A stretch of 64,000 nt of DNA from an uncultured bacterium (GTDB lineage Bacteria; Patescibacteriota; Saccharimonadia; Saccharimonadales; Saccharimonadaceae), in NCBI GenBank assembly GCA_902761145.1, contig CACWJA010000004.1, positions 62,001 through 126,000 of the forward strand. The letters run 5' to 3'. The notes under the pieces were generated by a model. The model had not been told where the DNA came from. It worked only from the letters and a program-made list of their open reading frames with translations, and searched no databases. Positions 1-64,000 of this stretch are shown here, in pieces; position 1 is the stretch's first letter, and every line of letters begins with the position of its first letter. A program made the translations under genes and the position numbers.

Positions 1-762
1 ACGAGTAAGCCAATGAAGTCGCTTTTGAAAGCAAAAAAGCAACAAGCCGGTAAAAATAATCAGGGTAGAATAACAGTACGTCATCGTGGTGGTGGCGTGA
101 AGAGGCACTACAGAATAGTGACTTATAACCTACCGAAGGATCTAACTCTTACGGTAGAAGAAATAGAATACGATCCAAATCGTAGCGCAAGAATAGCGCG
201 TGTGAAAGATCAGAATGGTACTTATTATTACGTACTCGCTGATACAAAAATGACAAAAGGTACTACTTTTAAAACTGGTGATGAGATAGAAGTAGAGGAT
301 TCTTCGAGAATGCCTTTGGAAAACATCCCAGTAGGTACTTTTGTGTATGCAGTAGAGTTGACGCCTGGCAAGGGCGCACAGATGGTGCGTGCTGCTGGTG
401 CTTCGGCGCAGTTGATGGCTAAGGAAAACGGCTACGCTACGCTAAGGATGCCATCTGGTGAGGTACGCAAGGTGCTAGTAAAGTGCGAAGCTTCTGTAGG
501 CACAGTGTCTAATTTGCAACATCAGAATATAAAAATTGGTGCTGCTGGTAGACGACGTCGCAAAGGTATTCGTCCAACCGTACGTGGCGTAGTAATGAAC
601 GCTACGGATCACCCACACGGTGGTGGTGACGGTGGTAGACACGGTTCTGGTAAGGCACCACGTACACCATGGGGTCAATTGACTTTGGGGTATCGTACTC
701 GTCACAATAAGAAAACTAATAAAATGATCGTGCGCAGTCGCCACGAAGGAAAGAGGAAATAA
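1..762 (+). CDS. rplB: 50S ribosomal protein L2, 5' end cut by window
   Basis: Ribosomal protein L2, which lies near the peptidyl-transferase centre of the 50S subunit. The reading frame is open from base 1 (TSKPMKSLL, matching the usual TKPEKSLL), so the true start lies upstream and the ATG at 13 is internal. Conserved L2 blocks are visible: [14 protein letters not shown] near the N-terminus and a C-terminal [14 protein letters not shown] block holding the conserved histidine. The stop overlaps the rpsS start (TAATG). First gene of the visible S10/spc operon. Identification is certain; only the start is missing. Confidence 0.97.
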
Positions 763-1055
763 TGTCGAGAAGTTTGAAGAAAGGTCCATTTGTGGACTAC
801 AAGCTCGCAAAGAAAATCGCCGCACTTTCCAGCGAGGATCGCACCGTGATCAAGACTTGGGCAAGGCAATCTACTATCTCGCCAGAGATGGTGGGGCGTA
901 CTATAGCCGTGCACAATGGTAAAGTACATGTACCAGTCTTTATTTCGGAAAATATGGTAGGGCATAAGCTTGGCGAATTTGCGCCAACTCGTAAGTTCCG
1001 CCGTCACGGTGGTAAAAAGGCTGCAGAAGCTGCAGCTGCGAAAGGAAAGGGGTAA
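762..1055 (+). CDS. rpsS: 30S ribosomal protein S19
   Basis: S19, a 30S head protein. The N-terminus [12 protein letters not shown] is diagnostic, as are the central [20 protein letters not shown] and [17 protein letters not shown] blocks. At 97 aa it is slightly longer than the bacterial norm (about 92) because of an Ala/Lys-rich tail. The start overlaps the rplB stop, so translation is probably coupled. It sits between rplB and rplV in the canonical S10 order. Confidence 0.97.
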
Positions 1056-1058
1056 AAT

Positions 1059-1511
1059 ATGGCAGAAACATACTTTGCACATGCATATGAAAAAGGTATT
1101 GATTCTCAGCCTCGCAAGACCAATGTAGTGGCAAGCTTAGTGCGTGATCGCTATGTGGCAGATGCTGTAGTAATACTTGAAAATACCCCAAGAAGAGCTG
1201 CACGCGCAGTGCGAAAAGCTATTGAGTCTGCAAATGCAAATTTGTTGAACAATTCCAAAGTTTCAATAGATCCTAAGACTGTACGTATAGCAAGAATATT
1301 TGTAACAAGTGGCACAAGAATGCGTAGGTACAAGCCAGCTTCTCGTGGCCGTGCGTTACCATACGAAAAGATTAGTAGCAATATATTCGTCGAGGTCGCC
1401 GGCGAAGAAAAGGTAAAGAAAACTGCTTCTGAGGACAAAAAGGCAGCTGAAAAGAGCGCGTCTAAAAGTTCCGATAAAACAGAGGTAAAAGCGAAAAAGG
1501 AGAAAAAGTAA
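1059..1511 (+). CDS. rplV: 50S ribosomal protein L22 with lysine-rich C-terminal tail
   Basis: L22 lines the peptide exit tunnel. The core (about residues 10-115) carries the L22 pattern ending in RRYKPASRGRA, the tip of the tunnel hairpin, followed by a beta strand. Residues from about 118 to 150 form a low-complexity Lys/Glu/Ser/Ala tail beyond the usual 110-115 aa. Similar charged tails occur on S17 and S16 in this window. The gene lies 3 nt after rpsS and 1 nt before rpsC. Confidence 0.95.
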   Translation: MAETYFAHAYEKGIDSQPRKTNVVASLVRDRYVADAVVILENTPRRAARAVRKAIESANANLLNNSKVSIDPKTVRIARIFVTSGTRMRRYKPASRGRALPYEKISSNIFVEVAGEEKVKKTASEDKKAAEKSASKSSDKTEVKAKKEKK

Positions 1512-1512
1512 T

Positions 1513-2139
1513 ATGGGTCAGAAGGTTAATCCCATCTCTTACCGTCTCCAGATTAGCAAAGACTGGTCGTCTAAGTGGTTTACCCGCAAGGCGGACTTTC
1601 GACGCTGGTTGGTGGAAGACGACAAGATTCGCAAATTGATAGAAAAGCGATATGAAAATCGCCCAACTATTGCGCGGATTGATATTGAGCGTTCTGCTAA
1701 TCTTACTACCATTACTATCCACACGGCTAAGGCTGGGGCAGTGATTGGTAAGCAAGGTGCAGGAGTTAATGAGCTCAAGAGTAAACTAGAAAAAATCGTA
1801 GATGGACCAATTCGTATCAACATAGAGGAAGTAAAAAGGCCAGAGCTAAGTGCTAAGTTGGTAGCTGAGAATATTGGCTTTCAGCTGGGCAAGCGTATGA
1901 ATTTTCGTCGCGCTGTAAAAATGGCTTTGCAATCCACTATGAATGCTGGTGCCAAAGGTGTACGTATAGAAGTAGCCGGTCGGTTGAATGGCGCTGAGAT
2001 GAGCCGTCGCGAGAAATTTATTGAAGGATCAGTGCCACTACATACTTTGAGGGCTGACATTGACTTTTATTGTCATCATGCTCAGACTATTGCTGGTATT
2101 GTAGGTGTAAAGGTTTGGATCTATAAGGGGGAGAAGTAA
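1513..2139 (+). CDS. rpsC: 30S ribosomal protein S3
   Basis: S3 forms part of the mRNA entry site of the 30S head. [12 protein letters not shown] is the typical N-terminus. A type II KH domain follows, with the [15 protein letters not shown] loop near residues 77-90. The C-terminal domain contains [26 protein letters not shown]. At 208 aa it is close to the family length. RBS: GAGAAAAAGTAAT just before the ATG. Canonical position between rplV and rplP. Confidence 0.97.
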
Positions 2140-2140
2140 G

Positions 2141-2560
2141 ATGGCTATATTAGTACCAAAGAAAGTACCACATCGTAAGGTACGAAAAGGCAAGAACGAA
2201 GGTATTGCTACGCGTTGTAATACCGTGGCTTTTGGTGAATACGGATTGATGTCACTAGACAACGAGCGTATTAATAGTCGCCAAATCGAGGCGGCTCGCC
2301 AGGCTATCACTAGGTATTTGAAGCGTGGTGGTAAAATCTGGATTCGTATATTCCCACATACACCAGTATCAAAGAAACCTTTGGATGTAAAAATGGGCTC
2401 CGGTAAAGGTGAACCACAGTTCTACGTGGCAAAGGTAAAAGCTGGAACGGTGATGTTTGAGGTGGCAGATGTAAATGAAGAGCAAGCACGTGAAGCTCTC
2501 CGACTTGCATCACACAAGTTGCCAGTAAAATGTAAAATTATAAAGAAAGAGGAGTTTTAA
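2141..2560 (+). CDS. rplP: 50S ribosomal protein L16
   Basis: L16 organises the A-site side of the 50S subunit. Recognised by [13 protein letters not shown] at the N-terminus, the [19 protein letters not shown] block near residue 65 and [15 protein letters not shown]. At 139 aa the length is normal. The next gene starts 2 nt after the stop and is rpsQ: the usual rpmC (L29) between rplP and rpsQ is absent. Confidence 0.97.
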
Positions 2561-2561
2561 G

Positions 2562-2951
2562 ATGGCACATACTTTGATAGGAACTGTGACCAGTGATAAG
2601 CGTGATAAGACCATTACCGTCTCTATAGTGAGCCGTGAAACTCATCCACTGTATCGCAAGCAGTACACGAAGACTCGTAAATATACTGCACATGATGAGA
2701 AAAATGAAGCTAAGGTGGGTGATCGTGTAGAGATAGCTATGACTCGTCCTATATCCAAGACCAAGGCCTATGCTTTGGTGAAAGTGATAGAGCGATCACA
2801 TGGCACAGTCGAACTAAAAGAAGATGTAAACAAAGCATATGAAGCTGAGAAAATTGGCGCAGACGAAATAGCAAAAGCTGAGGCTGCCGAAAAAGCTACT
2901 AAAGAAGCTGAAGAGGAAGCCGAAGCAGAGGCTGAAGGGGAGGAAGCGTAA
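2562..2951 (+). CDS. rpsQ: 30S ribosomal protein S17 with acidic tail
   Basis: S17 binds 16S rRNA early in 30S assembly. The OB-fold core (residues 1-80) shows [27 protein letters not shown] and the [18 protein letters not shown] segment. Residues from about 85 to 129 form an Ala/Glu-rich acidic, probably helical tail absent from ordinary S17 (about 85 aa). It follows rplP directly, so rpmC is missing. Its stop overlaps the rplN start (TAATG). Confidence 0.95.
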
Positions 2952-3319
2952 TGATACAACAAGAAAGTAGACTAAAAGTAGCTGACAACAGTGGCGCCAA
3001 GGAGCTAGGAGTAATCCGCGTACTTGGTGGTACAAGAGCCAGGTATGCTAGAGTAGGTGATATTGTTACCTGCTCAGTAAAGGAAGCTTCTCCTACTGGC
3101 AATATCAAGAAAAAAGCCGTAGTACGTGCTGTAATAGTGCGCACACGTCAGCCAATTCGTAGACCAGATGGATCAACTATCCGTTTTGATGAAAATGCTG
3201 CAGTGCTTGTAAACGACGATAAGACACCTAAAGGCACACGTGTGTTTGGGCCTATCCCAAGAGAGCTACGTGACTTAGGATTTAATAAGATTATAAGTTT
3301 GGCACCGGAGGTACTATAA
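2951..3319 (+). CDS. rplN: 50S ribosomal protein L14
   Basis: L14 contributes to the intersubunit bridge. Typical [18 protein letters not shown] start, central [23 protein letters not shown] and the C-terminal RGPIPREL-like [23 protein letters not shown]. 122 aa matches the family exactly. The start overlaps the rpsQ stop by one base and rplX follows after 1 nt. Confidence 0.98.
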
Positions 3320-3320
3320 A

Positions 3321-3605
3321 ATGGCACAGAATTTGAAAATTAACGACAAAGTAAAAATTATTTCTGGTGACAACAAAGGTACCGAAGCGAAGATCGTAAA
3401 GATTGATCGCAGGGCTGGTAAGGCTATGCTAGAGGGGATAGGGCTAGTAGAGCGTCACATGCGCAAATCTTATCTTAATCCTGCTGGTGGCAAAAAGACT
3501 GTACACGTAGGCATAGATTTGTCAAACCTTAGCCTAGTAGAGGCGGCAACATATGATAAGACCGCTGCCAAGAAGGCTGATAAAAAGAAGAAAGGAGCTA
3601 AATAA
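3321..3605 (+). CDS. rplX: 50S ribosomal protein L24
   Basis: L24 is a 50S assembly initiator with a KOW motif, here LKINDKVKIISGDNKGTEAKI at residues 4-24, followed by the GIGLVERHMRKS and GGKKTVHVGIDLSN blocks. 94 aa with a Lys-rich tail. Its stop overlaps the rplE start (TAATG). Confidence 0.95.
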   Translation: MAQNLKINDKVKIISGDNKGTEAKIVKIDRRAGKAMLEGIGLVERHMRKSYLNPAGGKKTVHVGIDLSNLSLVEAATYDKTAAKKADKKKKGAK

Positions 3606-4216
3606 TGGCGGAAAAGAAAACGGCTACCAAAGCTGCGGCAAAAAAAGCTGAAGCCAAAGTACAACCACGTCTCAAAGCTCTATACAATAACGAGCTGAAG
3701 GCAAAACTTCAAAAAGAGTTAGGACTGGATAATATCAATCAAGTACCAGAGCTTAAAAAAGTAGTAGTGTCATGTGGCGTAGGTAAAAAGCGCGAAGATA
3801 AGAGATTTACCGAGACGGTAGCTTTGACGCTAGCCAAGATCACAGGGCAGGCACCTACATCTAGACTTGCAAAGAAATCTATTGCTACATTTAAGATCCG
3901 CAAAGGAATGGGTGCACCAATAGGATACCTTACGACACTTCGCAATGACAAGATGTATGAATTTGTTGATCGCTTGATCAATATCGCATTGCCACATGTA
4001 CGTGATTTTCACGGTGTGAGCCGCAAAGCTTTTGATCGTCAGGGCAATTACAATCTGGGACTTAAGGAACAGACTGTATTCCCAGAGATTACATTTGAAG
4101 ATGCTACAGCTCTACATGGGCTAGAAATAACGTTTATTATAAAAAATGGTTCAAAGGAAGGAAGTACTAAATTGTTAGAACTCTTTGGAATGCCGTTTGA
4201 GAAGGAGGGCAAGTAA
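3605..4216 (+). CDS. rplE: 50S ribosomal protein L5 with N-terminal extension
   Basis: L5 binds 5S rRNA in the central protuberance. A Lys/Ala-rich extension (about residues 1-20) precedes the normal start [20 protein letters not shown]. The core shows [38 protein letters not shown] and a C-terminal GLEITF segment. 203 aa versus about 180 in typical bacteria. It is followed almost directly by rpsN. Confidence 0.96.
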
Positions 4217-4217
4217 G

Positions 4218-4487
4218 ATGGCAAAGAAATCTGCTGTACTTCGTGACGAAAAACGGCGCAAGATGAATGAAAAATACAAAGCCAAGCGTGCTGCACTCAA
4301 AGCGGCTGGAGATCTAGAAGGTTTGCAGAAGCTTCCACGCAATGCATCGCCTACACGTCTCAAAAATCGTGATATGCTAGACGGGCGACCACGTGGGTAT
4401 ATGCGCCAGTTTGGGCTTAGCCGTATTAACTTCCGCGAAAAAGCAAGCAAGGGTGAGATCCCTGGTGTAACTAAGAGTAGTTGGTAG
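4218..4487 (+). CDS. rpsN: 30S ribosomal protein S14, cysteine-free form
   Basis: S14 belongs to the 30S head. The ATG at 4218 ([14 protein letters not shown]) is chosen over an upstream in-frame codon because it follows the GAAGGAGGGC ribosome binding site and starts one base past the rplE stop. C-terminal signature [24 protein letters not shown]. The 89-aa protein has no cysteine, so it is the zinc-independent type of S14. Confidence 0.95.
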
Positions 4488-4503
4488 GAGAAAGGAGAGA
4501 AAT

Positions 4504-4905
4504 ATGTCATTACAATCAACAGATCAAATAGCAGACCTTATTACACGTATTCGTAATGCGGTAATGGTAGGCAAAAATGAAATCCTCGTTCCTACTTCCA
4601 AACTGAAGGTGAAGGTAATAGAGGTGCTGGCTAAGAATGGTTATGTATCTGGCTACGAAGTAATAGCTGGCGAGCCACGTGGCACGCTAAAAGTTACGAT
4701 CAACGAGCCTGGTACTATTGCCAAGATCAATGAGATCACCAAGGTATCTAAGCCAGGGCGTAGAGTATATTCTGCTGCGGATGAGCTACCAGTGATAAAG
4801 TCTGGCCGAGGTATGATAATTGTGTCTACTTCGAAAGGTCTAATGACTGGACGCGAAGCTAAGAAGAATCGCTTGGGTGGTGAGATATTAGTAAAGGTTT
4901 GGTAG
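4504..4905 (+). CDS. rpsH: 30S ribosomal protein S8
   Basis: S8 is a primary 16S rRNA binder and, in E. coli, the translational repressor of the spc operon. QIADLITRIRNAVM at the N-terminus and the C-terminal GMIIVSTSKGLMTGREAKKNRLGGEILVKVW are diagnostic. 133 aa. SD GAGAAAGGAGAG precedes the ATG. In most bacteria rplF would follow; here a terminator at 4922-4956 ends this block and two surface-protein genes intervene. Confidence 0.97.
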   Translation: MSLQSTDQIADLITRIRNAVMVGKNEILVPTSKLKVKVIEVLAKNGYVSGYEVIAGEPRGTLKVTINEPGTIAKINEITKVSKPGRRVYSAADELPVIKSGRGMIIVSTSKGLMTGREAKKNRLGGEILVKVW

Positions 4906-4921
4906 AACTAGGTATCACCAT

Positions 4922-4956
4922 AAAATAGCAGGTGTCGCGAGGCGCTTGCTATTTTT
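4922..4956 (+). terminator. Rho-independent terminator after rpsH
   Basis: AAAATAGCA (4922-4930) pairs with TGCTATTTT (4947-4955). The inner bases extend the stem through G-C and G-U pairs to a GCGA tetraloop at 4937-4940. A T-run follows. It closes the first ribosomal block before the surface-protein insertion. Confidence 0.85.
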
Positions 4957-5056
4957 ATGCTGAGATATATTATTTGCTGTATCTTGGAAATTATGAACGA
5001 ATGTTGTACGGCAGTTATATCATCCGCAAATAAAATGAGGACTATAATACTAATAT

Positions 5057-5086
5057 TTGTCTTGTTTTATAAAAATATGCTATTAT
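5057..5086 (+). promoter_or_regulatory. Promoter for FISUMP surface protein 1
   Basis: TTGTCT (5057-5062), an 18-nt spacer and TATTAT (5081-5086) preceded by TGC. Predicted transcription start near 5093, giving a leader of about 35 nt with GAGG just before the ATG at 5128. Confidence 0.5.
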
Positions 5087-5127
5087 ATATTTATAAACAT
5101 AATAACAATGACTATAGCGAGGAAATC

Positions 5128-6603
5128 ATGAAGAAAAGACAATCCAAAATATACTTATTCCCAGCAGCAATGTTGGGTATTACTGCTACTGCTGGAATGA
5201 TAGCTAATATACCAGGAGCTAATGCAGATGATAACCCAGCTATAGACGATACTATTAACATCACAGTAGACTCATCCTGTACTATGGGTCAAACAGTGCT
5301 ACAAGGCAATGAAAGCCTAAATCCTGGTGGAACCAAAGTAGTAGGAAGCTCTCGCATAGCAGCATATTGTAATGATAATGAAGGCTATGCTATATACGCT
5401 ATAGGCTATACCAATAGTGAATATGGTAATACCAATCTAATAAGTACAGACGGTAATCATACTATCCCTACAGGTACATCAGGAAATAATTCATTCTGGA
5501 ACATGAAGCTTACTCAAGGTACAGCCACAGGCGCCACATCCTACCTGCCTACCATGGTAAATGAATTCACTACCAATGCCACCATCCCAAACGACTACAC
5601 CAAAGTAGCCTACAGAGATTCCAGTACTATCTCACAAACAGAAGACCCCACCAAGTCAGGCTCATACTTCACTACTACCTATGCAGCTCACATAGACACC
5701 GCCCAGCCAGCTGGCATCTACAACGGCCAAGTGCAGTATGTGATGGTGCACCCTAGCAGTGCGCCAGCACCAGAGAAGCCAAATATTGGCCAGCTTACTT
5801 ATATGCAAGATTTCGCGAGCCTATCAGAACAAGAGAAAGCGAGTATTATTAATAATACCGACGCTGGAGTTCAGTATATACTCATAGATAATCGTGACAA
5901 TAAGACTTATTATGTAGCAAAGATGAAAGACGGCAATATCTGGATGACTCAAAACCTAGACCTAGACATAGAAGCCGGCAGAACCTACACTAGTGCAGAT
6001 ACAGACTTAGCTAATTCTACTATCGGCACTACCTGGACACCTACTGTATCTACCAGCACCACTTCTAGCTGGACTGACTCTTATAGCGCTCCATCTTCCT
6101 ACGACCCAGGCAATCTTTACTGGAATGGCACTATAGATACTAGTGGTGGCACTCTTAGCAACAGAACCACAACAGATCCATCTGCTACGTCTGGTGGTAC
6201 TCACTATCATGTAGGTAACTACTACAACTGGACTGCTGCAGTAGCCATGAATAACTCTTACTCATATAAAACCGAAAAGCAAGACGCAAACCAATCTATC
6301 TGTCCAGCTGGCTGGAGACTACCTACCTATAGTGGCGACAAATCTTATCTAAGCTTAGAGAATGCCCAAGGCCTAACTGCTGGCACTAGTGGTAATATCC
6401 AGAACAGCCCTACCTATTTCGTATATGGTGGCTTCTGGGATGGCAGCTCGAGATACGTAGGTAGCAGCGGGCTCTATTGGTCTAGTGTGGTTAAGAGCAG
6501 TAGCAGTTCGTACCTACTCTATTTCTATACCAATGGCAATCTGGCCCCTCAGAATTACAGCTATAGGGATAACGGCTTCTCGTTGCGGTGCGTAGCTAGG
6601 TAG
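5128..6603 (+). CDS. Secreted surface protein 1 with C-terminal FISUMP domain
   Basis: 491 aa from the ATG at 5128, chosen because GAGGAAATC precedes it and MKKRQSKIYLFPAAMLG opens a classic signal peptide ending near GANADD. The middle is a Thr/Ser/Asn-rich beta-type region. The C-terminal ~200 residues match the FISUMP (Fibrobacter succinogenes major paralogous) pattern: YILIDNRDNKTYYVAKMKDG, IWMTQNLDL, ICPAGWRLPT, YWSS and a final GFSLRCV. No TPxTG-type anchor or C-terminal membrane segment was seen, so the attachment mode is unknown. It is paralogous to the proteins at 27432-30178 and 60707-63637. Codons are A/C-rich, unlike the flanking ribosomal genes. Function is probably adhesion or recognition; this is inference. 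Confidence 0.75.
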   Translation: MKKRQSKIYLFPAAMLGITATAGMIANIPGANADDNPAIDDTINITVDSSCTMGQTVLQGNESLNPGGTKVVGSSRIAAYCNDNEGYAIYAIGYTNSEYGNTNLISTDGNHTIPTGTSGNNSFWNMKLTQGTATGATSYLPTMVNEFTTNATIPNDYTKVAYRDSSTISQTEDPTKSGSYFTTTYAAHIDTAQPAGIYNGQVQYVMVHPSSAPAPEKPNIGQLTYMQDFASLSEQEKASIINNTDAGVQYILIDNRDNKTYYVAKMKDGNIWMTQNLDLDIEAGRTYTSADTDLANSTIGTTWTPTVSTSTTSSWTDSYSAPSSYDPGNLYWNGTIDTSGGTLSNRTTTDPSATSGGTHYHVGNYYNWTAAVAMNNSYSYKTEKQDANQSICPAGWRLPTYSGDKSYLSLENAQGLTAGTSGNIQNSPTYFVYGGFWDGSSRYVGSSGLYWSSVVKSSSSSYLLYFYTNGNLAPQNYSYRDNGFSLRCVAR

Positions 6604-6710
6604 GTTTAGCAGTTTCTTTCTTCCAGTCTTTCTGAAATCCTAGATAAATTTGAAGTATAGATAGTGGAATTCTGGTTACTGCCTGGTAAAATAGACTGTT
6701 AAAAAACAGT

Positions 6711-6745
6711 AAATATAGCTACTTATGTGTGGCTATATTTTATGT
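6711..6745 (+). terminator. Terminator after surface protein 1
   Basis: AAATATAGCTAC (6711-6722) pairs with GTGGCTATATTT (6729-6740), with one G-U pair and a 6-nt loop, followed by a short T-rich stretch. Confidence 0.65.
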
Positions 6746-6891
6746 TGGGATGTTTGGACGTTTTGAAATACTTTTTAGCATCTTATAATCCTAAAAGTAC
6801 CAAAAAATCTTGACTTTTGGGGATAGGGTTGTGAGTGAGTGAGGTAGAGAAATGCTCGCATGCGCTAGCTGGAGATTTAACGGGCCTATGC

Positions 6892-6921
6892 TTGACAGTG
6901 CTGGTGGGCTTGGGATACAAT
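6892..6921 (+). promoter_or_regulatory. Promoter for vWA/Cna_B adhesin
   Basis: Consensus TTGACA (6892-6897), an 18-nt spacer and TACAAT (6916-6921). The predicted leader is about 75 nt to the ATG at 7005. Confidence 0.6.
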
Positions 6922-7004
6922 CAATGGTAAATATAATAATCTCTTTGTGACTGAAGGTGTGGGAGGCTTTTAAGTCGTCGGCTCCAAAGAAAAGGAAGGA
7001 CAAA

Positions 7005-10000
7005 ATGAATAAATTTTTCAAAGGAGCCAAGGCGGCGGTAGGTGTGATCTTGGCTGTGGCGGTGGCTTTGCCTACCGGGCTTATCGATATGGTAAGCGCT
7101 GCGAGTGACGCAGCAATAAAAAATCCAGAGGATGTGACGCTAGCAGATGGCGTAGTGCTATCCAAGACTGCAAAAGCAGTGGATGGTGCGGTGAATACCT
7201 GGGATGTAACCCTAAGGGTAGAATCACCAAAAACTAGCACTACATCAGATACAGTGATAATAATTGACCGCTCTGGTAGTATGGAAGGCGAAAAGATGTC
7301 CAAGGCCAAAGAGGCGGCTAAGACTCTGGCGAAACAGTTACTTTCTGCTGGGAACACTGCAAATAGAGTAGCAGTAGTGTCTTTTGCTGGAGATATAGAG
7401 ACTAATGTAGGATTTTCCGATAGCTATACAACCGTGGCTGGAGTTATCGACGGGCTGGAGGCGGATGGTGGTACCTATACTCAGGCGGCTATTCGCGCGG
7501 CGGCAGATCTACTAGGCACATCGACAGCGAATACCAAGAATATTGTATTGATGTCTGATGGTGAGCCTACGTATAGCTGCAAAATTAGCAATCCAGATAA
7601 TTATTTGATAGATGGTGGCCCAAGTGGATTTGCCCCAGGCGTAACAAAAAAACAGACAAGCACAAATGTACCAAAATCGCAGTATGATTGTAATACTAGG
7701 ATAGAAAATGGTACAGAAATGTGGTACCGCTATGCTCGTAAGGATTTAGGCTTTGGCTGGGAGGAGTATGATTATTATAATCATGGTAATTCTGCGATAG
7801 CTGAAGCGGGATTCTACAAGGCTAATAATAGCGGCTTGTATACTGTAGCTCTTGATGCTGACACAACTGGGAAGGATGTATTGGCTAAGATTGCTGCACC
7901 CGGTAAGGCCTATACTGCTACAGTGGATAACTTGACTACTATATTTGATCGAATAGCTGGTAAGATTAATGCAGTGATACAGTCTGCACAGGTGAGTGAT
8001 GCTATGGGTAAGGGCGTAGTAATAGCTAGTGGGTCTGCTACTGGTGCGGCTGGAGCAAAAGATCTTAGCTGGACACCAGATTTTCATTATGATACTGAGA
8101 GTGGTAAGTATGTAGCAGAAATTACTTATCGGGTAGAGGCGACTGATGATATACTGAATAACCTAGACAATGATGGCTATGCGCCGCTAAATAAAAAAGC
8201 TACTATTACGTATAACGGTAGTAATATTGCAGATTTTCCAGTGCCGGCGGTGAAGCCTATGACAGTGAGTATAACAAAACAATTAGTGGGCCAGACCTGT
8301 GCTGGGTGTGAATTTGATATAGAACTAACTTATCCTGGTGGAGCAACCAAGACTTATAGTATAAAAGATGGCGAAACCAAGACTATAGCTGGTGGGCTCA
8401 AGGTGGGCGACTATAGTGTAAACGAGGTAAGAACTACAAATAACAATGTAGCGCTTGAGAATTATTTGACTAACTATAGCCAAAAGACTTTTGCGATAAA
8501 TAAAAACCGTGTGAATCCTGTGCAGATTACCGTTACTAATACTTATGAGACTACTACTGTAAGTGCGAAGAAGGCGTGGGATGACGACAATGACCGTGAC
8601 GGTAGGCGTAATAAACTTGGTAACCTATCCGTGGGGGTAAGAGATGGTGATAAATTTGTAGCGTATCAAGCTGTAGACGCCACTAAGACGGAGCAGGATT
8701 TTGTATTTGCGGAGCTACCAAAATATCGTAACGGAACAGAAATAAGGTATACAGTGGCAGAAGCGACAAATTGTGCAAACGAGTGCAAAGAATATACTGG
8801 TGACAATGTAAATAGATATACTGTAAGAAAAAACGGTAATACCATTACCAACGTACATACACCAGAAAAAACTACGCTTAGGATAAAGAAGATTTGGGAT
8901 ACCCAGGCAGGACAATTGCCTGCTAGTATGCCAACATTCATCACGGTGGCATTGTCAAATAATGAGAACGATAGCGTGCGAAATATAGAGCTAGCTGGAA
9001 CTGGGTATGGTGAATGGAATTCGGACGCTATAGAAGTGTTAAAGTATAAGAATGGTGGTGAGTTGATACAATATGAGGTAAAGGAAACAAAAATTGGTGA
9101 AAGTATACTAGGTGGTGACAAGAAGGATACACTGTATATGTATGATGGTAATAAGCTGGAAGGAAAGTGGACGGCTAGCTATACAAATCCATTTGACGTG
9201 AAGAATACTTGGACGCCAGCTAAGTCAGTATATGGTGGTGAATCTGAATTTACTATCAAGAAAATAGACGAGAATGGTAATGCCATGAAGGGGGTAAAGT
9301 TTGACGTAAATACCAATCAATATACCACTGATAAGAATGGCGAGATAAAGATTGAGATACCATCGGTGACCAATGCAGCAGAAGATAATTTGAAGTACGA
9401 TATTGTCGAGACAAAGACTTTGGAAGGCTATGATTTGATAGCTGGTAAGGAAACTTTGAATGTGACAAGTACTAGTAAATGGGTAAGCGCCGATGAAAAA
9501 ACGTTGACTAATAACTACGTGAAGGAATATGCTTTTGTAGCTAAGAACAATCCTGGATATGCATGGAACGATGGGATGTATATAGTAACTAACAATCGTA
9601 GTGTAGCGGAGTCATTGACGGTGAAGAAGGAATTTAGTGGAGTAAGCGCAGAGGCTTTGAAAGATATTACTTTTACAATAACTGGACCAGCAGATTTTGG
9701 TGATAATGGTGAAATGGTGTTGAAGTTTACAGATGATTGTGAGGCATCAGGAAATGAAGCTACGTGCGTGGTAAAGGCAAAGGTACCAACTGGCAAATAT
9801 AGTGTAAAAGAAAATAATGCGGAGATAGATAATTTTAGCCTTGAGGTAAGCGGCGATGAGGCTAGCAAAAACGTGAAGAAGGGTGACAGAGCTGTATTTA
9901 CAATTAAGAATACATATGACGTAGATGAAACCTACTATAGCGTAACAAAGGTATGGGATGACAATGATGACCAGGATGGTAAGCGTCCAGATGAATTGAT

Positions 10001-10790
10001 CGTGAAACTAAAAGCAGATGGGAAGACTATTAATACGGTAGCACTCACGGCTGATGACGAAAGTGAGGATATGGACAATGTTTGGACATACACGTGGAAC
10101 GAACTGCCAGTAGCTAATAAGAATGGTAAAGTAATAAGCTATACTGTAGAGGAAGTACTGGACTCTGAGGATTATGAACAAACCGAGATGATAGGTGGAG
10201 CTAGCGCTACTACATTTACTAATACTCACGAACTAGAGTTAATAAATAATGATGATGACGATGAAGAAAATGATGGTAAATTGACTGTAACTAAGATTTG
10301 GGATGATGGGGATAATGAATTAAATACTCGTCCGGATGCTATCGTGGTAAATCTGTATGCAAATGATAAAAAAATAGAATCAGCAACCATAATGGCTGAC
10401 GAAAGTGGTGAGTGGAAGCATGTCTTCGATGGACTATACAAATATGCTGATGGCGAGGAAATAGTGTACTCTGTAAGAGAAGCTTACGTAGATGGATACA
10501 AAGCACAGGTTGAAGGTGAGGACTTGGCTGAAGGATTCACTATTGTAAATACTAGTACGAATCCTTGTGCATTTGGTGGTTGCGGAAATGTAGCGGTGGT
10601 GGAATATAAGACTGTGGCCACGATTGCGACGCCAGAGACTGGTAGATTAGTGAAGAACGAGTATGGTGAAACTACATGCGATAGTCCAATCGTAAGCATG
10701 GCTATGTGCGGATCTACATTGGTAATAGCCGTGGGTGGCTGGCTGATTGTAAGCAGGAAGAACAGAGCAAAGATTGACAAAAAAGCATAA
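7005..10790 (+). CDS. Large vWA and Cna_B-repeat adhesin with TPETG-type anchor
   Basis: 1261 aa from the ATG at 7005, preceded by AAGGAAGGA; a GTG lies 48 nt upstream but lacks an RBS. Signal peptide: residues 1-33 (MNKFFKGAKAAVGVILAV... ending VSAASD). The vWA domain (about 75-330) has an intact MIDAS motif (DRSGSMEG, then GGTYT and SDGEP). Several Cna_B-type repeats follow, with recurring WDDDNDRDGRR-like openings (KKAWDD, TKVWDDNDDQDGKRP, TKIWDDGDN) and NTY/NTH ends expected for Lys-Asn isopeptide bonds. The C-terminus has TPETG, a hydrophobic stretch and a basic tail. The layout resembles Gram-positive pilus-tip adhesins. A sortase sits at 54630-55319. Likely host-cell or surface adhesion (inference). 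Confidence 0.85.
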   Translation: MNKFFKGAKAAVGVILAVAVALPTGLIDMVSAASDAAIKNPEDVTLADGVVLSKTAKAVDGAVNTWDVTLRVESPKTSTTSDTVIIIDRSGSMEGEKMSKAKEAAKTLAKQLLSAGNTANRVAVVSFAGDIETNVGFSDSYTTVAGVIDGLEADGGTYTQAAIRAAADLLGTSTANTKNIVLMSDGEPTYSCKISNPDNYLIDGGPSGFAPGVTKKQTSTNVPKSQYDCNTRIENGTEMWYRYARKDLGFGWEEYDYYNHGNSAIAEAGFYKANNSGLYTVALDADTTGKDVLAKIAAPGKAYTATVDNLTTIFDRIAGKINAVIQSAQVSDAMGKGVVIASGSATGAAGAKDLSWTPDFHYDTESGKYVAEITYRVEATDDILNNLDNDGYAPLNKKATITYNGSNIADFPVPAVKPMTVSITKQLVGQTCAGCEFDIELTYPGGATKTYSIKDGETKTIAGGLKVGDYSVNEVRTTNNNVALENYLTNYSQKTFAINKNRVNPVQITVTNTYETTTVSAKKAWDDDNDRDGRRNKLGNLSVGVRDGDKFVAYQAVDATKTEQDFVFAELPKYRNGTEIRYTVAEATNCANECKEYTGDNVNRYTVRKNGNTITNVHTPEKTTLRIKKIWDTQAGQLPASMPTFITVALSNNENDSVRNIELAGTGYGEWNSDAIEVLKYKNGGELIQYEVKETKIGESILGGDKKDTLYMYDGNKLEGKWTASYTNPFDVKNTWTPAKSVYGGESEFTIKKIDENGNAMKGVKFDVNTNQYTTDKNGEIKIEIPSVTNAAEDNLKYDIVETKTLEGYDLIAGKETLNVTSTSKWVSADEKTLTNNYVKEYAFVAKNNPGYAWNDGMYIVTNNRSVAESLTVKKEFSGVSAEALKDITFTITGPADFGDNGEMVLKFTDDCEASGNEATCVVKAKVPTGKYSVKENNAEIDNFSLEVSGDEASKNVKKGDRAVFTIKNTYDVDETYYSVTKVWDDNDDQDGKRPDELIVKLKADGKTINTVALTADDESEDMDNVWTYTWNELPVANKNGKVISYTVEEVLDSEDYEQTEMIGGASATTFTNTHELELINNDDDDEENDGKLTVTKIWDDGDNELNTRPDAIVVNLYANDKKIESATIMADESGEWKHVFDGLYKYADGEEIVYSVREAYVDGYKAQVEGEDLAEGFTIVNTSTNPCAFGGCGNVAVVEYKTVATIATPETGRLVKNEYGETTCDSPIVSMAMCGSTLVIAVGGWLIVSRKNRAKIDKKA

Positions 10791-10818
10791 GTATGACATA
10801 ATGGAAAGATAGCTATAT

Positions 10819-10840
10819 AATCCCCCTTTAAGGGGGATTT
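10819..10840 (+). terminator. Terminator after the adhesin gene
   Basis: AATCCCCCT (10819-10827) and AGGGGGATT (10831-10839) form a 9-bp stem with a TTA loop, followed by TTCTCTT. The T-tail is imperfect. Confidence 0.65.
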
Positions 10841-10843
10841 CTC

Positions 10844-10871
10844 TTGAAAAATTATAAAAACGTGATATAAT
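10844..10871 (+). promoter_or_regulatory. Promoter restarting the ribosomal operon at rplF
   Basis: TTGAAA (10844-10849), a 16-nt spacer and TATAAT (10866-10871). The predicted start near 10878 gives a ~23-nt leader with AAAGGAAAG before the rplF ATG. It makes the rplF block independent of the interrupted upstream operon. Confidence 0.65.
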
Positions 10872-10900
10872 GGTGTGTAATATTAATATAAAGGAAAGAT

Positions 10901-11437
10901 ATGAGTCGTATCGGAAAACAACCCATCGAAATTCCGGCGGGAGTGACAATTACGGTCGGCGATAGTGAGATCACTGTTGCAGGGCCGAAAGGTCAGCTCA
11001 TAGTGCCGGTACAGCCGAAGACGAAAGTCACGGTAGAAGGAACTACGGCTACTGTCACACGTAGTGATGACGAGCCAAAATCTCGAGCCTGGCATGGCTT
11101 GCAGAGAGCATTACTCAATAATGCTGTTACTGGCGTAACAAAAGGTTACGAGAAAAAGTTAGAGATAAATGGTGTAGGGTTTCGTCTATCTGGCGGTGGC
11201 CAGGAGATAGAAATGGCACTTGGATTCTCTCACCCAGTAAAATACAAGGCTCCTGAAGGGGTGCAACTTACTACTAATAAGATGGAGATCACAGTATCTG
11301 GCATCGATAAGCAAAAAGTAGGCCAAGTGGCTGCAGAGATTCGTAGCCTAAAGAAGCCAGAGCCATATAAGGGTAAAGGTATTAAATATGTCGACGAAGT
11401 AATACTTCGCAAGGCAGGAAAGGCGGGTAAGAAATAA
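10901..11437 (+). CDS. rplF: 50S ribosomal protein L6
   Basis: L6 lies near the factor-binding region of the 50S subunit. MSRIGKQPIEIPAGV is the canonical start. Two L6 repeats follow, and the C-terminal KKPEPYKGKGIKYVDEVILRKAGKAGKK block is diagnostic. 178 aa is normal. It is the first gene of the second ribosomal block, with its own promoter and SD. The stop overlaps the rplR start. Confidence 0.98.
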   Translation: MSRIGKQPIEIPAGVTITVGDSEITVAGPKGQLIVPVQPKTKVTVEGTTATVTRSDDEPKSRAWHGLQRALLNNAVTGVTKGYEKKLEINGVGFRLSGGGQEIEMALGFSHPVKYKAPEGVQLTTNKMEITVSGIDKQKVGQVAAEIRSLKKPEPYKGKGIKYVDEVILRKAGKAGKK

Positions 11438-11766
11438 TGAATAAAGCATTTAGAGCTAAACGTACACGTGCCAAGATTCACGGTACAGCTGAGCGGCCAC
11501 GTCTTACAGTGCATTTTAGCAATAAAAATATTATCGCACAGGTAATAGATGATGATGCTCAGGCAACATTGTGCTATGTTACTACTATGGGTAACAAGAT
11601 GACTGGTACAAAGACAGAACAAGCTGCTAAGATTGGTACGGAGATAGCCAAGAAAGCCAAAGCCAAGAAAATATCTAAGGTAGTATTTGATCGTGGATCA
11701 AAATTATACGCAGGCCGAATGAGCGCTGTTGCAAGTGCGGTCCGTGAGGAAGGATTGGAAGTATAA
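11437..11766 (+). CDS. rplR: 50S ribosomal protein L18
   Basis: L18 binds 5S rRNA. The 109-aa protein has RAKRTRAKIHGTAERPRLTVHFSNKNIIAQVIDD and the C-terminal VVFDRGSKLYAGRMSAVASAVREEGLEV blocks. It is slightly short at the N-terminus, like many CPR forms. The start overlaps the rplF stop and rpsE begins 1 nt after. Confidence 0.95.
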   Translation: MNKAFRAKRTRAKIHGTAERPRLTVHFSNKNIIAQVIDDDAQATLCYVTTMGNKMTGTKTEQAAKIGTEIAKKAKAKKISKVVFDRGSKLYAGRMSAVASAVREEGLEV

Positions 11767-11767
11767 T

Positions 11768-12442
11768 ATGCCAGAAACTGATAAAAAGGCCCCTAGGGTA
11801 ATAAATAAATCCGGCACTCTAAAAATGGAAGATAAAGTTGCTGCTACTAGGCAAACTCGTGATATCTCCGGCAAGAAGATGAATCGTCGCAATAGACGTG
11901 ATAGAGTGCGTGCAGAAGCTGGGCCAAAAGAATTTGACGAAATAACTATAGCTGTAGATCGCGTATCTCGTACCGTGGCAGGTGGCCGCAGAATGAGATT
12001 TAAAGCTCTAGTAGCTGTAGGTAATCATAAGAATAAAGTAGGCGTGGGTGTGGCCAAAGGTAATGACGTGACTACCGCCGTGAATAAGGCCGTATCCAAG
12101 GCGAAGAAAGCCATGATTACTTTCAATATGGACGGTGAGACTATATGCCACGAATCTCGTACTAAGGTAACTGGTGCTGATGTATTGATGAAGCCAGCTG
12201 CACCTGGTACTGGTATTATCGCTGGCGGCACAGTACGATCTATCATTGGTCTTACTGGTGTGAAGAATCTGATTTCTAAGTCGCTAGGGTCTACCAATAA
12301 GGTAAACATTGCCTATGCCGTGATAGATGGTCTAAAGAGCCAGGTGCCACGCAGTGGGTGGATTGGTGCTAAGGCTGATAAGGCTGCCACTAAGACTGAA
12401 AAGTCGGCTGCCAAAAAGTCTACAAAAAAGGAGACTAAATAA
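11768..12442 (+). CDS. rpsE: 30S ribosomal protein S5
   Basis: S5 helps decoding fidelity. The ATG at 11768 (MPETDKKAPRV) is preferred over an upstream in-frame start inside rplR. The core begins at about residue 57 with FDEITIAVDRVSRTVAGGRRMRFKALV, followed by GVGVAKGNDV and GGTVRSIIGLTGVKN. 224 aa, long because of charged N- and C-terminal extensions. Its stop overlaps the rplO start, leaving no room for rpmD (L30). Confidence 0.96.
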   Translation: MPETDKKAPRVINKSGTLKMEDKVAATRQTRDISGKKMNRRNRRDRVRAEAGPKEFDEITIAVDRVSRTVAGGRRMRFKALVAVGNHKNKVGVGVAKGNDVTTAVNKAVSKAKKAMITFNMDGETICHESRTKVTGADVLMKPAAPGTGIIAGGTVRSIIGLTGVKNLISKSLGSTNKVNIAYAVIDGLKSQVPRSGWIGAKADKAATKTEKSAAKKSTKKETK

Positions 12443-12909
12443 TGAAATATAATGATTTGACAGTAGAAAAAAATACTCGTCCTTCACGCAAGGGTCGCGG
12501 TATTTCGGCTGGTCAGGGTAAGACTGCTGGTCGTGGTACTAAGGGTCAGAAGGCTCGTGCTGGACATCGCAAGATGCCAGCAGGTTTTATGGGCGGACAG
12601 AGAGCAATAATGCAGGCTGTGCCTAAGTTGAAAGGTTTTAAGAGTCATCATCCAAAAGCCGAAGTAGTGTATACTGATAGATTGAATGAGCTATCTGGCA
12701 AGGTGGATAATTACGCTTTGGCGGAAGCCCAGCTGATATCTAGTCCATTTGTAAAGGTAAAAGTTATTACCCGCGGTGAAGTATCTAGCAAAGTAGATCT
12801 AGAGACGCAATTTGCTTCGAAGACTGCGGTAGAAGCTATTACTAGGGCAGGTGGGAGCTTCAAAAAAGTTGCTATGCTTCAAAGGCCAGCTAGCAAAGAG
12901 GAAGCCTAG
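12442..12909 (+). CDS. rplO: 50S ribosomal protein L15
   Basis: L15 is a late 50S assembly protein. RKGRGISAGQGKTAGRGTKGQKARAGHR near the N-terminus is the L15 Gly/Arg-rich signature, and VKVITRGEV falls in the C-terminal half. 155 aa. It directly follows rpsE; L30 is missing as in other CPR genomes. A terminator follows, whereas secY, the usual next gene, is 40 kb away at 53213. Confidence 0.96.
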   Translation: MKYNDLTVEKNTRPSRKGRGISAGQGKTAGRGTKGQKARAGHRKMPAGFMGGQRAIMQAVPKLKGFKSHHPKAEVVYTDRLNELSGKVDNYALAEAQLISSPFVKVKVITRGEVSSKVDLETQFASKTAVEAITRAGGSFKKVAMLQRPASKEEA

Positions 12910-12922
12910 AAGATTGTATTGC

Positions 12923-12948
12923 AAAAATAGCCCGTATGGGCTATTTTT
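12923..12948 (+). terminator. Terminator after rplO
   Basis: AAAAATAGCCC (12923-12933), loop GTAT, GGGCTATTTTT (12938-12948): a perfect 11-bp stem with a built-in T-run. Confidence 0.9.
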
Positions 12949-12949
12949 G

Positions 12950-12958
12950 TGGTAAAAT
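12950..12958 (+). promoter_or_regulatory. Extended -10 promoter for the FKBP gene
   Basis: TGG followed by TAAAAT at 12953-12958. The predicted start near 12965 gives a ~21-nt leader carrying GTGGAG before the ATG at 12986. Confidence 0.5.
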
Positions 12959-12985
12959 ATATAGATAAGTAACAGTGGAGTAAAA

Positions 12986-13714
12986 ATGGAAGAAAAAGAG
13001 CTAAAAACAAGCCCAAAGCAGCGGGTGTTTATAATAATTATTGCCGTAATAATGATTGGCTCAATTATCGCGAGTTATGCGGCTATAATAATAAATGGAA
13101 ATAAGTCTTCTAACGCTACAGGCGAGAATAAAATAGATGAAGCAAAAATAGCGCAGTACGAAGAGGCGTATAGTAGTGTGCAAGCGGAGTTGACGAAAGC
13201 GGCTCAGGATGATTATAATACGTTTATCCAGTATAAGGGAGAAATAAAAGCTTATAATGAAACTTCTGCCAATGAAAATGGGGTACAAGCACAGGATCTG
13301 CTAAAAGGTAGCGGAAAGAAGCTAGCTCAAGATGATACGGATTATTTGGCGTATTACGTAGGGTGGTGTGCTGATGAAAGTGTATTCGATTCTACTTTTG
13401 ACGATGCAAAGAATCCTACTGGGTTTAGTAAGGTATTGGATCCGTCGGCTGGAATGATAGAGGGGTGGAAATTGGGCATAGAGGGCATGCATCTTGGTGG
13501 TGTGCGAGAGATAACCATACCGGGTGACCTTGCGTATGGTGATAGCATGGAAATATGCGGTGGGAAAAATAAGCCGTTGAAATTCTTGGTGATGGCTGTA
13601 GCAAATGAAGATCCATTGAAGAGTATTGCTAAGGAATACGACGACGCTTATATGAGATTACAATATGCAAATTATGGCATAAATTATGATGAGGTGATGA
13701 AGAGCCAAGATTAA
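12986..13714 (+). CDS. Membrane-anchored FKBP-type peptidyl-prolyl isomerase
   Basis: 242 aa. A short cytoplasmic N-terminus is followed by one membrane helix (about 14-37, VFIIIIAVIMIGSIIASYAA), a charged helical linker, then an FKBP domain (about 105-215). The domain is recognised by VFDST, GMIEGWKLGIEGMHLGGVREITIPGDLAYGD and a final hydrophobic strand. It probably helps fold exported proteins, which fits the many secreted beta-rich proteins here. Monocistronic, between its own promoter and a terminator at 13744-13773. Confidence 0.85.
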   Translation: MEEKELKTSPKQRVFIIIIAVIMIGSIIASYAAIIINGNKSSNATGENKIDEAKIAQYEEAYSSVQAELTKAAQDDYNTFIQYKGEIKAYNETSANENGVQAQDLLKGSGKKLAQDDTDYLAYYVGWCADESVFDSTFDDAKNPTGFSKVLDPSAGMIEGWKLGIEGMHLGGVREITIPGDLAYGDSMEICGGKNKPLKFLVMAVANEDPLKSIAKEYDDAYMRLQYANYGINYDEVMKSQD

Positions 13715-13743
13715 TCGTAATTGGCCTTAACGGAGCTGAAGGG

Positions 13744-13773
13744 TATCGCTGTCACTAAGATGGCGATATTTTT
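13744..13773 (+). terminator. Terminator after the FKBP gene
   Basis: TATCGC (13744-13749) pairs with GCGATA (13763-13768), followed by TTTTT. Confidence 0.65.
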
Positions 13774-13850
13774 ATGATATAGATACAGTCTGTAGGATGA
13801 TTGGCGGTGCGGAAAAACAATATAAGACTGTGGTTTAGGTAAAGATGCTA

Positions 13851-13861
13851 TATAATATAAT
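13851..13861 (+). promoter_or_regulatory. Leaderless-type -10 of sbcB
   Basis: TATAAT at 13851-13856, 7 nt before the ATG at 13864 (a second overlapping TATAAT lies at 13856-13861). No Shine-Dalgarno precedes the start, so the mRNA should begin at or one base before the start codon. Confidence 0.55.
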
Positions 13862-13863
13862 GT

Positions 13864-15198
13864 ATGAAGACTTTTTTCTTTTATGATCTTGAGACAAGCG
13901 GTTTGAATGCTCGGAGTGATCGTATAATGCAGTTTGCTGGACAGCGTACGGATATGGAGTTAAATCCAGTGGGCGAACCTGTAAATATTTTGGTAAAGAT
14001 GACGGATGATGCGCTGCCTAGTCCAGAAGCGATAATGGTAACAAAGATTACGCCGCAATCTACATTGAGAGATGGTATATTGGAAGCTGAGTTTGTAAAA
14101 TATATTGCAGAGGAAATATTTGTGCCAAATACGATAGCCGTGGGGTATAATACGGTAAGGTTTGACGATGAATTTATGCGTGCTATATTATGGCGAAATT
14201 TTTATGATCCTTATGAATGGGAGTGGAAGGACGGCAGGAGTAGGTGGGATATACTCGACGTGGTACGGTTGACGCGAGCTTTGAGACCAGAGGGCGTAGA
14301 ATGGCCGGTGCGTGAGGACGGAATGCCGACGAATCGGTTGGAGCTAATCACAAAACTGAATGGGGTGGCGCATGAACATGCGCATGATGCTCTTAGTGAT
14401 GTATATGCGACCATAGCGGTGGCAAAGCTAATACGTGATAAGCAGCCGGAATTATTTGAATATCTGCTAAAAATGCGTGACAAAAAAGAGGTTCGTAAAT
14501 TGGCAAATTTGGATAATAAACAACCTTTTGTGTATGCATCCGGGCGATATTCGAATGAACATAATAAAACTACTGTGGTATTGCCTATAGCACCAGGGCG
14601 GAACGGAAATGTTTTGGTATATGACTTGAGATATAATATACAAAATTTGGATCCAGAGAAAATATTTCCTACAGTAAAAGAACTATGCTACAATAAATGC
14701 CCTGCGGTGGCGCCGCTGGGAGTATTAGAAAAAAATAATGGGTGGACAAAAATCGGTTTAACGCGAGAAGTAGTGGAACAGAATATGAAGACATTATTAG
14801 CGCACCATGAATTTGCAGAACAGATGCGTAGTAAATGGGAAGAACAGCCAGAATATCCACGGGCGGTAGAGCCAGAAGCGGCGCTATATGATGGATTTTT
14901 GAATGATACCGATAGAGTAAAAGTGGCAGCTGTAAGGAATGCGGATGATACGAGGCTTGCGGATTTTCATCCAGAATTTACTGACCCGCGATTGCCAGAG
15001 CTATTATTGCATTATAAAGGGCGGAATTATCCAGAGACACTGAGTGAGAGCGAGGCTAGTAAATGGGAAGAGTATCGGCGAGTAAGATTAGAACGTCAAG
15101 CACCTAAATTCTTAGCCAGTCTAGAAAAAGAATATCATAAAGATGAGTTTGTGGGTGAAGAACTGAAACTCTATTATGAAAGTCTTTGCGGATACTAG
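13864..15198 (+). CDS. sbcB: Exodeoxyribonuclease I
   Basis: 3'-5' exonuclease acting on single-stranded DNA in recombination and mismatch repair. The DEDDh fold is visible: FFFYDLETSGLNARSDRIMQFAG (DxE motif, residues 8-10), then YNTVRFDDEFMR near 98-109 and AHDALSDVYATIAVAKLI near 177-194 with the catalytic His/Asp. The C-terminal exoI-specific region runs to residue 444, slightly under the E. coli length (475). Stands alone with a leaderless-type promoter. Confidence 0.92.
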   Translation: MKTFFFYDLETSGLNARSDRIMQFAGQRTDMELNPVGEPVNILVKMTDDALPSPEAIMVTKITPQSTLRDGILEAEFVKYIAEEIFVPNTIAVGYNTVRFDDEFMRAILWRNFYDPYEWEWKDGRSRWDILDVVRLTRALRPEGVEWPVREDGMPTNRLELITKLNGVAHEHAHDALSDVYATIAVAKLIRDKQPELFEYLLKMRDKKEVRKLANLDNKQPFVYASGRYSNEHNKTTVVLPIAPGRNGNVLVYDLRYNIQNLDPEKIFPTVKELCYNKCPAVAPLGVLEKNNGWTKIGLTREVVEQNMKTLLAHHEFAEQMRSKWEEQPEYPRAVEPEAALYDGFLNDTDRVKVAAVRNADDTRLADFHPEFTDPRLPELLLHYKGRNYPETLSESEASKWEEYRRVRLERQAPKFLASLEKEYHKDEFVGEELKLYYESLCGY

Positions 15199-15259
15199 AT
15201 AATATAACCTTGCTTTGTTTTATGGTGATAATAATGCCATAGATTTGGGATGATGCTTG

Positions 15260-15268
15260 TGGTATAAT
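15260..15268 (+). promoter_or_regulatory. Extended -10, leaderless-type, of ldh
   Basis: TGGTATAAT at 15260-15268; the hexamer ends exactly 6 nt before the ATG at 15275. No SD. Confidence 0.6.
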
Positions 15269-15274
15269 AGGACT

Positions 15275-16189
15275 ATGGATAATAATAAGATAATGATAGT
15301 GGGCACTGGCAATGTGGGGGCGAGTATTGCGTATGCCATACTCAACCAAAGAACCGTTATTAACGAAATAGTGCTGACTGACATTATTGCCAAGGATGCT
15401 GAGGGCGAAGCAATGGACTTGAGGGATGCTTTGGCTGTTGCGCCTAGCTATGTAAAAGTAAGGAACGGTACTTATAGGGATGCAAAGGATTGTGACGTGG
15501 TAGTAATAACTGCTGGTGCGGCACAAAAGCCAGGTGAGACAAGGATGGATTTGCTTAATAAAAATGTGAATATTTTGAAGGGAATGATAGATCAAATTAT
15601 GGCGAGTGGGTTTGATGGAATATTCCTAGTAGTGACGAACCCGATGGATGTCCTTACTTACTATGCTATGAAGTTTTCTGGGCTGCCGGCAGAACGAGTA
15701 ATAGGATCTGGCACGGTGTTGGATTCTGCTAGATTAAGGCAAAGAATTGCGAATTATATGAATATAAATGCGAAATCGGTACATGCATATCAGATTGGTG
15801 AACATGGTGACACTGAGGTGACTTTGTGGTCCTTAGCTGATGCTGGTGGGCAAAAAATTAATGAGATGTTGTCAGAAGATGTAAGGAAGGGGATTTCTGA
15901 GTATGTGCGTGATGAAGCGTATGACATTATAGAAAAAAAAGGTGCAACGTATTATGGTATAGCTACTTGTGTGGTGTCTATTTTGAATAGCATCTTGAAT
16001 GATGAAATGCGGATAATGCCTGTATCGTCTTATGATGGGTTTTCGAAGACTTGTTTTGGATGGCCGTCTGTAGTGGGACGTGAAGGCGTGGTGAGAAGAT
16101 TAGATCTTAAAATATCAGAACGTGAAGGCATAGAATTGCAAAAGTCTATTAATGCGCTGAGGAAAGCAATAGATCACGTTGGGGTATAG
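15275..16189 (+). CDS. ldh: L-lactate dehydrogenase
   Basis: Reduces pyruvate to L-lactate with NADH, a likely terminal step of fermentation. The ATG at 15275 is chosen over one 18 nt upstream because the latter lies upstream of the -10 box. Rossmann motif GTGNVGASIA (about 8-17). The specificity loop reads AAQKPGETRMDLL; Gln before KPGETR favours lactate over malate dehydrogenase. Catalytic IGEHGDTEV holds the active-site His. 304 aa, typical. Confidence 0.92.
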   Translation: MDNNKIMIVGTGNVGASIAYAILNQRTVINEIVLTDIIAKDAEGEAMDLRDALAVAPSYVKVRNGTYRDAKDCDVVVITAGAAQKPGETRMDLLNKNVNILKGMIDQIMASGFDGIFLVVTNPMDVLTYYAMKFSGLPAERVIGSGTVLDSARLRQRIANYMNINAKSVHAYQIGEHGDTEVTLWSLADAGGQKINEMLSEDVRKGISEYVRDEAYDIIEKKGATYYGIATCVVSILNSILNDEMRIMPVSSYDGFSKTCFGWPSVVGREGVVRRLDLKISEREGIELQKSINALRKAIDHVGV

Positions 16190-16226
16190 CTGGCATGATA
16201 GGGGGGGTTGCGAAAAAAAGCATAAG

Positions 16227-16235
16227 TGATAAAAT
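16227..16235 (+). promoter_or_regulatory. Extended -10 promoter upstream of the Pro-rich membrane protein
   Basis: TGA then TAAAAT (16230-16235). Predicted start near 16242, with a ~30-nt leader containing AAAAGGAAA. A run of seven G lies just upstream at 16201-16207. Confidence 0.4.
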
Positions 16236-16271
16236 TATAATTAACAAAGGTAATAATAAAAGGAAATAATA

Positions 16272-17564
16272 ATGGAACCAAATACTAATCCACTTGGGAA
16301 CCCTGGGCCTGCTTCTGGTATGCCGTCTGGTTTTCCCCCATCAAATAATCCTCCACAGGGGACTTCGGCGCCGGCTGGGGCTGCGCCGGCAGCATCGACT
16401 AGTGTGTCACAATCTCAGATACCTGATGCTGCACCTATGCCAGATGCCGGTAATGCCTCAAATGTATCTATGGGGGCGGGTGATCCTTTGGGAGCTACGA
16501 CTTTCTCTGGTGCGGACGGTGTTTTGACAGGTGGTAATAATGCTTTTTCTGCTCCTGAGCCAGTATCTGCTAGTATAGCGCAGGCGGGTATGCCAGACAC
16601 TGCTGTATCTGTAGCGCCTTCAATTGATTCTACTAATGCTACTCCTGTGAATCCTGTTCCAGGGACATTGCATGATGATGCAACGACACCATTATCATCG
16701 CCCAGTGATGCTGGGGCTGCGCCGGTTGCTCCTATAGGGCGTCCTACAAACATAGATGGCATTAATCAGGTAAGGGTCCCGGATGTGCCTGGAGGGCAGA
16801 TTGCCTCGAGTCAGTCGAATCCTTTTGCTGGAGCTAACGATCATCAAACTCCGAATGTGTCTTTTAATGATCCAGCTGTAGAACCAAGAGCGCCTTTGGG
16901 GACACCAATCGTCGCTCAAGGATCACAGCCGCAAAAAAAGAAGTCTAACAAAACTGTATTAATAATACTGTCGGTGGTGGCGTTTATTGTAGCAGTGGGC
17001 TTAGCGGTAGTATTAGTAATGGAAGTAACTGGTACTGGGCTATTTGCTGCAAATAGTAGTGGCGATGACAATAAGGAAAAGATAGAGCCGCAGTCAGGAA
17101 ATGGTGGGAGCGACATTGCTAATCCTGGAACTGGTGGAACTGTTGGGACGAATGGTATTGGTGGAGATGGGAATGGAACAGGAAGCAACAGCGGTACAGG
17201 GAATGGTGGTGGATCCGGTGGTACTTCGAATGGGCAAACGTCGGATACTATAATTTCTTGTGATACCACTACTATGAGCGAATATGATGGATCTACTGTG
17301 GAGACTAACGTCATTTTTAACATCGTTGATAATAAAATAAATGATATTACTATGAGTGCGACTATGACAGATGCTGAGGGACATGAACAAAGCCAAACAC
17401 AGACCTATACATTTGAAGAAATGCTTAGCGTGGGCACCTTTGATGAACAAAATGGTCTTGTTGCGGCCGATGGAACGCTTTTGGTGTCGCCTCAAGAAGT
17501 AGCGGATTATATGCAGTCCAACGTGGCTGATGGAGAAAGCACCATTATCTGTACTGTGCGATAA
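16272..17564 (+). CDS. Single-pass membrane protein with Pro/Ala/Ser-rich N-terminal region
   Basis: 430 aa, family not recognised. Residues 1-220 are low-complexity Pro/Ala/Ser/Gly/Asn, predicted disordered and cytoplasmic. KKKSNK precedes one membrane helix (about 225-250, TVLIILSVVAFIVAVGLAVVLVM). A Gly/Asn-rich linker (about 270-315) follows, then a ~110-residue folded domain with two cysteines (IISCDTTTM near the start and STIICTVR at the end), which may form a disulfide. The topology (disordered inside, small domain outside) recurs in CPR hypothetical proteins, but no function can be assigned. Confidence 0.7.
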   Translation: MEPNTNPLGNPGPASGMPSGFPPSNNPPQGTSAPAGAAPAASTSVSQSQIPDAAPMPDAGNASNVSMGAGDPLGATTFSGADGVLTGGNNAFSAPEPVSASIAQAGMPDTAVSVAPSIDSTNATPVNPVPGTLHDDATTPLSSPSDAGAAPVAPIGRPTNIDGINQVRVPDVPGGQIASSQSNPFAGANDHQTPNVSFNDPAVEPRAPLGTPIVAQGSQPQKKKSNKTVLIILSVVAFIVAVGLAVVLVMEVTGTGLFAANSSGDDNKEKIEPQSGNGGSDIANPGTGGTVGTNGIGGDGNGTGSNSGTGNGGGSGGTSNGQTSDTIISCDTTTMSEYDGSTVETNVIFNIVDNKINDITMSATMTDAEGHEQSQTQTYTFEEMLSVGTFDEQNGLVAADGTLLVSPQEVADYMQSNVADGESTIICTVR

Positions 17565-17613
17565 CCGGGTATTTATAAAATAGACGTTACTTGCTAAAAT
17601 CTACAAAGTATTG

Positions 17614-17619
17614 TAATAT
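17614..17619 (+). promoter_or_regulatory. Leaderless-type -10 of metG
   Basis: TAATAT at 17614-17619, 6 nt before the ATG at 17626. No SD. Confidence 0.5.
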
Positions 17620-17625
17620 ATATTT

Positions 17626-19050
17626 ATGAGTAACAAAGTATATATTACTACTGCTATACCATATGTCAATGGAGCTCCCCATGTGGGCCATGCGCTTGAT
17701 TACTGTTTGGCGGATGTTTATGCTAGGTATTCGAGATTGCGGGGTTTTGAGGTTAGGTTACAGACTGGTGTAGACGAACATGGTAATAAGATATATCAAA
17801 AAGCTTTCGATATGGGTGTACCAGTTAATGCGTATGTGGATGGTAATGCAAAAAAATTTAGAGATTTTATAGAAAAACTTGATATATCGTACACTGATTT
17901 TATTCGTACTACGGACGAGGCGCATGCAAGAATGTGCCAAGAAATATGGCGTAGACTTCTGTCGCATATATATAAGGCAGAATACGAAGGATGGTATTGT
18001 GATGGGTGTGAGAGATTTATCACTCAGAAGGAGTATGATGATAACTCTGGCGTGTGCCCAGATCACCAGAAAGAATATAAGAAGATATCAGAAGAAAATT
18101 ATTATCTTAGAATTTCAGATTTTAAAGACAAAATTCATAAGGCGATTGAATCTGATGAATTGCTAATTTTGCCAGAGTTTCGAAAAAAGGAAGTATTAAA
18201 ATTACTTGAAGAATCACCAGATGTGTCTATATCACGTTCTGCGGAACAATTGTCTTGGGGTATACCTGTTCCTGATGATGAATCTCAAGTAATGTATGTA
18301 TGGATAGATGCTTTGTCGAATTATATTACCGTATTAGGTTATCCAGAAGAGAATATTGACACATGGTGGCCTGCGGAGGCACAGTTTGTCGGTAAAGATA
18401 TTTTAAGGTTTCATGCTATTATTTGGCCGGCGATGTTGATGGGGCTGGGGTTGCCACTTCCGAAGACTATCATCTCGCATGGATTTGTGTTGGTGGATGG
18501 ACAGAAGATGTCCAAATCTATTGGTAATGTGGTAGATCCAATAGATGTATTAAATAGACATGGGGTAGATGCTTTTCGGTATTATTTCTTGAGGCATATA
18601 GATACTTTTAGTGATTCTGATTTTACGTGGGAGAAATTCGAGGCTGCCTATAATAATGAGCTTGCTAATGATTTGGGTAACTTGGTTCAGAGATTGGCTA
18701 CTCTAGCTAGCAAAAATCATATAGCTATAGATAATGACTCTTTGGAATATAAGTTTGACAGCGAGTATACCAAATGCATGGATAAGTTTGAGTTTTCTAA
18801 AGCTTTTGATTATGTCTGGGGAAAAATACAAGGGCTTAATAAGAGAATCGATAATGAAAAGCCTTGGGCTTTGGCGAAAAATGGTGAGGTGGAGAAAACG
18901 CAAAAATGTTTGCTTGGGCTGATGGGCGATTTATTGAATGCTAACTATATGCTAAGTCCATTTATTCCAGGTACCACCTCAAGGATTTATGAGGTTTTTG
19001 CTGGTGAAGAGATAGCTCCGCCTAAAACGCCTTTGTTTCCTAAAGATTAA
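17626..19050 (+). CDS. metG: Methionyl-tRNA synthetase
   Basis: Class I synthetase charging tRNA-Met. HIGH-type motif PHVGHALD at residues 20-27. The connective peptide keeps a zinc knuckle (YCDGCERF, then VCPDH). KMSKS is present as KMSKSIGN near residue 296, and an anticodon-binding helical domain follows. At 474 aa it lacks the C-terminal dimerisation domain. Starts leaderless-style and ends at a bidirectional terminator shared with the convergent channel gene. Confidence 0.95.
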   Translation: MSNKVYITTAIPYVNGAPHVGHALDYCLADVYARYSRLRGFEVRLQTGVDEHGNKIYQKAFDMGVPVNAYVDGNAKKFRDFIEKLDISYTDFIRTTDEAHARMCQEIWRRLLSHIYKAEYEGWYCDGCERFITQKEYDDNSGVCPDHQKEYKKISEENYYLRISDFKDKIHKAIESDELLILPEFRKKEVLKLLEESPDVSISRSAEQLSWGIPVPDDESQVMYVWIDALSNYITVLGYPEENIDTWWPAEAQFVGKDILRFHAIIWPAMLMGLGLPLPKTIISHGFVLVDGQKMSKSIGNVVDPIDVLNRHGVDAFRYYFLRHIDTFSDSDFTWEKFEAAYNNELANDLGNLVQRLATLASKNHIAIDNDSLEYKFDSEYTKCMDKFEFSKAFDYVWGKIQGLNKRIDNEKPWALAKNGEVEKTQKCLLGLMGDLLNANYMLSPFIPGTTSRIYEVFAGEEIAPPKTPLFPKD

Positions 19051-19072
19051 TCGCTTTGATTAAATGAACAAA

Positions 19073-19104
19073 AAAAGAACTGGACCAATTGATCCAGTTC
19101 TTTT
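19073..19104. terminator. Bidirectional terminator between metG and the channel gene
   Basis: AAAAGAACTGGA (19073-19084) and TCCAGTTCTTTT (19093-19104): a 12-bp stem with A-runs and T-runs on either side, placed between convergent genes. Confidence 0.9.
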
Positions 19105-19109
19105 AAGGA

Positions 19110-20075
19110 TTAATCCTCAGAGAGTTTTTTGTTGAAGTCTGAAAGGAAGAAGCCTATTGTTCCGCCGATCATTGGGAATAACGCATAGGCAGCTAGGGCT
19201 TGGCATATTCCGCCGAATATTTCTCCAAAGTTGTCGCCCACGGTTGGGAATATTTGCATCATGACAGCGGCAGCTGGGTTGAATATGAAGTTGCTGCTAA
19301 GGCCGAGGAAAGCTGCAGATATTACATAGCCAATGACTACTGCAAGTGCCATTCCGCCTGCAACCATTGCTGCGAAAGTAAATACGCTACGCTTGTAATC
19401 TAGGGCTCTTGCAAAGAAGAATCCTATGATGGTGGCACCAAGCAGTTCGACAAGGGTAACTAGCCAAAACTTTCCTTCTGCGATAGCAGAGATAGTAGGA
19501 ATATCATAGGCTGTTTCGCCGCCAGCAAGGTGGAAGGCATTGAAAATAAGCCAACCAAGCCAAGCTCCGATAACCTCAGCTATTATATACATGATGCCAC
19601 GTATTACTGACATACGGCGAGTAGCCATCATACCGACTGTGACGAGTGGGTTGAGGCATGCTCCCGAGAATGCATATACTGCGATAAGTATAGCGATAAT
19701 TGCGAAAGCATATGTAGCTACGTTGGCCAGTCCCATGAGTGATAGCCCAAATAATAGCATCGTGATAAAGAATGTGCCTATTATTTCGCCAAGCAGTGAA
19801 CCATAGAACTTGCGCTTTTTGAAGATGGTAAGAATGCTCTCTTTTTCTTCGTATTTTTTTGCGAAGAAGCCGCGCTTGCTGGATGTAGTTTTGACGGTGT
19901 CTTCTGATGTGTTGGTTTCGGTAGACTCATCCTCTGACTCCGTGTCAGTAGTTTCGATTGAGTCTTTTTTAGTGGACTCAACTTCTGACTTTACGACAGA
20001 CTTTTCGGCTGAGTCTTTTTTGGTCGATTGGGTCTTTCCTGACTTTTTCGACGATTTTGATTTTTTTGTCGCCAT
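19110..20075 (-). CDS. MIP-family channel (aquaporin or glycerol facilitator) with charged N-terminal extension
   Basis: 321 aa on the minus strand. Residues 1-90 are Lys/Ser/Thr/Glu-rich and probably disordered. Six hydrophobic segments follow. The two half-helix boxes are visible: LNPLV (an NPL variant of NPA) in the first repeat and FNPAAAV in the second; between them HLAGGETAYD resembles the extracellular loop. It likely conducts water or small neutral solutes; substrate cannot be told. SD AAAGGAGG lies before the ATG. Transcribed divergently from 20182 out of a perfect inverted repeat. Confidence 0.85.
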   Translation of the reverse strand: MATKKSKSSKKSGKTQSTKKDSAEKSVVKSEVESTKKDSIETTDTESEDESTETNTSEDTVKTTSSKRGFFAKKYEEKESILTIFKKRKFYGSLLGEIIGTFFITMLLFGLSLMGLANVATYAFAIIAILIAVYAFSGACLNPLVTVGMMATRRMSVIRGIMYIIAEVIGAWLGWLIFNAFHLAGGETAYDIPTISAIAEGKFWLVTLVELLGATIIGFFFARALDYKRSVFTFAAMVAGGMALAVVIGYVISAAFLGLSSNFIFNPAAAVMMQIFPTVGDNFGEIFGGICQALAAYALFPMIGGTIGFFLSDFNKKLSED

Positions 20076-20100
20076 TATAGCCTCCTTTTTATAATATGTG

Positions 20101-20146
20101 TTTTATTATAACACAAATATCACGTAAAGTTTGTGTTATAATAAAA
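20101..20146. promoter_or_regulatory. Palindromic divergent promoter region
   Basis: A perfect 17-bp inverted repeat: TTTTATTATAACACAAA (20101-20117) and its complement (20130-20146) around a 12-nt centre. Each arm contains TGTTATAAT, so it provides an extended -10 for each divergent gene (minus -10 at 20105-20110, plus -10 at 20137-20142). It could also be a binding site for a dimeric regulator. Confidence 0.6.
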
Positions 20147-20181
20147 AAAGTCGAAATAATTTATTTAGGAAGGTAATCAAA

Positions 20182-20427
20182 ATGGGCGTAATAGTAAATA
20201 AAAACAATTATAAGAATGATGAATTATCACGTAGGATAGATGCTGATCTTCGCGCTAAGGCGTTGGAGATTGCTGGTGGAGCAGGTGAAGAACGAGATGA
20301 CGATATTGACTTTGCTGAGGATTCTGAATATGTGCGCGATTTTAAAAAAACCGGTAGGTTTGGGTGGGTATGGATTGTGTTGATACTGCTTGCTGTGCTG
20401 TCAATTATCTCAATCGTTTTTTTGTGA
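20182..20427 (+). CDS. Small single-pass membrane protein, unknown
   Basis: 81 aa from the ATG at 20182, chosen for its AGGAAGGT ribosome binding site; an in-frame ATG 51 nt upstream has none and sits in the promoter. The N-terminal 55 residues are charged and helical (LSRRIDADLRAKALEIAG). One C-terminal membrane helix (WVWIVLILLAVLSIISIVFL) ends the protein, as in tail-anchored proteins. Family not recognised. Divergent from the channel gene and upstream of a large membrane protein that has its own promoter. Confidence 0.6.
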   Translation: MGVIVNKNNYKNDELSRRIDADLRAKALEIAGGAGEERDDDIDFAEDSEYVRDFKKTGRFGWVWIVLILLAVLSIISIVFL

Positions 20428-20470
20428 TATGTTTTTGAAGCAGTCAATTGAAAAAAACATAAGTGTGATA

Positions 20471-20476
20471 TATAAT
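20471..20476 (+). promoter_or_regulatory. Leaderless-type -10 of the 1039-aa membrane protein gene
   Basis: TATAAT at 20471-20476, 7 nt before the ATG at 20484. No SD is present. Confidence 0.55.
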
Positions 20477-20483
20477 TATTGCC

Positions 20484-23400
20484 ATGAGTAACCGTTCTTA
20501 TATTGACGATAACGGAAAAGATCCTTCGGTTAGTGCTGTAGAACAGTCGGAAGAGGCCGGTATCACGCCGGGGTTTTTGGGCGGTAGCGATTGGCCTGCC
20601 GGTGCGGCGTATAAGTTGAATGGTGAATATTACGATGGGAATGACAAAAAGATAAAGCCTAATAAGAAAAGAACGGGCCTAGCTAGCGAATTGTCTTCTG
20701 CGGAGCGTAGTGCAGAGAATGACATCTTAGATCAGCCGAGTGATGATTTGGAAGGCAATGAGCATAATGAGGCTTCTCCTAGGGGCTTTTACTCTGGGCG
20801 AGGGAAGATGGATAAAAAAGGAAGAGGTGGAGATAAAGATAAAAAGAGTGGCGGTATGGTCCGACTCAAAAAGGGTGGGCCAGTCGGATTGATCATTACG
20901 GTAGTTCTTGGAATCGTTGGTGCTATCAGTGGAATGCAGCTATCTCAGCCGTTTAGCTTAATTGCGCAATTCCAAGAAACATTTAATTCTATGCATACTT
21001 CTGCAAATATGAGGACAAAGCGGATTTTTGGATTGCAGTTAGGCAAACAAGTTAAAGATCCGGTAAAAGGCACTATTTTTGGGAAAACTTTGAAAATAAC
21101 AAAAAAGCAACAGGAAAAATTAAAACAACACGGGATTGAATATGATGATGATTTTCAGGGTACTGGTAATAGGGTTTTGAAGTTTGATGATGGAGATGAC
21201 ATAAAAATAATTGCTGCTGATTCTGCAGCGGCAAAGGCGATTGGTGATTTAGACGGCGTTGATTCAGGCCTCGGTAAGGCCTACAATAGCAAGGTGTTTG
21301 TATTTGACGATATTTATAACGAAAATACCGGTTTTCATCATGCATACAATAAAGGTTCGTTAAACTGGCGCGGCCAGATAGCAAATTGGTTTGGCACGAG
21401 GGTGGCCGCTTTTCTAACAAACAACAAGTTGACACGTAATATGTTCAATGATTATGAAGATCAGAAGAATGCTGCTGACGGTGATGGGCTAAAGGCAATG
21501 AAGGATACTTTGGAAGAAAAAACTGGTAGTATAGATAATGAGGGTGAGAAAGTAAGAGAGGTTGGGGAGCCGGACACAGATGAAGATAGCGATGCTAATT
21601 TTAAGAAAAAAGATAGTGATGTGGATTCTGGAAAGATGACAAGGGGTAGTACAGAAGATTTAGGGAAGAAGATGGACAAAATAAAAAGTAAATTCGCTAG
21701 CAGTGCCAATGTGATTTGCGGAATATCAAGTGCCGTCGGGGCGATCACTATGATGGTAACAGCCGCAGAGGCATTGCAAGTGATAAATCTTGCTACGTCG
21801 TATTTTGAGGCAATTGATAAAGTCAAAGCGGGGAAAGGTGATGAAGCGCCTATCAACGAGCTTGCTGGAACTTTAAATGAACGAAAAGTTAGCAAGTATA
21901 AAGAATTGGAGAGCGTGTCTGTTGACGGTGACGGTAAGTCTGAGGAAGACTATTCTGCAACTATCGTGGATACTACTTCCACAAAATCCGCGATAGAGTC
22001 TGAAGGTGTGGCCGCTTTGTTTAGTGGGAGAACTGTCAGTCCTAACGACGCGAGCGTGCAAAGTTTTAATTTAACGTCAAGTATAAATAAAATAATGGGG
22101 GGAATCAATTCGAGTATGGCAGTATTTCAGACTTGCACTATAGCTAAGCTTGCGGTTTCTGCGGTTCAGTTTGTGGATGCTGCTATAGATTTAATTGGAT
22201 GTATTGCGGGTTTGGTCACAATAGAGACTGGTGTAGGCGCCGCTGCGGCACTTGCGGAATGCGGACAGCTAATAATAGATATAGGAGTTTCTGTTGGTAA
22301 GAGTGCACTGATTAGCGCGGCTATTGCGGGTGTTTTTTCAGCCATTGCGCCCGTACTGACCAGTGCATGGACGCGTGATTTGATATCTGATATTGGTGGT
22401 GAGGATTTGGGCAATGCGCTTACATCTGGGGGTAATATGTACCTTGGCGGTGCACATAGGGCGAACGGCGGGTCTCCGGCATCTTTAGAAGAATATAAAC
22501 AGTACGCAGTGGTTCATCAGCAAGTGGTTGCGGATAATGCCCGCTTTGAGCGTGAGAGCTTGAGCCCTTTTGATATTACATCGAAAAATACTTTTCTTGG
22601 GACTCTTATGACAAAGTTTTCCGGATTTGCTACGGCTAGTTCGTTGGTGGGAGTAATGTCCTCAGGAAGTTCGATCATTTCTTCTTCCGTAGCATCACTC
22701 AGCCCAGCCGCTTCAGCCTATGATATAGCAAAAACTTTGCCAGATAGTCTGGATGATTATAAAGATACATGCCCATATCTGTATTCGATAGGTATGATTG
22801 GTGATTCGTATTGTAACCCGTATGTTATTACTGATACTAGTACGATTAATGATAATCCAGCAGACATAATAGATAAGGTCGATGAGCTTGGCGGCTTGTC
22901 TGACGATACAACCAGTGATGGGAATGTTAAAATTTCTGGAGATTCTGATTTGGCAAAGTATATAAGGTACTGTGATAACAGGAATTCAATGTTTGGGGCT
23001 ACAGACTATAATATTGCAAATGATATTAATTCTGCGACTAGCGCAAATACTGGCAATACATATGTAGATGCAGCAATAGATGGCGCAATCGGTTCTTTGC
23101 CTTTAATTGGCGATGGTATCGATATATTTGAAAATGTGAACGCTTTGAGTCATGTAGGGTATATTAGTGGGGAATCGTGCGTGGCAGGAAATAATGTAAA
23201 TGCTGTAAGCTCGCCAAATTGGGATAAAGCTAAATATTATCAGAGATTTATTGAGGATCAGTCTTTGGCTGAGTCGATGGGGATAATCGACAAGTCTGCT
23301 GTCACTGCGTATTTGGAAGAATATTATGAAGAGCACCCGTTGGATAATTCTTACGAGGGTGTAATAGCACGATATTCTGGGTTGGATAAGGATACCGTCT

Positions 23401-23603
23401 CAGATATCTTGTATATTGCGCGATACTATGAGTATGTAAATGATTATAATCCTGCAGAAAGATATGCATTTGGAAAACCTGCAGTAGAGGTAGAGAATGA
23501 GCTAAGATTTGATAATAATAATGTTGTGGCGAAAAATGTTTGGGCGACACTTGCGGATGCGATAAGCTATGCAGATCTTAGAAATAGAAGTTACGCGGTA
23601 TAA
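20484..23603 (+). CDS. Large multi-pass membrane protein of unknown function
   Basis: 1039 aa, not assigned to a family. Residues 1-125 are charged and probably cytoplasmic. Hydrophobic segments: about 133-155 (PVGLIITVVLGIVGAISGMQL), 410-435, a cluster at about 550-640 (Ala/Gly/Ile-rich, with several possible crossings) and about 715-745. An Asp/Glu/Lys-rich region separates the first two. The last 270 residues are soluble with several cysteines (for example DTCPYLYSIG and SYCNPY), suggesting an exported domain. A multi-pass core with large soluble ends is compatible with a VirB6/TrbL-like secretion channel component, but no motif proves it. Confidence 0.65.
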   Translation: MSNRSYIDDNGKDPSVSAVEQSEEAGITPGFLGGSDWPAGAAYKLNGEYYDGNDKKIKPNKKRTGLASELSSAERSAENDILDQPSDDLEGNEHNEASPRGFYSGRGKMDKKGRGGDKDKKSGGMVRLKKGGPVGLIITVVLGIVGAISGMQLSQPFSLIAQFQETFNSMHTSANMRTKRIFGLQLGKQVKDPVKGTIFGKTLKITKKQQEKLKQHGIEYDDDFQGTGNRVLKFDDGDDIKIIAADSAAAKAIGDLDGVDSGLGKAYNSKVFVFDDIYNENTGFHHAYNKGSLNWRGQIANWFGTRVAAFLTNNKLTRNMFNDYEDQKNAADGDGLKAMKDTLEEKTGSIDNEGEKVREVGEPDTDEDSDANFKKKDSDVDSGKMTRGSTEDLGKKMDKIKSKFASSANVICGISSAVGAITMMVTAAEALQVINLATSYFEAIDKVKAGKGDEAPINELAGTLNERKVSKYKELESVSVDGDGKSEEDYSATIVDTTSTKSAIESEGVAALFSGRTVSPNDASVQSFNLTSSINKIMGGINSSMAVFQTCTIAKLAVSAVQFVDAAIDLIGCIAGLVTIETGVGAAAALAECGQLIIDIGVSVGKSALISAAIAGVFSAIAPVLTSAWTRDLISDIGGEDLGNALTSGGNMYLGGAHRANGGSPASLEEYKQYAVVHQQVVADNARFERESLSPFDITSKNTFLGTLMTKFSGFATASSLVGVMSSGSSIISSSVASLSPAASAYDIAKTLPDSLDDYKDTCPYLYSIGMIGDSYCNPYVITDTSTINDNPADIIDKVDELGGLSDDTTSDGNVKISGDSDLAKYIRYCDNRNSMFGATDYNIANDINSATSANTGNTYVDAAIDGAIGSLPLIGDGIDIFENVNALSHVGYISGESCVAGNNVNAVSSPNWDKAKYYQRFIEDQSLAESMGIIDKSAVTAYLEEYYEEHPLDNSYEGVIARYSGLDKDTVSDILYIARYYEYVNDYNPAERYAFGKPAVEVENELRFDNNNVVAKNVWATLADAISYADLRNRSYAV

Positions 23604-23650
23604 GTAGGATCTTTATTGGGCTTAGCTTTGCAGAAAAGCTCAAGTAGGAG

Positions 23651-23656
23651 TATAAT
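23651..23656 (+). promoter_or_regulatory. -10 box of the pheS-pheT operon
   Basis: TATAAT at 23651-23656, 11 nt before the pheS ATG at 23668. The predicted leader is only about 5 nt; the AGGAG at 23646 lies upstream of the -10 and cannot be in the transcript. Confidence 0.45.
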
Positions 23657-23667
23657 ATATAGTATAT

Positions 23668-24627
23668 ATGACAGAGATTGAGAGCTTAAAACAGGAGTTA
23701 AAAAAAGTTAATGCAGAATATGCTGGGATTCGTAATGTTCCAGCGGAGGAGCGTGCAGAATTTGGACGCAAGATCAACGCAAAGAAACAAGAGATTTTAG
23801 CAAAGATTGTTGCGACAGAAAAAAAGATGCTAGATACCCAAGTAGAGCCGATAGATGTGACGGCTTTTTGTGCGCCAAATGAGTCTATTCCAGAGGTGTA
23901 TTCGCAAGAGTATGGCTCTCGACATCCATTGGCTACAGAAATAGACCGGGTTTGTGAGATATACCAGATGATGGGGTTTGACGTGGTGGAGAGCCGACAG
24001 TTGGACGATGAATATCATATGTTTGATTCACTTAATTTTGCTAAGGAACATCCAGCGCGAGATGGCTATGATACTTTTAGGACGGAAGAAGGATTGATCC
24101 CGCCGGCACATACTTCCACGATGCAACATAGGGTACTAAAAGAATACCGTGATAAATTAGCACAGGGTAAAAATATTGCAGTTGTGGTGCCAGGGAGGGT
24201 GTATCGCAATGAAGACGTAGATGCTACGCATGAACATACTTTTTACCAATGCGAGGGGGTGTATGTGTCGCGTGAGTGTAATATGGGGCAAATGCTCGGT
24301 ATTTTACGTGAATTTTTCGAGAAGTACTATGAACAGAAGTTGGAGATACGTACGCAACCTGGGTATTTCCCGTTTACGGAACCAAGCTTAGAATTCATGA
24401 TTGAGAAACCTAAGTCGTTAGGTGGCAAGAAGGGCGATTTCTTAGAGATGCTGGGGTGCGGTATGATTCATCCGAATGTACTCAAAATGGCTGGAATAGA
24501 TCCTGCCGAGTATCATGGATTTGCGTGGGGTGGAGGAATGGATAGACTGGTGATGCTAAAATATGGGCTGTCTGACGTGAGGGCTTTTGAGTCTGGCAAT
24601 TTGAGTTTCTTAAGGAATTTTAGATAA
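23668..24627 (+). CDS. pheS: Phenylalanyl-tRNA synthetase alpha subunit
   Basis: Catalytic subunit of the (alpha-beta)2 PheRS. An N-terminal coiled coil (residues 1-55) is followed by the class II core. Motif 2 is seen around GRVYRNEDVDATHEHTFYQCEG and motif 3 around GFAWGGGMDRLVMLKYG near the C-terminus. The RHPLATEID stretch matches PheS. 319 aa, slightly shorter than in E. coli (327). Followed by pheT after 9 nt. Confidence 0.95.
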   Translation: MTEIESLKQELKKVNAEYAGIRNVPAEERAEFGRKINAKKQEILAKIVATEKKMLDTQVEPIDVTAFCAPNESIPEVYSQEYGSRHPLATEIDRVCEIYQMMGFDVVESRQLDDEYHMFDSLNFAKEHPARDGYDTFRTEEGLIPPAHTSTMQHRVLKEYRDKLAQGKNIAVVVPGRVYRNEDVDATHEHTFYQCEGVYVSRECNMGQMLGILREFFEKYYEQKLEIRTQPGYFPFTEPSLEFMIEKPKSLGGKKGDFLEMLGCGMIHPNVLKMAGIDPAEYHGFAWGGGMDRLVMLKYGLSDVRAFESGNLSFLRNFR

Positions 24628-24636
24628 GGAGTGGCT

Positions 24637-27069
24637 ATGAAAATATCATTGAATTGGTTAAGAAAATATGTAGATATAGATATCTCGGATGAGGATCTTA
24701 TAAGAACGATCGGCGCACGGCTAGTAGAAGTAGAGGGGGTGATAGATGAGACACATAAATATGACAGTATATATATAGTGCGTGTAGAGAAGGCTGAGAA
24801 GATACCAGATACGCATTTGACATTGTGTCAGGTAAATGTAGGTGATGTGGATATACCTAAAGTCCAAAAAAATGAAGACGGGCTAGTGCAGGTGGTGTGT
24901 GGAGCACCGAATGTGCGAGAGGGAATGCTGGCGGTATGGATCGCTCCAGGTGCCGTGGTGCCGGCGAGCGTACACGAAGATGCGCCTTTTGTGATAGGTA
25001 AGCGCAAAATGCTAGGTAAGTATGAATCTAATGGGATGCTAGCTGGAGCGGATGAGCTGGATTTTGATGACAAGCACGAAAAAATAGCAGAGGTAGATTC
25101 AGCGGTGGCGCAGCCGGGTGATACGTTGGCGGAGGTGTTTGGTTTAAATGACAAGATACTTGATATCGAGAATAAATCACTTACGCACCGACCAGATTGT
25201 TTTGGTGTGATAGGATTTGCTAGGGAAGTGGCTGGAATATTGGGAAAGAAATTTGTAGAGCCAGATTTTTTGCATGAAGAAACGGTGTTTCCAGAAGGAT
25301 TTTTGACGGTAGAAAAAGACGGGCCAGCAAGCCGTGATGCTACTCTTGATATAGAGATTACCAATGCTGAGATTTGCCCACGGTATACTGGTGCGGTGCT
25401 GAAAGTCACGGATGCCACAGCAGAAGATAAGTACTTATCTGAGATACAGATATTGATAGCAAAGTCTGGCATGATGCCCGTATCGCGCATAGTGGATGTA
25501 ACCAATTACTTGATGTTACTGACTGGGCAGCCGCTGCATGCATTTGACTATGATAAGTTTTTGAAAGTGGGTGGTAAAGATACTGCTAAAATATTGGTAA
25601 GGGAGGCTCAGCCTGGTGAGACGCTGGAGCTACTAGATGGCAAGACTATAGAGTGTATACCTAGTGATATACTAATAACTTCTAATGGCGTACCAGTGGC
25701 ATTAGCTGGTGCGATGGGCGGTAAAAATACCGAAATAGACGAAAACACCAAGAATATTTTGTTGGAAGCGGCGACATTTAGCTTATATCACTTGCGTAAG
25801 ACGCAGATGGTGCATGGGATATTTACTGAGGCTATTACTAGATTTACCAAGGGCGTGCCAATGAGTGGTACTTTTAATGTGCTGGCGGAGGCGGTAAAAG
25901 AGATGAATGCTAAGCCGCTAGAATTAAGAGATAAAGCATGCGTACCTTTTGCTACGAATATGGTGGAAGTATTAGTGGAAGATATTAATAGACTGCTGGG
26001 CACAGAGTATAGTAGAGGTTTGATAATAAAGACTCTTGAAAATGTAGGATTTATGATAGTAGATGCAGGAGATAGCCTGCAAGTTACGGTGCCAGCGTGG
26101 CGAACGGATATACATATCAAGGAAGATATAATAGAAGAAGTGGGGCGACTACTGGGATATGACAATATAGTGCCTACTTTGCCGCTACATCAGACGGCAG
26201 AGCCTAACAGAATGTGGGAGCTAAAGAAGAGAATCCGAGAAATGATGTGGCGACTGGGCGCGAATGAGCTACTTACGTATAGTTTTGCGGCAGGGAGATT
26301 ACTGGAAAGGGCCGGGCAGGATCCGAAGAATTCGTACAAGATAGTGAATTCTATCTCGCCAGAGCTGCAGTATGTGCGGCAGTCTATAGTGCCGAGCTTA
26401 TTAGATAAAGCTTATGTTAATCAGAAGATACCTTTCGATACGTTTGCATTATATGAAATGAATAAGGTATATCAGAAAGAGTGGGGGATGAATGATGAAA
26501 AAGTGCCAGTAGAAAAAATGCAGATGGGGATGGTGCTGGCAGAGCGAAAAGGTATTGGGACCGCGTATTATAAGGCCAAGATATATATGGCGAATATTCT
26601 TGACGAGCTAAATATTACTGCAAAGTATTTGCCAATGAAAGATGGCGACGAAGCGGTAAATCGGCCGTTTGAACCAAAGCGGAGTGCTATAGTGATAGCG
26701 GATGATGGGGCTGTGCTGGGTGTGGTGGGAGAATTTAAAAATTCCGTACGGCGAAGTTTCAAACTAGCGGAATATACAGCTGGATTTGAGCTAAATCTTG
26801 ACACAGTACTACAAAAAATAGGTGGTAAAAGGGATATTTACTTAGGTGAAGTAGAAAAACGTGATCTTACGGTAAAAACCACTGGTACATATGCCGAGCT
26901 TATAGATAAGATAAATACACTATTAATGCAGAATAGCGTAAAAGCGATAATTACGCCGATATCTATATATCAGCCAGAGGGCGCAGAAGAAAAGAATATT
27001 TCGGTGCATCTGGAATTCCATCAAAAAATTGATGATAATATAATGGAAGAGTTGGAAAAACTATCTTAG
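24637..27069 (+). CDS. pheT: Phenylalanyl-tRNA synthetase beta subunit
   Basis: 810 aa from the ATG at 24637; AAGGAG lies 5 nt before it and overlaps an in-frame GTG at 24631, which is therefore unlikely to be the start. Domains in order: N-terminal MKISLNWLRKYVDI, EMAP/OB domain (about 40-150), the B3/B4 editing region with SLTHRPDCFG, B5 domain, catalytic-like core and a C-terminal ferredoxin-fold anticodon-binding domain. Forms the PheRS holoenzyme with PheS. Confidence 0.95.
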   Translation: MKISLNWLRKYVDIDISDEDLIRTIGARLVEVEGVIDETHKYDSIYIVRVEKAEKIPDTHLTLCQVNVGDVDIPKVQKNEDGLVQVVCGAPNVREGMLAVWIAPGAVVPASVHEDAPFVIGKRKMLGKYESNGMLAGADELDFDDKHEKIAEVDSAVAQPGDTLAEVFGLNDKILDIENKSLTHRPDCFGVIGFAREVAGILGKKFVEPDFLHEETVFPEGFLTVEKDGPASRDATLDIEITNAEICPRYTGAVLKVTDATAEDKYLSEIQILIAKSGMMPVSRIVDVTNYLMLLTGQPLHAFDYDKFLKVGGKDTAKILVREAQPGETLELLDGKTIECIPSDILITSNGVPVALAGAMGGKNTEIDENTKNILLEAATFSLYHLRKTQMVHGIFTEAITRFTKGVPMSGTFNVLAEAVKEMNAKPLELRDKACVPFATNMVEVLVEDINRLLGTEYSRGLIIKTLENVGFMIVDAGDSLQVTVPAWRTDIHIKEDIIEEVGRLLGYDNIVPTLPLHQTAEPNRMWELKKRIREMMWRLGANELLTYSFAAGRLLERAGQDPKNSYKIVNSISPELQYVRQSIVPSLLDKAYVNQKIPFDTFALYEMNKVYQKEWGMNDEKVPVEKMQMGMVLAERKGIGTAYYKAKIYMANILDELNITAKYLPMKDGDEAVNRPFEPKRSAIVIADDGAVLGVVGEFKNSVRRSFKLAEYTAGFELNLDTVLQKIGGKRDIYLGEVEKRDLTVKTTGTYAELIDKINTLLMQNSVKAIITPISIYQPEGAEEKNISVHLEFHQKIDDNIMEELEKLS

Positions 27070-27152
27070 CCGTAGATTAAAATGAACTTAGTTTTTCAAA
27101 CCATAATTTTTATAACATGTGACGGTCACCCGCAAACAATGTGATAGTCTGG

Positions 27153-27298
27153 CCATTACATGATTTGCCGTATTTCGGAAGCTACGCTTTGGTGCAATCG
27201 AAGATTATACACCAAAGCTCCGCCCCTCCGGCGCCAAAACCGCACCTAAAGGTGGGTTTTGGCTTAATGTTCCTCAATACTGGCAAATCATATAATGG
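27153..27298 (+). repeat. Structured intergenic repeat, copy 1
   Basis: Closing stem: CCATTA(C)ATGATTTGCC (27153-27169) with GGCAAATCAT(A)TAATGG (27282-27298), continued by GTATT/AATAC, a TC/TC internal loop and GGAA/TTCC. Inside are three hairpins: CTTTGGTG/CACCAAAG (27187-27217), CGCC-CCTCC-GGCG (27221-27233) and CCAAAACC...GGTTTTGG (27234-27262). The conserved CTTAATGTTCCTCAATA follows. Copy 2 at 36181-36324 shares the loops but has an unrelated, equally complementary closing stem. Orientation is unproven; it lies 3' of pheT. Confidence 0.75.
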
Positions 27299-27350
27299 TG
27301 GTTTATTACTTCTCCGACAATTAATTGTAAAAAATAGTGTCAAAATGCTA

Positions 27351-27379
27351 TTGATTTATGTTTATTATTTTTATACAAT
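27351..27379 (+). promoter_or_regulatory. Promoter for surface protein 2
   Basis: TTGATT (27351-27356), a 17-nt spacer and TACAAT (27374-27379). The ~46-nt leader carries AGGAGG at 27419-27424 before the ATG at 27432. Confidence 0.55.
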
Positions 27380-27431
27380 ATTGTTATGGTAAAAAGGTGT
27401 GTTAACACTAGATAACAGAGGAGGTTGATGA

Positions 27432-29369
27432 ATGAGATATTTTTGTGCTTTGCATGATAAGGCAGTAAAGCAAGTAAATATGAATAAGCAATTAGATAAA
27501 GTGAAGCTGTTGTGCACCGCTGCTTATGCTGGTGTAGCTGCTATGGCTATATACGCATTATGCTTTATCTGCCCACCAGTACAGGATAACAACTCTCATG
27601 CTATTACGGGTACATCCGTAGCTTCTGATACCACCCTATCTATCTCTCTATCTGGCAGTGAATTACCGTTAGATATTACCCCTACTTCTGCTTCTGGTAC
27701 TTTTGCCAGTACTGCAGATGATGATACGAAAGCTAGCACTGCAGTAATACATGTAGCCACTAATAACATCACTGGCTACACCCTAGGCATTAAAGCTTCT
27801 AACCCAGTATCATCATCTGCAGACAAACTCATTAGTAATAACGAGAAATGTGAAAATACTCCTACTAGTACTAAATGTGCTATTAATTCTATATCATCCC
27901 CTACTTCTGCAGTAGATTATGCAGATAGTGATAATACTACACTTAACAACACCTGGGGCTATGCACCTAGTCATTACAACTCTACTCCTAATACTACTAT
28001 TACCACCACACAAGACCCTAATACCAATGAAGATATTACTACTACATCCATCATCAACTACTACCCCGCTCCAGTAAACGGAGATACCATAGCCACCACA
28101 GATGCACCCAACCAAGAAGACACTACAGCTAATGACGGTACTTTACTAACAGACGAATACACCATAGACTATGGCATGCGTATAGACTACACTCCCTATG
28201 CCGGTAACTACTCCACTAATTACAATAACCAATCCTATATCATCACTGCTGTAGGTAATCTAGTACCATACAGTGTCTCCTACAATGCTAACAAACCAGA
28301 ACAAGCACAAACAGACACTACAGTAGATAACATGCCTACAGCCCAAGCTGATAATGTACAAGGTGGAGATACTGTAGCAGTACCACTAAGCCAAAAAGTC
28401 CCCACCATAGGCACAGTAAACCCCACCACAGGAGACTACGAATATGCAGGCTATGTCTTTAATGGCTGGTGCACAGTGCAACCAGAAGAAGACCAAGTCA
28501 CTGGCTACCAGACTTGTCCAGACGACGCCAGAGTATTCCAACCAGGTGATAACTTTGGTATAGATCAGACAGTAGACAATACCCAGATACTCTATGCCGT
28601 ATGGGGCGCGCCTGCAAATGTAACCTTTGATAGTAATGGCCTAATCTTTGACGACACCACCACACCAGAACCCACTAATACACTACAATATATCCCCACA
28701 TATGAAGGTGGTATCATCACAGGAAATAGAACAAATACTATCTACACAGGTACCTATAAAACTCCAACCTTGCTCACCGCAGAAAACTATATCTTTAAAG
28801 GCTGGAGCACAGACCAGGATGCTGCAGAAGCCACCTATGCAGACGAACAATCCATCATAAACGACCCAACCTTGAACGCAAATGATGAGATTACCCTCTA
28901 TGCAATTTGGGCATACGCTACAGTGATTACTTTTAATGGTAATGGGGCAGATAGTGGTGTTATGGAACCTATCACTATAGAGGTAGGACAAACTCAGGCC
29001 CTACCATCTAGCACATTCACTAAGGCGAGCTACTATTTTGTTGGCTGGAATACGGCGGCAGATGGAAGCGGAATACCATATAAGAATCAAGACAATTACA
29101 TCGCCGCGGTTGGATCTAACAATGTCGTATTGTATGCCCAGTGGACAGACTGTGCGCCAAATCATATTTGTTACAATGATAATGGTGCTAATAGTCCTAC
29201 CTCTATGTCCGCCCAATCCGCCTCATCTAACACAGAAACCACCCTCTGGGCCTCCAACTACAAATATGACACCAATAATGACGGCCACAACGACTATGGC
29301 TTTGCAGGCTGGAGTGAAGATAAAGACGCTGCCATGGTCCTAACCAAACCATCACCACTGGAGACCTAA
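27432..29369 (+). CDS. Surface protein 2, N-terminal fragment (InlB-type repeats), frameshifted
   Basis: 645 aa, fragment of a gene that should run to 30178. An N-terminal hydrophobic segment (about residues 30-50, LLCTAAYAGVAAMAIYALCF) could be a signal anchor. A Thr/Asn/Ser-rich beta region follows, then several InlB B-repeats (Listeria-Bacteroides repeat): YIFKGWSTDQDAAEATY...ITLYAIW, VITFNGNGAD...YYFVGWNTAADGSG...VVLYAQW. Near 29330-29340 the frame that encodes GPNQTITTGDLSAEGMKLYAVW shifts, so the annotated frame ends in unrelated residues and a TAA. Neighbouring codons are A/C-rich except for one G/T-rich repeat (about 28915-29145). Confidence 0.75.
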   Translation: MRYFCALHDKAVKQVNMNKQLDKVKLLCTAAYAGVAAMAIYALCFICPPVQDNNSHAITGTSVASDTTLSISLSGSELPLDITPTSASGTFASTADDDTKASTAVIHVATNNITGYTLGIKASNPVSSSADKLISNNEKCENTPTSTKCAINSISSPTSAVDYADSDNTTLNNTWGYAPSHYNSTPNTTITTTQDPNTNEDITTTSIINYYPAPVNGDTIATTDAPNQEDTTANDGTLLTDEYTIDYGMRIDYTPYAGNYSTNYNNQSYIITAVGNLVPYSVSYNANKPEQAQTDTTVDNMPTAQADNVQGGDTVAVPLSQKVPTIGTVNPTTGDYEYAGYVFNGWCTVQPEEDQVTGYQTCPDDARVFQPGDNFGIDQTVDNTQILYAVWGAPANVTFDSNGLIFDDTTTPEPTNTLQYIPTYEGGIITGNRTNTIYTGTYKTPTLLTAENYIFKGWSTDQDAAEATYADEQSIINDPTLNANDEITLYAIWAYATVITFNGNGADSGVMEPITIEVGQTQALPSSTFTKASYYFVGWNTAADGSGIPYKNQDNYIAAVGSNNVVLYAQWTDCAPNHICYNDNGANSPTSMSAQSASSNTETTLWASNYKYDTNNDGHNDYGFAGWSEDKDAAMVLTKPSPLET

Positions 29370-29380
29370 GTGCAGAAGGA

Positions 29381-30178
29381 ATGAAGCTCTACGCCGTCTG
29401 GATAGCCCCACTAGAAAACACTTCCTTCCAAGACTTCACTTGTCCTACTAATGAAGATATGCCTATAGGCACCATTATAGCCCTAAAAGACAACCGAGAC
29501 AATGAAGTCTACACTGTAGCTAAGCTAGCAGATGGTAACTGCTGGATGACAGAGAACTTAAGACTAGACAACAATACCACTATTAACGCCACCAATACCA
29601 ACAACCCCATCAGCACCTTTACTGCCCTCAGCCCTTCTTCTGATAGTTGGTGCACAGACAATTCATCATCTTGCTTTAACCAAAGCTTACTAAACACCAA
29701 CAACATTGCTAACACTGTCTCACCAATGACCGGAACAAATGCCAACATCTATTCCTATAGCAACTACTACAACTGGTACTCTGCTACAGCTGGTAATGGT
29801 ACTAGAAGTATATCCTCCGGTACAGTAGCTGGCGACATCTGCCCAGCTGGCTGGCACTTGCCGTATGGCGGCAATACGACTAGCGAAAAAGGCGGGAACA
29901 CTAGTGGTGGATTCTATTACCTTAACCAGCAAATGGGTGGCAATACATCTGCCACAGGCTCCAACAACTGGCGCTCCTTCCCAAATAACTTCGTTTATTC
30001 CGGCTACTGGATCGGTTCGTCGGCGTATAGTCGTGGTTACAACGGCCGCTATTGGTCGTCTACTGCGCTCAATACGTACCTCGCTTACTACCTATACTTC
30101 GACAGTAGCAGCGTGGCTCCCACGGATAGCGACCGTAAGGGCGACGGGCTCTCTGTACGCTGTGTAGTATCGCAGTAG
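29381..30178 (+). CDS. Surface protein 2, C-terminal FISUMP fragment
   Basis: 265 aa as an isolated frame; its coding similarity extends upstream to about 29333, so the ATG at 29381 is probably internal to the original gene. Completes the last InlB repeat (MKLYAVW) and carries a full FISUMP domain: ALKDNRDNEVYTVAKLADGNCWMTENLRLDN, ICPAGWHLP, YWSST and GLSVRCVVSQ at the end. The last ~180 nt are more GC-rich than the rest. No RBS at this ATG, so without frame correction it may not be translated. Confidence 0.7.
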   Translation: MKLYAVWIAPLENTSFQDFTCPTNEDMPIGTIIALKDNRDNEVYTVAKLADGNCWMTENLRLDNNTTINATNTNNPISTFTALSPSSDSWCTDNSSSCFNQSLLNTNNIANTVSPMTGTNANIYSYSNYYNWYSATAGNGTRSISSGTVAGDICPAGWHLPYGGNTTSEKGGNTSGGFYYLNQQMGGNTSATGSNNWRSFPNNFVYSGYWIGSSAYSRGYNGRYWSSTALNTYLAYYLYFDSSSVAPTDSDRKGDGLSVRCVVSQ

Positions 30179-30226
30179 CGGGTCGGTTTAGGGTTCCTCC
30201 CTTTCCGAGCCCCGGAAACGCAAAAA

Positions 30227-30280
30227 TGGATTTTCGTTCCCCTTGGCTTTAAGCCAAGGCGGAATGGAGATCCAGTTTTT
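30227..30280 (+). terminator. Large terminator-like hairpin after surface protein 2
   Basis: TGGAT/ATCCA, TTCC/GGAA and a 9-bp CCTTGGCTT/AAGCCAAGG stack around a single T (30227-30274), followed by GTTTTT. Confidence 0.7.
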
Positions 30281-30527
30281 GCCAGATTTGTCATGACCCT
30301 ACGGGCATGACAAGTCCAGAGCCAAAAAAGTTTTCCACAAGCAATAGGCGTGGATGGTGGGCGAAGTATTGTTAGTATGGGCAGGAAATGGTGGAGAGGT
30401 GCATTTCTGGGCTTGATTTTGCCGTAACAGGGGACATAACAAGCTTATGGAGGAAATAGCGTAAGTGTACTAAGGTTGTATGGATTGATATGGAGTGATG
30501 AAAAGATTTGCAGAAGTGTGATGTTTA

Positions 30528-30536
30528 TGCTAATAT
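30528..30536 (+). promoter_or_regulatory. Extended -10, leaderless-type, of ftsE
   Basis: TGC then TAATAT (30531-30536), ending 6 nt before the ATG at 30543. No SD. Confidence 0.55.
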
Positions 30537-30542
30537 GGTAGT

Positions 30543-31313
30543 ATGATATTGCTGGATAGTGTAACCAAAATATATCCGGGCGATGAGGAGCCGGCGCTAG
30601 ATGATGTGTCATTGCATATAGAGCCGAATGAGTTCGTATTCTTGGTGGGGAAATCTGGTGCTGGAAAATCTACATTGATGAAGATGATCACCAAAGAAGA
30701 GACGCCAGATAGTGGTAAGATAGTAATAGGCGGAATAGATCTGGACTACGTAAAAAAACGTCATATACCAGGATATCGGCGGCGATTAGGAGTGGTGTTC
30801 CAAGATTTTAAGCTGTTGCCGCGGCGGACAGTGTATGAAAACGTGGCTTTTGCATTAGAAATAGCTGGGATGAGTGGCAAAGACATACGTAAGACTGTAC
30901 CGAAGGTGCTGGAGCTGGTAGACTTATCATCGCAGGCGAAGAAATTCCCAGCTCAATTATCTGGTGGGCAAAAACAGCGGGTGGCGATAGCTAGGAGTGT
31001 AGCCAGGCAACCGAAGATACTGATAGCAGACGAGCCGACGGCAAACTTAGATAAGCTTACTACTGGCGAGATAATAGATCTGCTAAAGAAGATTAATGAT
31101 TTTGGCACTACTATACTAGTAACTACTCATAATGAAGGTATAGTAAATAACCTGCAAAAGCGTGTGATTACTTTGAAGGATGGCAGAATAATAAACGATC
31201 AGAAAAATAATGGCATATACAAGCTAGATGACACGCCAGTGGAGCGACCATCGGTGCGGGTGGTGCAGACTCCAGGGCATGCATTAAAGAGGAGAAGAAG
31301 GGTGGTAATGTAA
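30543..31313 (+). CDS. ftsE: Cell-division ABC transporter ATPase FtsE
   Basis: ATPase partner of FtsX; the complex gates peptidoglycan hydrolases at the septum. Walker A GKSGAGKST (about 37-45), Q-loop VFQDFKLLP, signature LSGGQKQR, Walker B ILIADEP and the H-loop TTHNE are all intact. A basic tail (about residues 225-256) extends beyond the usual ~220 aa. The stop overlaps the ftsX start. Followed by ftsX and a CHAP hydrolase, the expected functional trio. Confidence 0.93.
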   Translation: MILLDSVTKIYPGDEEPALDDVSLHIEPNEFVFLVGKSGAGKSTLMKMITKEETPDSGKIVIGGIDLDYVKKRHIPGYRRRLGVVFQDFKLLPRRTVYENVAFALEIAGMSGKDIRKTVPKVLELVDLSSQAKKFPAQLSGGQKQRVAIARSVARQPKILIADEPTANLDKLTTGEIIDLLKKINDFGTTILVTTHNEGIVNNLQKRVITLKDGRIINDQKNNGIYKLDDTPVERPSVRVVQTPGHALKRRRRVVM

Positions 31314-32425
31314 TGGCAGAAGAAGAGGATAAAGGCAATATTAAAAATAGTATTGAAGAAAATGGTGCAAATGATGCCGAAAAAAATACAGTAAAAAATG
31401 CGATAAAGAGTGTAAGCAATAAGAAGTTGAAGAGGGTATCGAAAAAAAGCCTAAAAACTATGCGCAAGAATAGGCGGCGGCATCCTGTGCGTAACAAGGT
31501 GAGGGTGGTGAAGTATGGTACAAGTGGTTTTGTGCGGAATATTTGGCTGTCTACTGCAGCGACGGCTGTGATGTGTATTACGCTAATAATACTGTTTGTG
31601 ACAATAGTGGCTAGTGTGATACTTACTAGTACTGCGCAACTGATGAAGGATAAGATAGATATAACGGTGTATCTAAAACCAAATACGCCAGTGGAGACTT
31701 TGGATGAGCTAAACCGTATAATATCTGCTGATAAAAATATTAAAAGCGTAGAAATATCTACATCTGAGGATGAATATAAGAAATTTTTGGAAGAGAATGC
31801 AGATAGTGATGATGTGTTAAATGTACTAGATGAAGAAATGGAAGAAATAATGATCGGCAAAATGCAGGCGACGATGCGAATAAAAGTGTACGACGTAGAT
31901 AATCTAGATAGTGTGAAAAAGATAGTGGAGGAAAATGAGCTGTTCGTAAAATATGTAGATAAAGATAAAGTCCCAACTTATGATGTAAACAAAGCAGAAA
32001 TAGCTACTATCACGTCGTGGGCGCAGATAGCTAGGACGGGCGGAATAATACTCGCGGCGGTATTCCTTGTAATATCCGTATTAATAATATTTAGTACGAT
32101 AAGGATGGCGATATTTTCTAGGCGAGAAGAGATATATATGATGAAGCTAGTGGGTGCGGAGAAGAGCTTTATCCGTGGACCTTTCTTGATAGAGGCAGAG
32201 ATGTGTGGGATGATATCCGGGCTACTGGCTGCTACGGTGAGCTATTTTGGCTTTATGGTGTTAGCTCCAAAGTTAGAGGGGTATGGTATAGATGTAAGTA
32301 ATATTACAGAGATATTAGAATCTAACAAGCTGATACTGGTGTACTTAATCTTTATGGCGGCAGGGATAGTGATAGGTAGAGTATCGGCGAGACTTGCGAT
32401 ATCGAAATATTTGCACAAGACATAA
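31313..32425 (+). CDS. ftsX: Cell-division permease-like protein FtsX
   Basis: 370 aa. A charged cytoplasmic N-terminus of about 75 residues, longer than in most FtsX, precedes membrane helix 1 (about 85-108). The extracellular domain (about 110-235) contains DKIDITVYLKPNTP, the typical FtsX start, and would contact the hydrolase. Three further helices close the protein. The start overlaps the ftsE stop (TAATG). FtsEX has no transport role; it transmits ATP hydrolysis to an extracellular hydrolase, here presumably the product of 32447-33628. Confidence 0.92.
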   Translation: MAEEEDKGNIKNSIEENGANDAEKNTVKNAIKSVSNKKLKRVSKKSLKTMRKNRRRHPVRNKVRVVKYGTSGFVRNIWLSTAATAVMCITLIILFVTIVASVILTSTAQLMKDKIDITVYLKPNTPVETLDELNRIISADKNIKSVEISTSEDEYKKFLEENADSDDVLNVLDEEMEEIMIGKMQATMRIKVYDVDNLDSVKKIVEENELFVKYVDKDKVPTYDVNKAEIATITSWAQIARTGGIILAAVFLVISVLIIFSTIRMAIFSRREEIYMMKLVGAEKSFIRGPFLIEAEMCGMISGLLAATVSYFGFMVLAPKLEGYGIDVSNITEILESNKLILVYLIFMAAGIVIGRVSARLAISKYLHKT

Positions 32426-32431
32426 AACCCA

Positions 32432-32440
32432 TGATATAAT
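32432..32440 (+). promoter_or_regulatory. Extended -10, leaderless-type, of the CHAP hydrolase gene
   Basis: TGA then TATAAT (32435-32440), ending exactly 6 nt before the ATG at 32447. No SD. Confidence 0.6.
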
Positions 32441-32446
32441 GGTATT

Positions 32447-33628
32447 ATGGTAATACTTAAAAACAAAAAAGGAATTTTGACGATAACTGTTGTGGCGGTG
32501 TTGCTGGTAGTAACCGTGATTAACACTCTGGCCGTACGCATGGAAGCAAAGGGGCTGTCTAAAGCTTGTCAGAACTCAGCGGCGTGTATGGAAGCTGTGG
32601 CTAAGGAAGAAGAGGCAAACAAGAACGCTGCGGCTGCAGCGGAGTCTGCGGATGCTTTTCAAACGAAAGTAAATGAGCTGAGTGTAGACATTAGCAGTAA
32701 AGAGGCCGAAATCGCCGAGACAGAGGCCAATGTAGCGGCACTGAGACAACAGATTGCCGAGACAGAGGAGAAGCTTGGACAGGAGCAGGAGGCATTGGCT
32801 GAACTACTTGTAAATATGCATTTTGAATCTGATAGTGAGCCTATACGCATATTGGCTGGCGCTAGCTCTATATCTGACTTGGCCGAAAGGGCTGCGCGTG
32901 AAGAAGTAGTAAAACAGCAGATAAGCGCTACAGCCCAGGCCGTGAAAGATACGAAAACACAGTTAGAATCTGATAAGGCGGAGGTGGAGACGCTTCTGGC
33001 TCAGCAGCAGGCTACAAAACAGGCTTTGATGGAAAAACGTACAGAGCAGCAACACTTGGTGGAAAAATATAACGATGATGCCGAGGCATATGCCGAAGTA
33101 GCTAAAGCTGCACAGGAAGCACAGCGTGAAGCAGAGAAGGCTGAACAGGAGGCCCATCCTGAGCGATATAGAGGCACTGCCTATGTAGGAAATGGAACAA
33201 ATACATATCCTTGGCAGGCTGATTGTCCAGAACAACAAGATTTTTATGGTACAGTGATGGATGGTCACTATATAGGTGGATATGTATGCGAGTGTGTGAG
33301 CTATGCTGGATGGAAAGCGTATGAGGCGTACGGTATAGTGCTAGCCTGGGGAAATGCATATAACTGGGATAATCGTGCACGTGCGGCAGGATACGTAGTA
33401 GACAACACTCCAGAGGCTGGTAGCATAGGTCAATTAGATGGTGGTCCGTATGGACATGTATTTTGGGTAGAAAGCATAAACGGCGATGGGTCTATAAGCG
33501 TAACGGAATATAACAATTCGTATGCGACGTACTTGTACTCTGGTGATTCTCATTTTGGTGATTTTGGTGCTAGAACGATACCTGCGTCTGAAGTGTCGTA
33601 TTATAATTATATCCATCTTAAACAATAA
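32447..33628 (+). CDS. Secreted coiled-coil CHAP-domain peptidoglycan hydrolase (PcsB-like)
   Basis: 393 aa. N-terminal signal or anchor segment (ILTITVVAVLLVVTVINTLAV). Residues 35-235 form long coiled coils rich in Ala/Glu/Gln, as in the FtsX-interacting region of PcsB and CwlO. The C-terminal CHAP domain (about 255-393) shows the catalytic Cys in CECVSYAGWKAYEAYG and His in GHVFWVESI. Immediately after ftsEX, so probably the hydrolase activated by FtsEX in septum splitting. It has its own leaderless-type promoter in addition to possible operon transcription. Confidence 0.88.
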   Translation: MVILKNKKGILTITVVAVLLVVTVINTLAVRMEAKGLSKACQNSAACMEAVAKEEEANKNAAAAAESADAFQTKVNELSVDISSKEAEIAETEANVAALRQQIAETEEKLGQEQEALAELLVNMHFESDSEPIRILAGASSISDLAERAAREEVVKQQISATAQAVKDTKTQLESDKAEVETLLAQQQATKQALMEKRTEQQHLVEKYNDDAEAYAEVAKAAQEAQREAEKAEQEAHPERYRGTAYVGNGTNTYPWQADCPEQQDFYGTVMDGHYIGGYVCECVSYAGWKAYEAYGIVLAWGNAYNWDNRARAAGYVVDNTPEAGSIGQLDGGPYGHVFWVESINGDGSISVTEYNNSYATYLYSGDSHFGDFGARTIPASEVSYYNYIHLKQ

Positions 33629-33632
33629 TATA

Positions 33633-33641
33633 TGGTAAAAT
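33633..33641 (+). promoter_or_regulatory. Extended -10, leaderless-type, of the S41 protease gene
   Basis: TGG then TAAAAT (33636-33641), ending exactly 6 nt before the ATG at 33648. No SD. Confidence 0.55.
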
Positions 33642-33647
33642 AGATAC

Positions 33648-34847
33648 ATGAGCAAAAAAGTAGAGTGGAAGGAAAAAAAGACTAGCTTAGGCAGTGCCAT
33701 TATAATGTCTGTAGTGATGGCGGTAGTTGGCTGGATAGTTGGTATAAATTGGAGTCAGATTGCGCGAGAATGGGGGCCGTATTTGGGGATCAGTGATGAT
33801 AACGCTAGTTCTTCGATGGACTGGTCGGCTTTGAATGAAGTATATAATAAACTTGCTAGTACATATAATGGTGATGTGCCCACGGATGAAATAATAGAGG
33901 GCGCAAAGAAAGGGTTGGTCGCGTCGCTCGGTGACGTGTATACGGTATATATGGACAAGGAAGAAGCTGCGGATTTTTATGATGATTTACATGGTAATGT
34001 TGGCTCTGGCATAGGCGTAGAAATGGGACTACGTGATGGGTATGTGCGCGTGCTTCGCACTTTGCCTGATAACCCAGCACGTAAAGCTGGTATGCTGGCT
34101 GGCGATATAATATACAAGGTAAATGACGAAGAAGTATACGCTATGTCTGCTGATGAAATATCAAAGAAGATACGTGGTGAAGCTGGTACAGAAGTGAAAG
34201 TTAGCGTAGTACGAGATGGTGAAGAAAAGACTTTTACCATGAAGCGTGAGACTATTAATAATGTATCCGCATATGTAGATTATGATGGTAAGACTGCCAT
34301 AGTAACTGTGACTAGATTTGACGATAATACTGGCACTATGGTGCAGGGATTTGCTAATGAATTCGAGAAAAAGGGCGTAAAAAAGGTAATCTTGGATCTA
34401 CGTAATAACGGTGGTGGGTATGTGTCTGCTGCAAGAGATTTGCTAAGTCTGTGGTTGGATAATGAAGATATATTAATACAGAAGTCTAAACATCTGAAAA
34501 ACGAGACTACTACTAGCGCGTCTGGCAAGGCGATACTTAAAGACATGAAGACGGTGGTGCTTGTGAATAAATCCACTGCATCGGCGTCGGAGATAGTAGC
34601 GGGTGCGCTACAAGATTACAATAAGGCAAAAATCGTAGGTGAGACTACATATGGTAAGGGCGTAGTGCAAAATCTATATGAGCTGTCTGGTAATACCGTA
34701 TTAAAGGTGACTACGGCGGAGTGGTATACGCCAAAAGACCGATCGATCAATAAAACTGGTATTACTCCAGATATAGAAGTGGAGAGAAGTTATGAAGATA
34801 TTAATGCAATGCGTGACCCGCAGATGGACAAAGCAAAAAGTTTGTAA
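33648..34847 (+). CDS. S41-family C-terminal processing peptidase
   Basis: 399 aa, membrane-anchored protease. One N-terminal helix (about 13-33, GSAIIMSVVMAVVGWIVGI). PDZ domain (about 120-200: GSGIGVEMGLRDG, VLRTLPDNPARKAGMLAGDIIYKVND). The catalytic domain has DLRNNGGG, the Ser in KSTASASEIVAGAL and the Lys in ETTYGKGVVQ, forming the Ser/Lys dyad. It may trim secreted or membrane proteins and could act on the adjacent hydrolase (inference from position). Confidence 0.92.
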   Translation: MSKKVEWKEKKTSLGSAIIMSVVMAVVGWIVGINWSQIAREWGPYLGISDDNASSSMDWSALNEVYNKLASTYNGDVPTDEIIEGAKKGLVASLGDVYTVYMDKEEAADFYDDLHGNVGSGIGVEMGLRDGYVRVLRTLPDNPARKAGMLAGDIIYKVNDEEVYAMSADEISKKIRGEAGTEVKVSVVRDGEEKTFTMKRETINNVSAYVDYDGKTAIVTVTRFDDNTGTMVQGFANEFEKKGVKKVILDLRNNGGGYVSAARDLLSLWLDNEDILIQKSKHLKNETTTSASGKAILKDMKTVVLVNKSTASASEIVAGALQDYNKAKIVGETTYGKGVVQNLYELSGNTVLKVTTAEWYTPKDRSINKTGITPDIEVERSYEDINAMRDPQMDKAKSL

Positions 34848-34907
34848 TCTATTAGCAGTTGTGCAGGGGGTAGAAGAAGGACATTTGTTGCGATCGGGGG
34901 TGATATT

Positions 34908-36176
34908 GTGAGAATAGTAATAGCTACGGCGGTGTATTATCCGATGATAAATGGTGTGGCTGTGTTTTCCTATAATTTGGCAAAAGGGTTGGTGAAGCGT
35001 GGGCATGAGGTGATGGTGATATGTCCTTCACAGACAGGCCGCAATTACACTAGAACGGTAGATGGTGTAAAAACTGTATATCTGAAGTCTGTAGACGCTA
35101 AGGTATATCCGGATCAGATACATGCGGTACCGGAAAAGAAAAAAGTCTTAGGCATAAAAATACCGCATGTAGTGTATAAGCATGGGCTTAGAGTATCTGT
35201 TTTTCCTCAGATAGAGGTGAAGAAGGCATTGGATGGGTTCCATCCCGATGTGGTGCATGTGCAAGTATCTGATCCTATAGGGTTGTCTGTGGTGTGGTAT
35301 GCTAGAAGGCATGATATTCCGGTGGTGACAACGGAACATAATCAGCCAGATGTATTTACTGATCCTTTGAAGATGCCTGGATTAGTAAAAAAACCAGTGA
35401 ATTATTTATTGTCTTCGTATTTTAGAAATAGACAAAGTAAAAGTGATTTTGTGACGATGCCGACCGAGAAAGCTATAAAAGAACTTATTTGGTCGCGTAA
35501 AACGGAGTTTCCGGTGCCGGTGGCAGCGGTTAGTAATGGTGTAGATCTTACGAATTTTAGACCTGGTAAACCCGCTTCTGAAATATATAAGAAATATAAT
35601 ATCCCTAACGATAGGCCTATTGTACTATATGTGGGTAGAGTAGATCCCGAAAAGAAGCTGGGGCTAGTGATAGATGCGTTTAACGAAGCGTGTAAGAAAA
35701 TTCCGACAGCATTTATGGTGGTAGTAGGTGATGGAGTGGACAGAACGAGGATGGAAGGTAAGGCTAAGAAGATGGGACTGTGGCAAGACATGCGGTTTTT
35801 GGGAAAAGTATTGCCGCCGGATTTGTATGAACTTTATAAAATAGGTGATGTGTTTGCTACTGCGAGCGAGATAGAGACGCAAGGCATAGTACTAATAGAG
35901 GCAGCGGCGTGCGGCTTGCCGCTGATTGCAGTAGACAAGGGGGCAGTAAGTGAAGTATGTATTAGTGGTAAAAATGGGTTTTTGTGTGAACCTGGTAATG
36001 TAAAAGAGATTAGCGATGCGATGGTAAAAATTTTGTCTGACGCTAAGCTTGGCAAGGAATTTGCAGAAAAATCTACTAAAATTGCTAGCGAACATGATTT
36101 TGAGAAAACTTTGGATAAGTTTATTAACATCTATAAGAGTGTGGTAGAAAAAAAGTTTTCTGATAATAGTGCTTAG
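34908..36176 (+). CDS. Glycosyltransferase, GT4 family
   Basis: 422 aa, GT-B fold. The GTG at 34908 is used, preceded by GGGGGTGA. The N-terminal half opens MRIVIATAVYYPMINGVAVFSYNLAKGL and keeps an EHNQPD loop. The C-terminal half has RPIVLYVGRVDPEKKLGLVIDAF and the GT4 EX7E-type site in ATASEIETQGIVLIEAAACGLP. It is related to alpha-mannosyl/glucosyl diacylglycerol transferases such as those making glycolipids or lipoglycan bases; the acceptor is unknown. Followed by structured repeat copy 2. Confidence 0.85.
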   Translation: MRIVIATAVYYPMINGVAVFSYNLAKGLVKRGHEVMVICPSQTGRNYTRTVDGVKTVYLKSVDAKVYPDQIHAVPEKKKVLGIKIPHVVYKHGLRVSVFPQIEVKKALDGFHPDVVHVQVSDPIGLSVVWYARRHDIPVVTTEHNQPDVFTDPLKMPGLVKKPVNYLLSSYFRNRQSKSDFVTMPTEKAIKELIWSRKTEFPVPVAAVSNGVDLTNFRPGKPASEIYKKYNIPNDRPIVLYVGRVDPEKKLGLVIDAFNEACKKIPTAFMVVVGDGVDRTRMEGKAKKMGLWQDMRFLGKVLPPDLYELYKIGDVFATASEIETQGIVLIEAAACGLPLIAVDKGAVSEVCISGKNGFLCEPGNVKEISDAMVKILSDAKLGKEFAEKSTKIASEHDFEKTLDKFINIYKSVVEKKFSDNSA

Positions 36177-36180
36177 GGGT

Positions 36181-36324
36181 ATTGCTTATAATTCATTATT
36201 ATTTCGGAAGCTGCGCTTTGACGCAATCAAAGATTATACATCAAAGCTTCGCCCCTCCGGCGAAAAGAATCGCCCTGAAGGCGATTTTTTCTTAATGTTC
36301 CTCAATAATAATGAATTACGCAAT
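36181..36324 (+). repeat. Structured intergenic repeat, copy 2
   Basis: Closing stem: ATTGC/GCAAT (36181-36185, 36320-36324), then AATTCATTATTATT (36190-36203) with its perfect complement (36304-36317), the TC/TC internal loop and GGAA/TTCC. Inner parts match copy 1: a CTTTGA/TCAAAG hairpin, CGCC-CCTCC-GGCG, a third hairpin (AATCGCC/GGCGATT followed by a T-run) and CTTAATGTTCCTCAATA. It lies between the convergent glycosyltransferase and leuS genes, so it may also terminate transcription. Confidence 0.75.
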
Positions 36325-36335
36325 ATATCCTATTG

Positions 36336-38615
36336 TTAAACAACGATGTTGAGGATTTTGGCTTTGGGTACGAAAATGGTCTTTTTGATGCCGGGTTCGG
36401 TGTATTTTTTGATCTTGTCGTCGGCAAGAGCAATGGCGACGACTTTTTCTTCGTCGGCGAGATTGGATGCGTCTATTGTAATTTTGGAACGAAGTTTGCC
36501 GTTGACTTGTATGATGATTTCGGCTGTATCGCTAGTGAGGTATTGGTCTTCCCATTTTGGCCATTCGTCGTCTGAAGATAATTTTTCTAGCATTTCGGAA
36601 GCTAAGTGCGGTGCGAAAGGTTTGAGTAGCTTGGCTAAGACTATGAGATCTTCTGTAATGGCGCCGACTTTGTAGAGTTCGTTGACGTATTCCATAAGTG
36701 CGGCTACAGCTGTATTAAAATTGTAGCGATGAATATCCTCAGTGACTTTCTTGATGGTACGATGACGAGTGGTGACGGTATGATCTGTATCGCTCACTGG
36801 GGTGGCAAAGCATAGTGTCCAACAACGATTGAGGAACCTATATACGCCACCTACGGAGCGAGTATCCCAAGCAGCATCTTGATCGTATGGGCCAATGAAC
36901 ATTTCGTAGGTACGAAGAGTATCCGCACCGTAGCCATCATTGATTACATCTAGTGGGTCTATGACGTTACCTTTAGACTTACTCATTTTTTTGCCGTCTG
37001 GAGCATTGATATAGCCATTATAAAGAAGACGTTTGATAGGCTCGCGGAAAGGCAGATAACCTTCGTCGGCAAAGAATTTGCACCAGAAACGGATGTATAA
37101 TAAGTGCGCTACGGCATGATCGGCACCGCAGTAATAATCTACTGGTTCCCAGTATTTGATAGCTTCTTGGCTCCATGCGGCTGTGTTGTCGTGAGGTGAA
37201 GCGTAACGCCAGAGATACCAGGACGAGCAGGCATAGCCGTCTAAGGTGTCTGTTTCGCGGGTCATTTCTTCTACTTGACCGATGGCTTCGTTGTAGATGT
37301 TGACTTTGAGCCAGTCGGTGGCTTTGGCTAGGGCGCTGCGGCCGGTATTGTCTGGCTGATAATCGTCTACTTCTGGAATGAGTACTGGGAGTTGGTCTTC
37401 TGGGATAGGGTGAGGATTGCCTTCGCTGTCGTAGGCGATAGGGATAGGGCAGCCCCAGTAGCGTTGACGAGAAATGAGCCAATCGCGCATACGATAGGTG
37501 GTTTTGAGCGTGCCGAATTTGTCACGATCGCAGAGTTCTGTTTCGACGATTGGGAGATCGAATTTTTCTGCGAATTCGTGGTCGCGGTCGTCCATAGCTG
37601 GTACCGCCATGATGGCGCCAGTACCGTAACCAGCTAGTACGTAGTCTGCTACCCAGATAGGGATCTTGGCCTTGGTGGCAGGATTGATGGCATATGAGCC
37701 AGTGAATACACCTGTTTTTTCTTTGTTTTCTTGACGTTCGATTTCGGATTTTTTGAGTGCGGCAGCTTTGTATGCTAGGACTTTTTCGCGGGTATCGTCG
37801 GTGAGGAGACTCTCTAATTGGCCGTATTCTGGAGCAACTACTAGAAAGGTAGCACCATAAATGGTATCTGGGCGGGTAGTGAATACTGTGATGTGGGGTG
37901 CGCCACTTTCTACGGCAAAGTCTATCTCGGCGCCGACGCTACGACCGATCCAGTTTTTTTGCATTGTTTTGATTTTGTCGGGCCATTCTAGGTGGTCGAT
38001 CTCGTCGAGTAATTCGTCGGCGTATTCGGTGATTTTGAAGAACCATTGCTTCATCTTCTTTTTTTCGACTTCGTGACCGCAGCGCCAACATTTGCCGTTT
38101 TCAACTTGTTCATTGGCAAGGACGGTTTGATCTACGGGGCACCACCATTGGTAGGATTCTTTTTGGTAGGCGAGGCCTTTTTTGTAAAGCTGAAGGAAAC
38201 ACCATTGGGTCCAACGGTAATATTCGGGATCGCTAGTGTTGATCTCGCGGGACCAATCGATAGCAAAGCCTAGGCGTTTGGCCTGTTTGCGGAAGTTGTC
38301 GATATTAATCTTGGTGACTTTTTGTGGGGCGGTGCCTGTCTTGATGGCGTAGTTTTCGGCTGGGAGGCCAAAAGTATCATAACCGAATGGACGCAAGACA
38401 TTGAGCCCCTGCTGAGCGTGGAATCGCGCAAGAACATCTACGATGGTAAAATTGCGGACGTGACCGACATGAAGACCAGCTCCAGATGGGTATGGGAACA
38501 TTTCGGCGAGCATTACTTTGGGGGTGCCTGGGGCTTCTTTAGCCTTGAATGGGGATGTTTTCTCCCAGATTTGTTGCCATTTTTGTTCTATCTTGAGCGG
38601 TTCGTATCTTTCCAT
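36336..38615 (-). CDS. leuS: Leucyl-tRNA synthetase
   Basis: 759 aa class I synthetase on the minus strand, shorter than E. coli LeuRS (860). PYPSGAGLHVGHVRNFT gives the HIGH motif. A zinc ribbon is kept (WWCPVDQTVL, then CWRCGHEV). The CP1 editing domain is present: VFTTRPDTIYGATF and GYGTGAIMAVPAMDDRDHEFA. KMSKSKGNVIDP is intact. An anticodon-binding domain and a short C-terminus follow. The start at 38615 is 6 nt from an extended TATAAT box. Confidence 0.96.
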   Translation of the reverse strand: MERYEPLKIEQKWQQIWEKTSPFKAKEAPGTPKVMLAEMFPYPSGAGLHVGHVRNFTIVDVLARFHAQQGLNVLRPFGYDTFGLPAENYAIKTGTAPQKVTKINIDNFRKQAKRLGFAIDWSREINTSDPEYYRWTQWCFLQLYKKGLAYQKESYQWWCPVDQTVLANEQVENGKCWRCGHEVEKKKMKQWFFKITEYADELLDEIDHLEWPDKIKTMQKNWIGRSVGAEIDFAVESGAPHITVFTTRPDTIYGATFLVVAPEYGQLESLLTDDTREKVLAYKAAALKKSEIERQENKEKTGVFTGSYAINPATKAKIPIWVADYVLAGYGTGAIMAVPAMDDRDHEFAEKFDLPIVETELCDRDKFGTLKTTYRMRDWLISRQRYWGCPIPIAYDSEGNPHPIPEDQLPVLIPEVDDYQPDNTGRSALAKATDWLKVNIYNEAIGQVEEMTRETDTLDGYACSSWYLWRYASPHDNTAAWSQEAIKYWEPVDYYCGADHAVAHLLYIRFWCKFFADEGYLPFREPIKRLLYNGYINAPDGKKMSKSKGNVIDPLDVINDGYGADTLRTYEMFIGPYDQDAAWDTRSVGGVYRFLNRCWTLCFATPVSDTDHTVTTRHRTIKKVTEDIHRYNFNTAVAALMEYVNELYKVGAITEDLIVLAKLLKPFAPHLASEMLEKLSSDDEWPKWEDQYLTSDTAEIIIQVNGKLRSKITIDASNLADEEKVVAIALADDKIKKYTEPGIKKTIFVPKAKILNIVV

Positions 38616-38621
38616 GTGAAT

Positions 38622-38630
38622 ATTATACCA
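38622..38630 (-). promoter_or_regulatory. Extended -10, leaderless-type, of leuS
   Basis: On the minus strand TGG TATAAT, with the hexamer at 38627-38622, ending exactly 6 nt before the ATG at 38615. No SD. Confidence 0.6.
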
Positions 38631-38645
38631 TAAAATAGGGATAGT

Positions 38646-38672
38646 AAAAGCGCCGCGTTAGTAGCGGCGCTT
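38646..38672 (-). terminator. Terminator of the 38677-39375 gene
   Basis: GCGCCGC (38650-38656) and GCGGCGC (38664-38670) with a 7-nt loop. On the minus strand it is followed by TTTT. Confidence 0.8.
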
Positions 38673-38676
38673 CGGT

Positions 38677-39375
38677 TTAGAAGTGTTTGAGGGCATGCTG
38701 TGCAACGATACGCAGTAACTTGTCGTTTTGTTCGAATGCGTGGTGAATCTCAGGGTTGATGTATGGCGGTAAACATAAGATTGCTCGTTGTATCGTATCG
38801 AGCGTAGGCGGGAAGATTACGTATTTTTCCTTGAAATCTAACTTTGCGAGCTTGTAGGCCTCCTCAATATAATAATCGTTATTGGGGCGTAAGGCAAGAA
38901 TTTCGGTGATGCGCTTGATGAAAGAATAATCTTCAAGGGCGTTCCTGAAGCCGATCATTTCTATTGGCAAATATATATAGCGATCATATGGTGCGGTATC
39001 GAAAAACTTTCTACCTACACTATTGCTTGATACTCGCTGTTGGTGTACAGCGGCAATGGCCTTGAAGATGATTTCACCTTTTTCCTCGTCGGGGATAGAT
39101 TTTCGATCAATCTGATTATGTAAATCTTTACATGATTTGACGGGGGTGTTGTCGTGTATGATAATCTCTGTGAGATTGTCTGGAGATACGATCCCGATTT
39201 TCATTAAGGATCGAATGATAGACGTAATGCCGGCGACCATAGGGTCCTCGATCTTGACGAGCTTTTCGACCGCGTTTATTGGGAATGGGGAATTACGGTA
39301 GGGTGAAATGGTTGGAAAAAACTTGCTGACTTGGGATTTTGCGACATCCCAATAGATGCTGCTGACTTGTTGCAT
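38677..39375 (-). CDS. Conserved-looking hypothetical protein
   Basis: 232 aa. Start at 39375 (MQQVSSIYWDVAKS) because AAGGAGG lies just upstream; an in-frame ATG 48 nt earlier lacks an RBS. Mixed alpha/beta composition, no signal peptide or membrane helix, no recognised motif. C-terminal half is helical. Own promoter (TTGACT, TATCAT) and terminator. The upstream neighbour is the candidate structured RNA on the same strand. Family not recognised. Confidence 0.7.
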   Translation of the reverse strand: MQQVSSIYWDVAKSQVSKFFPTISPYRNSPFPINAVEKLVKIEDPMVAGITSIIRSLMKIGIVSPDNLTEIIIHDNTPVKSCKDLHNQIDRKSIPDEEKGEIIFKAIAAVHQQRVSSNSVGRKFFDTAPYDRYIYLPIEMIGFRNALEDYSFIKRITEILALRPNNDYYIEEAYKLAKLDFKEKYVIFPPTLDTIQRAILCLPPYINPEIHHAFEQNDKLLRIVAQHALKHF

Positions 39376-39428
39376 AGCTGTCCTCCTTAAGGTGCAAATA
39401 GATACATCCGTAAAGATGCTCATTGTTA

Positions 39429-39457
39429 ATGATATAATAGTTTTGTTAATTAGTCAA
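39429..39457 (-). promoter_or_regulatory. Promoter of the 38677-39375 gene
   Basis: Minus strand TTGACT (39457-39452), a 17-nt spacer and TATCAT (39434-39429). Predicted start near 39422, leader about 47 nt with AAGGAGG. Confidence 0.5.
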
Positions 39458-39481
39458 TAGCTAATTTTATTTATGTAACGA

Positions 39482-39512
39482 TAAAAATATTCCCCAGCCA
39501 TCGGCTGGGGAA
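39482..39512 (-). terminator. Terminator of the candidate RNA
   Basis: TTCCCCAGCC and GGCTGGGGAA form a 10-bp stem with an ATC/GAT loop (39490-39512). The minus strand continues into TATTTTTAT. Confidence 0.8.
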
Positions 39513-39894
39513 AGAATAATTTTAGCAAGTGGGTGATCTGATATGTTTTTCTCTCATTATTGTCTGGCCTCTCTAAGCTTCGTTATTTTTTGAAGTTAGT
39601 AAATGTGGGGTTTCGACAGTGAACCATCCTGCCTTGCCCTCCTCGGAAAGGTTGCACGAAACATGAAATGCTTCGTTGATCCAGCTAAGCTGGTGTAACG
39701 GCGTGTAATTTTATTTGACTAAGTCAAATAACAGTTGATAGGGGAGAGTGGGGCTTCTACAGCGTGTTTGATTGAAACACAAGTTAATCACTCCTTGTAA
39801 TATACTAAGCTTTGACGATATAAGCGTTGGGCCCATTTTTGCGCGGCATATATAGCGTTTCGCGCGTGGTGCCAGACAGCATCATAAGCTTGCA
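39482..39894 (-). ncRNA. Candidate structured RNA of about 410 nt, family unknown
   Basis: A complete transcription unit on the minus strand: near-consensus promoter at 39929-39901, predicted start at 39894 and an intrinsic terminator at 39512-39482. The ends pair: GCAAG (39893-39889) with CTTGC (39529-39525), and TGTCTGGC (39878-39871) with GCCAGACA (39568-39561). Local hairpins between them include GCGCG/CGCGC, GTGTTT/AAACAC, a 10-bp TTATTTGACT stem, CCAGC/GCTGG and ACGAAGCAT/ATGTTTCGT. A 15-nt motif occurs twice (13 of 15 identical). Size and closed ends recall tmRNA or RNase P RNA, but neither family's conserved core is present. Small ORFs overlap it, so a leader with peptides is the alternative. 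Confidence 0.5.
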
Positions 39895-39895
39895 T
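39788..39895 (-). other. Possible 35-aa leaderless small ORF inside the candidate RNA
   Basis: ATG at 39895 lies 5 nt after the TATAAT box, matching the leaderless spacing seen elsewhere. It encodes 35 aa opening MQAYDAVWHHARNAIYAAQK and ending VYYKE. Its last codons contain AAGGAG overlapping the TGA, placed to serve a TTG or GTG downstream. It could be a peptide or chance openness within a structured RNA. Confidence 0.3.
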
Positions 39896-39900
39896 TTGTA

Positions 39901-39929
39901 ATTATAGCACATACTTTTAAAAAAGTCAA
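39901..39929 (-). promoter_or_regulatory. Strong promoter of the candidate RNA
   Basis: Minus strand TTGACT (39929-39924), a 17-nt spacer, TGC and TATAAT (39906-39901): one of the best sigma-70-type promoters in the window. Confidence 0.8.
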
Positions 39930-39965
39930 TAGTTTTGTATGATTTTGGTGAAAAATGCAAAAAAA

Positions 39966-39974
39966 TGATATACT
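39966..39974 (+). promoter_or_regulatory. Extended -10, leaderless-type, of the SpoU methyltransferase gene
   Basis: TGA then TATACT (39969-39974). With the usual 6-nt gap, transcription starts at 39981 on an in-frame GTG; ATGs at 39975 and 39978 would lie upstream of the start site. Confidence 0.5.
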
Positions 39975-39980
39975 ATGATG

Positions 39981-40487
39981 GTGAGAATGATTTTGGTATT
40001 AGATAATATAAGGTCTACTTATAATGTGGGGGCGATTTTGCGTACAGCAGAAGGATTTGGGGTAGAAAAGGTGATATTATCTGGCTATACGCCTAGAGTA
40101 CATGATATTAATCTTTTGCCGCACTTAAGGGCAAAATTGGATAAGGAGATACATAAGACAGCACTTGGTGCTGAAGATATGTTGGAGGTGTATTCGTGTG
40201 GTAATATAATTTTGGAGCTGAAGAACTTAAAAAAACATGGTTGGATGATAGTAGGGCTAGAAAATAATATTGGTGAGCCGAATTTGGTAGAATTAAATAG
40301 TTTAGAGATGAACAAAAGACTATCTGATAAGGTGGTACTGGTGTTGGGAGAAGAAGTAAGGGGGATAGATTATTCGCTGTATGATTTAATTGATCTGTTT
40401 GTAGAAATACCCATGAAGGGTCAAAAGGAATCTTTTAATGTATCTGTGGCGGCGGGAATTGCCATTTATGGTATAATGAACTTATGA
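39981..40487 (+). CDS. SpoU/TrmH-family RNA 2'-O-methyltransferase
   Basis: 168 aa from the GTG at 39981 (an ATG at 39975 adds two residues). SPOUT knot enzyme: motif 1 LVLDNIRSTYNVGAILRTAEGFG, motif 2 VVLVLGEEVRGID, motif 3 IPMKGQKESFNVSVAAGIAIYG. It should methylate a ribose in tRNA or rRNA with S-adenosylmethionine; the target is unknown. It is short, lacking the N-terminal substrate-binding domain of TrmH or RlmB. The stop overlaps the glutaredoxin start (ATGA). Confidence 0.88.
   Translation: MRMILVLDNIRSTYNVGAILRTAEGFGVEKVILSGYTPRVHDINLLPHLRAKLDKEIHKTALGAEDMLEVYSCGNIILELKNLKKHGWMIVGLENNIGEPNLVELNSLEMNKRLSDKVVLVLGEEVRGIDYSLYDLIDLFVEIPMKGQKESFNVSVAAGIAIYGIMNL
40469..40477 (+). promoter_or_regulatory. 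Extended -10, leaderless-type, of the glutaredoxin gene
   Basis: TGG then TATAAT (40472-40477), lying inside the 3' end of the methyltransferase gene and ending exactly 6 nt before the ATG at 40484. Confidence 0.55.
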
Positions 40488-40690
40488 TAAAAGTATATAC
40501 TACGCCAACTTGTGCGTATTGTCATGCGTTAATGGATTGGTTTGATGATATGGGGGTGGAATATGAGGAGACGGATGCGACTAAGTATCCCGAGATTACT
40601 ACTGTGCCGGTGACGGAGATTGACGGTGAACAAATAGTGGGGTTTGATAGGCCAGCAATAAGAAAAGCTTTGAAAAAGCTAGCAGCGTAG
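40484..40690 (+). CDS. Small glutaredoxin-like protein
   Basis: 68 aa thioredoxin-fold protein. Redox motif CAYC at residues 8-11 (TPTCAYCHALMDWF), the cis-Pro TTVPVTEIDG and a GFDRPAIRKAL helix, all typical of NrdH/glutaredoxin-like proteins. Probably a thiol-disulfide reductant for an unknown partner. Very short, like phage and CPR versions. Confidence 0.88.
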   Translation: MIKVYTTPTCAYCHALMDWFDDMGVEYEETDATKYPEITTVPVTEIDGEQIVGFDRPAIRKALKKLAA

Positions 40691-40798
40691 GAATTTAGCA
40701 TAAAACATACATGTTCTTTGAATGGGCATTGTTTGTATTGGATTATATTTTGTGATACAGGATGGCCGATATATGACTGCGGTCTTGTTTGTAAAGGC

Positions 40799-40827
40799 TT
40801 GCTAAAAACAGAAAAAGGTGATAGAAT
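40799..40827 (+). promoter_or_regulatory. Promoter of the rpmF-nusB-Nudix group
   Basis: TTGCTA (40799-40804), a 17-nt spacer ending TGA, and TAGAAT (40822-40827). Predicted start near 40834, with AAGGAG before the ATG at 40859. Confidence 0.55.
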
Positions 40828-40858
40828 GAGTAAAATTATCTATTAAATAAGGAGCAAA

Positions 40859-41041
40859 ATGCCTGAACCTAAAAAACAGAGTAGCCCACGGAAGACGGGC
40901 TTGAGAAGGAGTCACTTGAGGCTAAAGTTGGCTCGGAGAGTAAACAAGGTTTCTCCAGTAAAAGCTTTTGAGACCAAGAAAAAGACCCCAAATCTTAAAG
41001 TTAAAACCACGAAAAAAGTATTAAAGGAAAAAGAAGTTTAA
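40859..41041 (+). CDS. rpmF: Probable 50S ribosomal protein L32, cysteine-free
   Basis: 60 aa, very basic. The N-terminus MPEPKKQSSPRKTGLRRSHLR resembles the L32 start (PKRRTSKSRRDKRRAH pattern). The Cys-x2-Cys...Cys zinc knuckle of ordinary L32 is absent and the C-terminus is a Lys-rich tail. Placed directly before nusB with a good SD (AAGGAG). Another small basic RNA-binding protein is possible, but L32 fits best. Confidence 0.65.
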   Translation: MPEPKKQSSPRKTGLRRSHLRLKLARRVNKVSPVKAFETKKKTPNLKVKTTKKVLKEKEV

Positions 41042-41045
41042 AAAC

Positions 41046-41597
41046 ATGGCAAGTAATCGACATTTAGGTAGAGTTATTGTTCTACAGAGTTTATATGAAT
41101 ATGAGCTAAGAACCCTCGCACACGACCCGGAAGTCGATTTGGATGTGGTGGTTGCAAAAAATATAGAACCGTACGAAAAAGCCCTTGGGGATACTGAATT
41201 TGTATACAATTTGGCGCACAAAGTAGTAGAAAACTTTGCTACTTTGGATGAGGCTCTGCAGCCGATGGCTCCAGAGTGGCCGATAAGTTCAATTGCGGCG
41301 ATTGATCGCAATATACTGAGGATGGGGCTATATGAGCTTTCGGAATGCAGGGATGCTATTCCTCCTAAGGTAGCCATAAATGAAGCCGTCGAGCTGGCAA
41401 AAGCATTTGGGAGTGAAAACTCATCAAAATTTATAAATGGTGTACTCGGTACAGCATATAAGAAGCTCGGGATTGTAGAAGAGAAAAATGAATCAAGAGA
41501 AAAAACAGCCAAGAAGGCCGATTCAGAGAATGATGAGGCAGGGGGAGCCGATGGCGAAAAGATCGTTGAAAGTGCCGGAAGCACTACCAACGAATAA
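41046..41597 (+). CDS. nusB: Transcription antitermination factor NusB
   Basis: 183 aa. All-helical NusB domain (residues 1-138): RHLGRVIVLQSLYEYEL, SSIAAIDRNILRMGLYEL and PPKVAINEAVELAKAFGSENSSKFINGVLG are diagnostic. An acidic tail follows. With NusE (S10) it supports antitermination of rRNA operons. It starts 4 nt after rpmF; its tail overlaps the start of the Nudix gene by 47 nt. Confidence 0.93.
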   Translation: MASNRHLGRVIVLQSLYEYELRTLAHDPEVDLDVVVAKNIEPYEKALGDTEFVYNLAHKVVENFATLDEALQPMAPEWPISSIAAIDRNILRMGLYELSECRDAIPPKVAINEAVELAKAFGSENSSKFINGVLGTAYKKLGIVEEKNESREKTAKKADSENDEAGGADGEKIVESAGSTTNE

Positions 41598-42099
41598 AGT
41601 AAAAGAATCTGCTTTTTCAAAGATAAAATCGGCAGTATTTAGAAGAAAAGTTGCTATCCAAGAGATAGTAAGGGAACCTACGTCTGGTGGGATTGTTTTT
41701 AGGTTCACAAAAGACAAGAAAGATATAGAGATTTTGTTGATTCAAGATTCGAAAGAGCGTTGGACTATTCCAAAGGGGCACATTGAGCCAGGCGAGACGG
41801 CGAAAGTGACGGCTAGGCGAGAGATAGAAGAAGAGACAGGGCTTAAAAATATTGATATATTGGCTTGGCTTGGTAAAATTCATTTTAAGTATCGTAGGTT
41901 GGATAAATTGGTGCTAATGACTACGCAGATTTATTTGGCGCAGTCTTTGGATGGTCATGAAACACCAGTGCCTGAAAAATGGATGAAGGGTATACGATGG
42001 TTTAGTTTTACAGATGCTCTTGAAGCGATAGAATATGACGATATCGGAAAACTGATGTTGATTGCTAAGAAAAAGATACGTGCAGGAGAATTTCGGTGA
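41551..42099 (+). CDS. Nudix hydrolase
   Basis: 182 aa. The ATG at 41551 (MAKRSLKVPEAL) is preferred over one 63 nt upstream because GGGGGAG precedes it. The Nudix box is complete: GHIEPGETAKVTARREIEEETGL at about residues 83-105. A Lys-rich N-terminal extension (about 1-45) precedes the fold. Likely hydrolyses a nucleoside diphosphate derivative or diadenosine polyphosphate; substrate unknown. Translationally overlapped with nusB. Confidence 0.88.
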   Translation: MAKRSLKVPEALPTNKVKESAFSKIKSAVFRRKVAIQEIVREPTSGGIVFRFTKDKKDIEILLIQDSKERWTIPKGHIEPGETAKVTARREIEEETGLKNIDILAWLGKIHFKYRRLDKLVLMTTQIYLAQSLDGHETPVPEKWMKGIRWFSFTDALEAIEYDDIGKLMLIAKKKIRAGEFR

Positions 42100-42211
42100 T
42101 ATTAGCGTGATTTAGATAATAATTAAGGTCGGGTTTCTAGTAAAAAGGTTTTTTATCGGAAATTCGGGTTTAATGATAATAATATACAAATGATTATTAA
42201 AGGAGGAAAAA

Positions 42212-42913
42212 ATGGATACTACACCTTATCAAGAATTTGCGAAGGAAAAATTAGGATTTGAATTTAATGATATTGATTTATTAGTGACGGCGTTGACGCA
42301 TCGTAGCTATGTAAATGAGCATAAAAAAGTACATGAACATAACGAAAGGCTCGAGTTTTTGGGCGATGCGGTGTTAGAGCTGGTGTCTTCGGATTTTTTG
42401 TTCCGAGAATATAATTATCCAGAAGGGGTAATGACGGCACTCCGGGCTGCTTTAGTACGTACGGAATCAATAGGTGATGCGGGGAAAGAGCTTGGGTATG
42501 AGCCATTAGTGAGGCTTTCGAAAGGCGAGAAACATGGTTCTGAGCGGGCTCATGATGTGATTCTGGCGGATTGTTTTGAGGCTGTGATTGGTGCTATTTA
42601 TTTGGATCAGGGATATGAAACGGCGCGTGAATTTATTGCGAAACATATTTTGGCAAAAATTGATGCCATATTGGATGAGGGGAGTTGGCGTGACCCGAAG
42701 TCATACGTGCAGGAATTGGCTCAGAAGTATGATGGTATTACTCCGACATATAAAACATTGCGTGAGGATGGCCCAGATCATGATAAAACTTTTACTGTTG
42801 GGCTATATGTGGGTGATACTATAAAGGGAGTAGGTAAAGGGCATTCTAAACAAGAGGCACAAACTAATGCGGCTCGCGAGGGTGTGAAATTGTATCAAAA
42901 GTTGCGCAAATAG
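42212..42913 (+). CDS. rnc: Ribonuclease III
   Basis: 233 aa double-stranded RNA endonuclease for rRNA maturation. Signature NERLEFLGDAVLELVSSDFLF at about residues 44-64, second acidic cluster HDVILADCFEAVIGAIYLD and a C-terminal dsRNA-binding domain (about 158-230, SYVQELAQKYDGITPTY and GVGKGHSKQEAQTNAAREG). Excellent SD AAAGGAGG. Ends at a bidirectional terminator. Confidence 0.96.
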   Translation: MDTTPYQEFAKEKLGFEFNDIDLLVTALTHRSYVNEHKKVHEHNERLEFLGDAVLELVSSDFLFREYNYPEGVMTALRAALVRTESIGDAGKELGYEPLVRLSKGEKHGSERAHDVILADCFEAVIGAIYLDQGYETAREFIAKHILAKIDAILDEGSWRDPKSYVQELAQKYDGITPTYKTLREDGPDHDKTFTVGLYVGDTIKGVGKGHSKQEAQTNAAREGVKLYQKLRK

Positions 42914-42933
42914 CAGCAGAAATAGGATTAAAA

Positions 42934-42958
42934 AATTCCCCGATTTACTCGGGGAATT
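42934..42958. terminator. Bidirectional terminator between rnc and the minus-strand gene
   Basis: AATTCCCCGA (42934-42943) and TCGGGGAATT (42949-42958), loop TTTAC. The T-run is strongest on the minus strand. Confidence 0.85.
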
Positions 42959-42961
42959 AGA

Positions 42962-43673
42962 TTACTCATTTTTAATGAGTTCAGGTTGGTTGCCGATATG
43001 TATCTTGACGTGGATGGTTTGGTCGATCTTAATGGATTGCCAATCTTCAAAACTTAAAGTATAAACTTCGGTTTTGGAACTGTCACGGTTTGCAAATGCA
43101 GTGACGGTGTATTTTTCTTTGGTGCCATTAGTGCGAAAGTTTTCGGCAAGGGTTGGTGTGGCGAAATATGGGGTATCGGTGTGGCCACTGGTGGTTTCGT
43201 AGTGGTCGAAGAGCCAGCGTTCAATATCATACCGGTATTTGGTCTGATAAATTGGATCCTGACGGTAGACGGGTTTTGCTTCTTGATAATACTCAGTCTT
43301 ATAATCTGTGACCCACCTAGTGATTTCCTCGAAGGTAACCGTCGCCGTTATCGCGGTAACCGATTACCTCTTCATGCCCGCCATTGGGCATTTCGCGGCT
43401 TTTTGTTATATAGTCGTAGTGATCGAGTACTTCTTGGTGAGTGTAAATGTCTTGATATTCGCCGGTTTTGCGGCCGCCGGTGGGGATATTCCAACCTTCT
43501 TCGTGTACCGTGCGGTATTCTTCTATGATGACTTTTCTTTCCCAACTTTTGTCAGTGATGGTTAATTCGCTTTCCTTAGGGATGAAGATTAAAATGAGTG
43601 TCACGATGATGGCTAGAATGCCACTACTGATAGCCACGTATTTCCACGGGATGCGTGAGAGGAATTTAGTCAT
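42962..43673 (-). pseudogene. Membrane-anchored protein with internal frameshift
   Basis: The first frame starts at ATG 43673 (MTKFLSRIPWKYVAISSG) with one membrane helix (about 10-31), continues as a charged extracellular domain and ends at 43317. The protein clearly goes on in another frame from about 43342 (TVTFEEITRWVTDYK) to the TAA at 42962 (ending IGNQPELIKNE). One extra base near 43342-43350, in GGCGACGG, explains the break; repaired length about 236 aa. Family not recognised. Its start overlaps the end of the zinc-ribbon gene, so the two form an operon. Confidence 0.7.
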
Positions 43674-44001
43674 CAGAATCACATCCTTTCGGTATAATAC
43701 TGGATCTTTCTGGATGAAGGCAAAAATAATCCTTGTCTGATTGGTTACGGGAATGCCCGCAGCCAGGGCAGACGGATTTTTCAGCTGATATCATCGAATC
43801 ACAGTAACTGCAGCGCCAGTTTGGCCCGGAATTGTGATAATCTTGGACATATTGCCGATCTGAGTACTGGTTGTGAGGGTTAGGATGAAACTTGACATCA
43901 CTACTGCGGGGGTGACCGCAGTTTGGGCAGGTATCAATGTCTCCACGATGTTCATTGTCGCAATATTTGCAAGTCCAGTAACCGTAAAATATACGTCCCA
44001 T
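43666..44001 (-). CDS. Double zinc-ribbon protein
   Basis: 111 aa. Two RanBP2-like zinc ribbons: WTCKYCDNEHRGDIDTCPNC (about residues 9-28) and WRCSYCDSMISAEKSVCPGC (about 63-82), each with four cysteines. GGAGG precedes the ATG. Such modules often bind RNA or proteins; the function here is unknown. First gene of a two-gene minus-strand operon with the frameshifted membrane protein. Confidence 0.75.
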   Translation of the reverse strand: MGRIFYGYWTCKYCDNEHRGDIDTCPNCGHPRSSDVKFHPNPHNQYSDRQYVQDYHNSGPNWRCSYCDSMISAEKSVCPGCGHSRNQSDKDYFCLHPERSSIIPKGCDSDD

Positions 44002-44167
44002 ACTTAGCCTCCTTTGTAAATTTTGTAAAATGCTTAATGGGTTACATTACGGTGTAAGTTATAACATAAAATTGCGAATATGCCTAGTTTTGAGCCTGGC
44101 TTTTTGGATGCTTATGGTACAACGTTAAGTGTGGGGTTCTGATGCCTATGGAGGAAGTGAAGCCTAT

Positions 44168-44365
44168 ATGTGCACTTTTATAATGAATTTTTTGCAAAGA
44201 TTAAGGCTCGGTCTTATTATAAGGCGTAAAGGAGTGAAGATATTTGAGAGAACTTTTGCAAGGTATGAAGTTTGCTGTATTGGTAGTACTGGATGGAAGC
44301 CGATTTCGCAGGCGGAATATATAAGATTTGAAAAAAGTAGAGAATGGTTACGCTCTTACCCCTGA
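44168..44365 (+). CDS. Possible small basic protein
   Basis: 65 aa from the ATG at 44168 (MCTFIMNFLQRLRLGLIIRR), with GGAGGAAG about 12 nt upstream; a second ATG at 44183 is possible. It ends within the stem of a terminator at 44359-44378, as real genes often do. Basic, with an amphipathic N-terminus; no family recognised. Confidence 0.3.
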   Translation: MCTFIMNFLQRLRLGLIIRRKGVKIFERTFARYEVCCIGSTGWKPISQAEYIRFEKSREWLRSYP

Positions 44366-44390
44366 CATATGTCAGGGGCTCTTTCTTTTT
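44359..44390 (+). terminator. Palindromic terminator upstream of rpsP
   Basis: CCCCTGACATATGTCAGGGG is a perfect 20-nt palindrome (44359-44378), followed by CTCTTTCTTTTT. Confidence 0.75.
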
Positions 44391-44401
44391 GTGAAAAATT
44401 G

Positions 44402-44410
44402 TGATATACT
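44402..44410 (+). promoter_or_regulatory. Extended -10 promoter of rpsP
   Basis: TGA then TATACT (44405-44410). Predicted start near 44417, leader about 23 nt with AAAGGAG. Confidence 0.5.
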
Positions 44411-44439
44411 TAAGTAAGTTAATAATTAAAGGAGAAAAG

Positions 44440-44808
44440 ATGCTAGCGATTCGCATGCAACGTAATGGCCGGGCGCATTACCCTACGTACCGGATAGTCG
44501 TCCAAGAATCACAGCGACACCCTTTGTCTGGGCGTGTTGTGGCTGAGGTCGGCAATTATAATCCTGCTACCAAGGCACTGACTTTGGACAAGGAAAAAGT
44601 GGAAAAATATTTAAGTAATGGCGCTCAGCCATCTAGCCGCGTGGCTTTCATATTAAAGAAAAATGGTGTAAAGATGCCTAAATGGTATAAGGAACCAACT
44701 CAGAAGAAAGCCGTAGCAAAGCATGCAGATAAGTTGCGCAAGAATCAACCTAAGGAAGAACCTGTGGTAGAGGAAGCTGAGACTACTGCCGAAGAAACGC
44801 AAGAATAA
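44440..44808 (+). CDS. rpsP: 30S ribosomal protein S16 with acidic tail
   Basis: 122 aa from the ATG at 44440, which has AAAGGAG at the right distance; an upstream in-frame codon overlaps the promoter. MLAIRMQRNGRAHYPTYRIVV and GNYNPATKALTLDKEKVEKYLSNGAQPS are diagnostic. The core ends near residue 85; a Lys- then Glu-rich tail follows. Next gene is khpA, the usual neighbour. Confidence 0.95.
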   Translation: MLAIRMQRNGRAHYPTYRIVVQESQRHPLSGRVVAEVGNYNPATKALTLDKEKVEKYLSNGAQPSSRVAFILKKNGVKMPKWYKEPTQKKAVAKHADKLRKNQPKEEPVVEEAETTAEETQE

Positions 44809-44812
44809 TTAC

Positions 44813-44843
44813 AAAAAATAGCTCTTTACGGGGCTATTTTTTT
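44813..44843 (+). terminator. Terminator after rpsP
   Basis: AAAAAATAGC (44813-44822) pairs with GCTATTTTTT (44833-44842), followed by T and G. It separates rpsP from khpA, so khpA probably needs readthrough or its own start. Confidence 0.8.
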
Positions 44844-44876
44844 GTGCTATTATTTGAAAAAAGATAAGGAGAAAAA

Positions 44877-45281
44877 ATGGCAACTATCGACCAACAATTC
44901 GTAGAATATATCGTAAAGACTTTAGTAAACAATCCTGATAAAGTAGAGGTGGAGCGTACTATCGATGAGAAAGGTGTTTTGCTGACCCTGACTGTTGATC
45001 CTGAGGATATTGGCCGTGTAATAGGCAAGCGCGGAGTGACGGCTCAGGCTATTCGCGTGCTCCTTCGTGCGCTTGGCACCAAGCAAGACGCTAGATTTAA
45101 TTTGAAGATTGTGAATACTGATGGCGATGAAGGAGTATCGAGATCTGAAAAGGTTGTTGAAGAAGAAGATGTTGAAGGGGAAGAAGAAGACGAAGGTAAT
45201 GATGAAGAAGAAGAGAACTCTTCTGAGCTAGCTGAGAAGACGAGGGCAGAATTAGCCGATCTCGATGATTTGGATATATAA
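44877..45281 (+). CDS. khpA: KH-domain RNA-binding protein KhpA
   Basis: 134 aa. Single KH domain (about residues 1-80) with the GxxG-type loop VIGKRGVTAQAIRVLLRAL. The remaining ~45 residues are a Glu/Asp-rich tail. In Gram-positives the orthologue (YlqC) follows rpsP, as here, and with KhpB modulates division and RNA turnover. SD AAGGAG. The tail is unusual for the family (about 80 aa). Confidence 0.85.
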   Translation: MATIDQQFVEYIVKTLVNNPDKVEVERTIDEKGVLLTLTVDPEDIGRVIGKRGVTAQAIRVLLRALGTKQDARFNLKIVNTDGDEGVSRSEKVVEEEDVEGEEEDEGNDEEEENSSELAEKTRAELADLDDLDI

Positions 45282-45408
45282 TTATTCCTAGCGAAACCCG
45301 CTGTTTTAGTGATTTTACTCTTATTTGCTGATAATTGTTGAGTGAAGAAGTGGCTAATTTGGCGGGTTTTTGAGAATTTATTTATAAGGCTAATTTTGCG
45401 AAAAAGTG

Positions 45409-45436
45409 TTGACATTGTAAAATGATTGTGTATAAT
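45409..45436 (+). promoter_or_regulatory. Promoter 1 upstream of rpoB
   Basis: TTGACA (45409-45414), a 16-nt spacer and TATAAT (45431-45436). Drives a short transcript ending at the terminator at 45511-45533. Confidence 0.7.
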
Positions 45437-45442
45437 TGGATA

Positions 45443-45533
45443 TAAGCTAACTAACTGCGAGTCGGCTTATAAACACAATAGAAGTTGAGAGTTTATCTAT
45501 GTCTAAAGAGTGCCTTCCGTTGGGGCATTTTTT
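45443..45533 (+). ncRNA. Short terminated transcript upstream of rpoB
   Basis: About 90 nt between a consensus promoter and an intrinsic terminator. Contains an ATAAGC/GCTTAT hairpin near its 5' end. No credible ORF. Could be a small RNA or an attenuated leader of rpoBC. Confidence 0.45.
45511..45533 (+). terminator. Terminator or attenuator upstream of rpoB
   Basis: TGCC (45511-45514) pairs with GGCA (45524-45527), extended by G-U pairs, then a six-T run. Confidence 0.6.
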
Positions 45534-45542
45534 GGTTTGACA

Positions 45543-45571
45543 TTGACTTTTATATAAAACTATGGTATAAT
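45543..45571 (+). promoter_or_regulatory. Promoter 2 upstream of rpoB
   Basis: TTGACT (45543-45548; an overlapping TTGACA lies at 45537), a 17-nt spacer, TGG and TATAAT (45566-45571). Very close to consensus. Confidence 0.75.
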
Positions 45572-45577
45572 GAGGGG

Positions 45578-45823
45578 ATGGTGGGATTTTCGTGCTGAAA
45601 CTCATGAAAATCCTAGAAAATAGGCTTGAAATTTTGAAAAAAATCAGTATAATTGGTATTAAGAAGTAGTGTGTCGTGTTTTGTAATCTTATGGGAGCTG
45701 GCGACTCCCTGGGGGAACCGGCAGTAGTCTTCGGCGCTGGGGCAGTTTCATTGATCGATGCGAGGTGATATCAATGAATGGGACTGTCGTCAAGAAACTA
45801 TTAACACTAATAAAAGGGGAAAG
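45578..45823 (+). promoter_or_regulatory. Structured 5' leader of rpoBC
   Basis: Hairpins seen: GGATTTTCGTG/CATGAAAATCC (45584-45613, one G-U), GGGAG/CTCCC (45693-45709) and TTCATTGAT/ATCAATGAA (45747-45778) with an outer CAGT/ACTG. The loop of the last one contains GAGGTGAT, an SD-like sequence, and an ATG at 45774 opens a short frame that overlaps the rpoB start. Candidate autoregulatory leader. Confidence 0.45.
45626..45653 (+). promoter_or_regulatory. Promoter 3 upstream of rpoB
   Basis: TTGAAA (45626-45631), a 16-nt spacer and TATAAT (45648-45653). Predicted start near 45660, leader about 165 nt. Confidence 0.6.
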
Positions 45824-48800
45824 ATGGCTACAAAACCTAAGTCAGGTGAGAGAATTTTTTTCACCGAAGGAGATCAAGCTCTTCCAATTCCGGATCTGAC
45901 TGTACATCAGAAAGATTCGTGGGAAGATTTTGTCAAAAATGGACTGAGGGAGGTTTTTGCTGAGTTGAATCCTATAGATGATTACACTGGACAAAAGCTT
46001 TCTTTACGTTTTAAAGATTACTATTTTAAAGAACCAAAGGAGTCTGAGGAAGAGGCGAAGTACAACCTCGCAACATATGAAGCACCTTTGCATATACTTG
46101 TCGAGCTAGAAAATAAGACTACTGGCGAGAAGAAGGAACAGGATATTTATTTTGGTGATTATCCTTGGATGACTGAGCGTGCTACATTTATAATTAATGG
46201 TACAGAGCGCGTGATAGTGTCTCAGTTGATAAGATCAGCTGGTGTGTTCTTCAATGCTGAAACTATAGGTATGAGAAGATATTACGGCGCCAAGGTTATA
46301 CCTGGTCGTGGCGCATGGCTTGAATTTGAGACATCCGCCAATGGTACTATATCTGTGAAGATAGATCGTAGACGAAAGATACCGGTGACCACATTCTTGC
46401 GTGCACTTGGTATGACCAAATCTGAGATAAAGAAGACTTTTGAGAAAGTAGATAACGGAGAACGTAAATATATTGAAGCGACTCTGGATAAGGATACTAC
46501 ATCTAGCCAGGGCGAGGCATTGCTTGAAGTATATCGTCGAATTCGTCCTGGTGATTTGGCTACAGTTGAAAATGCTAAATCAATGATTGAAAAGATGTTC
46601 TTCGATCCAAAGCGTTATGATTATTCTAATGTTGGTCGTTTCAAAATGAACCGTCGATTGCATAAGAATACTTTGAACGATCCTATGCATCGTACTTTGC
46701 AGATGGATGATGTAGTAGATATAGTTTCTGAAATAATTCGTCTGAACAATACACAGGAGCCTGCTGATGATATCGACTCGCTAAGTAACCGTCGTGTTAA
46801 GTTGGTGGGTGAATTGGTGCAGCGTCAATTCCGCTTAGGCATGCTAAGATTGCAACGTAATATTTTGGATAGGATGTCGATGGCAAGCCTTGATGAGGTG
46901 ACTCCATCGCAGCTTTTGAATTCACGTCCTGTAGTGGCTGCTGTTAAGGAATTTTTCGCTACATCTCAATTGTCACAGTTGATGGATGAAGTAAATCCAT
47001 TTTCAGAATTAGCGCATAAGAGGCGTTTGAGTTCGATGGGTCCTGGTGGCTTGACTCGTGAGCGTGCTGGATTCGATGTGCGTGACGCACACCCTACGCA
47101 CTATGGTAGGATTTGTACTGTAGAGACGCCAGAAGGTGGCAACGTAGGCTTGGTGCTTAACTTTGCTACTTATGCAAGGATCAACGAGTATGGTTTCATT
47201 GAAGCGCCTTACTTGGTAGTGAAAGACGGTAAAGTTACGAATGAGGTAGTATATGTAGATGCTGACACAGAGAATGATATGATCATTGCTGATGCTTCAG
47301 TGAAATTAGATAAAGATGGTAAGTTTGTAGAAGATTGGGTTTCTGCACGTGTGCACGGTGCACCTTCGCAGGTGGAAGCCAAAAATGTAACGCATGTTGA
47401 TGCTGCTCATAAGGAAATTCTTGGTGTATCTGCTAGCTTGATTCCATTTGTTGAGAAAAACCGCGTTGACCGCTCTTTGATGGCATGCGCAATGCAAAAA
47501 CAGGCGGTACCTTTGCTTCGCCAGGATAATCCGGTGGTAGGTACTGGTATAGAAAGAGAGGTTGCAAAGAATACCTCACAGTTGGTAATGGCGTCCGGAA
47601 CAGGCGTAGTGAAGAAGGCCGACGGTGACAGTGTGATCATAACTTATGACAAAGGTGGTGATGTAGAATATAAATTGCATCATTTTGAAAAGACTAATGA
47701 CGATCGTTGTTACAATCAACATTGTAGGGTGGCGAGAGGCCAAAAAGTAAAGAAGGGTGATACCATAATAGAAGGCGCGTCGATAAATGATGGCGAATTA
47801 GCATTAGGACGTGATCTATTGGTGGCATTTATGCCATGGCGTGGATATAACATGGATGATGCCATCGTAATATCCAATAGATTAGTTGAGGATGACACTC
47901 TTACATCTATAAATATTAAAGATTTTGAAGTTGAAGTACGTGATACGCGGCTTGGGCCAGAACAGGTAACACGTGATATACCAAATGTATCGGAACATTC
48001 TTTGAGACATTTGGGTGAAGACGGTATCGTAACCGTTGGCTCAGAGGTAAAGAATGGCGACATACTAGTGGGTAAGATTACACCAAAAGGTGAGCAGGAA
48101 TTATCTAGCGAAGAAAGATTGCTCCGTGCTATCTTTGGTGAAAAAGCTAAGGATGTTCGCGATACGTCAGTACGTATGAATGGTTCTTCTACTGGTAAAG
48201 TAGTAGATGTGAGAGTTTATACGCGTGAGCAAGGTCATGAGCTTAAGGCCGGTGTGATAATGCAGATTAGAATATTTGTGGCAGAAATGCGAAAGATAGG
48301 CGTAGGTGACAAATTGGCCGGTAGACACGGTAACAAGGGTGTAGTATCGAGAGTACTTCCGGTAGAGGATATGCCATTTATGGCTGATGGTACTCCAGTA
48401 GATATCGTGCTTAGCCCAATGGGTGTGCCTAGTCGTATGAACCTAGGACAGCTCTTTGAGACGCATCTTGGTATGGCAGCGAGAGCTTTGGGCTACAAGG
48501 TCGCAACGCCGTCGTTTAATGGTGTGCCAGGCGAAGTGATAAGCGATGAGCTTGAGAAGGCTGGTTTTGCCAGGGACGGAAGAGTGCAGTTGTATGATGG
48601 TCTTACTGGTGAGCCGTTTAATGAACGCACTTCAGTAGGCGTGATGCATATGTTGAAACTTCATCATATGGTGGAAGATAAGATTCATGCTCGATCTACT
48701 GGACCATATACTATGGTAACCCAGCAGCCACTTGGTGGTAAGGCTCAGAATGGTGGTCAGAGATTTGGGGAAATGGAAGTCTGGGCACTAGAAGCTTATG

Positions 48801-49204
48801 GCGCTGCTACTACGTTGCAAGAAATGCTCACAATTAAATCTGATGACGTCTATGGCCGTGCAAAGGCTTATGAAGCTATCATTAAACACGAACCTATTGA
48901 GGGGCCAAAACTCCCAGAAGGTTTCAATGTGTTGGTGAAAGAATTGCAAGGCTTAGGGCTTAAGGTTGATTTATTGGATCACGGTGAATCGGCAGATGCG
49001 GGCGACGTGATAGAGAAAACTTCAAAGGAAATAGAAAAGTCTAAGGATGATCAATCCATCTATGATCAGCATAAAAAAGACACAGAGCCACAAATTCTCG
49101 ACCTTGATAATGATGAGGCTGAGGCGATGATGGCCGAAGAAGGTATGGAAATAACAGAGGTAGACGAAGATGATGGCGTCGTCGACCTAGGAGAGGAGTT
49201 CTAA
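45824..49204 (+). CDS. rpoB: DNA-directed RNA polymerase subunit beta
   Basis: 1126 aa from the ATG at 45824, chosen because AAAAGGGGAAAG precedes it; an in-frame ATG 66 nt upstream sits inside a leader hairpin. Conserved blocks: the rifampicin region with SQLMDEVNPFSELAHKRRLSSMGPGGLTRERAGFDVRDAHPTHYGR, NMDDAIVISNRLV, and GDKLAGRHGNKGVVSR near the C-terminus followed by GGKAQNGGQRFGEMEVWALEAYGA. Within the rifampicin loop the usual GN precedes Leu as EVNPFSEL. An acidic tail ends the protein. Followed by rpoC after 1 nt. Confidence 0.98.
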   Translation: MATKPKSGERIFFTEGDQALPIPDLTVHQKDSWEDFVKNGLREVFAELNPIDDYTGQKLSLRFKDYYFKEPKESEEEAKYNLATYEAPLHILVELENKTTGEKKEQDIYFGDYPWMTERATFIINGTERVIVSQLIRSAGVFFNAETIGMRRYYGAKVIPGRGAWLEFETSANGTISVKIDRRRKIPVTTFLRALGMTKSEIKKTFEKVDNGERKYIEATLDKDTTSSQGEALLEVYRRIRPGDLATVENAKSMIEKMFFDPKRYDYSNVGRFKMNRRLHKNTLNDPMHRTLQMDDVVDIVSEIIRLNNTQEPADDIDSLSNRRVKLVGELVQRQFRLGMLRLQRNILDRMSMASLDEVTPSQLLNSRPVVAAVKEFFATSQLSQLMDEVNPFSELAHKRRLSSMGPGGLTRERAGFDVRDAHPTHYGRICTVETPEGGNVGLVLNFATYARINEYGFIEAPYLVVKDGKVTNEVVYVDADTENDMIIADASVKLDKDGKFVEDWVSARVHGAPSQVEAKNVTHVDAAHKEILGVSASLIPFVEKNRVDRSLMACAMQKQAVPLLRQDNPVVGTGIEREVAKNTSQLVMASGTGVVKKADGDSVIITYDKGGDVEYKLHHFEKTNDDRCYNQHCRVARGQKVKKGDTIIEGASINDGELALGRDLLVAFMPWRGYNMDDAIVISNRLVEDDTLTSINIKDFEVEVRDTRLGPEQVTRDIPNVSEHSLRHLGEDGIVTVGSEVKNGDILVGKITPKGEQELSSEERLLRAIFGEKAKDVRDTSVRMNGSSTGKVVDVRVYTREQGHELKAGVIMQIRIFVAEMRKIGVGDKLAGRHGNKGVVSRVLPVEDMPFMADGTPVDIVLSPMGVPSRMNLGQLFETHLGMAARALGYKVATPSFNGVPGEVISDELEKAGFARDGRVQLYDGLTGEPFNERTSVGVMHMLKLHHMVEDKIHARSTGPYTMVTQQPLGGKAQNGGQRFGEMEVWALEAYGAATTLQEMLTIKSDDVYGRAKAYEAIIKHEPIEGPKLPEGFNVLVKELQGLGLKVDLLDHGESADAGDVIEKTSKEIEKSKDDQSIYDQHKKDTEPQILDLDNDEAEAMMAEEGMEITEVDEDDGVVDLGEEF

Positions 49205-49205
49205 T

Positions 49206-52200
49206 ATGGCGTGGATGGATAATTTTATCAGCGCTTCGGATTTTGACTCGATTAGATTAACGGTAGCGAGTCATGATGATATATTGAATTGGAGCTATGG
49301 CGAGGTAACAAAGCCTGAAACAATTAATTACCGTACACAAAAACCTGAACGGGATGGATTGTTCTGTGAACGTATATTTGGTCCAACTAAAGATATCAAT
49401 CCACATGATTCAAAAATAAAAGGTGTAAGAAGTCGTGAGGCAGCGGTAGATAAAGAGGGTAATTTGGTAACAAAGTCTATCACTCGTAGAGAGCGTATGG
49501 GTCACATAGCATTGGCGGCTCCTGTAGCACATATATGGTTTATGCGTGGAGTACCATCTGCATTATCTTTGCTTCTTGACATGACGGTAAAGAATATTGA
49601 GAAAGTCGTATACTTTGCTACCTATCTAATGACTGATGTGAAAGCTGATGAGATAGCTAAAACTTTGGAGAGTTTGGAAGGTCAGACCATAGCAGCACGC
49701 GATGCGATAAAGCTTCGTTATGAAAAGGAAGCGAAAGCTGAAAATGCGGACGTAAAAGCACTTGCTGATGCTCAAAGTAAAGAGCTAAAAGAATTGGAAG
49801 ACGACTATCAGTCGCGTAAATCTACTTTGGAATCTTTCAAGAAGGGTGGCGTAATTACAGAGATAGAATATCGTAATCTGCCAGAAGAATATGAAGATTT
49901 GATCACCGTAGAGATGGGCGCTACGGCCATTAAGAAGTTGCTTGACGAGATAGATCTCGACAAGATGATAGACGAGCTTCATAAAGAGGAAGAAGAAGCT
50001 AAGGGTCAAAAAGAAAAGAAGATACAAAAGCGCCTGAAGACTCTAGAGGGGATGCAGGCTGCTGGCGTCAAACCAGAAGATTTGATCCTTACGGCTATAC
50101 CGGTAATTCCACCAGATCTTAGGCCAATGATAGCATTGCCTGGTGGTAGATTTGCTACATCTGACCTTAACGATTTGTATCGTCGTGTGATTAACCGTAA
50201 CAATCGTTTGAAAAAGTTATTAGATCTGAATGCTCCTGAAGTGATTTGCCGTAACGAAATGCGCATGTTGCAGGAAGCAGTAGATGCTTTGATTGATAAT
50301 TCTGCGGCTCATGGATCACATGGCGCTAGCTCTACGAATGGGCGTCGTAAATTGAAGTCTTTGTCTGATTTACTAAAAGGTAAGCAAGGGCGTTTCCGCC
50401 AGAATCTTCTTGGTAAGCGTGTAGACTACTCTGGGCGTTCCGTGATTGTAGTCGGTCCAGAGTTGACGCTTAACGAGTGTGGGTTGCCAAAACAAATGGC
50501 ATTGGAGCTATTTAAACCATTCGTGATCTCATGGTTAATTAGCAATGAGTATGCTACTAATATTAGGGCTGCTTCGAGATTGATAGAAGCAAAAGAAACT
50601 ATTGTTTGGGATGCTTTGGATGAAGTGATCAAGGGCAAGTATGTGTTGCTCAACCGTGCTCCGTCTTTGCATAGGTTATCTGTACAGGCATTTCAGCCGA
50701 GGTTGATAGATGGCAAAGCTATTAAGTTGCACCCGTTGGTAGCGTCTGGGTTTAATGCTGACTATGATGGCGACCAAATGGCTGTGCATTTGCCATTATC
50801 TGATGCGGCACAGGCAGAGGCGAGAGAGTTAATGTCGGCGGGCAAGAATCTATTAAAGCCTGCTGATGGTGCCCCGGTGCTTGCTATTTATCAGGACGTA
50901 GTACTAGGTGCCTACTATTTAACTTATGATAAGCCCGGTACTGATCAAGGCGACCCGAAGGCGTTTTCTAGTGTGTACGAAGCTGAAATGGCATACGATC
51001 AAGGAATTATCGCCTTGCAGACGCCGATCAGAGTATTCACTAAAAGAGAAATTCGTGATACTACTTTGGGCCGCGTGATTTTCAACGAGATATTGCCAAA
51101 AGATTATCCATACGATAATTCTGTACAAACTAAAAAACATTTATCTAAGGTGATGGCGGATATATTTGATTTATATGGATCCGATGTAATGGTCAAAACG
51201 GCTGATGCTTTGAAAGATTTGGCATTTGAGTATGAGACTATTGCTTCCATATCTACAGCTAAGGATGATTATCCTACCTATGATGAGATAGACGACTATA
51301 TTGCTGAGGGTGACGCTAAGACTGCGCTTATTCAGCAACAATATAATGATGGCTTAGTGACGGAAGAAGAGCGACATAAGTTAACCGTGGCTACTTGGCG
51401 TGACATAGACAAGCAAATTTCTGAATTCCTACAGAGTAAGTTAGCGGAGATGGATACTGATATCGCGGTGATGGTTAACTCTGGAGCACGTGGTAATATT
51501 TCTAATATTAAGTTGGCTTCGGCAGAAATCGGTATCATGGTGGACATTAATAACAATGAGATCGAGTTGCCGGTAAAGTCTAGCTACAAGAAAGGTCTCA
51601 ATACCCTAGAATCGTTTATTGCGACGCGAGGTGCACGTCAGGGGCAGGTGTCTACGGCTTTACGTACTGCTGACTCTGGGTATTTGACGCGTAGGTTGGT
51701 GGACGTATCTCAGGATGTGTTTACTACTGATAGCGAGGCAGAGGATCCTGGTTTCACGGTATATCGTGATGAAACAGAGTTGTCCGGAATAGGATTTGCT
51801 GCTAGAATTGTCGGTCGTTATACTGCTGAACCAGTGCCAGGGTATTTGGAAGCTGATCAGCTTATTACTAAAGAAATGGCCGAACAGATAGAAGCTGATG
51901 ACAAGATTACCGAAGTAAAAATTCAGTCTATACTGTCTACTACTGCTGTGGATGGTATACCTCGTAAGGCATACGGCGTAGATATGTCTACCCGTGCGCT
52001 AGTAGCAGCGAATGAGCCTGTGGGCGTAATAGCAGCGCAGTCACTAGGTGAGCCTGGTACTCAGCTGACGCTTGATACTAAGCATGGATCTGGTGTGGCT
52101 GGGTCTGGAGCTATCGCTAGAGGTCTTCCACGTGTAGAAGAGCTTTTGGAAGCACGTACGCCTAAAGGTCAGGCCTTTGTTTCACCGATAGACGGCACTG

Positions 52201-53039
52201 TTGAAATACGCGAGGATAATAATCGATATATAGTACAGATTACTCCGCAGTCCGGTGAGTTGAAGCGTATTGAGCTTAATGGCCGCAAGCCAGCCGTGAA
52301 GGATGGTCAGAGCGTAAAATCTGGTGCTACATTGGTGAGAAAGAGCGGCGATAAGGAGGCTATTAAAGCTTCAGAGGATGGAATTGTGGAGTTGGTCAAG
52401 GATGCTATTATCCTGGTGGGTGCGGCAAAAGGTTCTGCTAGGATAGAAATTCCGGGCGACGCTGAGATGGTAGTGAAGTTTGGTGATAATGTAATGGCTG
52501 GTGATAGGCTTACCGTTGGTTCACTTAATTTGCAAGATCTACTCAAGTATAAGGGGGTTGAGGCTACTGAGCGTTATATCATGAACGACGTCTTGAATGT
52601 CTATGCGGCGCAAGGCCACGAGATATCGCCAAAGCATTTGGAGATATTGGTACGTCAGATGTTCTCTAGAGTACAAATCAATGATCCAGGAGACTCGGAA
52701 TTTGTATCTGGTGATATAACATCTAGGGCTGCAGTAACATTGGCAAACAAAGAGTTGGAAGCGGCTGGTAAAGAACCTGCTACATTTACCAATCTGCTAT
52801 TAGGTATTACGAAGGTATCTATTTTCTCAGACTCGTTCTTGTCTGCGGCGTCCTTCCAGGATACTACCAGGGTGCTTATAAATGCAGCTATCAATGGTAG
52901 AGTAGACCATCTGAAGGGCCTTAAGGAAAATGTGATTATTGGTCGCAAAATTCCTGTGGGTACTGGTGTAGCACCGCTTGAGGAATTTGAGACGCCAGAT
53001 TCTAAAATTCCTACCGAGGCAGATCTAGAGAACTTGTAA
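49206..53039 (+). CDS. rpoC: DNA-directed RNA polymerase subunit beta-prime lacking both zinc sites
   Basis: 1277 aa. The catalytic loop is intact ([17 protein letters not shown], three Asp binding Mg2+), as are [16 protein letters not shown] and [24 protein letters not shown]. The N-terminal zinc finger that normally follows ERIFGP (four Cys) is replaced by [20 protein letters not shown] without cysteine. The second zinc site, usually C...GVCxxCYG, reads [14 protein letters not shown] (about residues 910-923). The trigger loop region and bridge helix look normal. Ends at a strong terminator. Confidence 0.98.
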   Translation: [1277 protein letters not shown]

Positions 53040-53057
53040 TTATAGTTCACTAGGCAC

Positions 53058-53086
53058 AAAAAATCGCATTAATAATGCGATTTTTT
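53058..53086 (+). terminator. Terminator after rpoC
   Basis: AAAAAATCGCATT (53058-53070) and AATGCGATTTTTT (53074-53086): a perfect 13-bp stem with loop AAT. Confidence 0.92.
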
Positions 53087-53182
53087 GCTGGTCTAGATGG
53101 GAGACTGTATTATGGTAGATAAGCTCCGTCTTGCTGGTGGCTGTCTACTTGGGATAGGTGTATTGTAATTCGGTATTAAGTG

Positions 53183-53191
53183 TGATAAGAT
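53183..53191 (+). promoter_or_regulatory. Extended -10 promoter of secY
   Basis: TGA then TAAGAT (53186-53191). Predicted start near 53198, 15-nt leader with AGAGG before the ATG at 53213. Confidence 0.45.
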
Positions 53192-53212
53192 AGGGTGAGA
53201 ACAAGAGGTATT

Positions 53213-54640
53213 ATGCATTTTAAGACTATATTCAAATCATTCAAAAATAAAGACATGCTACGTAGAGTATTGATAATACTTGGTATATTAGTGGCGTATA
53301 GGTTGCTGGCACAAATACCAGTGCCGATGGGTGACGCGTCTACTTTTAAAGAGGCAGTAAACAATCTTTTAGAAAAGTCTGATTTTTCGAATTTCCTGAA
53401 TTTGATATCTGGTGGCGGATTGGCTTCTTTTAGTATAATCTTGGTAGGATTGTCGCCATACATTACAGGTTCTATCGTGGTACAACTTTTGACTAAGGCT
53501 ATACCTTCTTTAGAAGAGTTATCAAACGATGGTGAGTCTGGGAGAAGAAAGATCAACCAGTGGACTCGTATGCTGACAGTGCCTCTAGCCATAATTCAAT
53601 CGATTGCATATATATTCATATTGTACCAATCGACATTGGCTGCTAATATTTCTACAGATTTTACTCCTACACTTGGCGATTGGGCTTTGTCTGTGACGGC
53701 TATGACGACTGGTTCGGTAATATTGATGTGGATGGGTGAGTTGATTACTGAACAGGGCATAGGTAATGGTATATCTACGTTGATTTTTGCATCTATTATA
53801 TCTCAATTGCCTACTACGATGGCTTCGCTTGGAGCGGCTCTGTTTGATACCAGTGAGGGTGCGTTGAATTTGTTTGGCTGGTTGGAGTTGCCAGTAAATC
53901 CGACGATATTCTGGATACTGCTAGGGTTTGGCATAGCAATGATTGTTGTAATATATTTCTTAGTAAAGCTGAATGAAGCGCAGCGAATAATTACCATTAA
54001 TTATGCGAAGAGAGTGCATGGCAATTCGTCTTATGGTGGGATCAAATCTATCTTGCCTATAAAAATGATTGCGGCAGGTGTGATACCAGTGATTTTTGCA
54101 ACAGCATTCTTGTCTTTGCCTGCATTGGTGGGTCAAGTGATATCTTCTGTAGATCCAGGTAATAGTGTAGGCGAGACTCTCGTAACTGTATTCTCGGCGC
54201 CGTCAGCAAACAACTTTGCCACGATGTATCCTGATGGCATTACTGCGCAATGGTTCGTGTATCCTGCTTTGTATTTTGTGTTGGTTTTTGCTTTTACCTA
54301 CTTTTATACTTCAATTATATTTAATACGAAGGAGATTGCAGATAATTTGCAGAAGCAAGGTGGATTTATAGAGGGTATTCGACCTGGTATGGCTACAGCA
54401 AAGTATCTCGGTAAGGTAGTAAACCATTTGGATTTGTTTGGTGCATTGGCTCTGGGTCTTATTGCTATGCTACCATTCATTACGGATTACATTTTTATCG
54501 TGATAACTGGTGCTCCTATTGGCTTATCTATATCTGGTACCGGGCTTTTGATTGTAGTGACGGTGGCACTTGAGAACTTAAGGTCGTTAGATTCTCGCGC
54601 ATTAATGATAACATATGACGATTATAGCAATGAGTCTTAA
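53213..54640 (+). CDS. secY: Protein translocase subunit SecY
   Basis: 475 aa from the ATG at 53213 (AGAGG 4 nt upstream); a GTG 18 nt earlier is close to the predicted transcription start. Ten hydrophobic segments. SecY marks: MLRRVLIILGILVAYRLLAQIPVP, the plug region after FLNLISGGGL, GEWITEQGIGNG-type GELITEQGIGNGISTLIF and RSLDSRALMITYDDY at the C-terminus. It has moved away from rplO (its usual neighbour) and now heads the infA-rpsM-rpoA block. Confidence 0.97.
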   Translation: MHFKTIFKSFKNKDMLRRVLIILGILVAYRLLAQIPVPMGDASTFKEAVNNLLEKSDFSNFLNLISGGGLASFSIILVGLSPYITGSIVVQLLTKAIPSLEELSNDGESGRRKINQWTRMLTVPLAIIQSIAYIFILYQSTLAANISTDFTPTLGDWALSVTAMTTGSVILMWMGELITEQGIGNGISTLIFASIISQLPTTMASLGAALFDTSEGALNLFGWLELPVNPTIFWILLGFGIAMIVVIYFLVKLNEAQRIITINYAKRVHGNSSYGGIKSILPIKMIAAGVIPVIFATAFLSLPALVGQVISSVDPGNSVGETLVTVFSAPSANNFATMYPDGITAQWFVYPALYFVLVFAFTYFYTSIIFNTKEIADNLQKQGGFIEGIRPGMATAKYLGKVVNHLDLFGALALGLIAMLPFITDYIFIVITGAPIGLSISGTGLLIVVTVALENLRSLDSRALMITYDDYSNES

Positions 54641-55319
54641 GATAAAAGGGTGGCGCAAGATAATAAAGTGGACAGTGTGGGGGGCGCTTGGTTTACTATT
54701 ACTAGTATTCTTTGTAAAAGTAGCTACTTATGAAGCGAACTATTATAGCGAAAAAGAAGGCAGCGAACGCGCTGTGGCTGAGACTGTTGTGGATACGGGG
54801 GAAGAATTAATTGAAGAAGAGCCAGGGGAACAGGAAGTTCGTGAATATGTAGTTGCAGCAGACAGGCCACGATACCTTCGCATTAGTAAATTAAACATCA
54901 ATAATGCCCGTGTTTTGCCTATGGGCGTGAATGCTAAGGGTGAACTTGATACTCCAGTGAATATTTTTGATGTGGGCTGGTATGAATCGTCTGGCAAACC
55001 TGGGCAGGGTGGTACATTGGTGATTGATGGACATAATGGCGGACCACATGTGCATGGCGTATTTAAGAACTTACCTAACTTAGCGGAAGGTGATATTATT
55101 ACTGTGGAGCGAGGTGATGGTGTAGTGTATAATTATTCTGTCGTAGAGAATGTCTCTGTACTACTAGATGATGCGGATGCATATATGGGTACAGCAGCGA
55201 AATCTCCACAACTAGGCAAGGAATCTGTGACGCTGATATCTTGCACTGGTGAATGGTCACAAAAACAGCAGACTTATTTGTCGCGACAGTTTGTGCGAGC
55301 GGTATTAGTGGAACAGTAA
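54630..55319 (+). CDS. Sortase
   Basis: 229 aa from ATG 54630 (MSLKIKGWRKIIKW), overlapping the secY stop by 11 nt; an ATG at 54615 would add five residues. One N-terminal membrane helix (about 14-33), a Glu-rich linker, then the sortase beta-barrel. Catalytic His in VIDGHNGGPHVHG, Cys in TLISCTGEW and Arg in YLSRQFVRAV. A transpeptidase that should attach TPxTG-type proteins such as the 7005-10790 adhesin to the envelope. Class not determined. Confidence 0.9.
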   Translation: MSLKIKGWRKIIKWTVWGALGLLLLVFFVKVATYEANYYSEKEGSERAVAETVVDTGEELIEEEPGEQEVREYVVAADRPRYLRISKLNINNARVLPMGVNAKGELDTPVNIFDVGWYESSGKPGQGGTLVIDGHNGGPHVHGVFKNLPNLAEGDIITVERGDGVVYNYSVVENVSVLLDDADAYMGTAAKSPQLGKESVTLISCTGEWSQKQQTYLSRQFVRAVLVEQ

Positions 55320-55349
55320 AACCGTTTATGATATAATAGTATATGTAGT

Positions 55350-56387
55350 ATGAGATTAACATACAGAACAAAAAAGATATTAGATTGTGTGATGGTCATT
55401 TCGCTGATCGTGGTGGTAAGTGTTGTTTTTGCTGTTCTTAGTAGATCGACTTTTGCAGAGGGGAATGATTCATCTGTGGCGCAAGAGGTTTTGAGTGCTA
55501 AGTACGTTACATTTTATGATGGTGAGGATAAGCTTACAGTAAAGACAGAAGCACGTACAGTGGCAGATGCGATAGAGCGTGCAAATATAGTGATTAACGA
55601 TGGTGATAAAGTAGAACCTGGACTAGACACTGAAATAATGGCTGATAATTTTCATATTAATATATATAGAGCTCGTCCTGTAGTAGTACGGGACGGCTCT
55701 GTCGAGAAGTATATAATGACAGCAAACTATGACTATAAGGATATAGCAGCAGATGCAGGATTAACTTTGTATGATGGCGATGAAATGGAGATAATACCAA
55801 ATGTTAGTTTTCTTGAGAGCGGCATGAGCACTACGTATGAAGTGACAAGAAATGGCGGTAGGACGTTAACTATTGAAGAGGAAATTGGTTTTGGCGAGCG
55901 AACCGAGCGCGATGTAAATCTTGCTAGTGGTACTTCTGAGGTTCGCCAGTTAGGTGAGGTGGGCGTGAAGAGGGTTAGCTACAATATTTTATATATCGAT
56001 AATAAAGAAGTATCGCGTGAGTTGATCGGTGAAGAAATAATACGCGAGCCGGTGGATAGGGTTGTTGCAATTGGCGTAAAGAAATCTATTCCACCGGAAT
56101 GGGGGTCTTGTGCGGATTGGGCGCGAGCTGCTGGCGTGAGTGAGGCGGATCTATCTGCAGCGTTGGATTTGATTTACCATGAAAGTGGCTGTAGAGTGGA
56201 TGCAGCGAACGCATCTGGTGCGTATGGCATACCGCAAGCTTTGCCGGGTAGCAAAATGGCGTCGGTAGGCTCTGACTGGGCGACAAATCCAGTCACTCAG
56301 ATAAAATGGATGATAGGCTATGTAAATGGCAGATATGGTGGATGGCAACAAGCTTTAGATTATTGGTATAGTCACGGTTGGTATTAG
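55350..56387 (+). CDS. G5-domain secreted transglycosylase (Rpf/YabE-like)
   Basis: 345 aa. Signal anchor (about 9-32). Two DUF348-like segments (YVTFYDGEDKLTVKTEARTVADAI and INIYRARPVVVRDG), a G5 domain (about 160-235, YEVTRNGGRTLTIEEEIGFG, REPVDRVVAIG) and a C-terminal lysozyme-like domain with the catalytic Glu in LIYHESGCR and ANASGAYGIPQALPGSKMAS. It likely cleaves peptidoglycan during growth or resuscitation. TATAAT at 55332-55337 gives a leader of only about 6 nt. Confidence 0.88.
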   Translation: MRLTYRTKKILDCVMVISLIVVVSVVFAVLSRSTFAEGNDSSVAQEVLSAKYVTFYDGEDKLTVKTEARTVADAIERANIVINDGDKVEPGLDTEIMADNFHINIYRARPVVVRDGSVEKYIMTANYDYKDIAADAGLTLYDGDEMEIIPNVSFLESGMSTTYEVTRNGGRTLTIEEEIGFGERTERDVNLASGTSEVRQLGEVGVKRVSYNILYIDNKEVSRELIGEEIIREPVDRVVAIGVKKSIPPEWGSCADWARAAGVSEADLSAALDLIYHESGCRVDAANASGAYGIPQALPGSKMASVGSDWATNPVTQIKWMIGYVNGRYGGWQQALDYWYSHGWY

Positions 56388-56414
56388 GCCGTTTGGTTTT
56401 TACGATAAAAGTTC

Positions 56415-56443
56415 TTTACATTTGTATCTTTTTGTGCTAAGAT
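56415..56443 (+). promoter_or_regulatory. Promoter of infA
   Basis: TTTACA (56415-56420), a 17-nt spacer ending TGC and TAAGAT (56438-56443). Leader only about 7 nt to the ATG at 56457; no SD. Confidence 0.6.
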
Positions 56444-56456
56444 AGTAGTGTAATTT

Positions 56457-56681
56457 ATGGCTAGTCAAAAGGAAGTGATAAAGCTCACAGGTAGTGTTGT
56501 TGAAGCATTGCCAAATACCCAGTTTCGGGTTGAACTCGAGAATGGCCATGTTATTGTTGCCCATATGAGTGGGAAGATGCGAAAGAACTATATTCGTCTC
56601 GTCCCGGGTGACAGAGTGGAGGTTGAGTTAACCCCTTATGATCTTACAAAGGGCAGAATCAGCTTTCGACTCAAAGATTAA
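56457..56681 (+). CDS. infA: Translation initiation factor IF-1
   Basis: 74 aa OB-fold protein occupying the ribosomal A site during initiation. Diagnostic stretch [51 protein letters not shown]. It precedes rpmJ and rpsM, the standard order. A nearly leaderless start. Confidence 0.97.
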
Positions 56682-56776
56682 TATTAACTAGTTGTATTTT
56701 GTTGATTTTGGTATGCGGAATGCTACCGGATGTAACTTAGTACAGCATAAAAAAGAAAGGAAAGGATTTTAACACC

Positions 56777-56893
56777 ATGAAAGTACGTGCAAGTGTTAAA
56801 AAAATCTCCCCTGATGACATCATCGTGCGCCGAAAAGGTGTATTACGTGTTATCAACAAGAAAAAACCTAAAAATAAGCAAAGGCAGGGTTAA
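56777..56893 (+). CDS. rpmJ: 50S ribosomal protein L36, zinc ligands lost
   Basis: 38 aa, too short for most ORF lists. [20 protein letters not shown] matches L36, and it ends KNKQRQG as expected. The four zinc ligands of canonical L36 (C11, C14, C27 and the C-terminal His) are Ser, Asp, Asn and Asn here. RBS AAAGGAAAGG about 9 nt upstream. Between infA and rpsM, the canonical location. Confidence 0.93.
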
Positions 56894-56898
56894 GATAT

Positions 56899-57279
56899 AT
56901 GGCTAGAATAGCTAGTGTTGTGATCCCTTCCGACAAGCAAGTATGGATTGCTCTTACTTACGTGTATGGAATTGGACGAACAACCTCAAAGAAAATCCTT
57001 GCGGAGGCTAAAATCGAGCCTACCACTCGGGTGAAAGATCTCACCGAGGCTGATGAACAAAAAATCAACGATATTATTTCTAAGAAGTATCACGTTGAGG
57101 GTGATCTCAGACGCCTAGTGAGCAACAATATTAAACGATTAAAGGATATTAATTCCTACAAGGGAATGCGTCACAAGGCGAAGTTACCAGTCAACGGCCA
57201 GCGTACTCGTACGAATGCACGTACTCGTAAGGGTAAGGCGATCGCGGTCGGTGGGGCACAACCTAATAGAAGAAGGTAA
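56899..57279 (+). CDS. rpsM: 30S ribosomal protein S13
   Basis: 126 aa 30S head protein contacting the P-site t[37 protein letters not shown] at the start and [22 protein letters not shown] near the C-terminus are diagnostic. Starts 5 nt after rpmJ. The 3' end overlaps the in-frame upstream part of rpsK. Confidence 0.97.
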
Positions 57280-57685
57280 AACTGTAAATACTGTAGAAAC
57301 TACTACTAAAGCTAAGGCTAAAAAAGGCAAGCGCATAGTGAACGCTGGCGCGGTGCATATCCAGGCTACTTTTAACAACACTATTATTAGTGTGACTGAT
57401 AAGACTGGTGGTGTGCTTTCTGCGTCGTCTGCTGGTGCAAATGGATTTCGTGGCTCTAAAAAAGGCACGGCATTTGCGGCTGGAGTAGCAGCTGAAAAAG
57501 CACTAGAAATAGCAAAGAAAAATCATGCTCTTAATTCCGTGGACGTATATGTGTCTGGTATAGGATTGGGGCGTGATGCAGCCGTGCGTGCGGTTTCTGC
57601 AGCAGGGATTAGGATTGATAGTATTACAGATGTAACCCCTATCGCACATGGTGGTGTGCGTCCTAAGGGAGAAAGGAAACCATAA
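57215..57685 (+). CDS. rpsK: 30S ribosomal protein S11, start unclear
   Basis: S11 of the 30S platform. The core is clear: [39 protein letters not shown] and [18 protein letters not shown]. The only ATG in frame (57215) lies inside rpsM and would add ~20 non-S11 residues; there is no ATG, GTG or TTG between the rpsM stop (57279) and GTG 57338, which would start right at the core (NAGAVHIQ). A non-standard start such as ATA near 57266 is conceivable. Stop overlaps rpsD. Confidence 0.9.
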
Positions 57686-58302
57686 TGGCTAGAGATCATT
57701 CTCCAATCGTAAAACAAAGTCGACGTGAAGGATACGCTTTGGCGCCTAAGGCACATAAGGTGATGGCGAAGAAGTCTGGTATTCCAGGTGAGCACAGTGG
57801 AATGCGGGCACGCGGTGGTAGCTTGTATCTAACACAGTTGCGCGAAAAGCAGAAAGTACGTAGAATGTACGGTTTGCTAGAAAAACAGTTTGCAAAATTA
57901 ATGAAAGAAGCTGTAAAGGCTGATGGCTTGACTGGTGAAAAATTGTTGGAATTTCTAGAACGAAGGGCTGATAATGTGGTGTTTCGTGCTGGATTTGCTT
58001 TGACACGCCGACAGGCTAGACAGCTAATGAGTCACGGACATTTTCTATTAAATGGTAGGCGGGTAGATATCCCATCGATTCGCCTTAACCCGGGTGATGT
58101 TTTAGAAGTACGTCCTAAAGCAGCAAAAACTGAATACTTTAAGAATCTTCCGAACATTTTAGGGGCATCGAATGTAACACCACTTTCGTGGTTGAAGGTC
58201 GACGCGAAGAAAATGAAAATTGAAGTAACTGGCTTGCCAAAACGCGAAGAAGCTGAGGCTGGCATAAATGAACAATTAATTGTTGAGTACTACTCACGCT
58301 AA
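57685..58302 (+). CDS. rpsD: 30S ribosomal protein S4, cysteine-free
   Basis: 205 aa primary 16S rRNA binder. The S4 RNA-binding domain is at about residues 92-150 (RADNVVFRAGFALTRRQARQLMSHGHFLLNGRRVDIPS). GEHSGMRARGGSLYLTQLREKQKVRRMYG is typical. No cysteine in the N-terminal region, so it is the zinc-free type. Start overlaps the rpsK stop (TAATG). Confidence 0.97.
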   Translation: MARDHSPIVKQSRREGYALAPKAHKVMAKKSGIPGEHSGMRARGGSLYLTQLREKQKVRRMYGLLEKQFAKLMKEAVKADGLTGEKLLEFLERRADNVVFRAGFALTRRQARQLMSHGHFLLNGRRVDIPSIRLNPGDVLEVRPKAAKTEYFKNLPNILGASNVTPLSWLKVDAKKMKIEVTGLPKREEAEAGINEQLIVEYYSR

Positions 58303-58312
58303 GGAGGAATAA

Positions 58313-59263
58313 ATGACTACAAAAACTATTCATGAGGCAGCTCTTGCTGAGGTAAAGGAATTGGCAGAGAACAGTGCCGAGTTCGTAATAAAGCCACTTT
58401 ATTACGGGTATGGTAATACTTTGGGTAATTCACTTCGTAGAGTACTTCTTTCCAGTGTGAAGGGTGCTGCAATTACTGCTTTTTCAGTAGAAGGGGTAAG
58501 CCACGAATATACTACTATTCCTGGAGTACGCGAGGACGTAGTAGATATTATGCTAAATCTTAAGAACATCCGATTTAAGTGTCACACTGACGCTCCAGTA
58601 GAAGTATCTTTGGAGATGAAGGGTGTCGATCAATCTGAAAAAGATGGTGACAAGCGTGTGGTTGCCGGTGATATCAAATTGCCATCAGAAGTAGAGATTT
58701 CTAATCCTAACCAGACTATTTGTCATATAGACGATCCAAACTATGTACTTAAAATGCATTTTATTGTAGAGTCCGGACGTGGGTATTTGACTATAGAACG
58801 TGCTAGCGAGGAGAGAGTTCATAGTGATATGATAGCTGTGGATGCGGTATTTACTCCTGTACTTAGAGTGCGTTATAAGGTAGAAAATACTCGTGTAGGT
58901 CAGGATACGAATCTACAACAATTAACACTGACTATTGATACGGATGGAACAATTACACCAAGAGAAGCTTTTGAAGAAGCTGCCGCTATATTGGTGAATC
59001 AATTTACAGCTCTGGCTGGCGGGAAGAGTGTCGAGTCTTCTCCGGCGCCAGGATCGAGCAAAGACGAAGACGATGCTGGGCTAATGTTGCCTATCGAAGA
59101 GCTTGAACTTTCTGCTCGAACTGCCAATGCTTTATTGAATAACGATATTCGTACGATTCGTGATTTGGTAACATTGTCTGAGACTGATATGAAAGATTTG
59201 AAAGGTTTTGGGCAAAAGGCATTGGACGAAGTAAAAGAAAAGTTAACGGAGTTAAATATATAA
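58313..59263 (+). CDS. rpoA: DNA-directed RNA polymerase subunit alpha
   Basis: 316 aa. N-terminal dimerisation domain with YGYGNTLGNSLRRVLLSSVKGAAI and GVREDVVDIMLNLKNI. C-terminal domain (about 255-316) with ARTANALLNNDIRTIRDLV and LKGFGQKALDEVKEKL, able to contact upstream elements and activators. SD AAGGAGG. Standard position before rplQ. Confidence 0.98.
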   Translation: MTTKTIHEAALAEVKELAENSAEFVIKPLYYGYGNTLGNSLRRVLLSSVKGAAITAFSVEGVSHEYTTIPGVREDVVDIMLNLKNIRFKCHTDAPVEVSLEMKGVDQSEKDGDKRVVAGDIKLPSEVEISNPNQTICHIDDPNYVLKMHFIVESGRGYLTIERASEERVHSDMIAVDAVFTPVLRVRYKVENTRVGQDTNLQQLTLTIDTDGTITPREAFEEAAAILVNQFTALAGGKSVESSPAPGSSKDEDDAGLMLPIEELELSARTANALLNNDIRTIRDLVTLSETDMKDLKGFGQKALDEVKEKLTELNI

Positions 59264-59264
59264 T

Positions 59265-59678
59265 ATGCACCGCCACGGATATAAAGGCCGCAAATTTGGC
59301 CGTGAGACCGATCAAAGGCTTGCGCTCGTAAGAGGATTACAATGTTCTTTGATAAGGTATCAAACAATAACAACTACGCTTGCGCGGGCTAAGGAAATTC
59401 GTCGTTCTACCGAAAAGTTGATAACGATGGCTAAGAAAGGTGGTCTGCATAATCGTCGAATGATTATTGCTAGACTAAATGATCTTGAAGCCGCAACGCT
59501 ATTGATGGATTATATTGCTCCTCAGATAAAGCGTGATTCTGGATATTTGAAGATCGAACACGCTGGTTATCGCAGGGGCGATAATTCGGAAATGGGCATA
59601 ATTAGCTTTGTAGATGAAATTTCGTTTGACGAACCAGAAGTAAAAGAGCCTGCAAAAGCAAAAAAGGAGGGTAAGTAA
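59265..59678 (+). CDS. rplQ: 50S ribosomal protein L17
   Basis: 137 aa. MHRHGYKGRKFGRETDQRLALVRGL and TTLARAKEIRRSTEKLITMAKKG are the L17 signatures. A short acidic/basic tail follows residue 120. Starts 1 nt after rpoA; its stop overlaps rplM. Confidence 0.96.
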   Translation: MHRHGYKGRKFGRETDQRLALVRGLQCSLIRYQTITTTLARAKEIRRSTEKLITMAKKGGLHNRRMIIARLNDLEAATLLMDYIAPQIKRDSGYLKIEHAGYRRGDNSEMGIISFVDEISFDEPEVKEPAKAKKEGK

Positions 59679-60103
59679 TGAAAACTTATTCACAAAAAGG
59701 TTCTGAAATACAGCGTGAATGGTGGCTAGTAGATGCTTCTACTATGCCACTAGGGAAGCTTGCAGTAATAATTGCTGACAAACTTATGGGAAAGAGCAAA
59801 GTAACTTATACTCCACATATCGATAATGGTGACTATGTAGTAGTGATAAATGCTAAAGACTTAGTAGTGACTGGCGACAAGATGGTCCAGAAAAAGTATT
59901 ATCGACATAGTGGATTCCCTGGAGGATTGACTGAACTAAAGCTTGAAGAAGTGATAGAAAAAGACCCTGCTGTAGCAATAACTGCTGCAGTAAAGGGGAT
60001 GCTTCCGAAGAATAAATTAGCTGCAGAGCGACTAAAGCGTCTTCGTGTATTTGATGGCGCAGAGCATGCTCATACAGCGCAAACCCCAAAGGAGATTAAA
60101 TAA
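59678..60103 (+). CDS. rplM: 50S ribosomal protein L13
   Basis: 141 aa. REWWLVDASTMPLGKLAVIIADKLMGKSK and the KYYRHSGFPGGL block are diagnostic. SD GGAGG at the end of rplQ. The stop overlaps rpsI (TAATG). Confidence 0.97.
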   Translation: MKTYSQKGSEIQREWWLVDASTMPLGKLAVIIADKLMGKSKVTYTPHIDNGDYVVVINAKDLVVTGDKMVQKKYYRHSGFPGGLTELKLEEVIEKDPAVAITAAVKGMLPKNKLAAERLKRLRVFDGAEHAHTAQTPKEIK

Positions 60104-60504
60104 TGGTTGCTACGAAAAAATACACCTATGGTCTGGGGCGACGTAAAGCTGCTACAGCTACCGTACGACTATACAAGGGCAAGGGCGATATTAAAGTGAA
60201 TGACAAGCCTGCGCTAGAGTATTTGTCTGGTAATAAAACTTATCTAGCAGAAATTACTGATCCATTGGCCCTTGCTGGCAAGCGAAACGAATATGATATC
60301 ACAATAGTGGTAAAGGGTGGAGGCTTGGCTGGGCAAGTAGATGCTATAAAACTAGCCATCTCAAAAGCTTTGGTCACAGAAGCGCCTGATTTAAGGCCGG
60401 TACTAAAGAAAGCTGGTATGATGAAGCGTGATCCACGTGAGAAAGAACGTAAGAAATATGGCTTACGATCTGCTCGTCGTAGAGAACAGTTCTCGAAGCG
60501 TTAA
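60103..60504 (+). CDS. rpsI: 30S ribosomal protein S9
   Basis: 133 aa. YGLGRRKAATATVRLYKGKGDIKVNDKP, GGGLAGQVDAIKLAISKAL and the C-terminal KKYGLRSARRREQFSKR, whose tail reaches the P-site tRNA. Last gene of the block; its stop overlaps the terminator stem. Confidence 0.98.
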   Translation: MVATKKYTYGLGRRKAATATVRLYKGKGDIKVNDKPALEYLSGNKTYLAEITDPLALAGKRNEYDITIVVKGGGLAGQVDAIKLAISKALVTEAPDLRPVLKKAGMMKRDPREKERKKYGLRSARRREQFSKR

Positions 60505-60531
60505 AAATAAGCCCCAAGGGGCTTATTTTTT
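60503..60531 (+). terminator. Terminator after rpsI
   Basis: AAAAATAAGCCCC (60503-60515), loop AA, GGGGCTTATTTTTT (60518-60531). Confidence 0.9.
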
Positions 60532-60686
60532 GTGTTGCAATAGTTGCCTGTTTACTGCATTAGTGCTAATTTCGGTAAAAAACCATAACATATTTCCCAC
60601 AAATTAATATAAGCATGATACATTAATAAGTAATATATAACTTCAATAGGTGTGTAGTTGTATGGGAGTTAATCTAAATAATAAGA

Positions 60687-60697
60687 TAAGGAGGTGA
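60687..60697 (+). promoter_or_regulatory. Unusually long Shine-Dalgarno for surface protein 3
   Basis: AAGGAGGTGAT, complementary over 11 nt to the usual 16S 3' end, placed about 9 nt before the ATG at 60707. Much stronger than the SDs of neighbouring genes. Confidence 0.6.
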
Positions 60698-60706
60698 TAA
60701 TCTATT

Positions 60707-61885
60707 ATGGCTACTACAACCACTAATATCAAAATAAATATAGTAGAACCAGGCGACTCTACGCCAGTAGATCCAGTACCTATGGATCCTGCTGATACAA
60801 CAAATATAACTACTTATATCACTTCTTCTACAGACATTTCTACTCCAGATACAGGCTTATTTACTCATGGTATAGGTAGTACAGAAGCTACTATTATCAC
60901 AATAAGCATAGTAACAATATTAGCAGTGGTAGCTACAGTACTACATTATAAAAAGAAACATAATAAAGCTACAGAATCATCCTCCAAATCTAAGTTAACT
61001 AATATCATATCTACCATAAAATCCAAAAAGAAAGTATCTATCCCACTAGCAATATTAGCACTAGTAGTATCATTAGGTACATTAGCTACACTCTTAGTAA
61101 ATGCAGGTAAAAGCAACACCAACGCAGCAGAAGGAAACACGAAACAAAACGAAAATTCTACTTCCTCCCTCACCCTAGACGTAGATAGTGAAGAACTCAC
61201 CATAGAAGTAGGAGATACACCAGTCTTTGCATATCTTCCAGTAAAACTCACTGTAGAAGAAGCAACACAGGCGGGTTATACACTAACTGTCTATACAGAC
61301 AACACTGACTTGGTATCTACTACTAATCCTAATAACAAGATCCCTATGAATACATGGGGACTAGCATTAGATAATGAACCAACAGCTAAAGACAACAAAG
61401 TATACAAAACATTATCTACAGACCAAGCTAATCCTACACTAATCACAGACAAAGATTATTCAGAAACAGAAGCTAATGATACTACTACCATTTACTATGG
61501 CTTCTATATTGCTCCAGATATTCCTTATGGTACTTATACTGGTGGGGAAGTGGAGTATGAGGCAACCCAAAACAGAACAGATTTAGCTACGGTGATATTT
61601 GATGGGAATGGATTGTATTTTAATGGCGATGAAGCTCGGACTAACAATGTGGTAATGTATGATACGAGCGCCATTACGCCATATACTGAAAAATATTCGT
61701 ATACGCCCAACCTGAACGGTGAAGGTGAAGTGTTAGATAATTCGTATCCTAATCGTATGTATCCCGTTGATTCAGACGAAACATTTGTCTATGAATTTCC
61801 TGGCGCTGACAAAATTAAAGTGAACATAGTAAAGACTGATAATGACGGTTGCCCTAAAGATGAAAATGATTATTTTACCTTCTGA
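60707..61885 (+). CDS. Surface protein 3, N-terminal part, stopped by in-frame TGA
   Basis: 392 aa up to a TGA at 61883-61885; the same frame continues to 63637. Residues 1-75 look like a sorting signal: TPDTG near residue 46, a hydrophobic helix (TIITISIVTILAVVATVLHY) and KKKHNK. A second helix (about 105-127, VSIPLAILALVVSLGTLATLL) follows, then exported domains rich in Thr/Asn. An InlB-like start (ATVIFDGNGLYFNGDEART) lies before the stop. First ~800 nt are A/C-rich; composition then changes to G/T-rich. Confidence 0.7.
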   Translation: MATTTTNIKINIVEPGDSTPVDPVPMDPADTTNITTYITSSTDISTPDTGLFTHGIGSTEATIITISIVTILAVVATVLHYKKKHNKATESSSKSKLTNIISTIKSKKKVSIPLAILALVVSLGTLATLLVNAGKSNTNAAEGNTKQNENSTSSLTLDVDSEELTIEVGDTPVFAYLPVKLTVEEATQAGYTLTVYTDNTDLVSTTNPNNKIPMNTWGLALDNEPTAKDNKVYKTLSTDQANPTLITDKDYSETEANDTTTIYYGFYIAPDIPYGTYTGGEVEYEATQNRTDLATVIFDGNGLYFNGDEARTNNVVMYDTSAITPYTEKYSYTPNLNGEGEVLDNSYPNRMYPVDSDETFVYEFPGADKIKVNIVKTDNDGCPKDENDYFTF

Positions 61886-61939
61886 GCCGGTAACTACCCA
61901 AATTATACCGCTAAAAGTTATGAGACTACTAACCCGGTA

Positions 61940-63637
61940 TTGGCTTTTGGCAATACAACTGGTAAGTATGTATTTGAGGATTATAATAACGTACAGACTT
62001 ATGTTGATGGTGATACTATTACCTTTGCTTATACTACCGGGCCAGCAAGTGGCTCAAGAGGTTGCCATTCGGGGTATGGTTATTATGCTATCCTGACTGG
62101 TTATAACGCAGAGGGCAATCTCATTGGCATTATTGGAAACGAAGCCATATTCGGCGAATATGCTTTGCCAGAGTCTGGCGAACCATATAGGTTTCTTGGA
62201 TGGAATACAGATAAAAATGCCGTTGTACCAATTTACTATAATGAACAAGAAATTGCAACAGATTTAAATATAGAGCCGGGCAGTAAAATTACTCTTTATG
62301 CTATTTGGCAGAGAAGCGTAGAAATAACTTACAATGGTAACGGCGCAGATGATAAAACCAACATGGACGATGCAAAGCAATATGGTTATGCGGTAAATCT
62401 AGCCTCAGCCAATTTGCAGGTAGATCTTCTCCCCTCTAACTACCAAAGAGAAGGTTATGGTTTTGTGGGCTGGAGCACGGACCCAGATGCATGGGATAAG
62501 CTCACAGATAATGACGATACCAATAATTCTACTATCTATGGCCCGAACCAGACTATTACTATAGATGAAGGCTTGATAGCAAAAGCAGGAGAGAACAGAA
62601 AGCTAATAATGTATGCCATCTGGGCTCCAGCCGAAAAAGATTCACAAGGAAATCCAGTATATCTTCAGAATTGGACAGGATGCAGTAGTTTAGATAAAAC
62701 TGTATACAATTCAGTTACAAATACTCTTACTGTAGGTAAAAATACTATAACAGCACTTACGGATAACAGAGATAATAATGTGTACACTATAGCTAGGTTA
62801 GCAGATGGTAATTGTTGGATGACTGAGAATCTTAGATTGGACAATAGTGTTGCTATTACTAATATCAACACTAACAACCCATACACGGTAAATGGTAATG
62901 CAGTCATAAAAAATGATGACGGTAATAGCTCTGATCATTTATCATCGAATAACAATAGTTGGTGTAGATATGGCTATAATGACACTGTACAAATTAAAAG
63001 AGAGTGCACTAATCAATCCTACTTAAATATGAACAATACTACGTCAGCTGTTGCAACCTTAGCATTTGAGCAAGATTTTACTATTTATGCGCACGGTTAT
63101 GATCTAAATGAAAATATTTACTCTTATGGTAATTATTATAATTGGTATTCAGCCATGGCTGGAAGGGGAGATTATGATGGGGATGAAGAAAACATAGATT
63201 ATGATTATGAGAATCCGGCTTCTCAGGGGAATAGTGTTTATGGGCCATCGCTGAATGGCGAAGTAAAAGGCAGTATTTGTCCTATAGGTTGGGAACTCCC
63301 GCGCGGCAGGTTGGGGAGTGATGCTTCGTTCCCTAACTTAGATAAAATAATGGGGGGCACAGGAAGTTATATTGGTTCGTCTGGGGACAAGTGGCGTTCT
63401 TTCCCAAATAACTATGTATATAATGGTAGCTGGAACGGTTCATCTGCGCAGCAACGTGGCTACAACGGGAATTATTGGTCGTCTAGTGTATATCGTTATT
63501 CTGGCCCAAGCAAGAATAATGGGGTTATGGTATATCGTTTATCGGTAATGCCTGGTAATTCGGCTCACGCAGATGTTTCATCATATGAAGACAGACAGAA
63601 TGGATATTCTGTGCGCTGCGTAATGCCAGTACAGTAA
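61940..63637 (+). CDS. Surface protein 3, C-terminal part with InlB repeats and FISUMP domain
   Basis: 565 aa if started at the TTG at 61940, but there is no RBS, and the frame is continuous with 60707-61882 apart from the TGA (the readthrough product would be 976 residues). Contains InlB-type repeats (RFLGWNTDKNAVVPIYYNEQ...ITLYAIW, YGFVGWSTDPDAWDKL...LIMYAIW) and a C-terminal FISUMP domain: ALTDNRDNNVYTIARLADGNCWMTENLRLDN, ICPIGWELP, YWSSS and GYSVRCVMPVQ. Closest in-window relative of 27432-30178. Confidence 0.7.
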   Translation: MAFGNTTGKYVFEDYNNVQTYVDGDTITFAYTTGPASGSRGCHSGYGYYAILTGYNAEGNLIGIIGNEAIFGEYALPESGEPYRFLGWNTDKNAVVPIYYNEQEIATDLNIEPGSKITLYAIWQRSVEITYNGNGADDKTNMDDAKQYGYAVNLASANLQVDLLPSNYQREGYGFVGWSTDPDAWDKLTDNDDTNNSTIYGPNQTITIDEGLIAKAGENRKLIMYAIWAPAEKDSQGNPVYLQNWTGCSSLDKTVYNSVTNTLTVGKNTITALTDNRDNNVYTIARLADGNCWMTENLRLDNSVAITNINTNNPYTVNGNAVIKNDDGNSSDHLSSNNNSWCRYGYNDTVQIKRECTNQSYLNMNNTTSAVATLAFEQDFTIYAHGYDLNENIYSYGNYYNWYSAMAGRGDYDGDEENIDYDYENPASQGNSVYGPSLNGEVKGSICPIGWELPRGRLGSDASFPNLDKIMGGTGSYIGSSGDKWRSFPNNYVYNGSWNGSSAQQRGYNGNYWSSSVYRYSGPSKNNGVMVYRLSVMPGNSAHADVSSYEDRQNGYSVRCVMPVQ

Positions 63638-64000
63638 AGCTATGTAAGGTTTTCTTTTTCAAACTCTCGATAATGCAGTCCTATCATTAAAGTGGACCAC
63701 AAGACTTGTGGGTGTATTTAGATATTCACAAGTTTAGATACATGAGCTCTATAATTATCCCGTTACCCATCCTATCACTAAGATTTTGAAGTATAGCAAG
63801 CGGCGAACATAAGCCAAACTATAGCTAGCTAGCTCTAGAAGCGAATATATACCCTTTCTAGGGTATATATTTATTTTTAGCTATAGCGGTACATAACAAT
63901 AATGTATTAGCGAAGAAGAACTAAAAAATATCCGTGTCAAAAGTGGTGCATAAATTAGATTTTAAGATATAACAATAAGCAACAAGCATAAAACTGGTGC
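63638..64000 (+). other. Intergenic tail of the window
   Basis: No gene supported. Holds a CCACAAG/CTTGTGG hairpin (about 63693-63707) and the terminator at 63844-63878. The remainder is A/T-rich without clear signals. Confidence 0.5.
63844..63878 (+). terminator. Terminator downstream of surface protein 3
   Basis: AATATATACCC and GGGTATATATT around a TTTCTA loop (63844-63871), followed by TATTTTT. Outer CTATAGCT/AGCTATAG segments may extend the stem. Confidence 0.7.

What the first reader, a model, noticed from the sequence alone, without database searches (positions are those of the whole stretch)
27153..27298. Two-copy structured element with a covarying closing stem (copy 1)
The element here and its partner at 36181-36324 share loops almost base for base (GGAAGCT.CGCTTTG, GCAATC.AAGATTATACA, CGCCCCTCCGGCG, CTTAATGTTCCTCAATA). 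Their closing stems are unrelated in sequence (ATGATTTGCC here, AATTCATTATTATT there), yet each is almost perfectly self-complementary over more than 15 bp. The first inner hairpin also covaries (CTTTGG/CCAAAG versus CTTTGA/TCAAAG). That is the signature of selection on RNA structure. The CCTCC loop equals the anti-Shine-Dalgarno core, which hints at mRNA or ribosome interaction; that part is inference. I know of no RNA family with these loops.
Basis: seen in the sequence. Interest (0 to 1): 0.87.

Follow-up and report, generated by a model that had tools for sequence, protein, structure and literature searches.

The report
Mobile palindromic DNA element in Saccharibacteria
The two look-alike folded sequences are members of a family of about 150-base jumping DNA palindromes that has spread through one genus of tiny parasitic bacteria and, in related species, sits in-frame inside essential genes as an extra protein segment.

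Summary
The host is a Saccharibacteria genome of 872 kb with 24 copies at E<=1e-3, by BLAST and by covariance model. The family occurs in 11 of 60 sampled genomes of the genus and in none of 40 from other genera. Covariation is strong: 38 of 46 pairs have compensatory changes and 93% of cells pair. However, G-U cells (131) do not exceed A-C cells (176), copies lie in every gene context, and in a relative with young copies the elements are flanked by perfect 8-bp target-site duplications (7 copies). The outer stem is therefore the terminal inverted repeat of a small non-autonomous transposon, with ends resembling IS6/IS26. In relatives, copies lie inside dus, truB, valS and ychF, always on the same strand and in the same frame, adding about 47 codons without a stop. 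These are copies whose closing stems look "unrelated", and the stems there covary although this changes the protein. This resembles Rickettsia palindromic elements, but with maintained rather than decaying stems; I found no previous description in Saccharibacteria. The RNA-family and anti-Shine-Dalgarno readings are not supported. The mobilising transposase was not found.

The parts
27151..27300 (+). copy 1 of the palindromic element (3' of pheT, whose ORF ends at 27069)
   Evidence: CM hit 154 bits, E 5e-42; fold z -9.0
27152..27174 (+). copy 1 closing stem P1, left arm (terminal inverted repeat region)
   Evidence: MFE structure; family covariation
27177..27180 (+). copy 1 P1b left (GGAA, pairs with TTCC; covaries as GGGA/TCCC in other copies)
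27186..27218 (+). copy 1 hairpin P2
27222..27232 (+). copy 1 hairpin P3, loop CCTCC (family consensus CCTNC)
27233..27263 (+). copy 1 hairpin P4
27270..27273 (+). copy 1 P1b right (TTCC)
27276..27299 (+). copy 1 closing stem P1, right arm
36177..36328 (+). copy 2 of the element, between convergent genes: glycosyltransferase (ends 36176) and leuS (minus strand, stop codon end at 36336)
   Evidence: CM hit 124.5 bits, E 2.5e-33; fold z -7.3
36179..36203 (+). copy 2 closing stem P1, left arm
36206..36209 (+). copy 2 P1b left (GGAA)
36215..36247 (+). copy 2 hairpin P2
36248..36264 (+). copy 2 hairpin P3
36265..36289 (+). copy 2 hairpin P4, terminator-like (stem followed by T run)
36298..36301 (+). 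copy 2 P1b right (TTCC)
36304..36326 (+). copy 2 closing stem P1, right arm

Best explanation
The element is a non-autonomous miniature transposon of about 145-150 bp (MITE-like) of one Saccharibacteria genus. Its outer stem is, or descends from, its terminal inverted repeats. SHOWN: it is repeated within and between genomes; young copies in one relative have precise ends and 8-bp target-site duplications; orthologous sites lack it in relatives; the fold (P1, P1b, P2, P3, P4) is kept by double changes; some copies lie in frame, without stops, in dus, truB, valS and ychF. INFERRED: a DDE transposase supplied in trans moved it (ends resemble IS6/IS26); the palindrome is kept at the DNA level, either because the hairpin matters as DNA or because template-switch events copy one arm onto the other, rather than by selection on one RNA strand; in-gene copies are translated and tolerated as extra segments. 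The two window copies are old intergenic members. They carry in-frame stops and keep no target duplication that I could see, so they are probably not translated; copy 2 may incidentally act as a transcription terminator between convergent genes.
For: Copy number and spread: 24 copies in the own genome; model hits in 11 of 60 same-genus and 0 of 40 other-genus genomes; all 42 GTDB stretches with the core pattern are Saccharibacteria, none in IMG/VR. Mobility: near-identical copies in assembly JAFWHP with perfect 8-bp duplications at fixed ends: ATGCTTGA, AACCGCAA, AGCCTTGG, TTGGCGCC, TATGATAT, AAACTAAA, GTGATTTT; empty orthologous sites. DNA-level pairing: 131 G-U vs 176 A-C cells; covariation score 0.524 vs 0.195 shuffled and at most 0.134 for slid partners. 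Coding copies: same strand and frame in four genes, no stop in the coding frame, against a mean of 2.8 stops in 89 other copies; uninterrupted orthologues in relatives. In-gene arms covary while changing the protein: dus ACAATTCCCAC (G080/G103/G120) vs ACGACCTTCGC (G122) with the other arm matching; truB AGTATAAAATCCACTAA vs AGTACAAAATTCACTAA likewise.
Against: The 8-bp duplications are seen clearly in one relative, not in the window copies. The similarity of the ends to IS6/IS26 is 12 of 14 bases at best, so it is a lead. The G-U test lacks a matched control beyond 16 tRNAs found by a program that itself favours pairing (22 G-U, 0 A-C), and some A-C cells may be misaligned. Covariation counts sequences, not independent events. 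Translation of the in-gene copies is inferred from open frames only.
Confidence: 0.78

Rival explanations
1. A structured non-coding or cis-regulatory RNA family: the transcript folds and the fold is the function, for example mRNA 3'-end protection or termination.
For: Strong covariation in 38 of 46 pairs, conserved loops and junctions, stable folds on both strands, a terminator-like P4 in copy 2, and more than the background share of convergent contexts (29 of 83 vs 30 of 164 gene pairs).
Against: G-U does not exceed A-C; gene contexts are mixed, with orientation relative to tandem neighbours near even (21 same, 14 opposite); copies are mobile with target duplications; most genomes of the genus lack it.
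Confidence: 0.12
2. A ssDNA-hairpin element moved by a REP-associated or IS200/IS605 tyrosine (HUH) transposase, like REP/BIME sequences.
For: Small, structured, intergenic and multi-copy.
Against: No Y1 transposase (PF01797) in the own genome or in any of the 21 other same-genus genomes searched; target duplications of 8 bp are not expected from this class (general knowledge).
Confidence: 0.03
3. The in-gene copies are removed before they appear in protein (intron-like splicing or ribosome bypass), and the closing stem serves to bring the junctions together.
For: The closing stem in genes differs per site and stays paired although the amino acids change; core proteins tolerate it.
Against: All in-gene copies found are a multiple of three, stop-free and in one frame, which removal would not require; intergenic copies have the same fold.
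Confidence: 0.05

Closest known systems
Rickettsia palindromic elements (RPE; Ogata 2000, 2002, as reviewed in PMC10969869 and PMC6649704)
   Same: About 150 bp, palindromic, several families, found both between genes and in frame inside unrelated core genes, encoding a conserved peptide.
   Different: A different phylum; arms here stay complementary by compensatory change, whereas RPE are reported to lose repeat identity with time (PMC6649704); clear 8-bp target duplications seen here. Sequence relationship not tested.
MITEs of the IS6/IS26 family (PMC7986276)
   Same: 8-bp target duplications; ends GGCATTGTTGCATA here vs GGCACTGTTGCAAA (IS15-delta I, PMC5328509), 12 of 14 bases; no transposase gene inside.
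   Different: No parent IS found; I know of no IS6 MITE with a highly structured, covarying interior.
ERIC/IRU-type intergenic repeats
   Same: Similar length (ERIC 127 bp), imperfect palindrome, mostly intergenic, occasionally in genes (PMC2759123, PMC10969869).
   Different: No sequence relation noticed; not tested by alignment.
Coding palindromes in nematomorph mitochondria (PMC6649704)
   Same: Inverted repeats inside protein genes kept paired while the protein stays functional.
   Different: Those are not a dispersed mobile family with target duplications.

Membership tests
MITE (non-autonomous DDE transposon) | short element without transposase, many dispersed copies | tested here: met
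   24 copies of about 150 bp
MITE (non-autonomous DDE transposon) | terminal inverted repeats and fixed-length target-site duplication | tested here: met
   8-bp duplications at fixed ends in the JAFWHP young copies; not retained in the window copies
MITE (non-autonomous DDE transposon) | a parent element or transposase with the same ends | tested here: inconclusive
   none in 530 kb of the own genome; genome with young copies could not be searched
IS6/IS26 family MITE | 14-bp ends of IS6 type and 8-bp duplication | tested here: inconclusive
   8 bp met; ends 11-12 of 14 bases to one IS6 member, no transposase hit
Rickettsia palindromic elements | in-frame insertion in unrelated core genes with a conserved peptide | tested here: met
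   dus, truB, valS, ychF, one strand and one frame
Rickettsia palindromic elements | sequence homology to RPE families | not tested
   no RPE sequences were compared
Rickettsia palindromic elements | inserted segment is present in the protein | not testable with these tools
   open frames only
REP/RAYT system | Y1 tyrosine transposase in the genome | tested here: not met
   PF01797: no match in the own genome
Rfam RNA family | match above the curated threshold | tested here: not met
   0 matches in the window
structured RNA in general | G-U wobble tolerated more than A-C on the functional strand | tested here: not met
   131 G-U vs 176 A-C

The most novel reading that the evidence does not exclude
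The folded nucleic acid is itself the agent: the closing stem is rebuilt to match each new site because the element acts as a folded RNA or ssDNA that is excised, bypassed or copied there. That would be a new kind of mobile element whose terminal repeats are rewritten per site and which can be carried silently inside essential genes.
Probability: 0.08. Interest if true: 0.9.

Novelty: new variant of a known kind. Interest (0 to 1): 0.6.

Why it matters
Mobile palindromes that enter essential protein genes in frame were described as a peculiarity of Rickettsia. Finding several such families in an ultra-small Saccharibacteria genus suggests that reduced parasitic genomes recurrently acquire them, and that they can add about 50-residue segments to core enzymes. 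The covarying but G-U-poor stems also warn that covariation alone does not prove a functional RNA: palindrome turnover in DNA can mimic it, which bears on how new RNA families are called from genomes.

Tried and rejected
REP/RAYT mobilisation: no Y1 transposase. IS26-like transposase by tblastn/phmmer with a query written from memory: nothing. Solo terminal repeats with another interior: none with a convincing partner except one weak pair in L234. Viral origin: no IMG/VR contig with the core pattern. Insertion into a pre-existing terminator hairpin as the source of the stem: the leuS site of G001 and G023 has terminators whose stems do not match the copy 2 stem. Anti-Shine-Dalgarno loop: base not conserved. 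AlphaFold2 of YchF with the insert, to see whether it lies on the surface: mean pLDDT 40.7, unusable. Promoter/terminator scan: no terminator at copy 1; at copy 2 a terminator-like P4. Literature: no paper found on such elements in Saccharibacteria.

Full report
OBSERVATION. Both copies exist as described and fold far better than shuffled sequence on either strand. BLAST of copy 1 against the own genome (872 kb, 11 contigs) gives 24 matches at E<=1e-3; short core patterns give 33 right-end matches against 1 for the reversed control and 61 left-end matches against 28. So the pair is a sample of an interspersed family.

FAMILY AND RANGE. A GTDB-wide pattern scan found 42 stretches, all in records titled Saccharibacteria (ruminant gut and other MAGs), and none in IMG/VR. 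A covariance model from 50 copies found the family in 11 of 60 sampled genomes of the genus, with 1 to 31 copies, and in 0 of 40 from other genera. This patchiness fits a mobile element. The scoring of candidates was capped, so counts per genome are lower bounds.

ANATOMY. Outer stem P1 (about 20 bp), a 2x2 TC/TC internal loop, a 4-bp helix GGRA/TYCC, then three hairpins: P2 (variable sequence, paired), P3 (CGCC-CCTNC-GGCG, conserved) and P4 (variable, paired). In 111 distinct copies 93.1% of cells pair, 38 of 46 pairs show double changes, and the covariation score is 0.524 against 0.195 shuffled and at most 0.134 for slid partners. Several copies carry an expanded P3 and two an expanded P2; one lacks P2 by what looks like loss between AGCTNCG direct repeats.

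RNA OR DNA. If one RNA strand were selected, G-U should be tolerated and A-C avoided. Observed: 131 G-U and 176 A-C cells (leaving out one misaligned pair); after thinning at 85% identity 93 and 131. Sixteen tRNAs in the held sequence give 22 G-U and 0 A-C, though the finder favours pairing. So the pairing shows no strand preference. A published mechanism, template switching in DNA replication, makes and restores perfect stems in single events (PMC8794818); it fits but was not tested here.

MOBILITY. In assembly JAFWHP near-identical copies lie in unrelated places. Their ends are 5'-TGTCTTGTTGCATAATTC ... GAATTATGCAACAAGGCC-3', and the flanking 8 bp are repeated exactly: ATGCTTGA, AACCGCAA, AGCCTTGG, TTGGCGCC, TATGATAT, AAACTAAA, GTGATTTT. 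Orthologous sites in relatives lack the element: udg/tdk in G001, G009, G080 and G103, and a convergent pair in G103 that is filled in G080, G120 and G121. At the copy 2 site G069 holds only a right-end remnant with nearly the same stem. The ends resemble IS6-family ends (12 of 14 bases between GGCATTGTTGCATA here and GGCACTGTTGCAAA in PMC5328509), and that family makes 8-bp duplications (PMC7986276). No such transposase was found in 530 kb of the own genome.

IN-GENE COPIES. ORF analysis put several copies inside long ORFs: dus (G080, G103, G120, G122), truB (G068), valS (G123) and ychF (G079); alignment added truB in G103 and G123. Pfam confirms the genes. The element always lies opposite to the gene and in one frame, giving ..IEEHKGKICDFAAEGAKQCDKISDLSHREASE... 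Six scored in-gene copies have no stop in that frame, whereas 89 others average 2.8 and only one has none. The own genome and many relatives have the genes without it. These in-gene copies are among those whose closing stems look unrelated to the rest. Orthologous in-gene copies show stem turnover: in dus, ACAATTCCCAC in three genomes against ACGACCTTCGC in G122, with the opposite arm changed to match, altering the protein on both arms. In ychF of G079 the arm runs into codons that align with native sequence (PAEAIF in relatives, PATIF here), which suggests that one arm was rewritten from the other; this is inference.

OTHER FAMILIES. The same gene sites carry different inserts in other genomes (dus G068/G079, ychF G068, truB and valS in several, leuS in G035/G079/G103). 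Those in leuS have visible closing stems. So several palindromic families appear to use the same permissive positions.

INTERPRETATION. A MITE-like palindromic transposon with an RPE-like habit of entering genes in frame, distinguished by arms that stay complementary. The window copies are ordinary old intergenic members. Not shown: the transposase, translation of the inserts, and the reason the fold is kept.

Noticed in passing
L120, L122, L126 (leuS of G103, G035, G079): In-frame structured insertions of other families (for example core CCCGTCGTTACGGG ... GTCGCGTATG) at one leuS position, each with its own long closing stem.
   Followed up: partly
valS, truB, dus, ychF in G001, G035, G068, G079, G080, G081, G103, G122 (L202-L231): Other inserts of about 30-60 codons at the same sites that hold the present element elsewhere.
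   Followed up: partly
window 27098-27150; L022 (C4:41.1-41.4 kb): Another repeat type beside copy 1 (CAAACCATAATTTTTATAAC...CACCCGCAAAYAATG), also seen at C4:41 kb.
   Followed up: no
L029:17304-17408 (C2:117.3 kb): A further repeat of about 105 bp with many copies in G001, G069, G080 and G103.
   Followed up: no
L006 (C2:290.7-290.9 kb): A second, broken left end lies beside a full copy in inverted order at one site; the G069 orthologue holds one copy with an expanded P3.
   Followed up: no
intergenic site between glycosyltransferase and leuS in the genus (window 36177-36335 in the own genome): Holds a bare terminator, other palindromes, this element, a remnant or nothing in different genomes.
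   Followed up: partly
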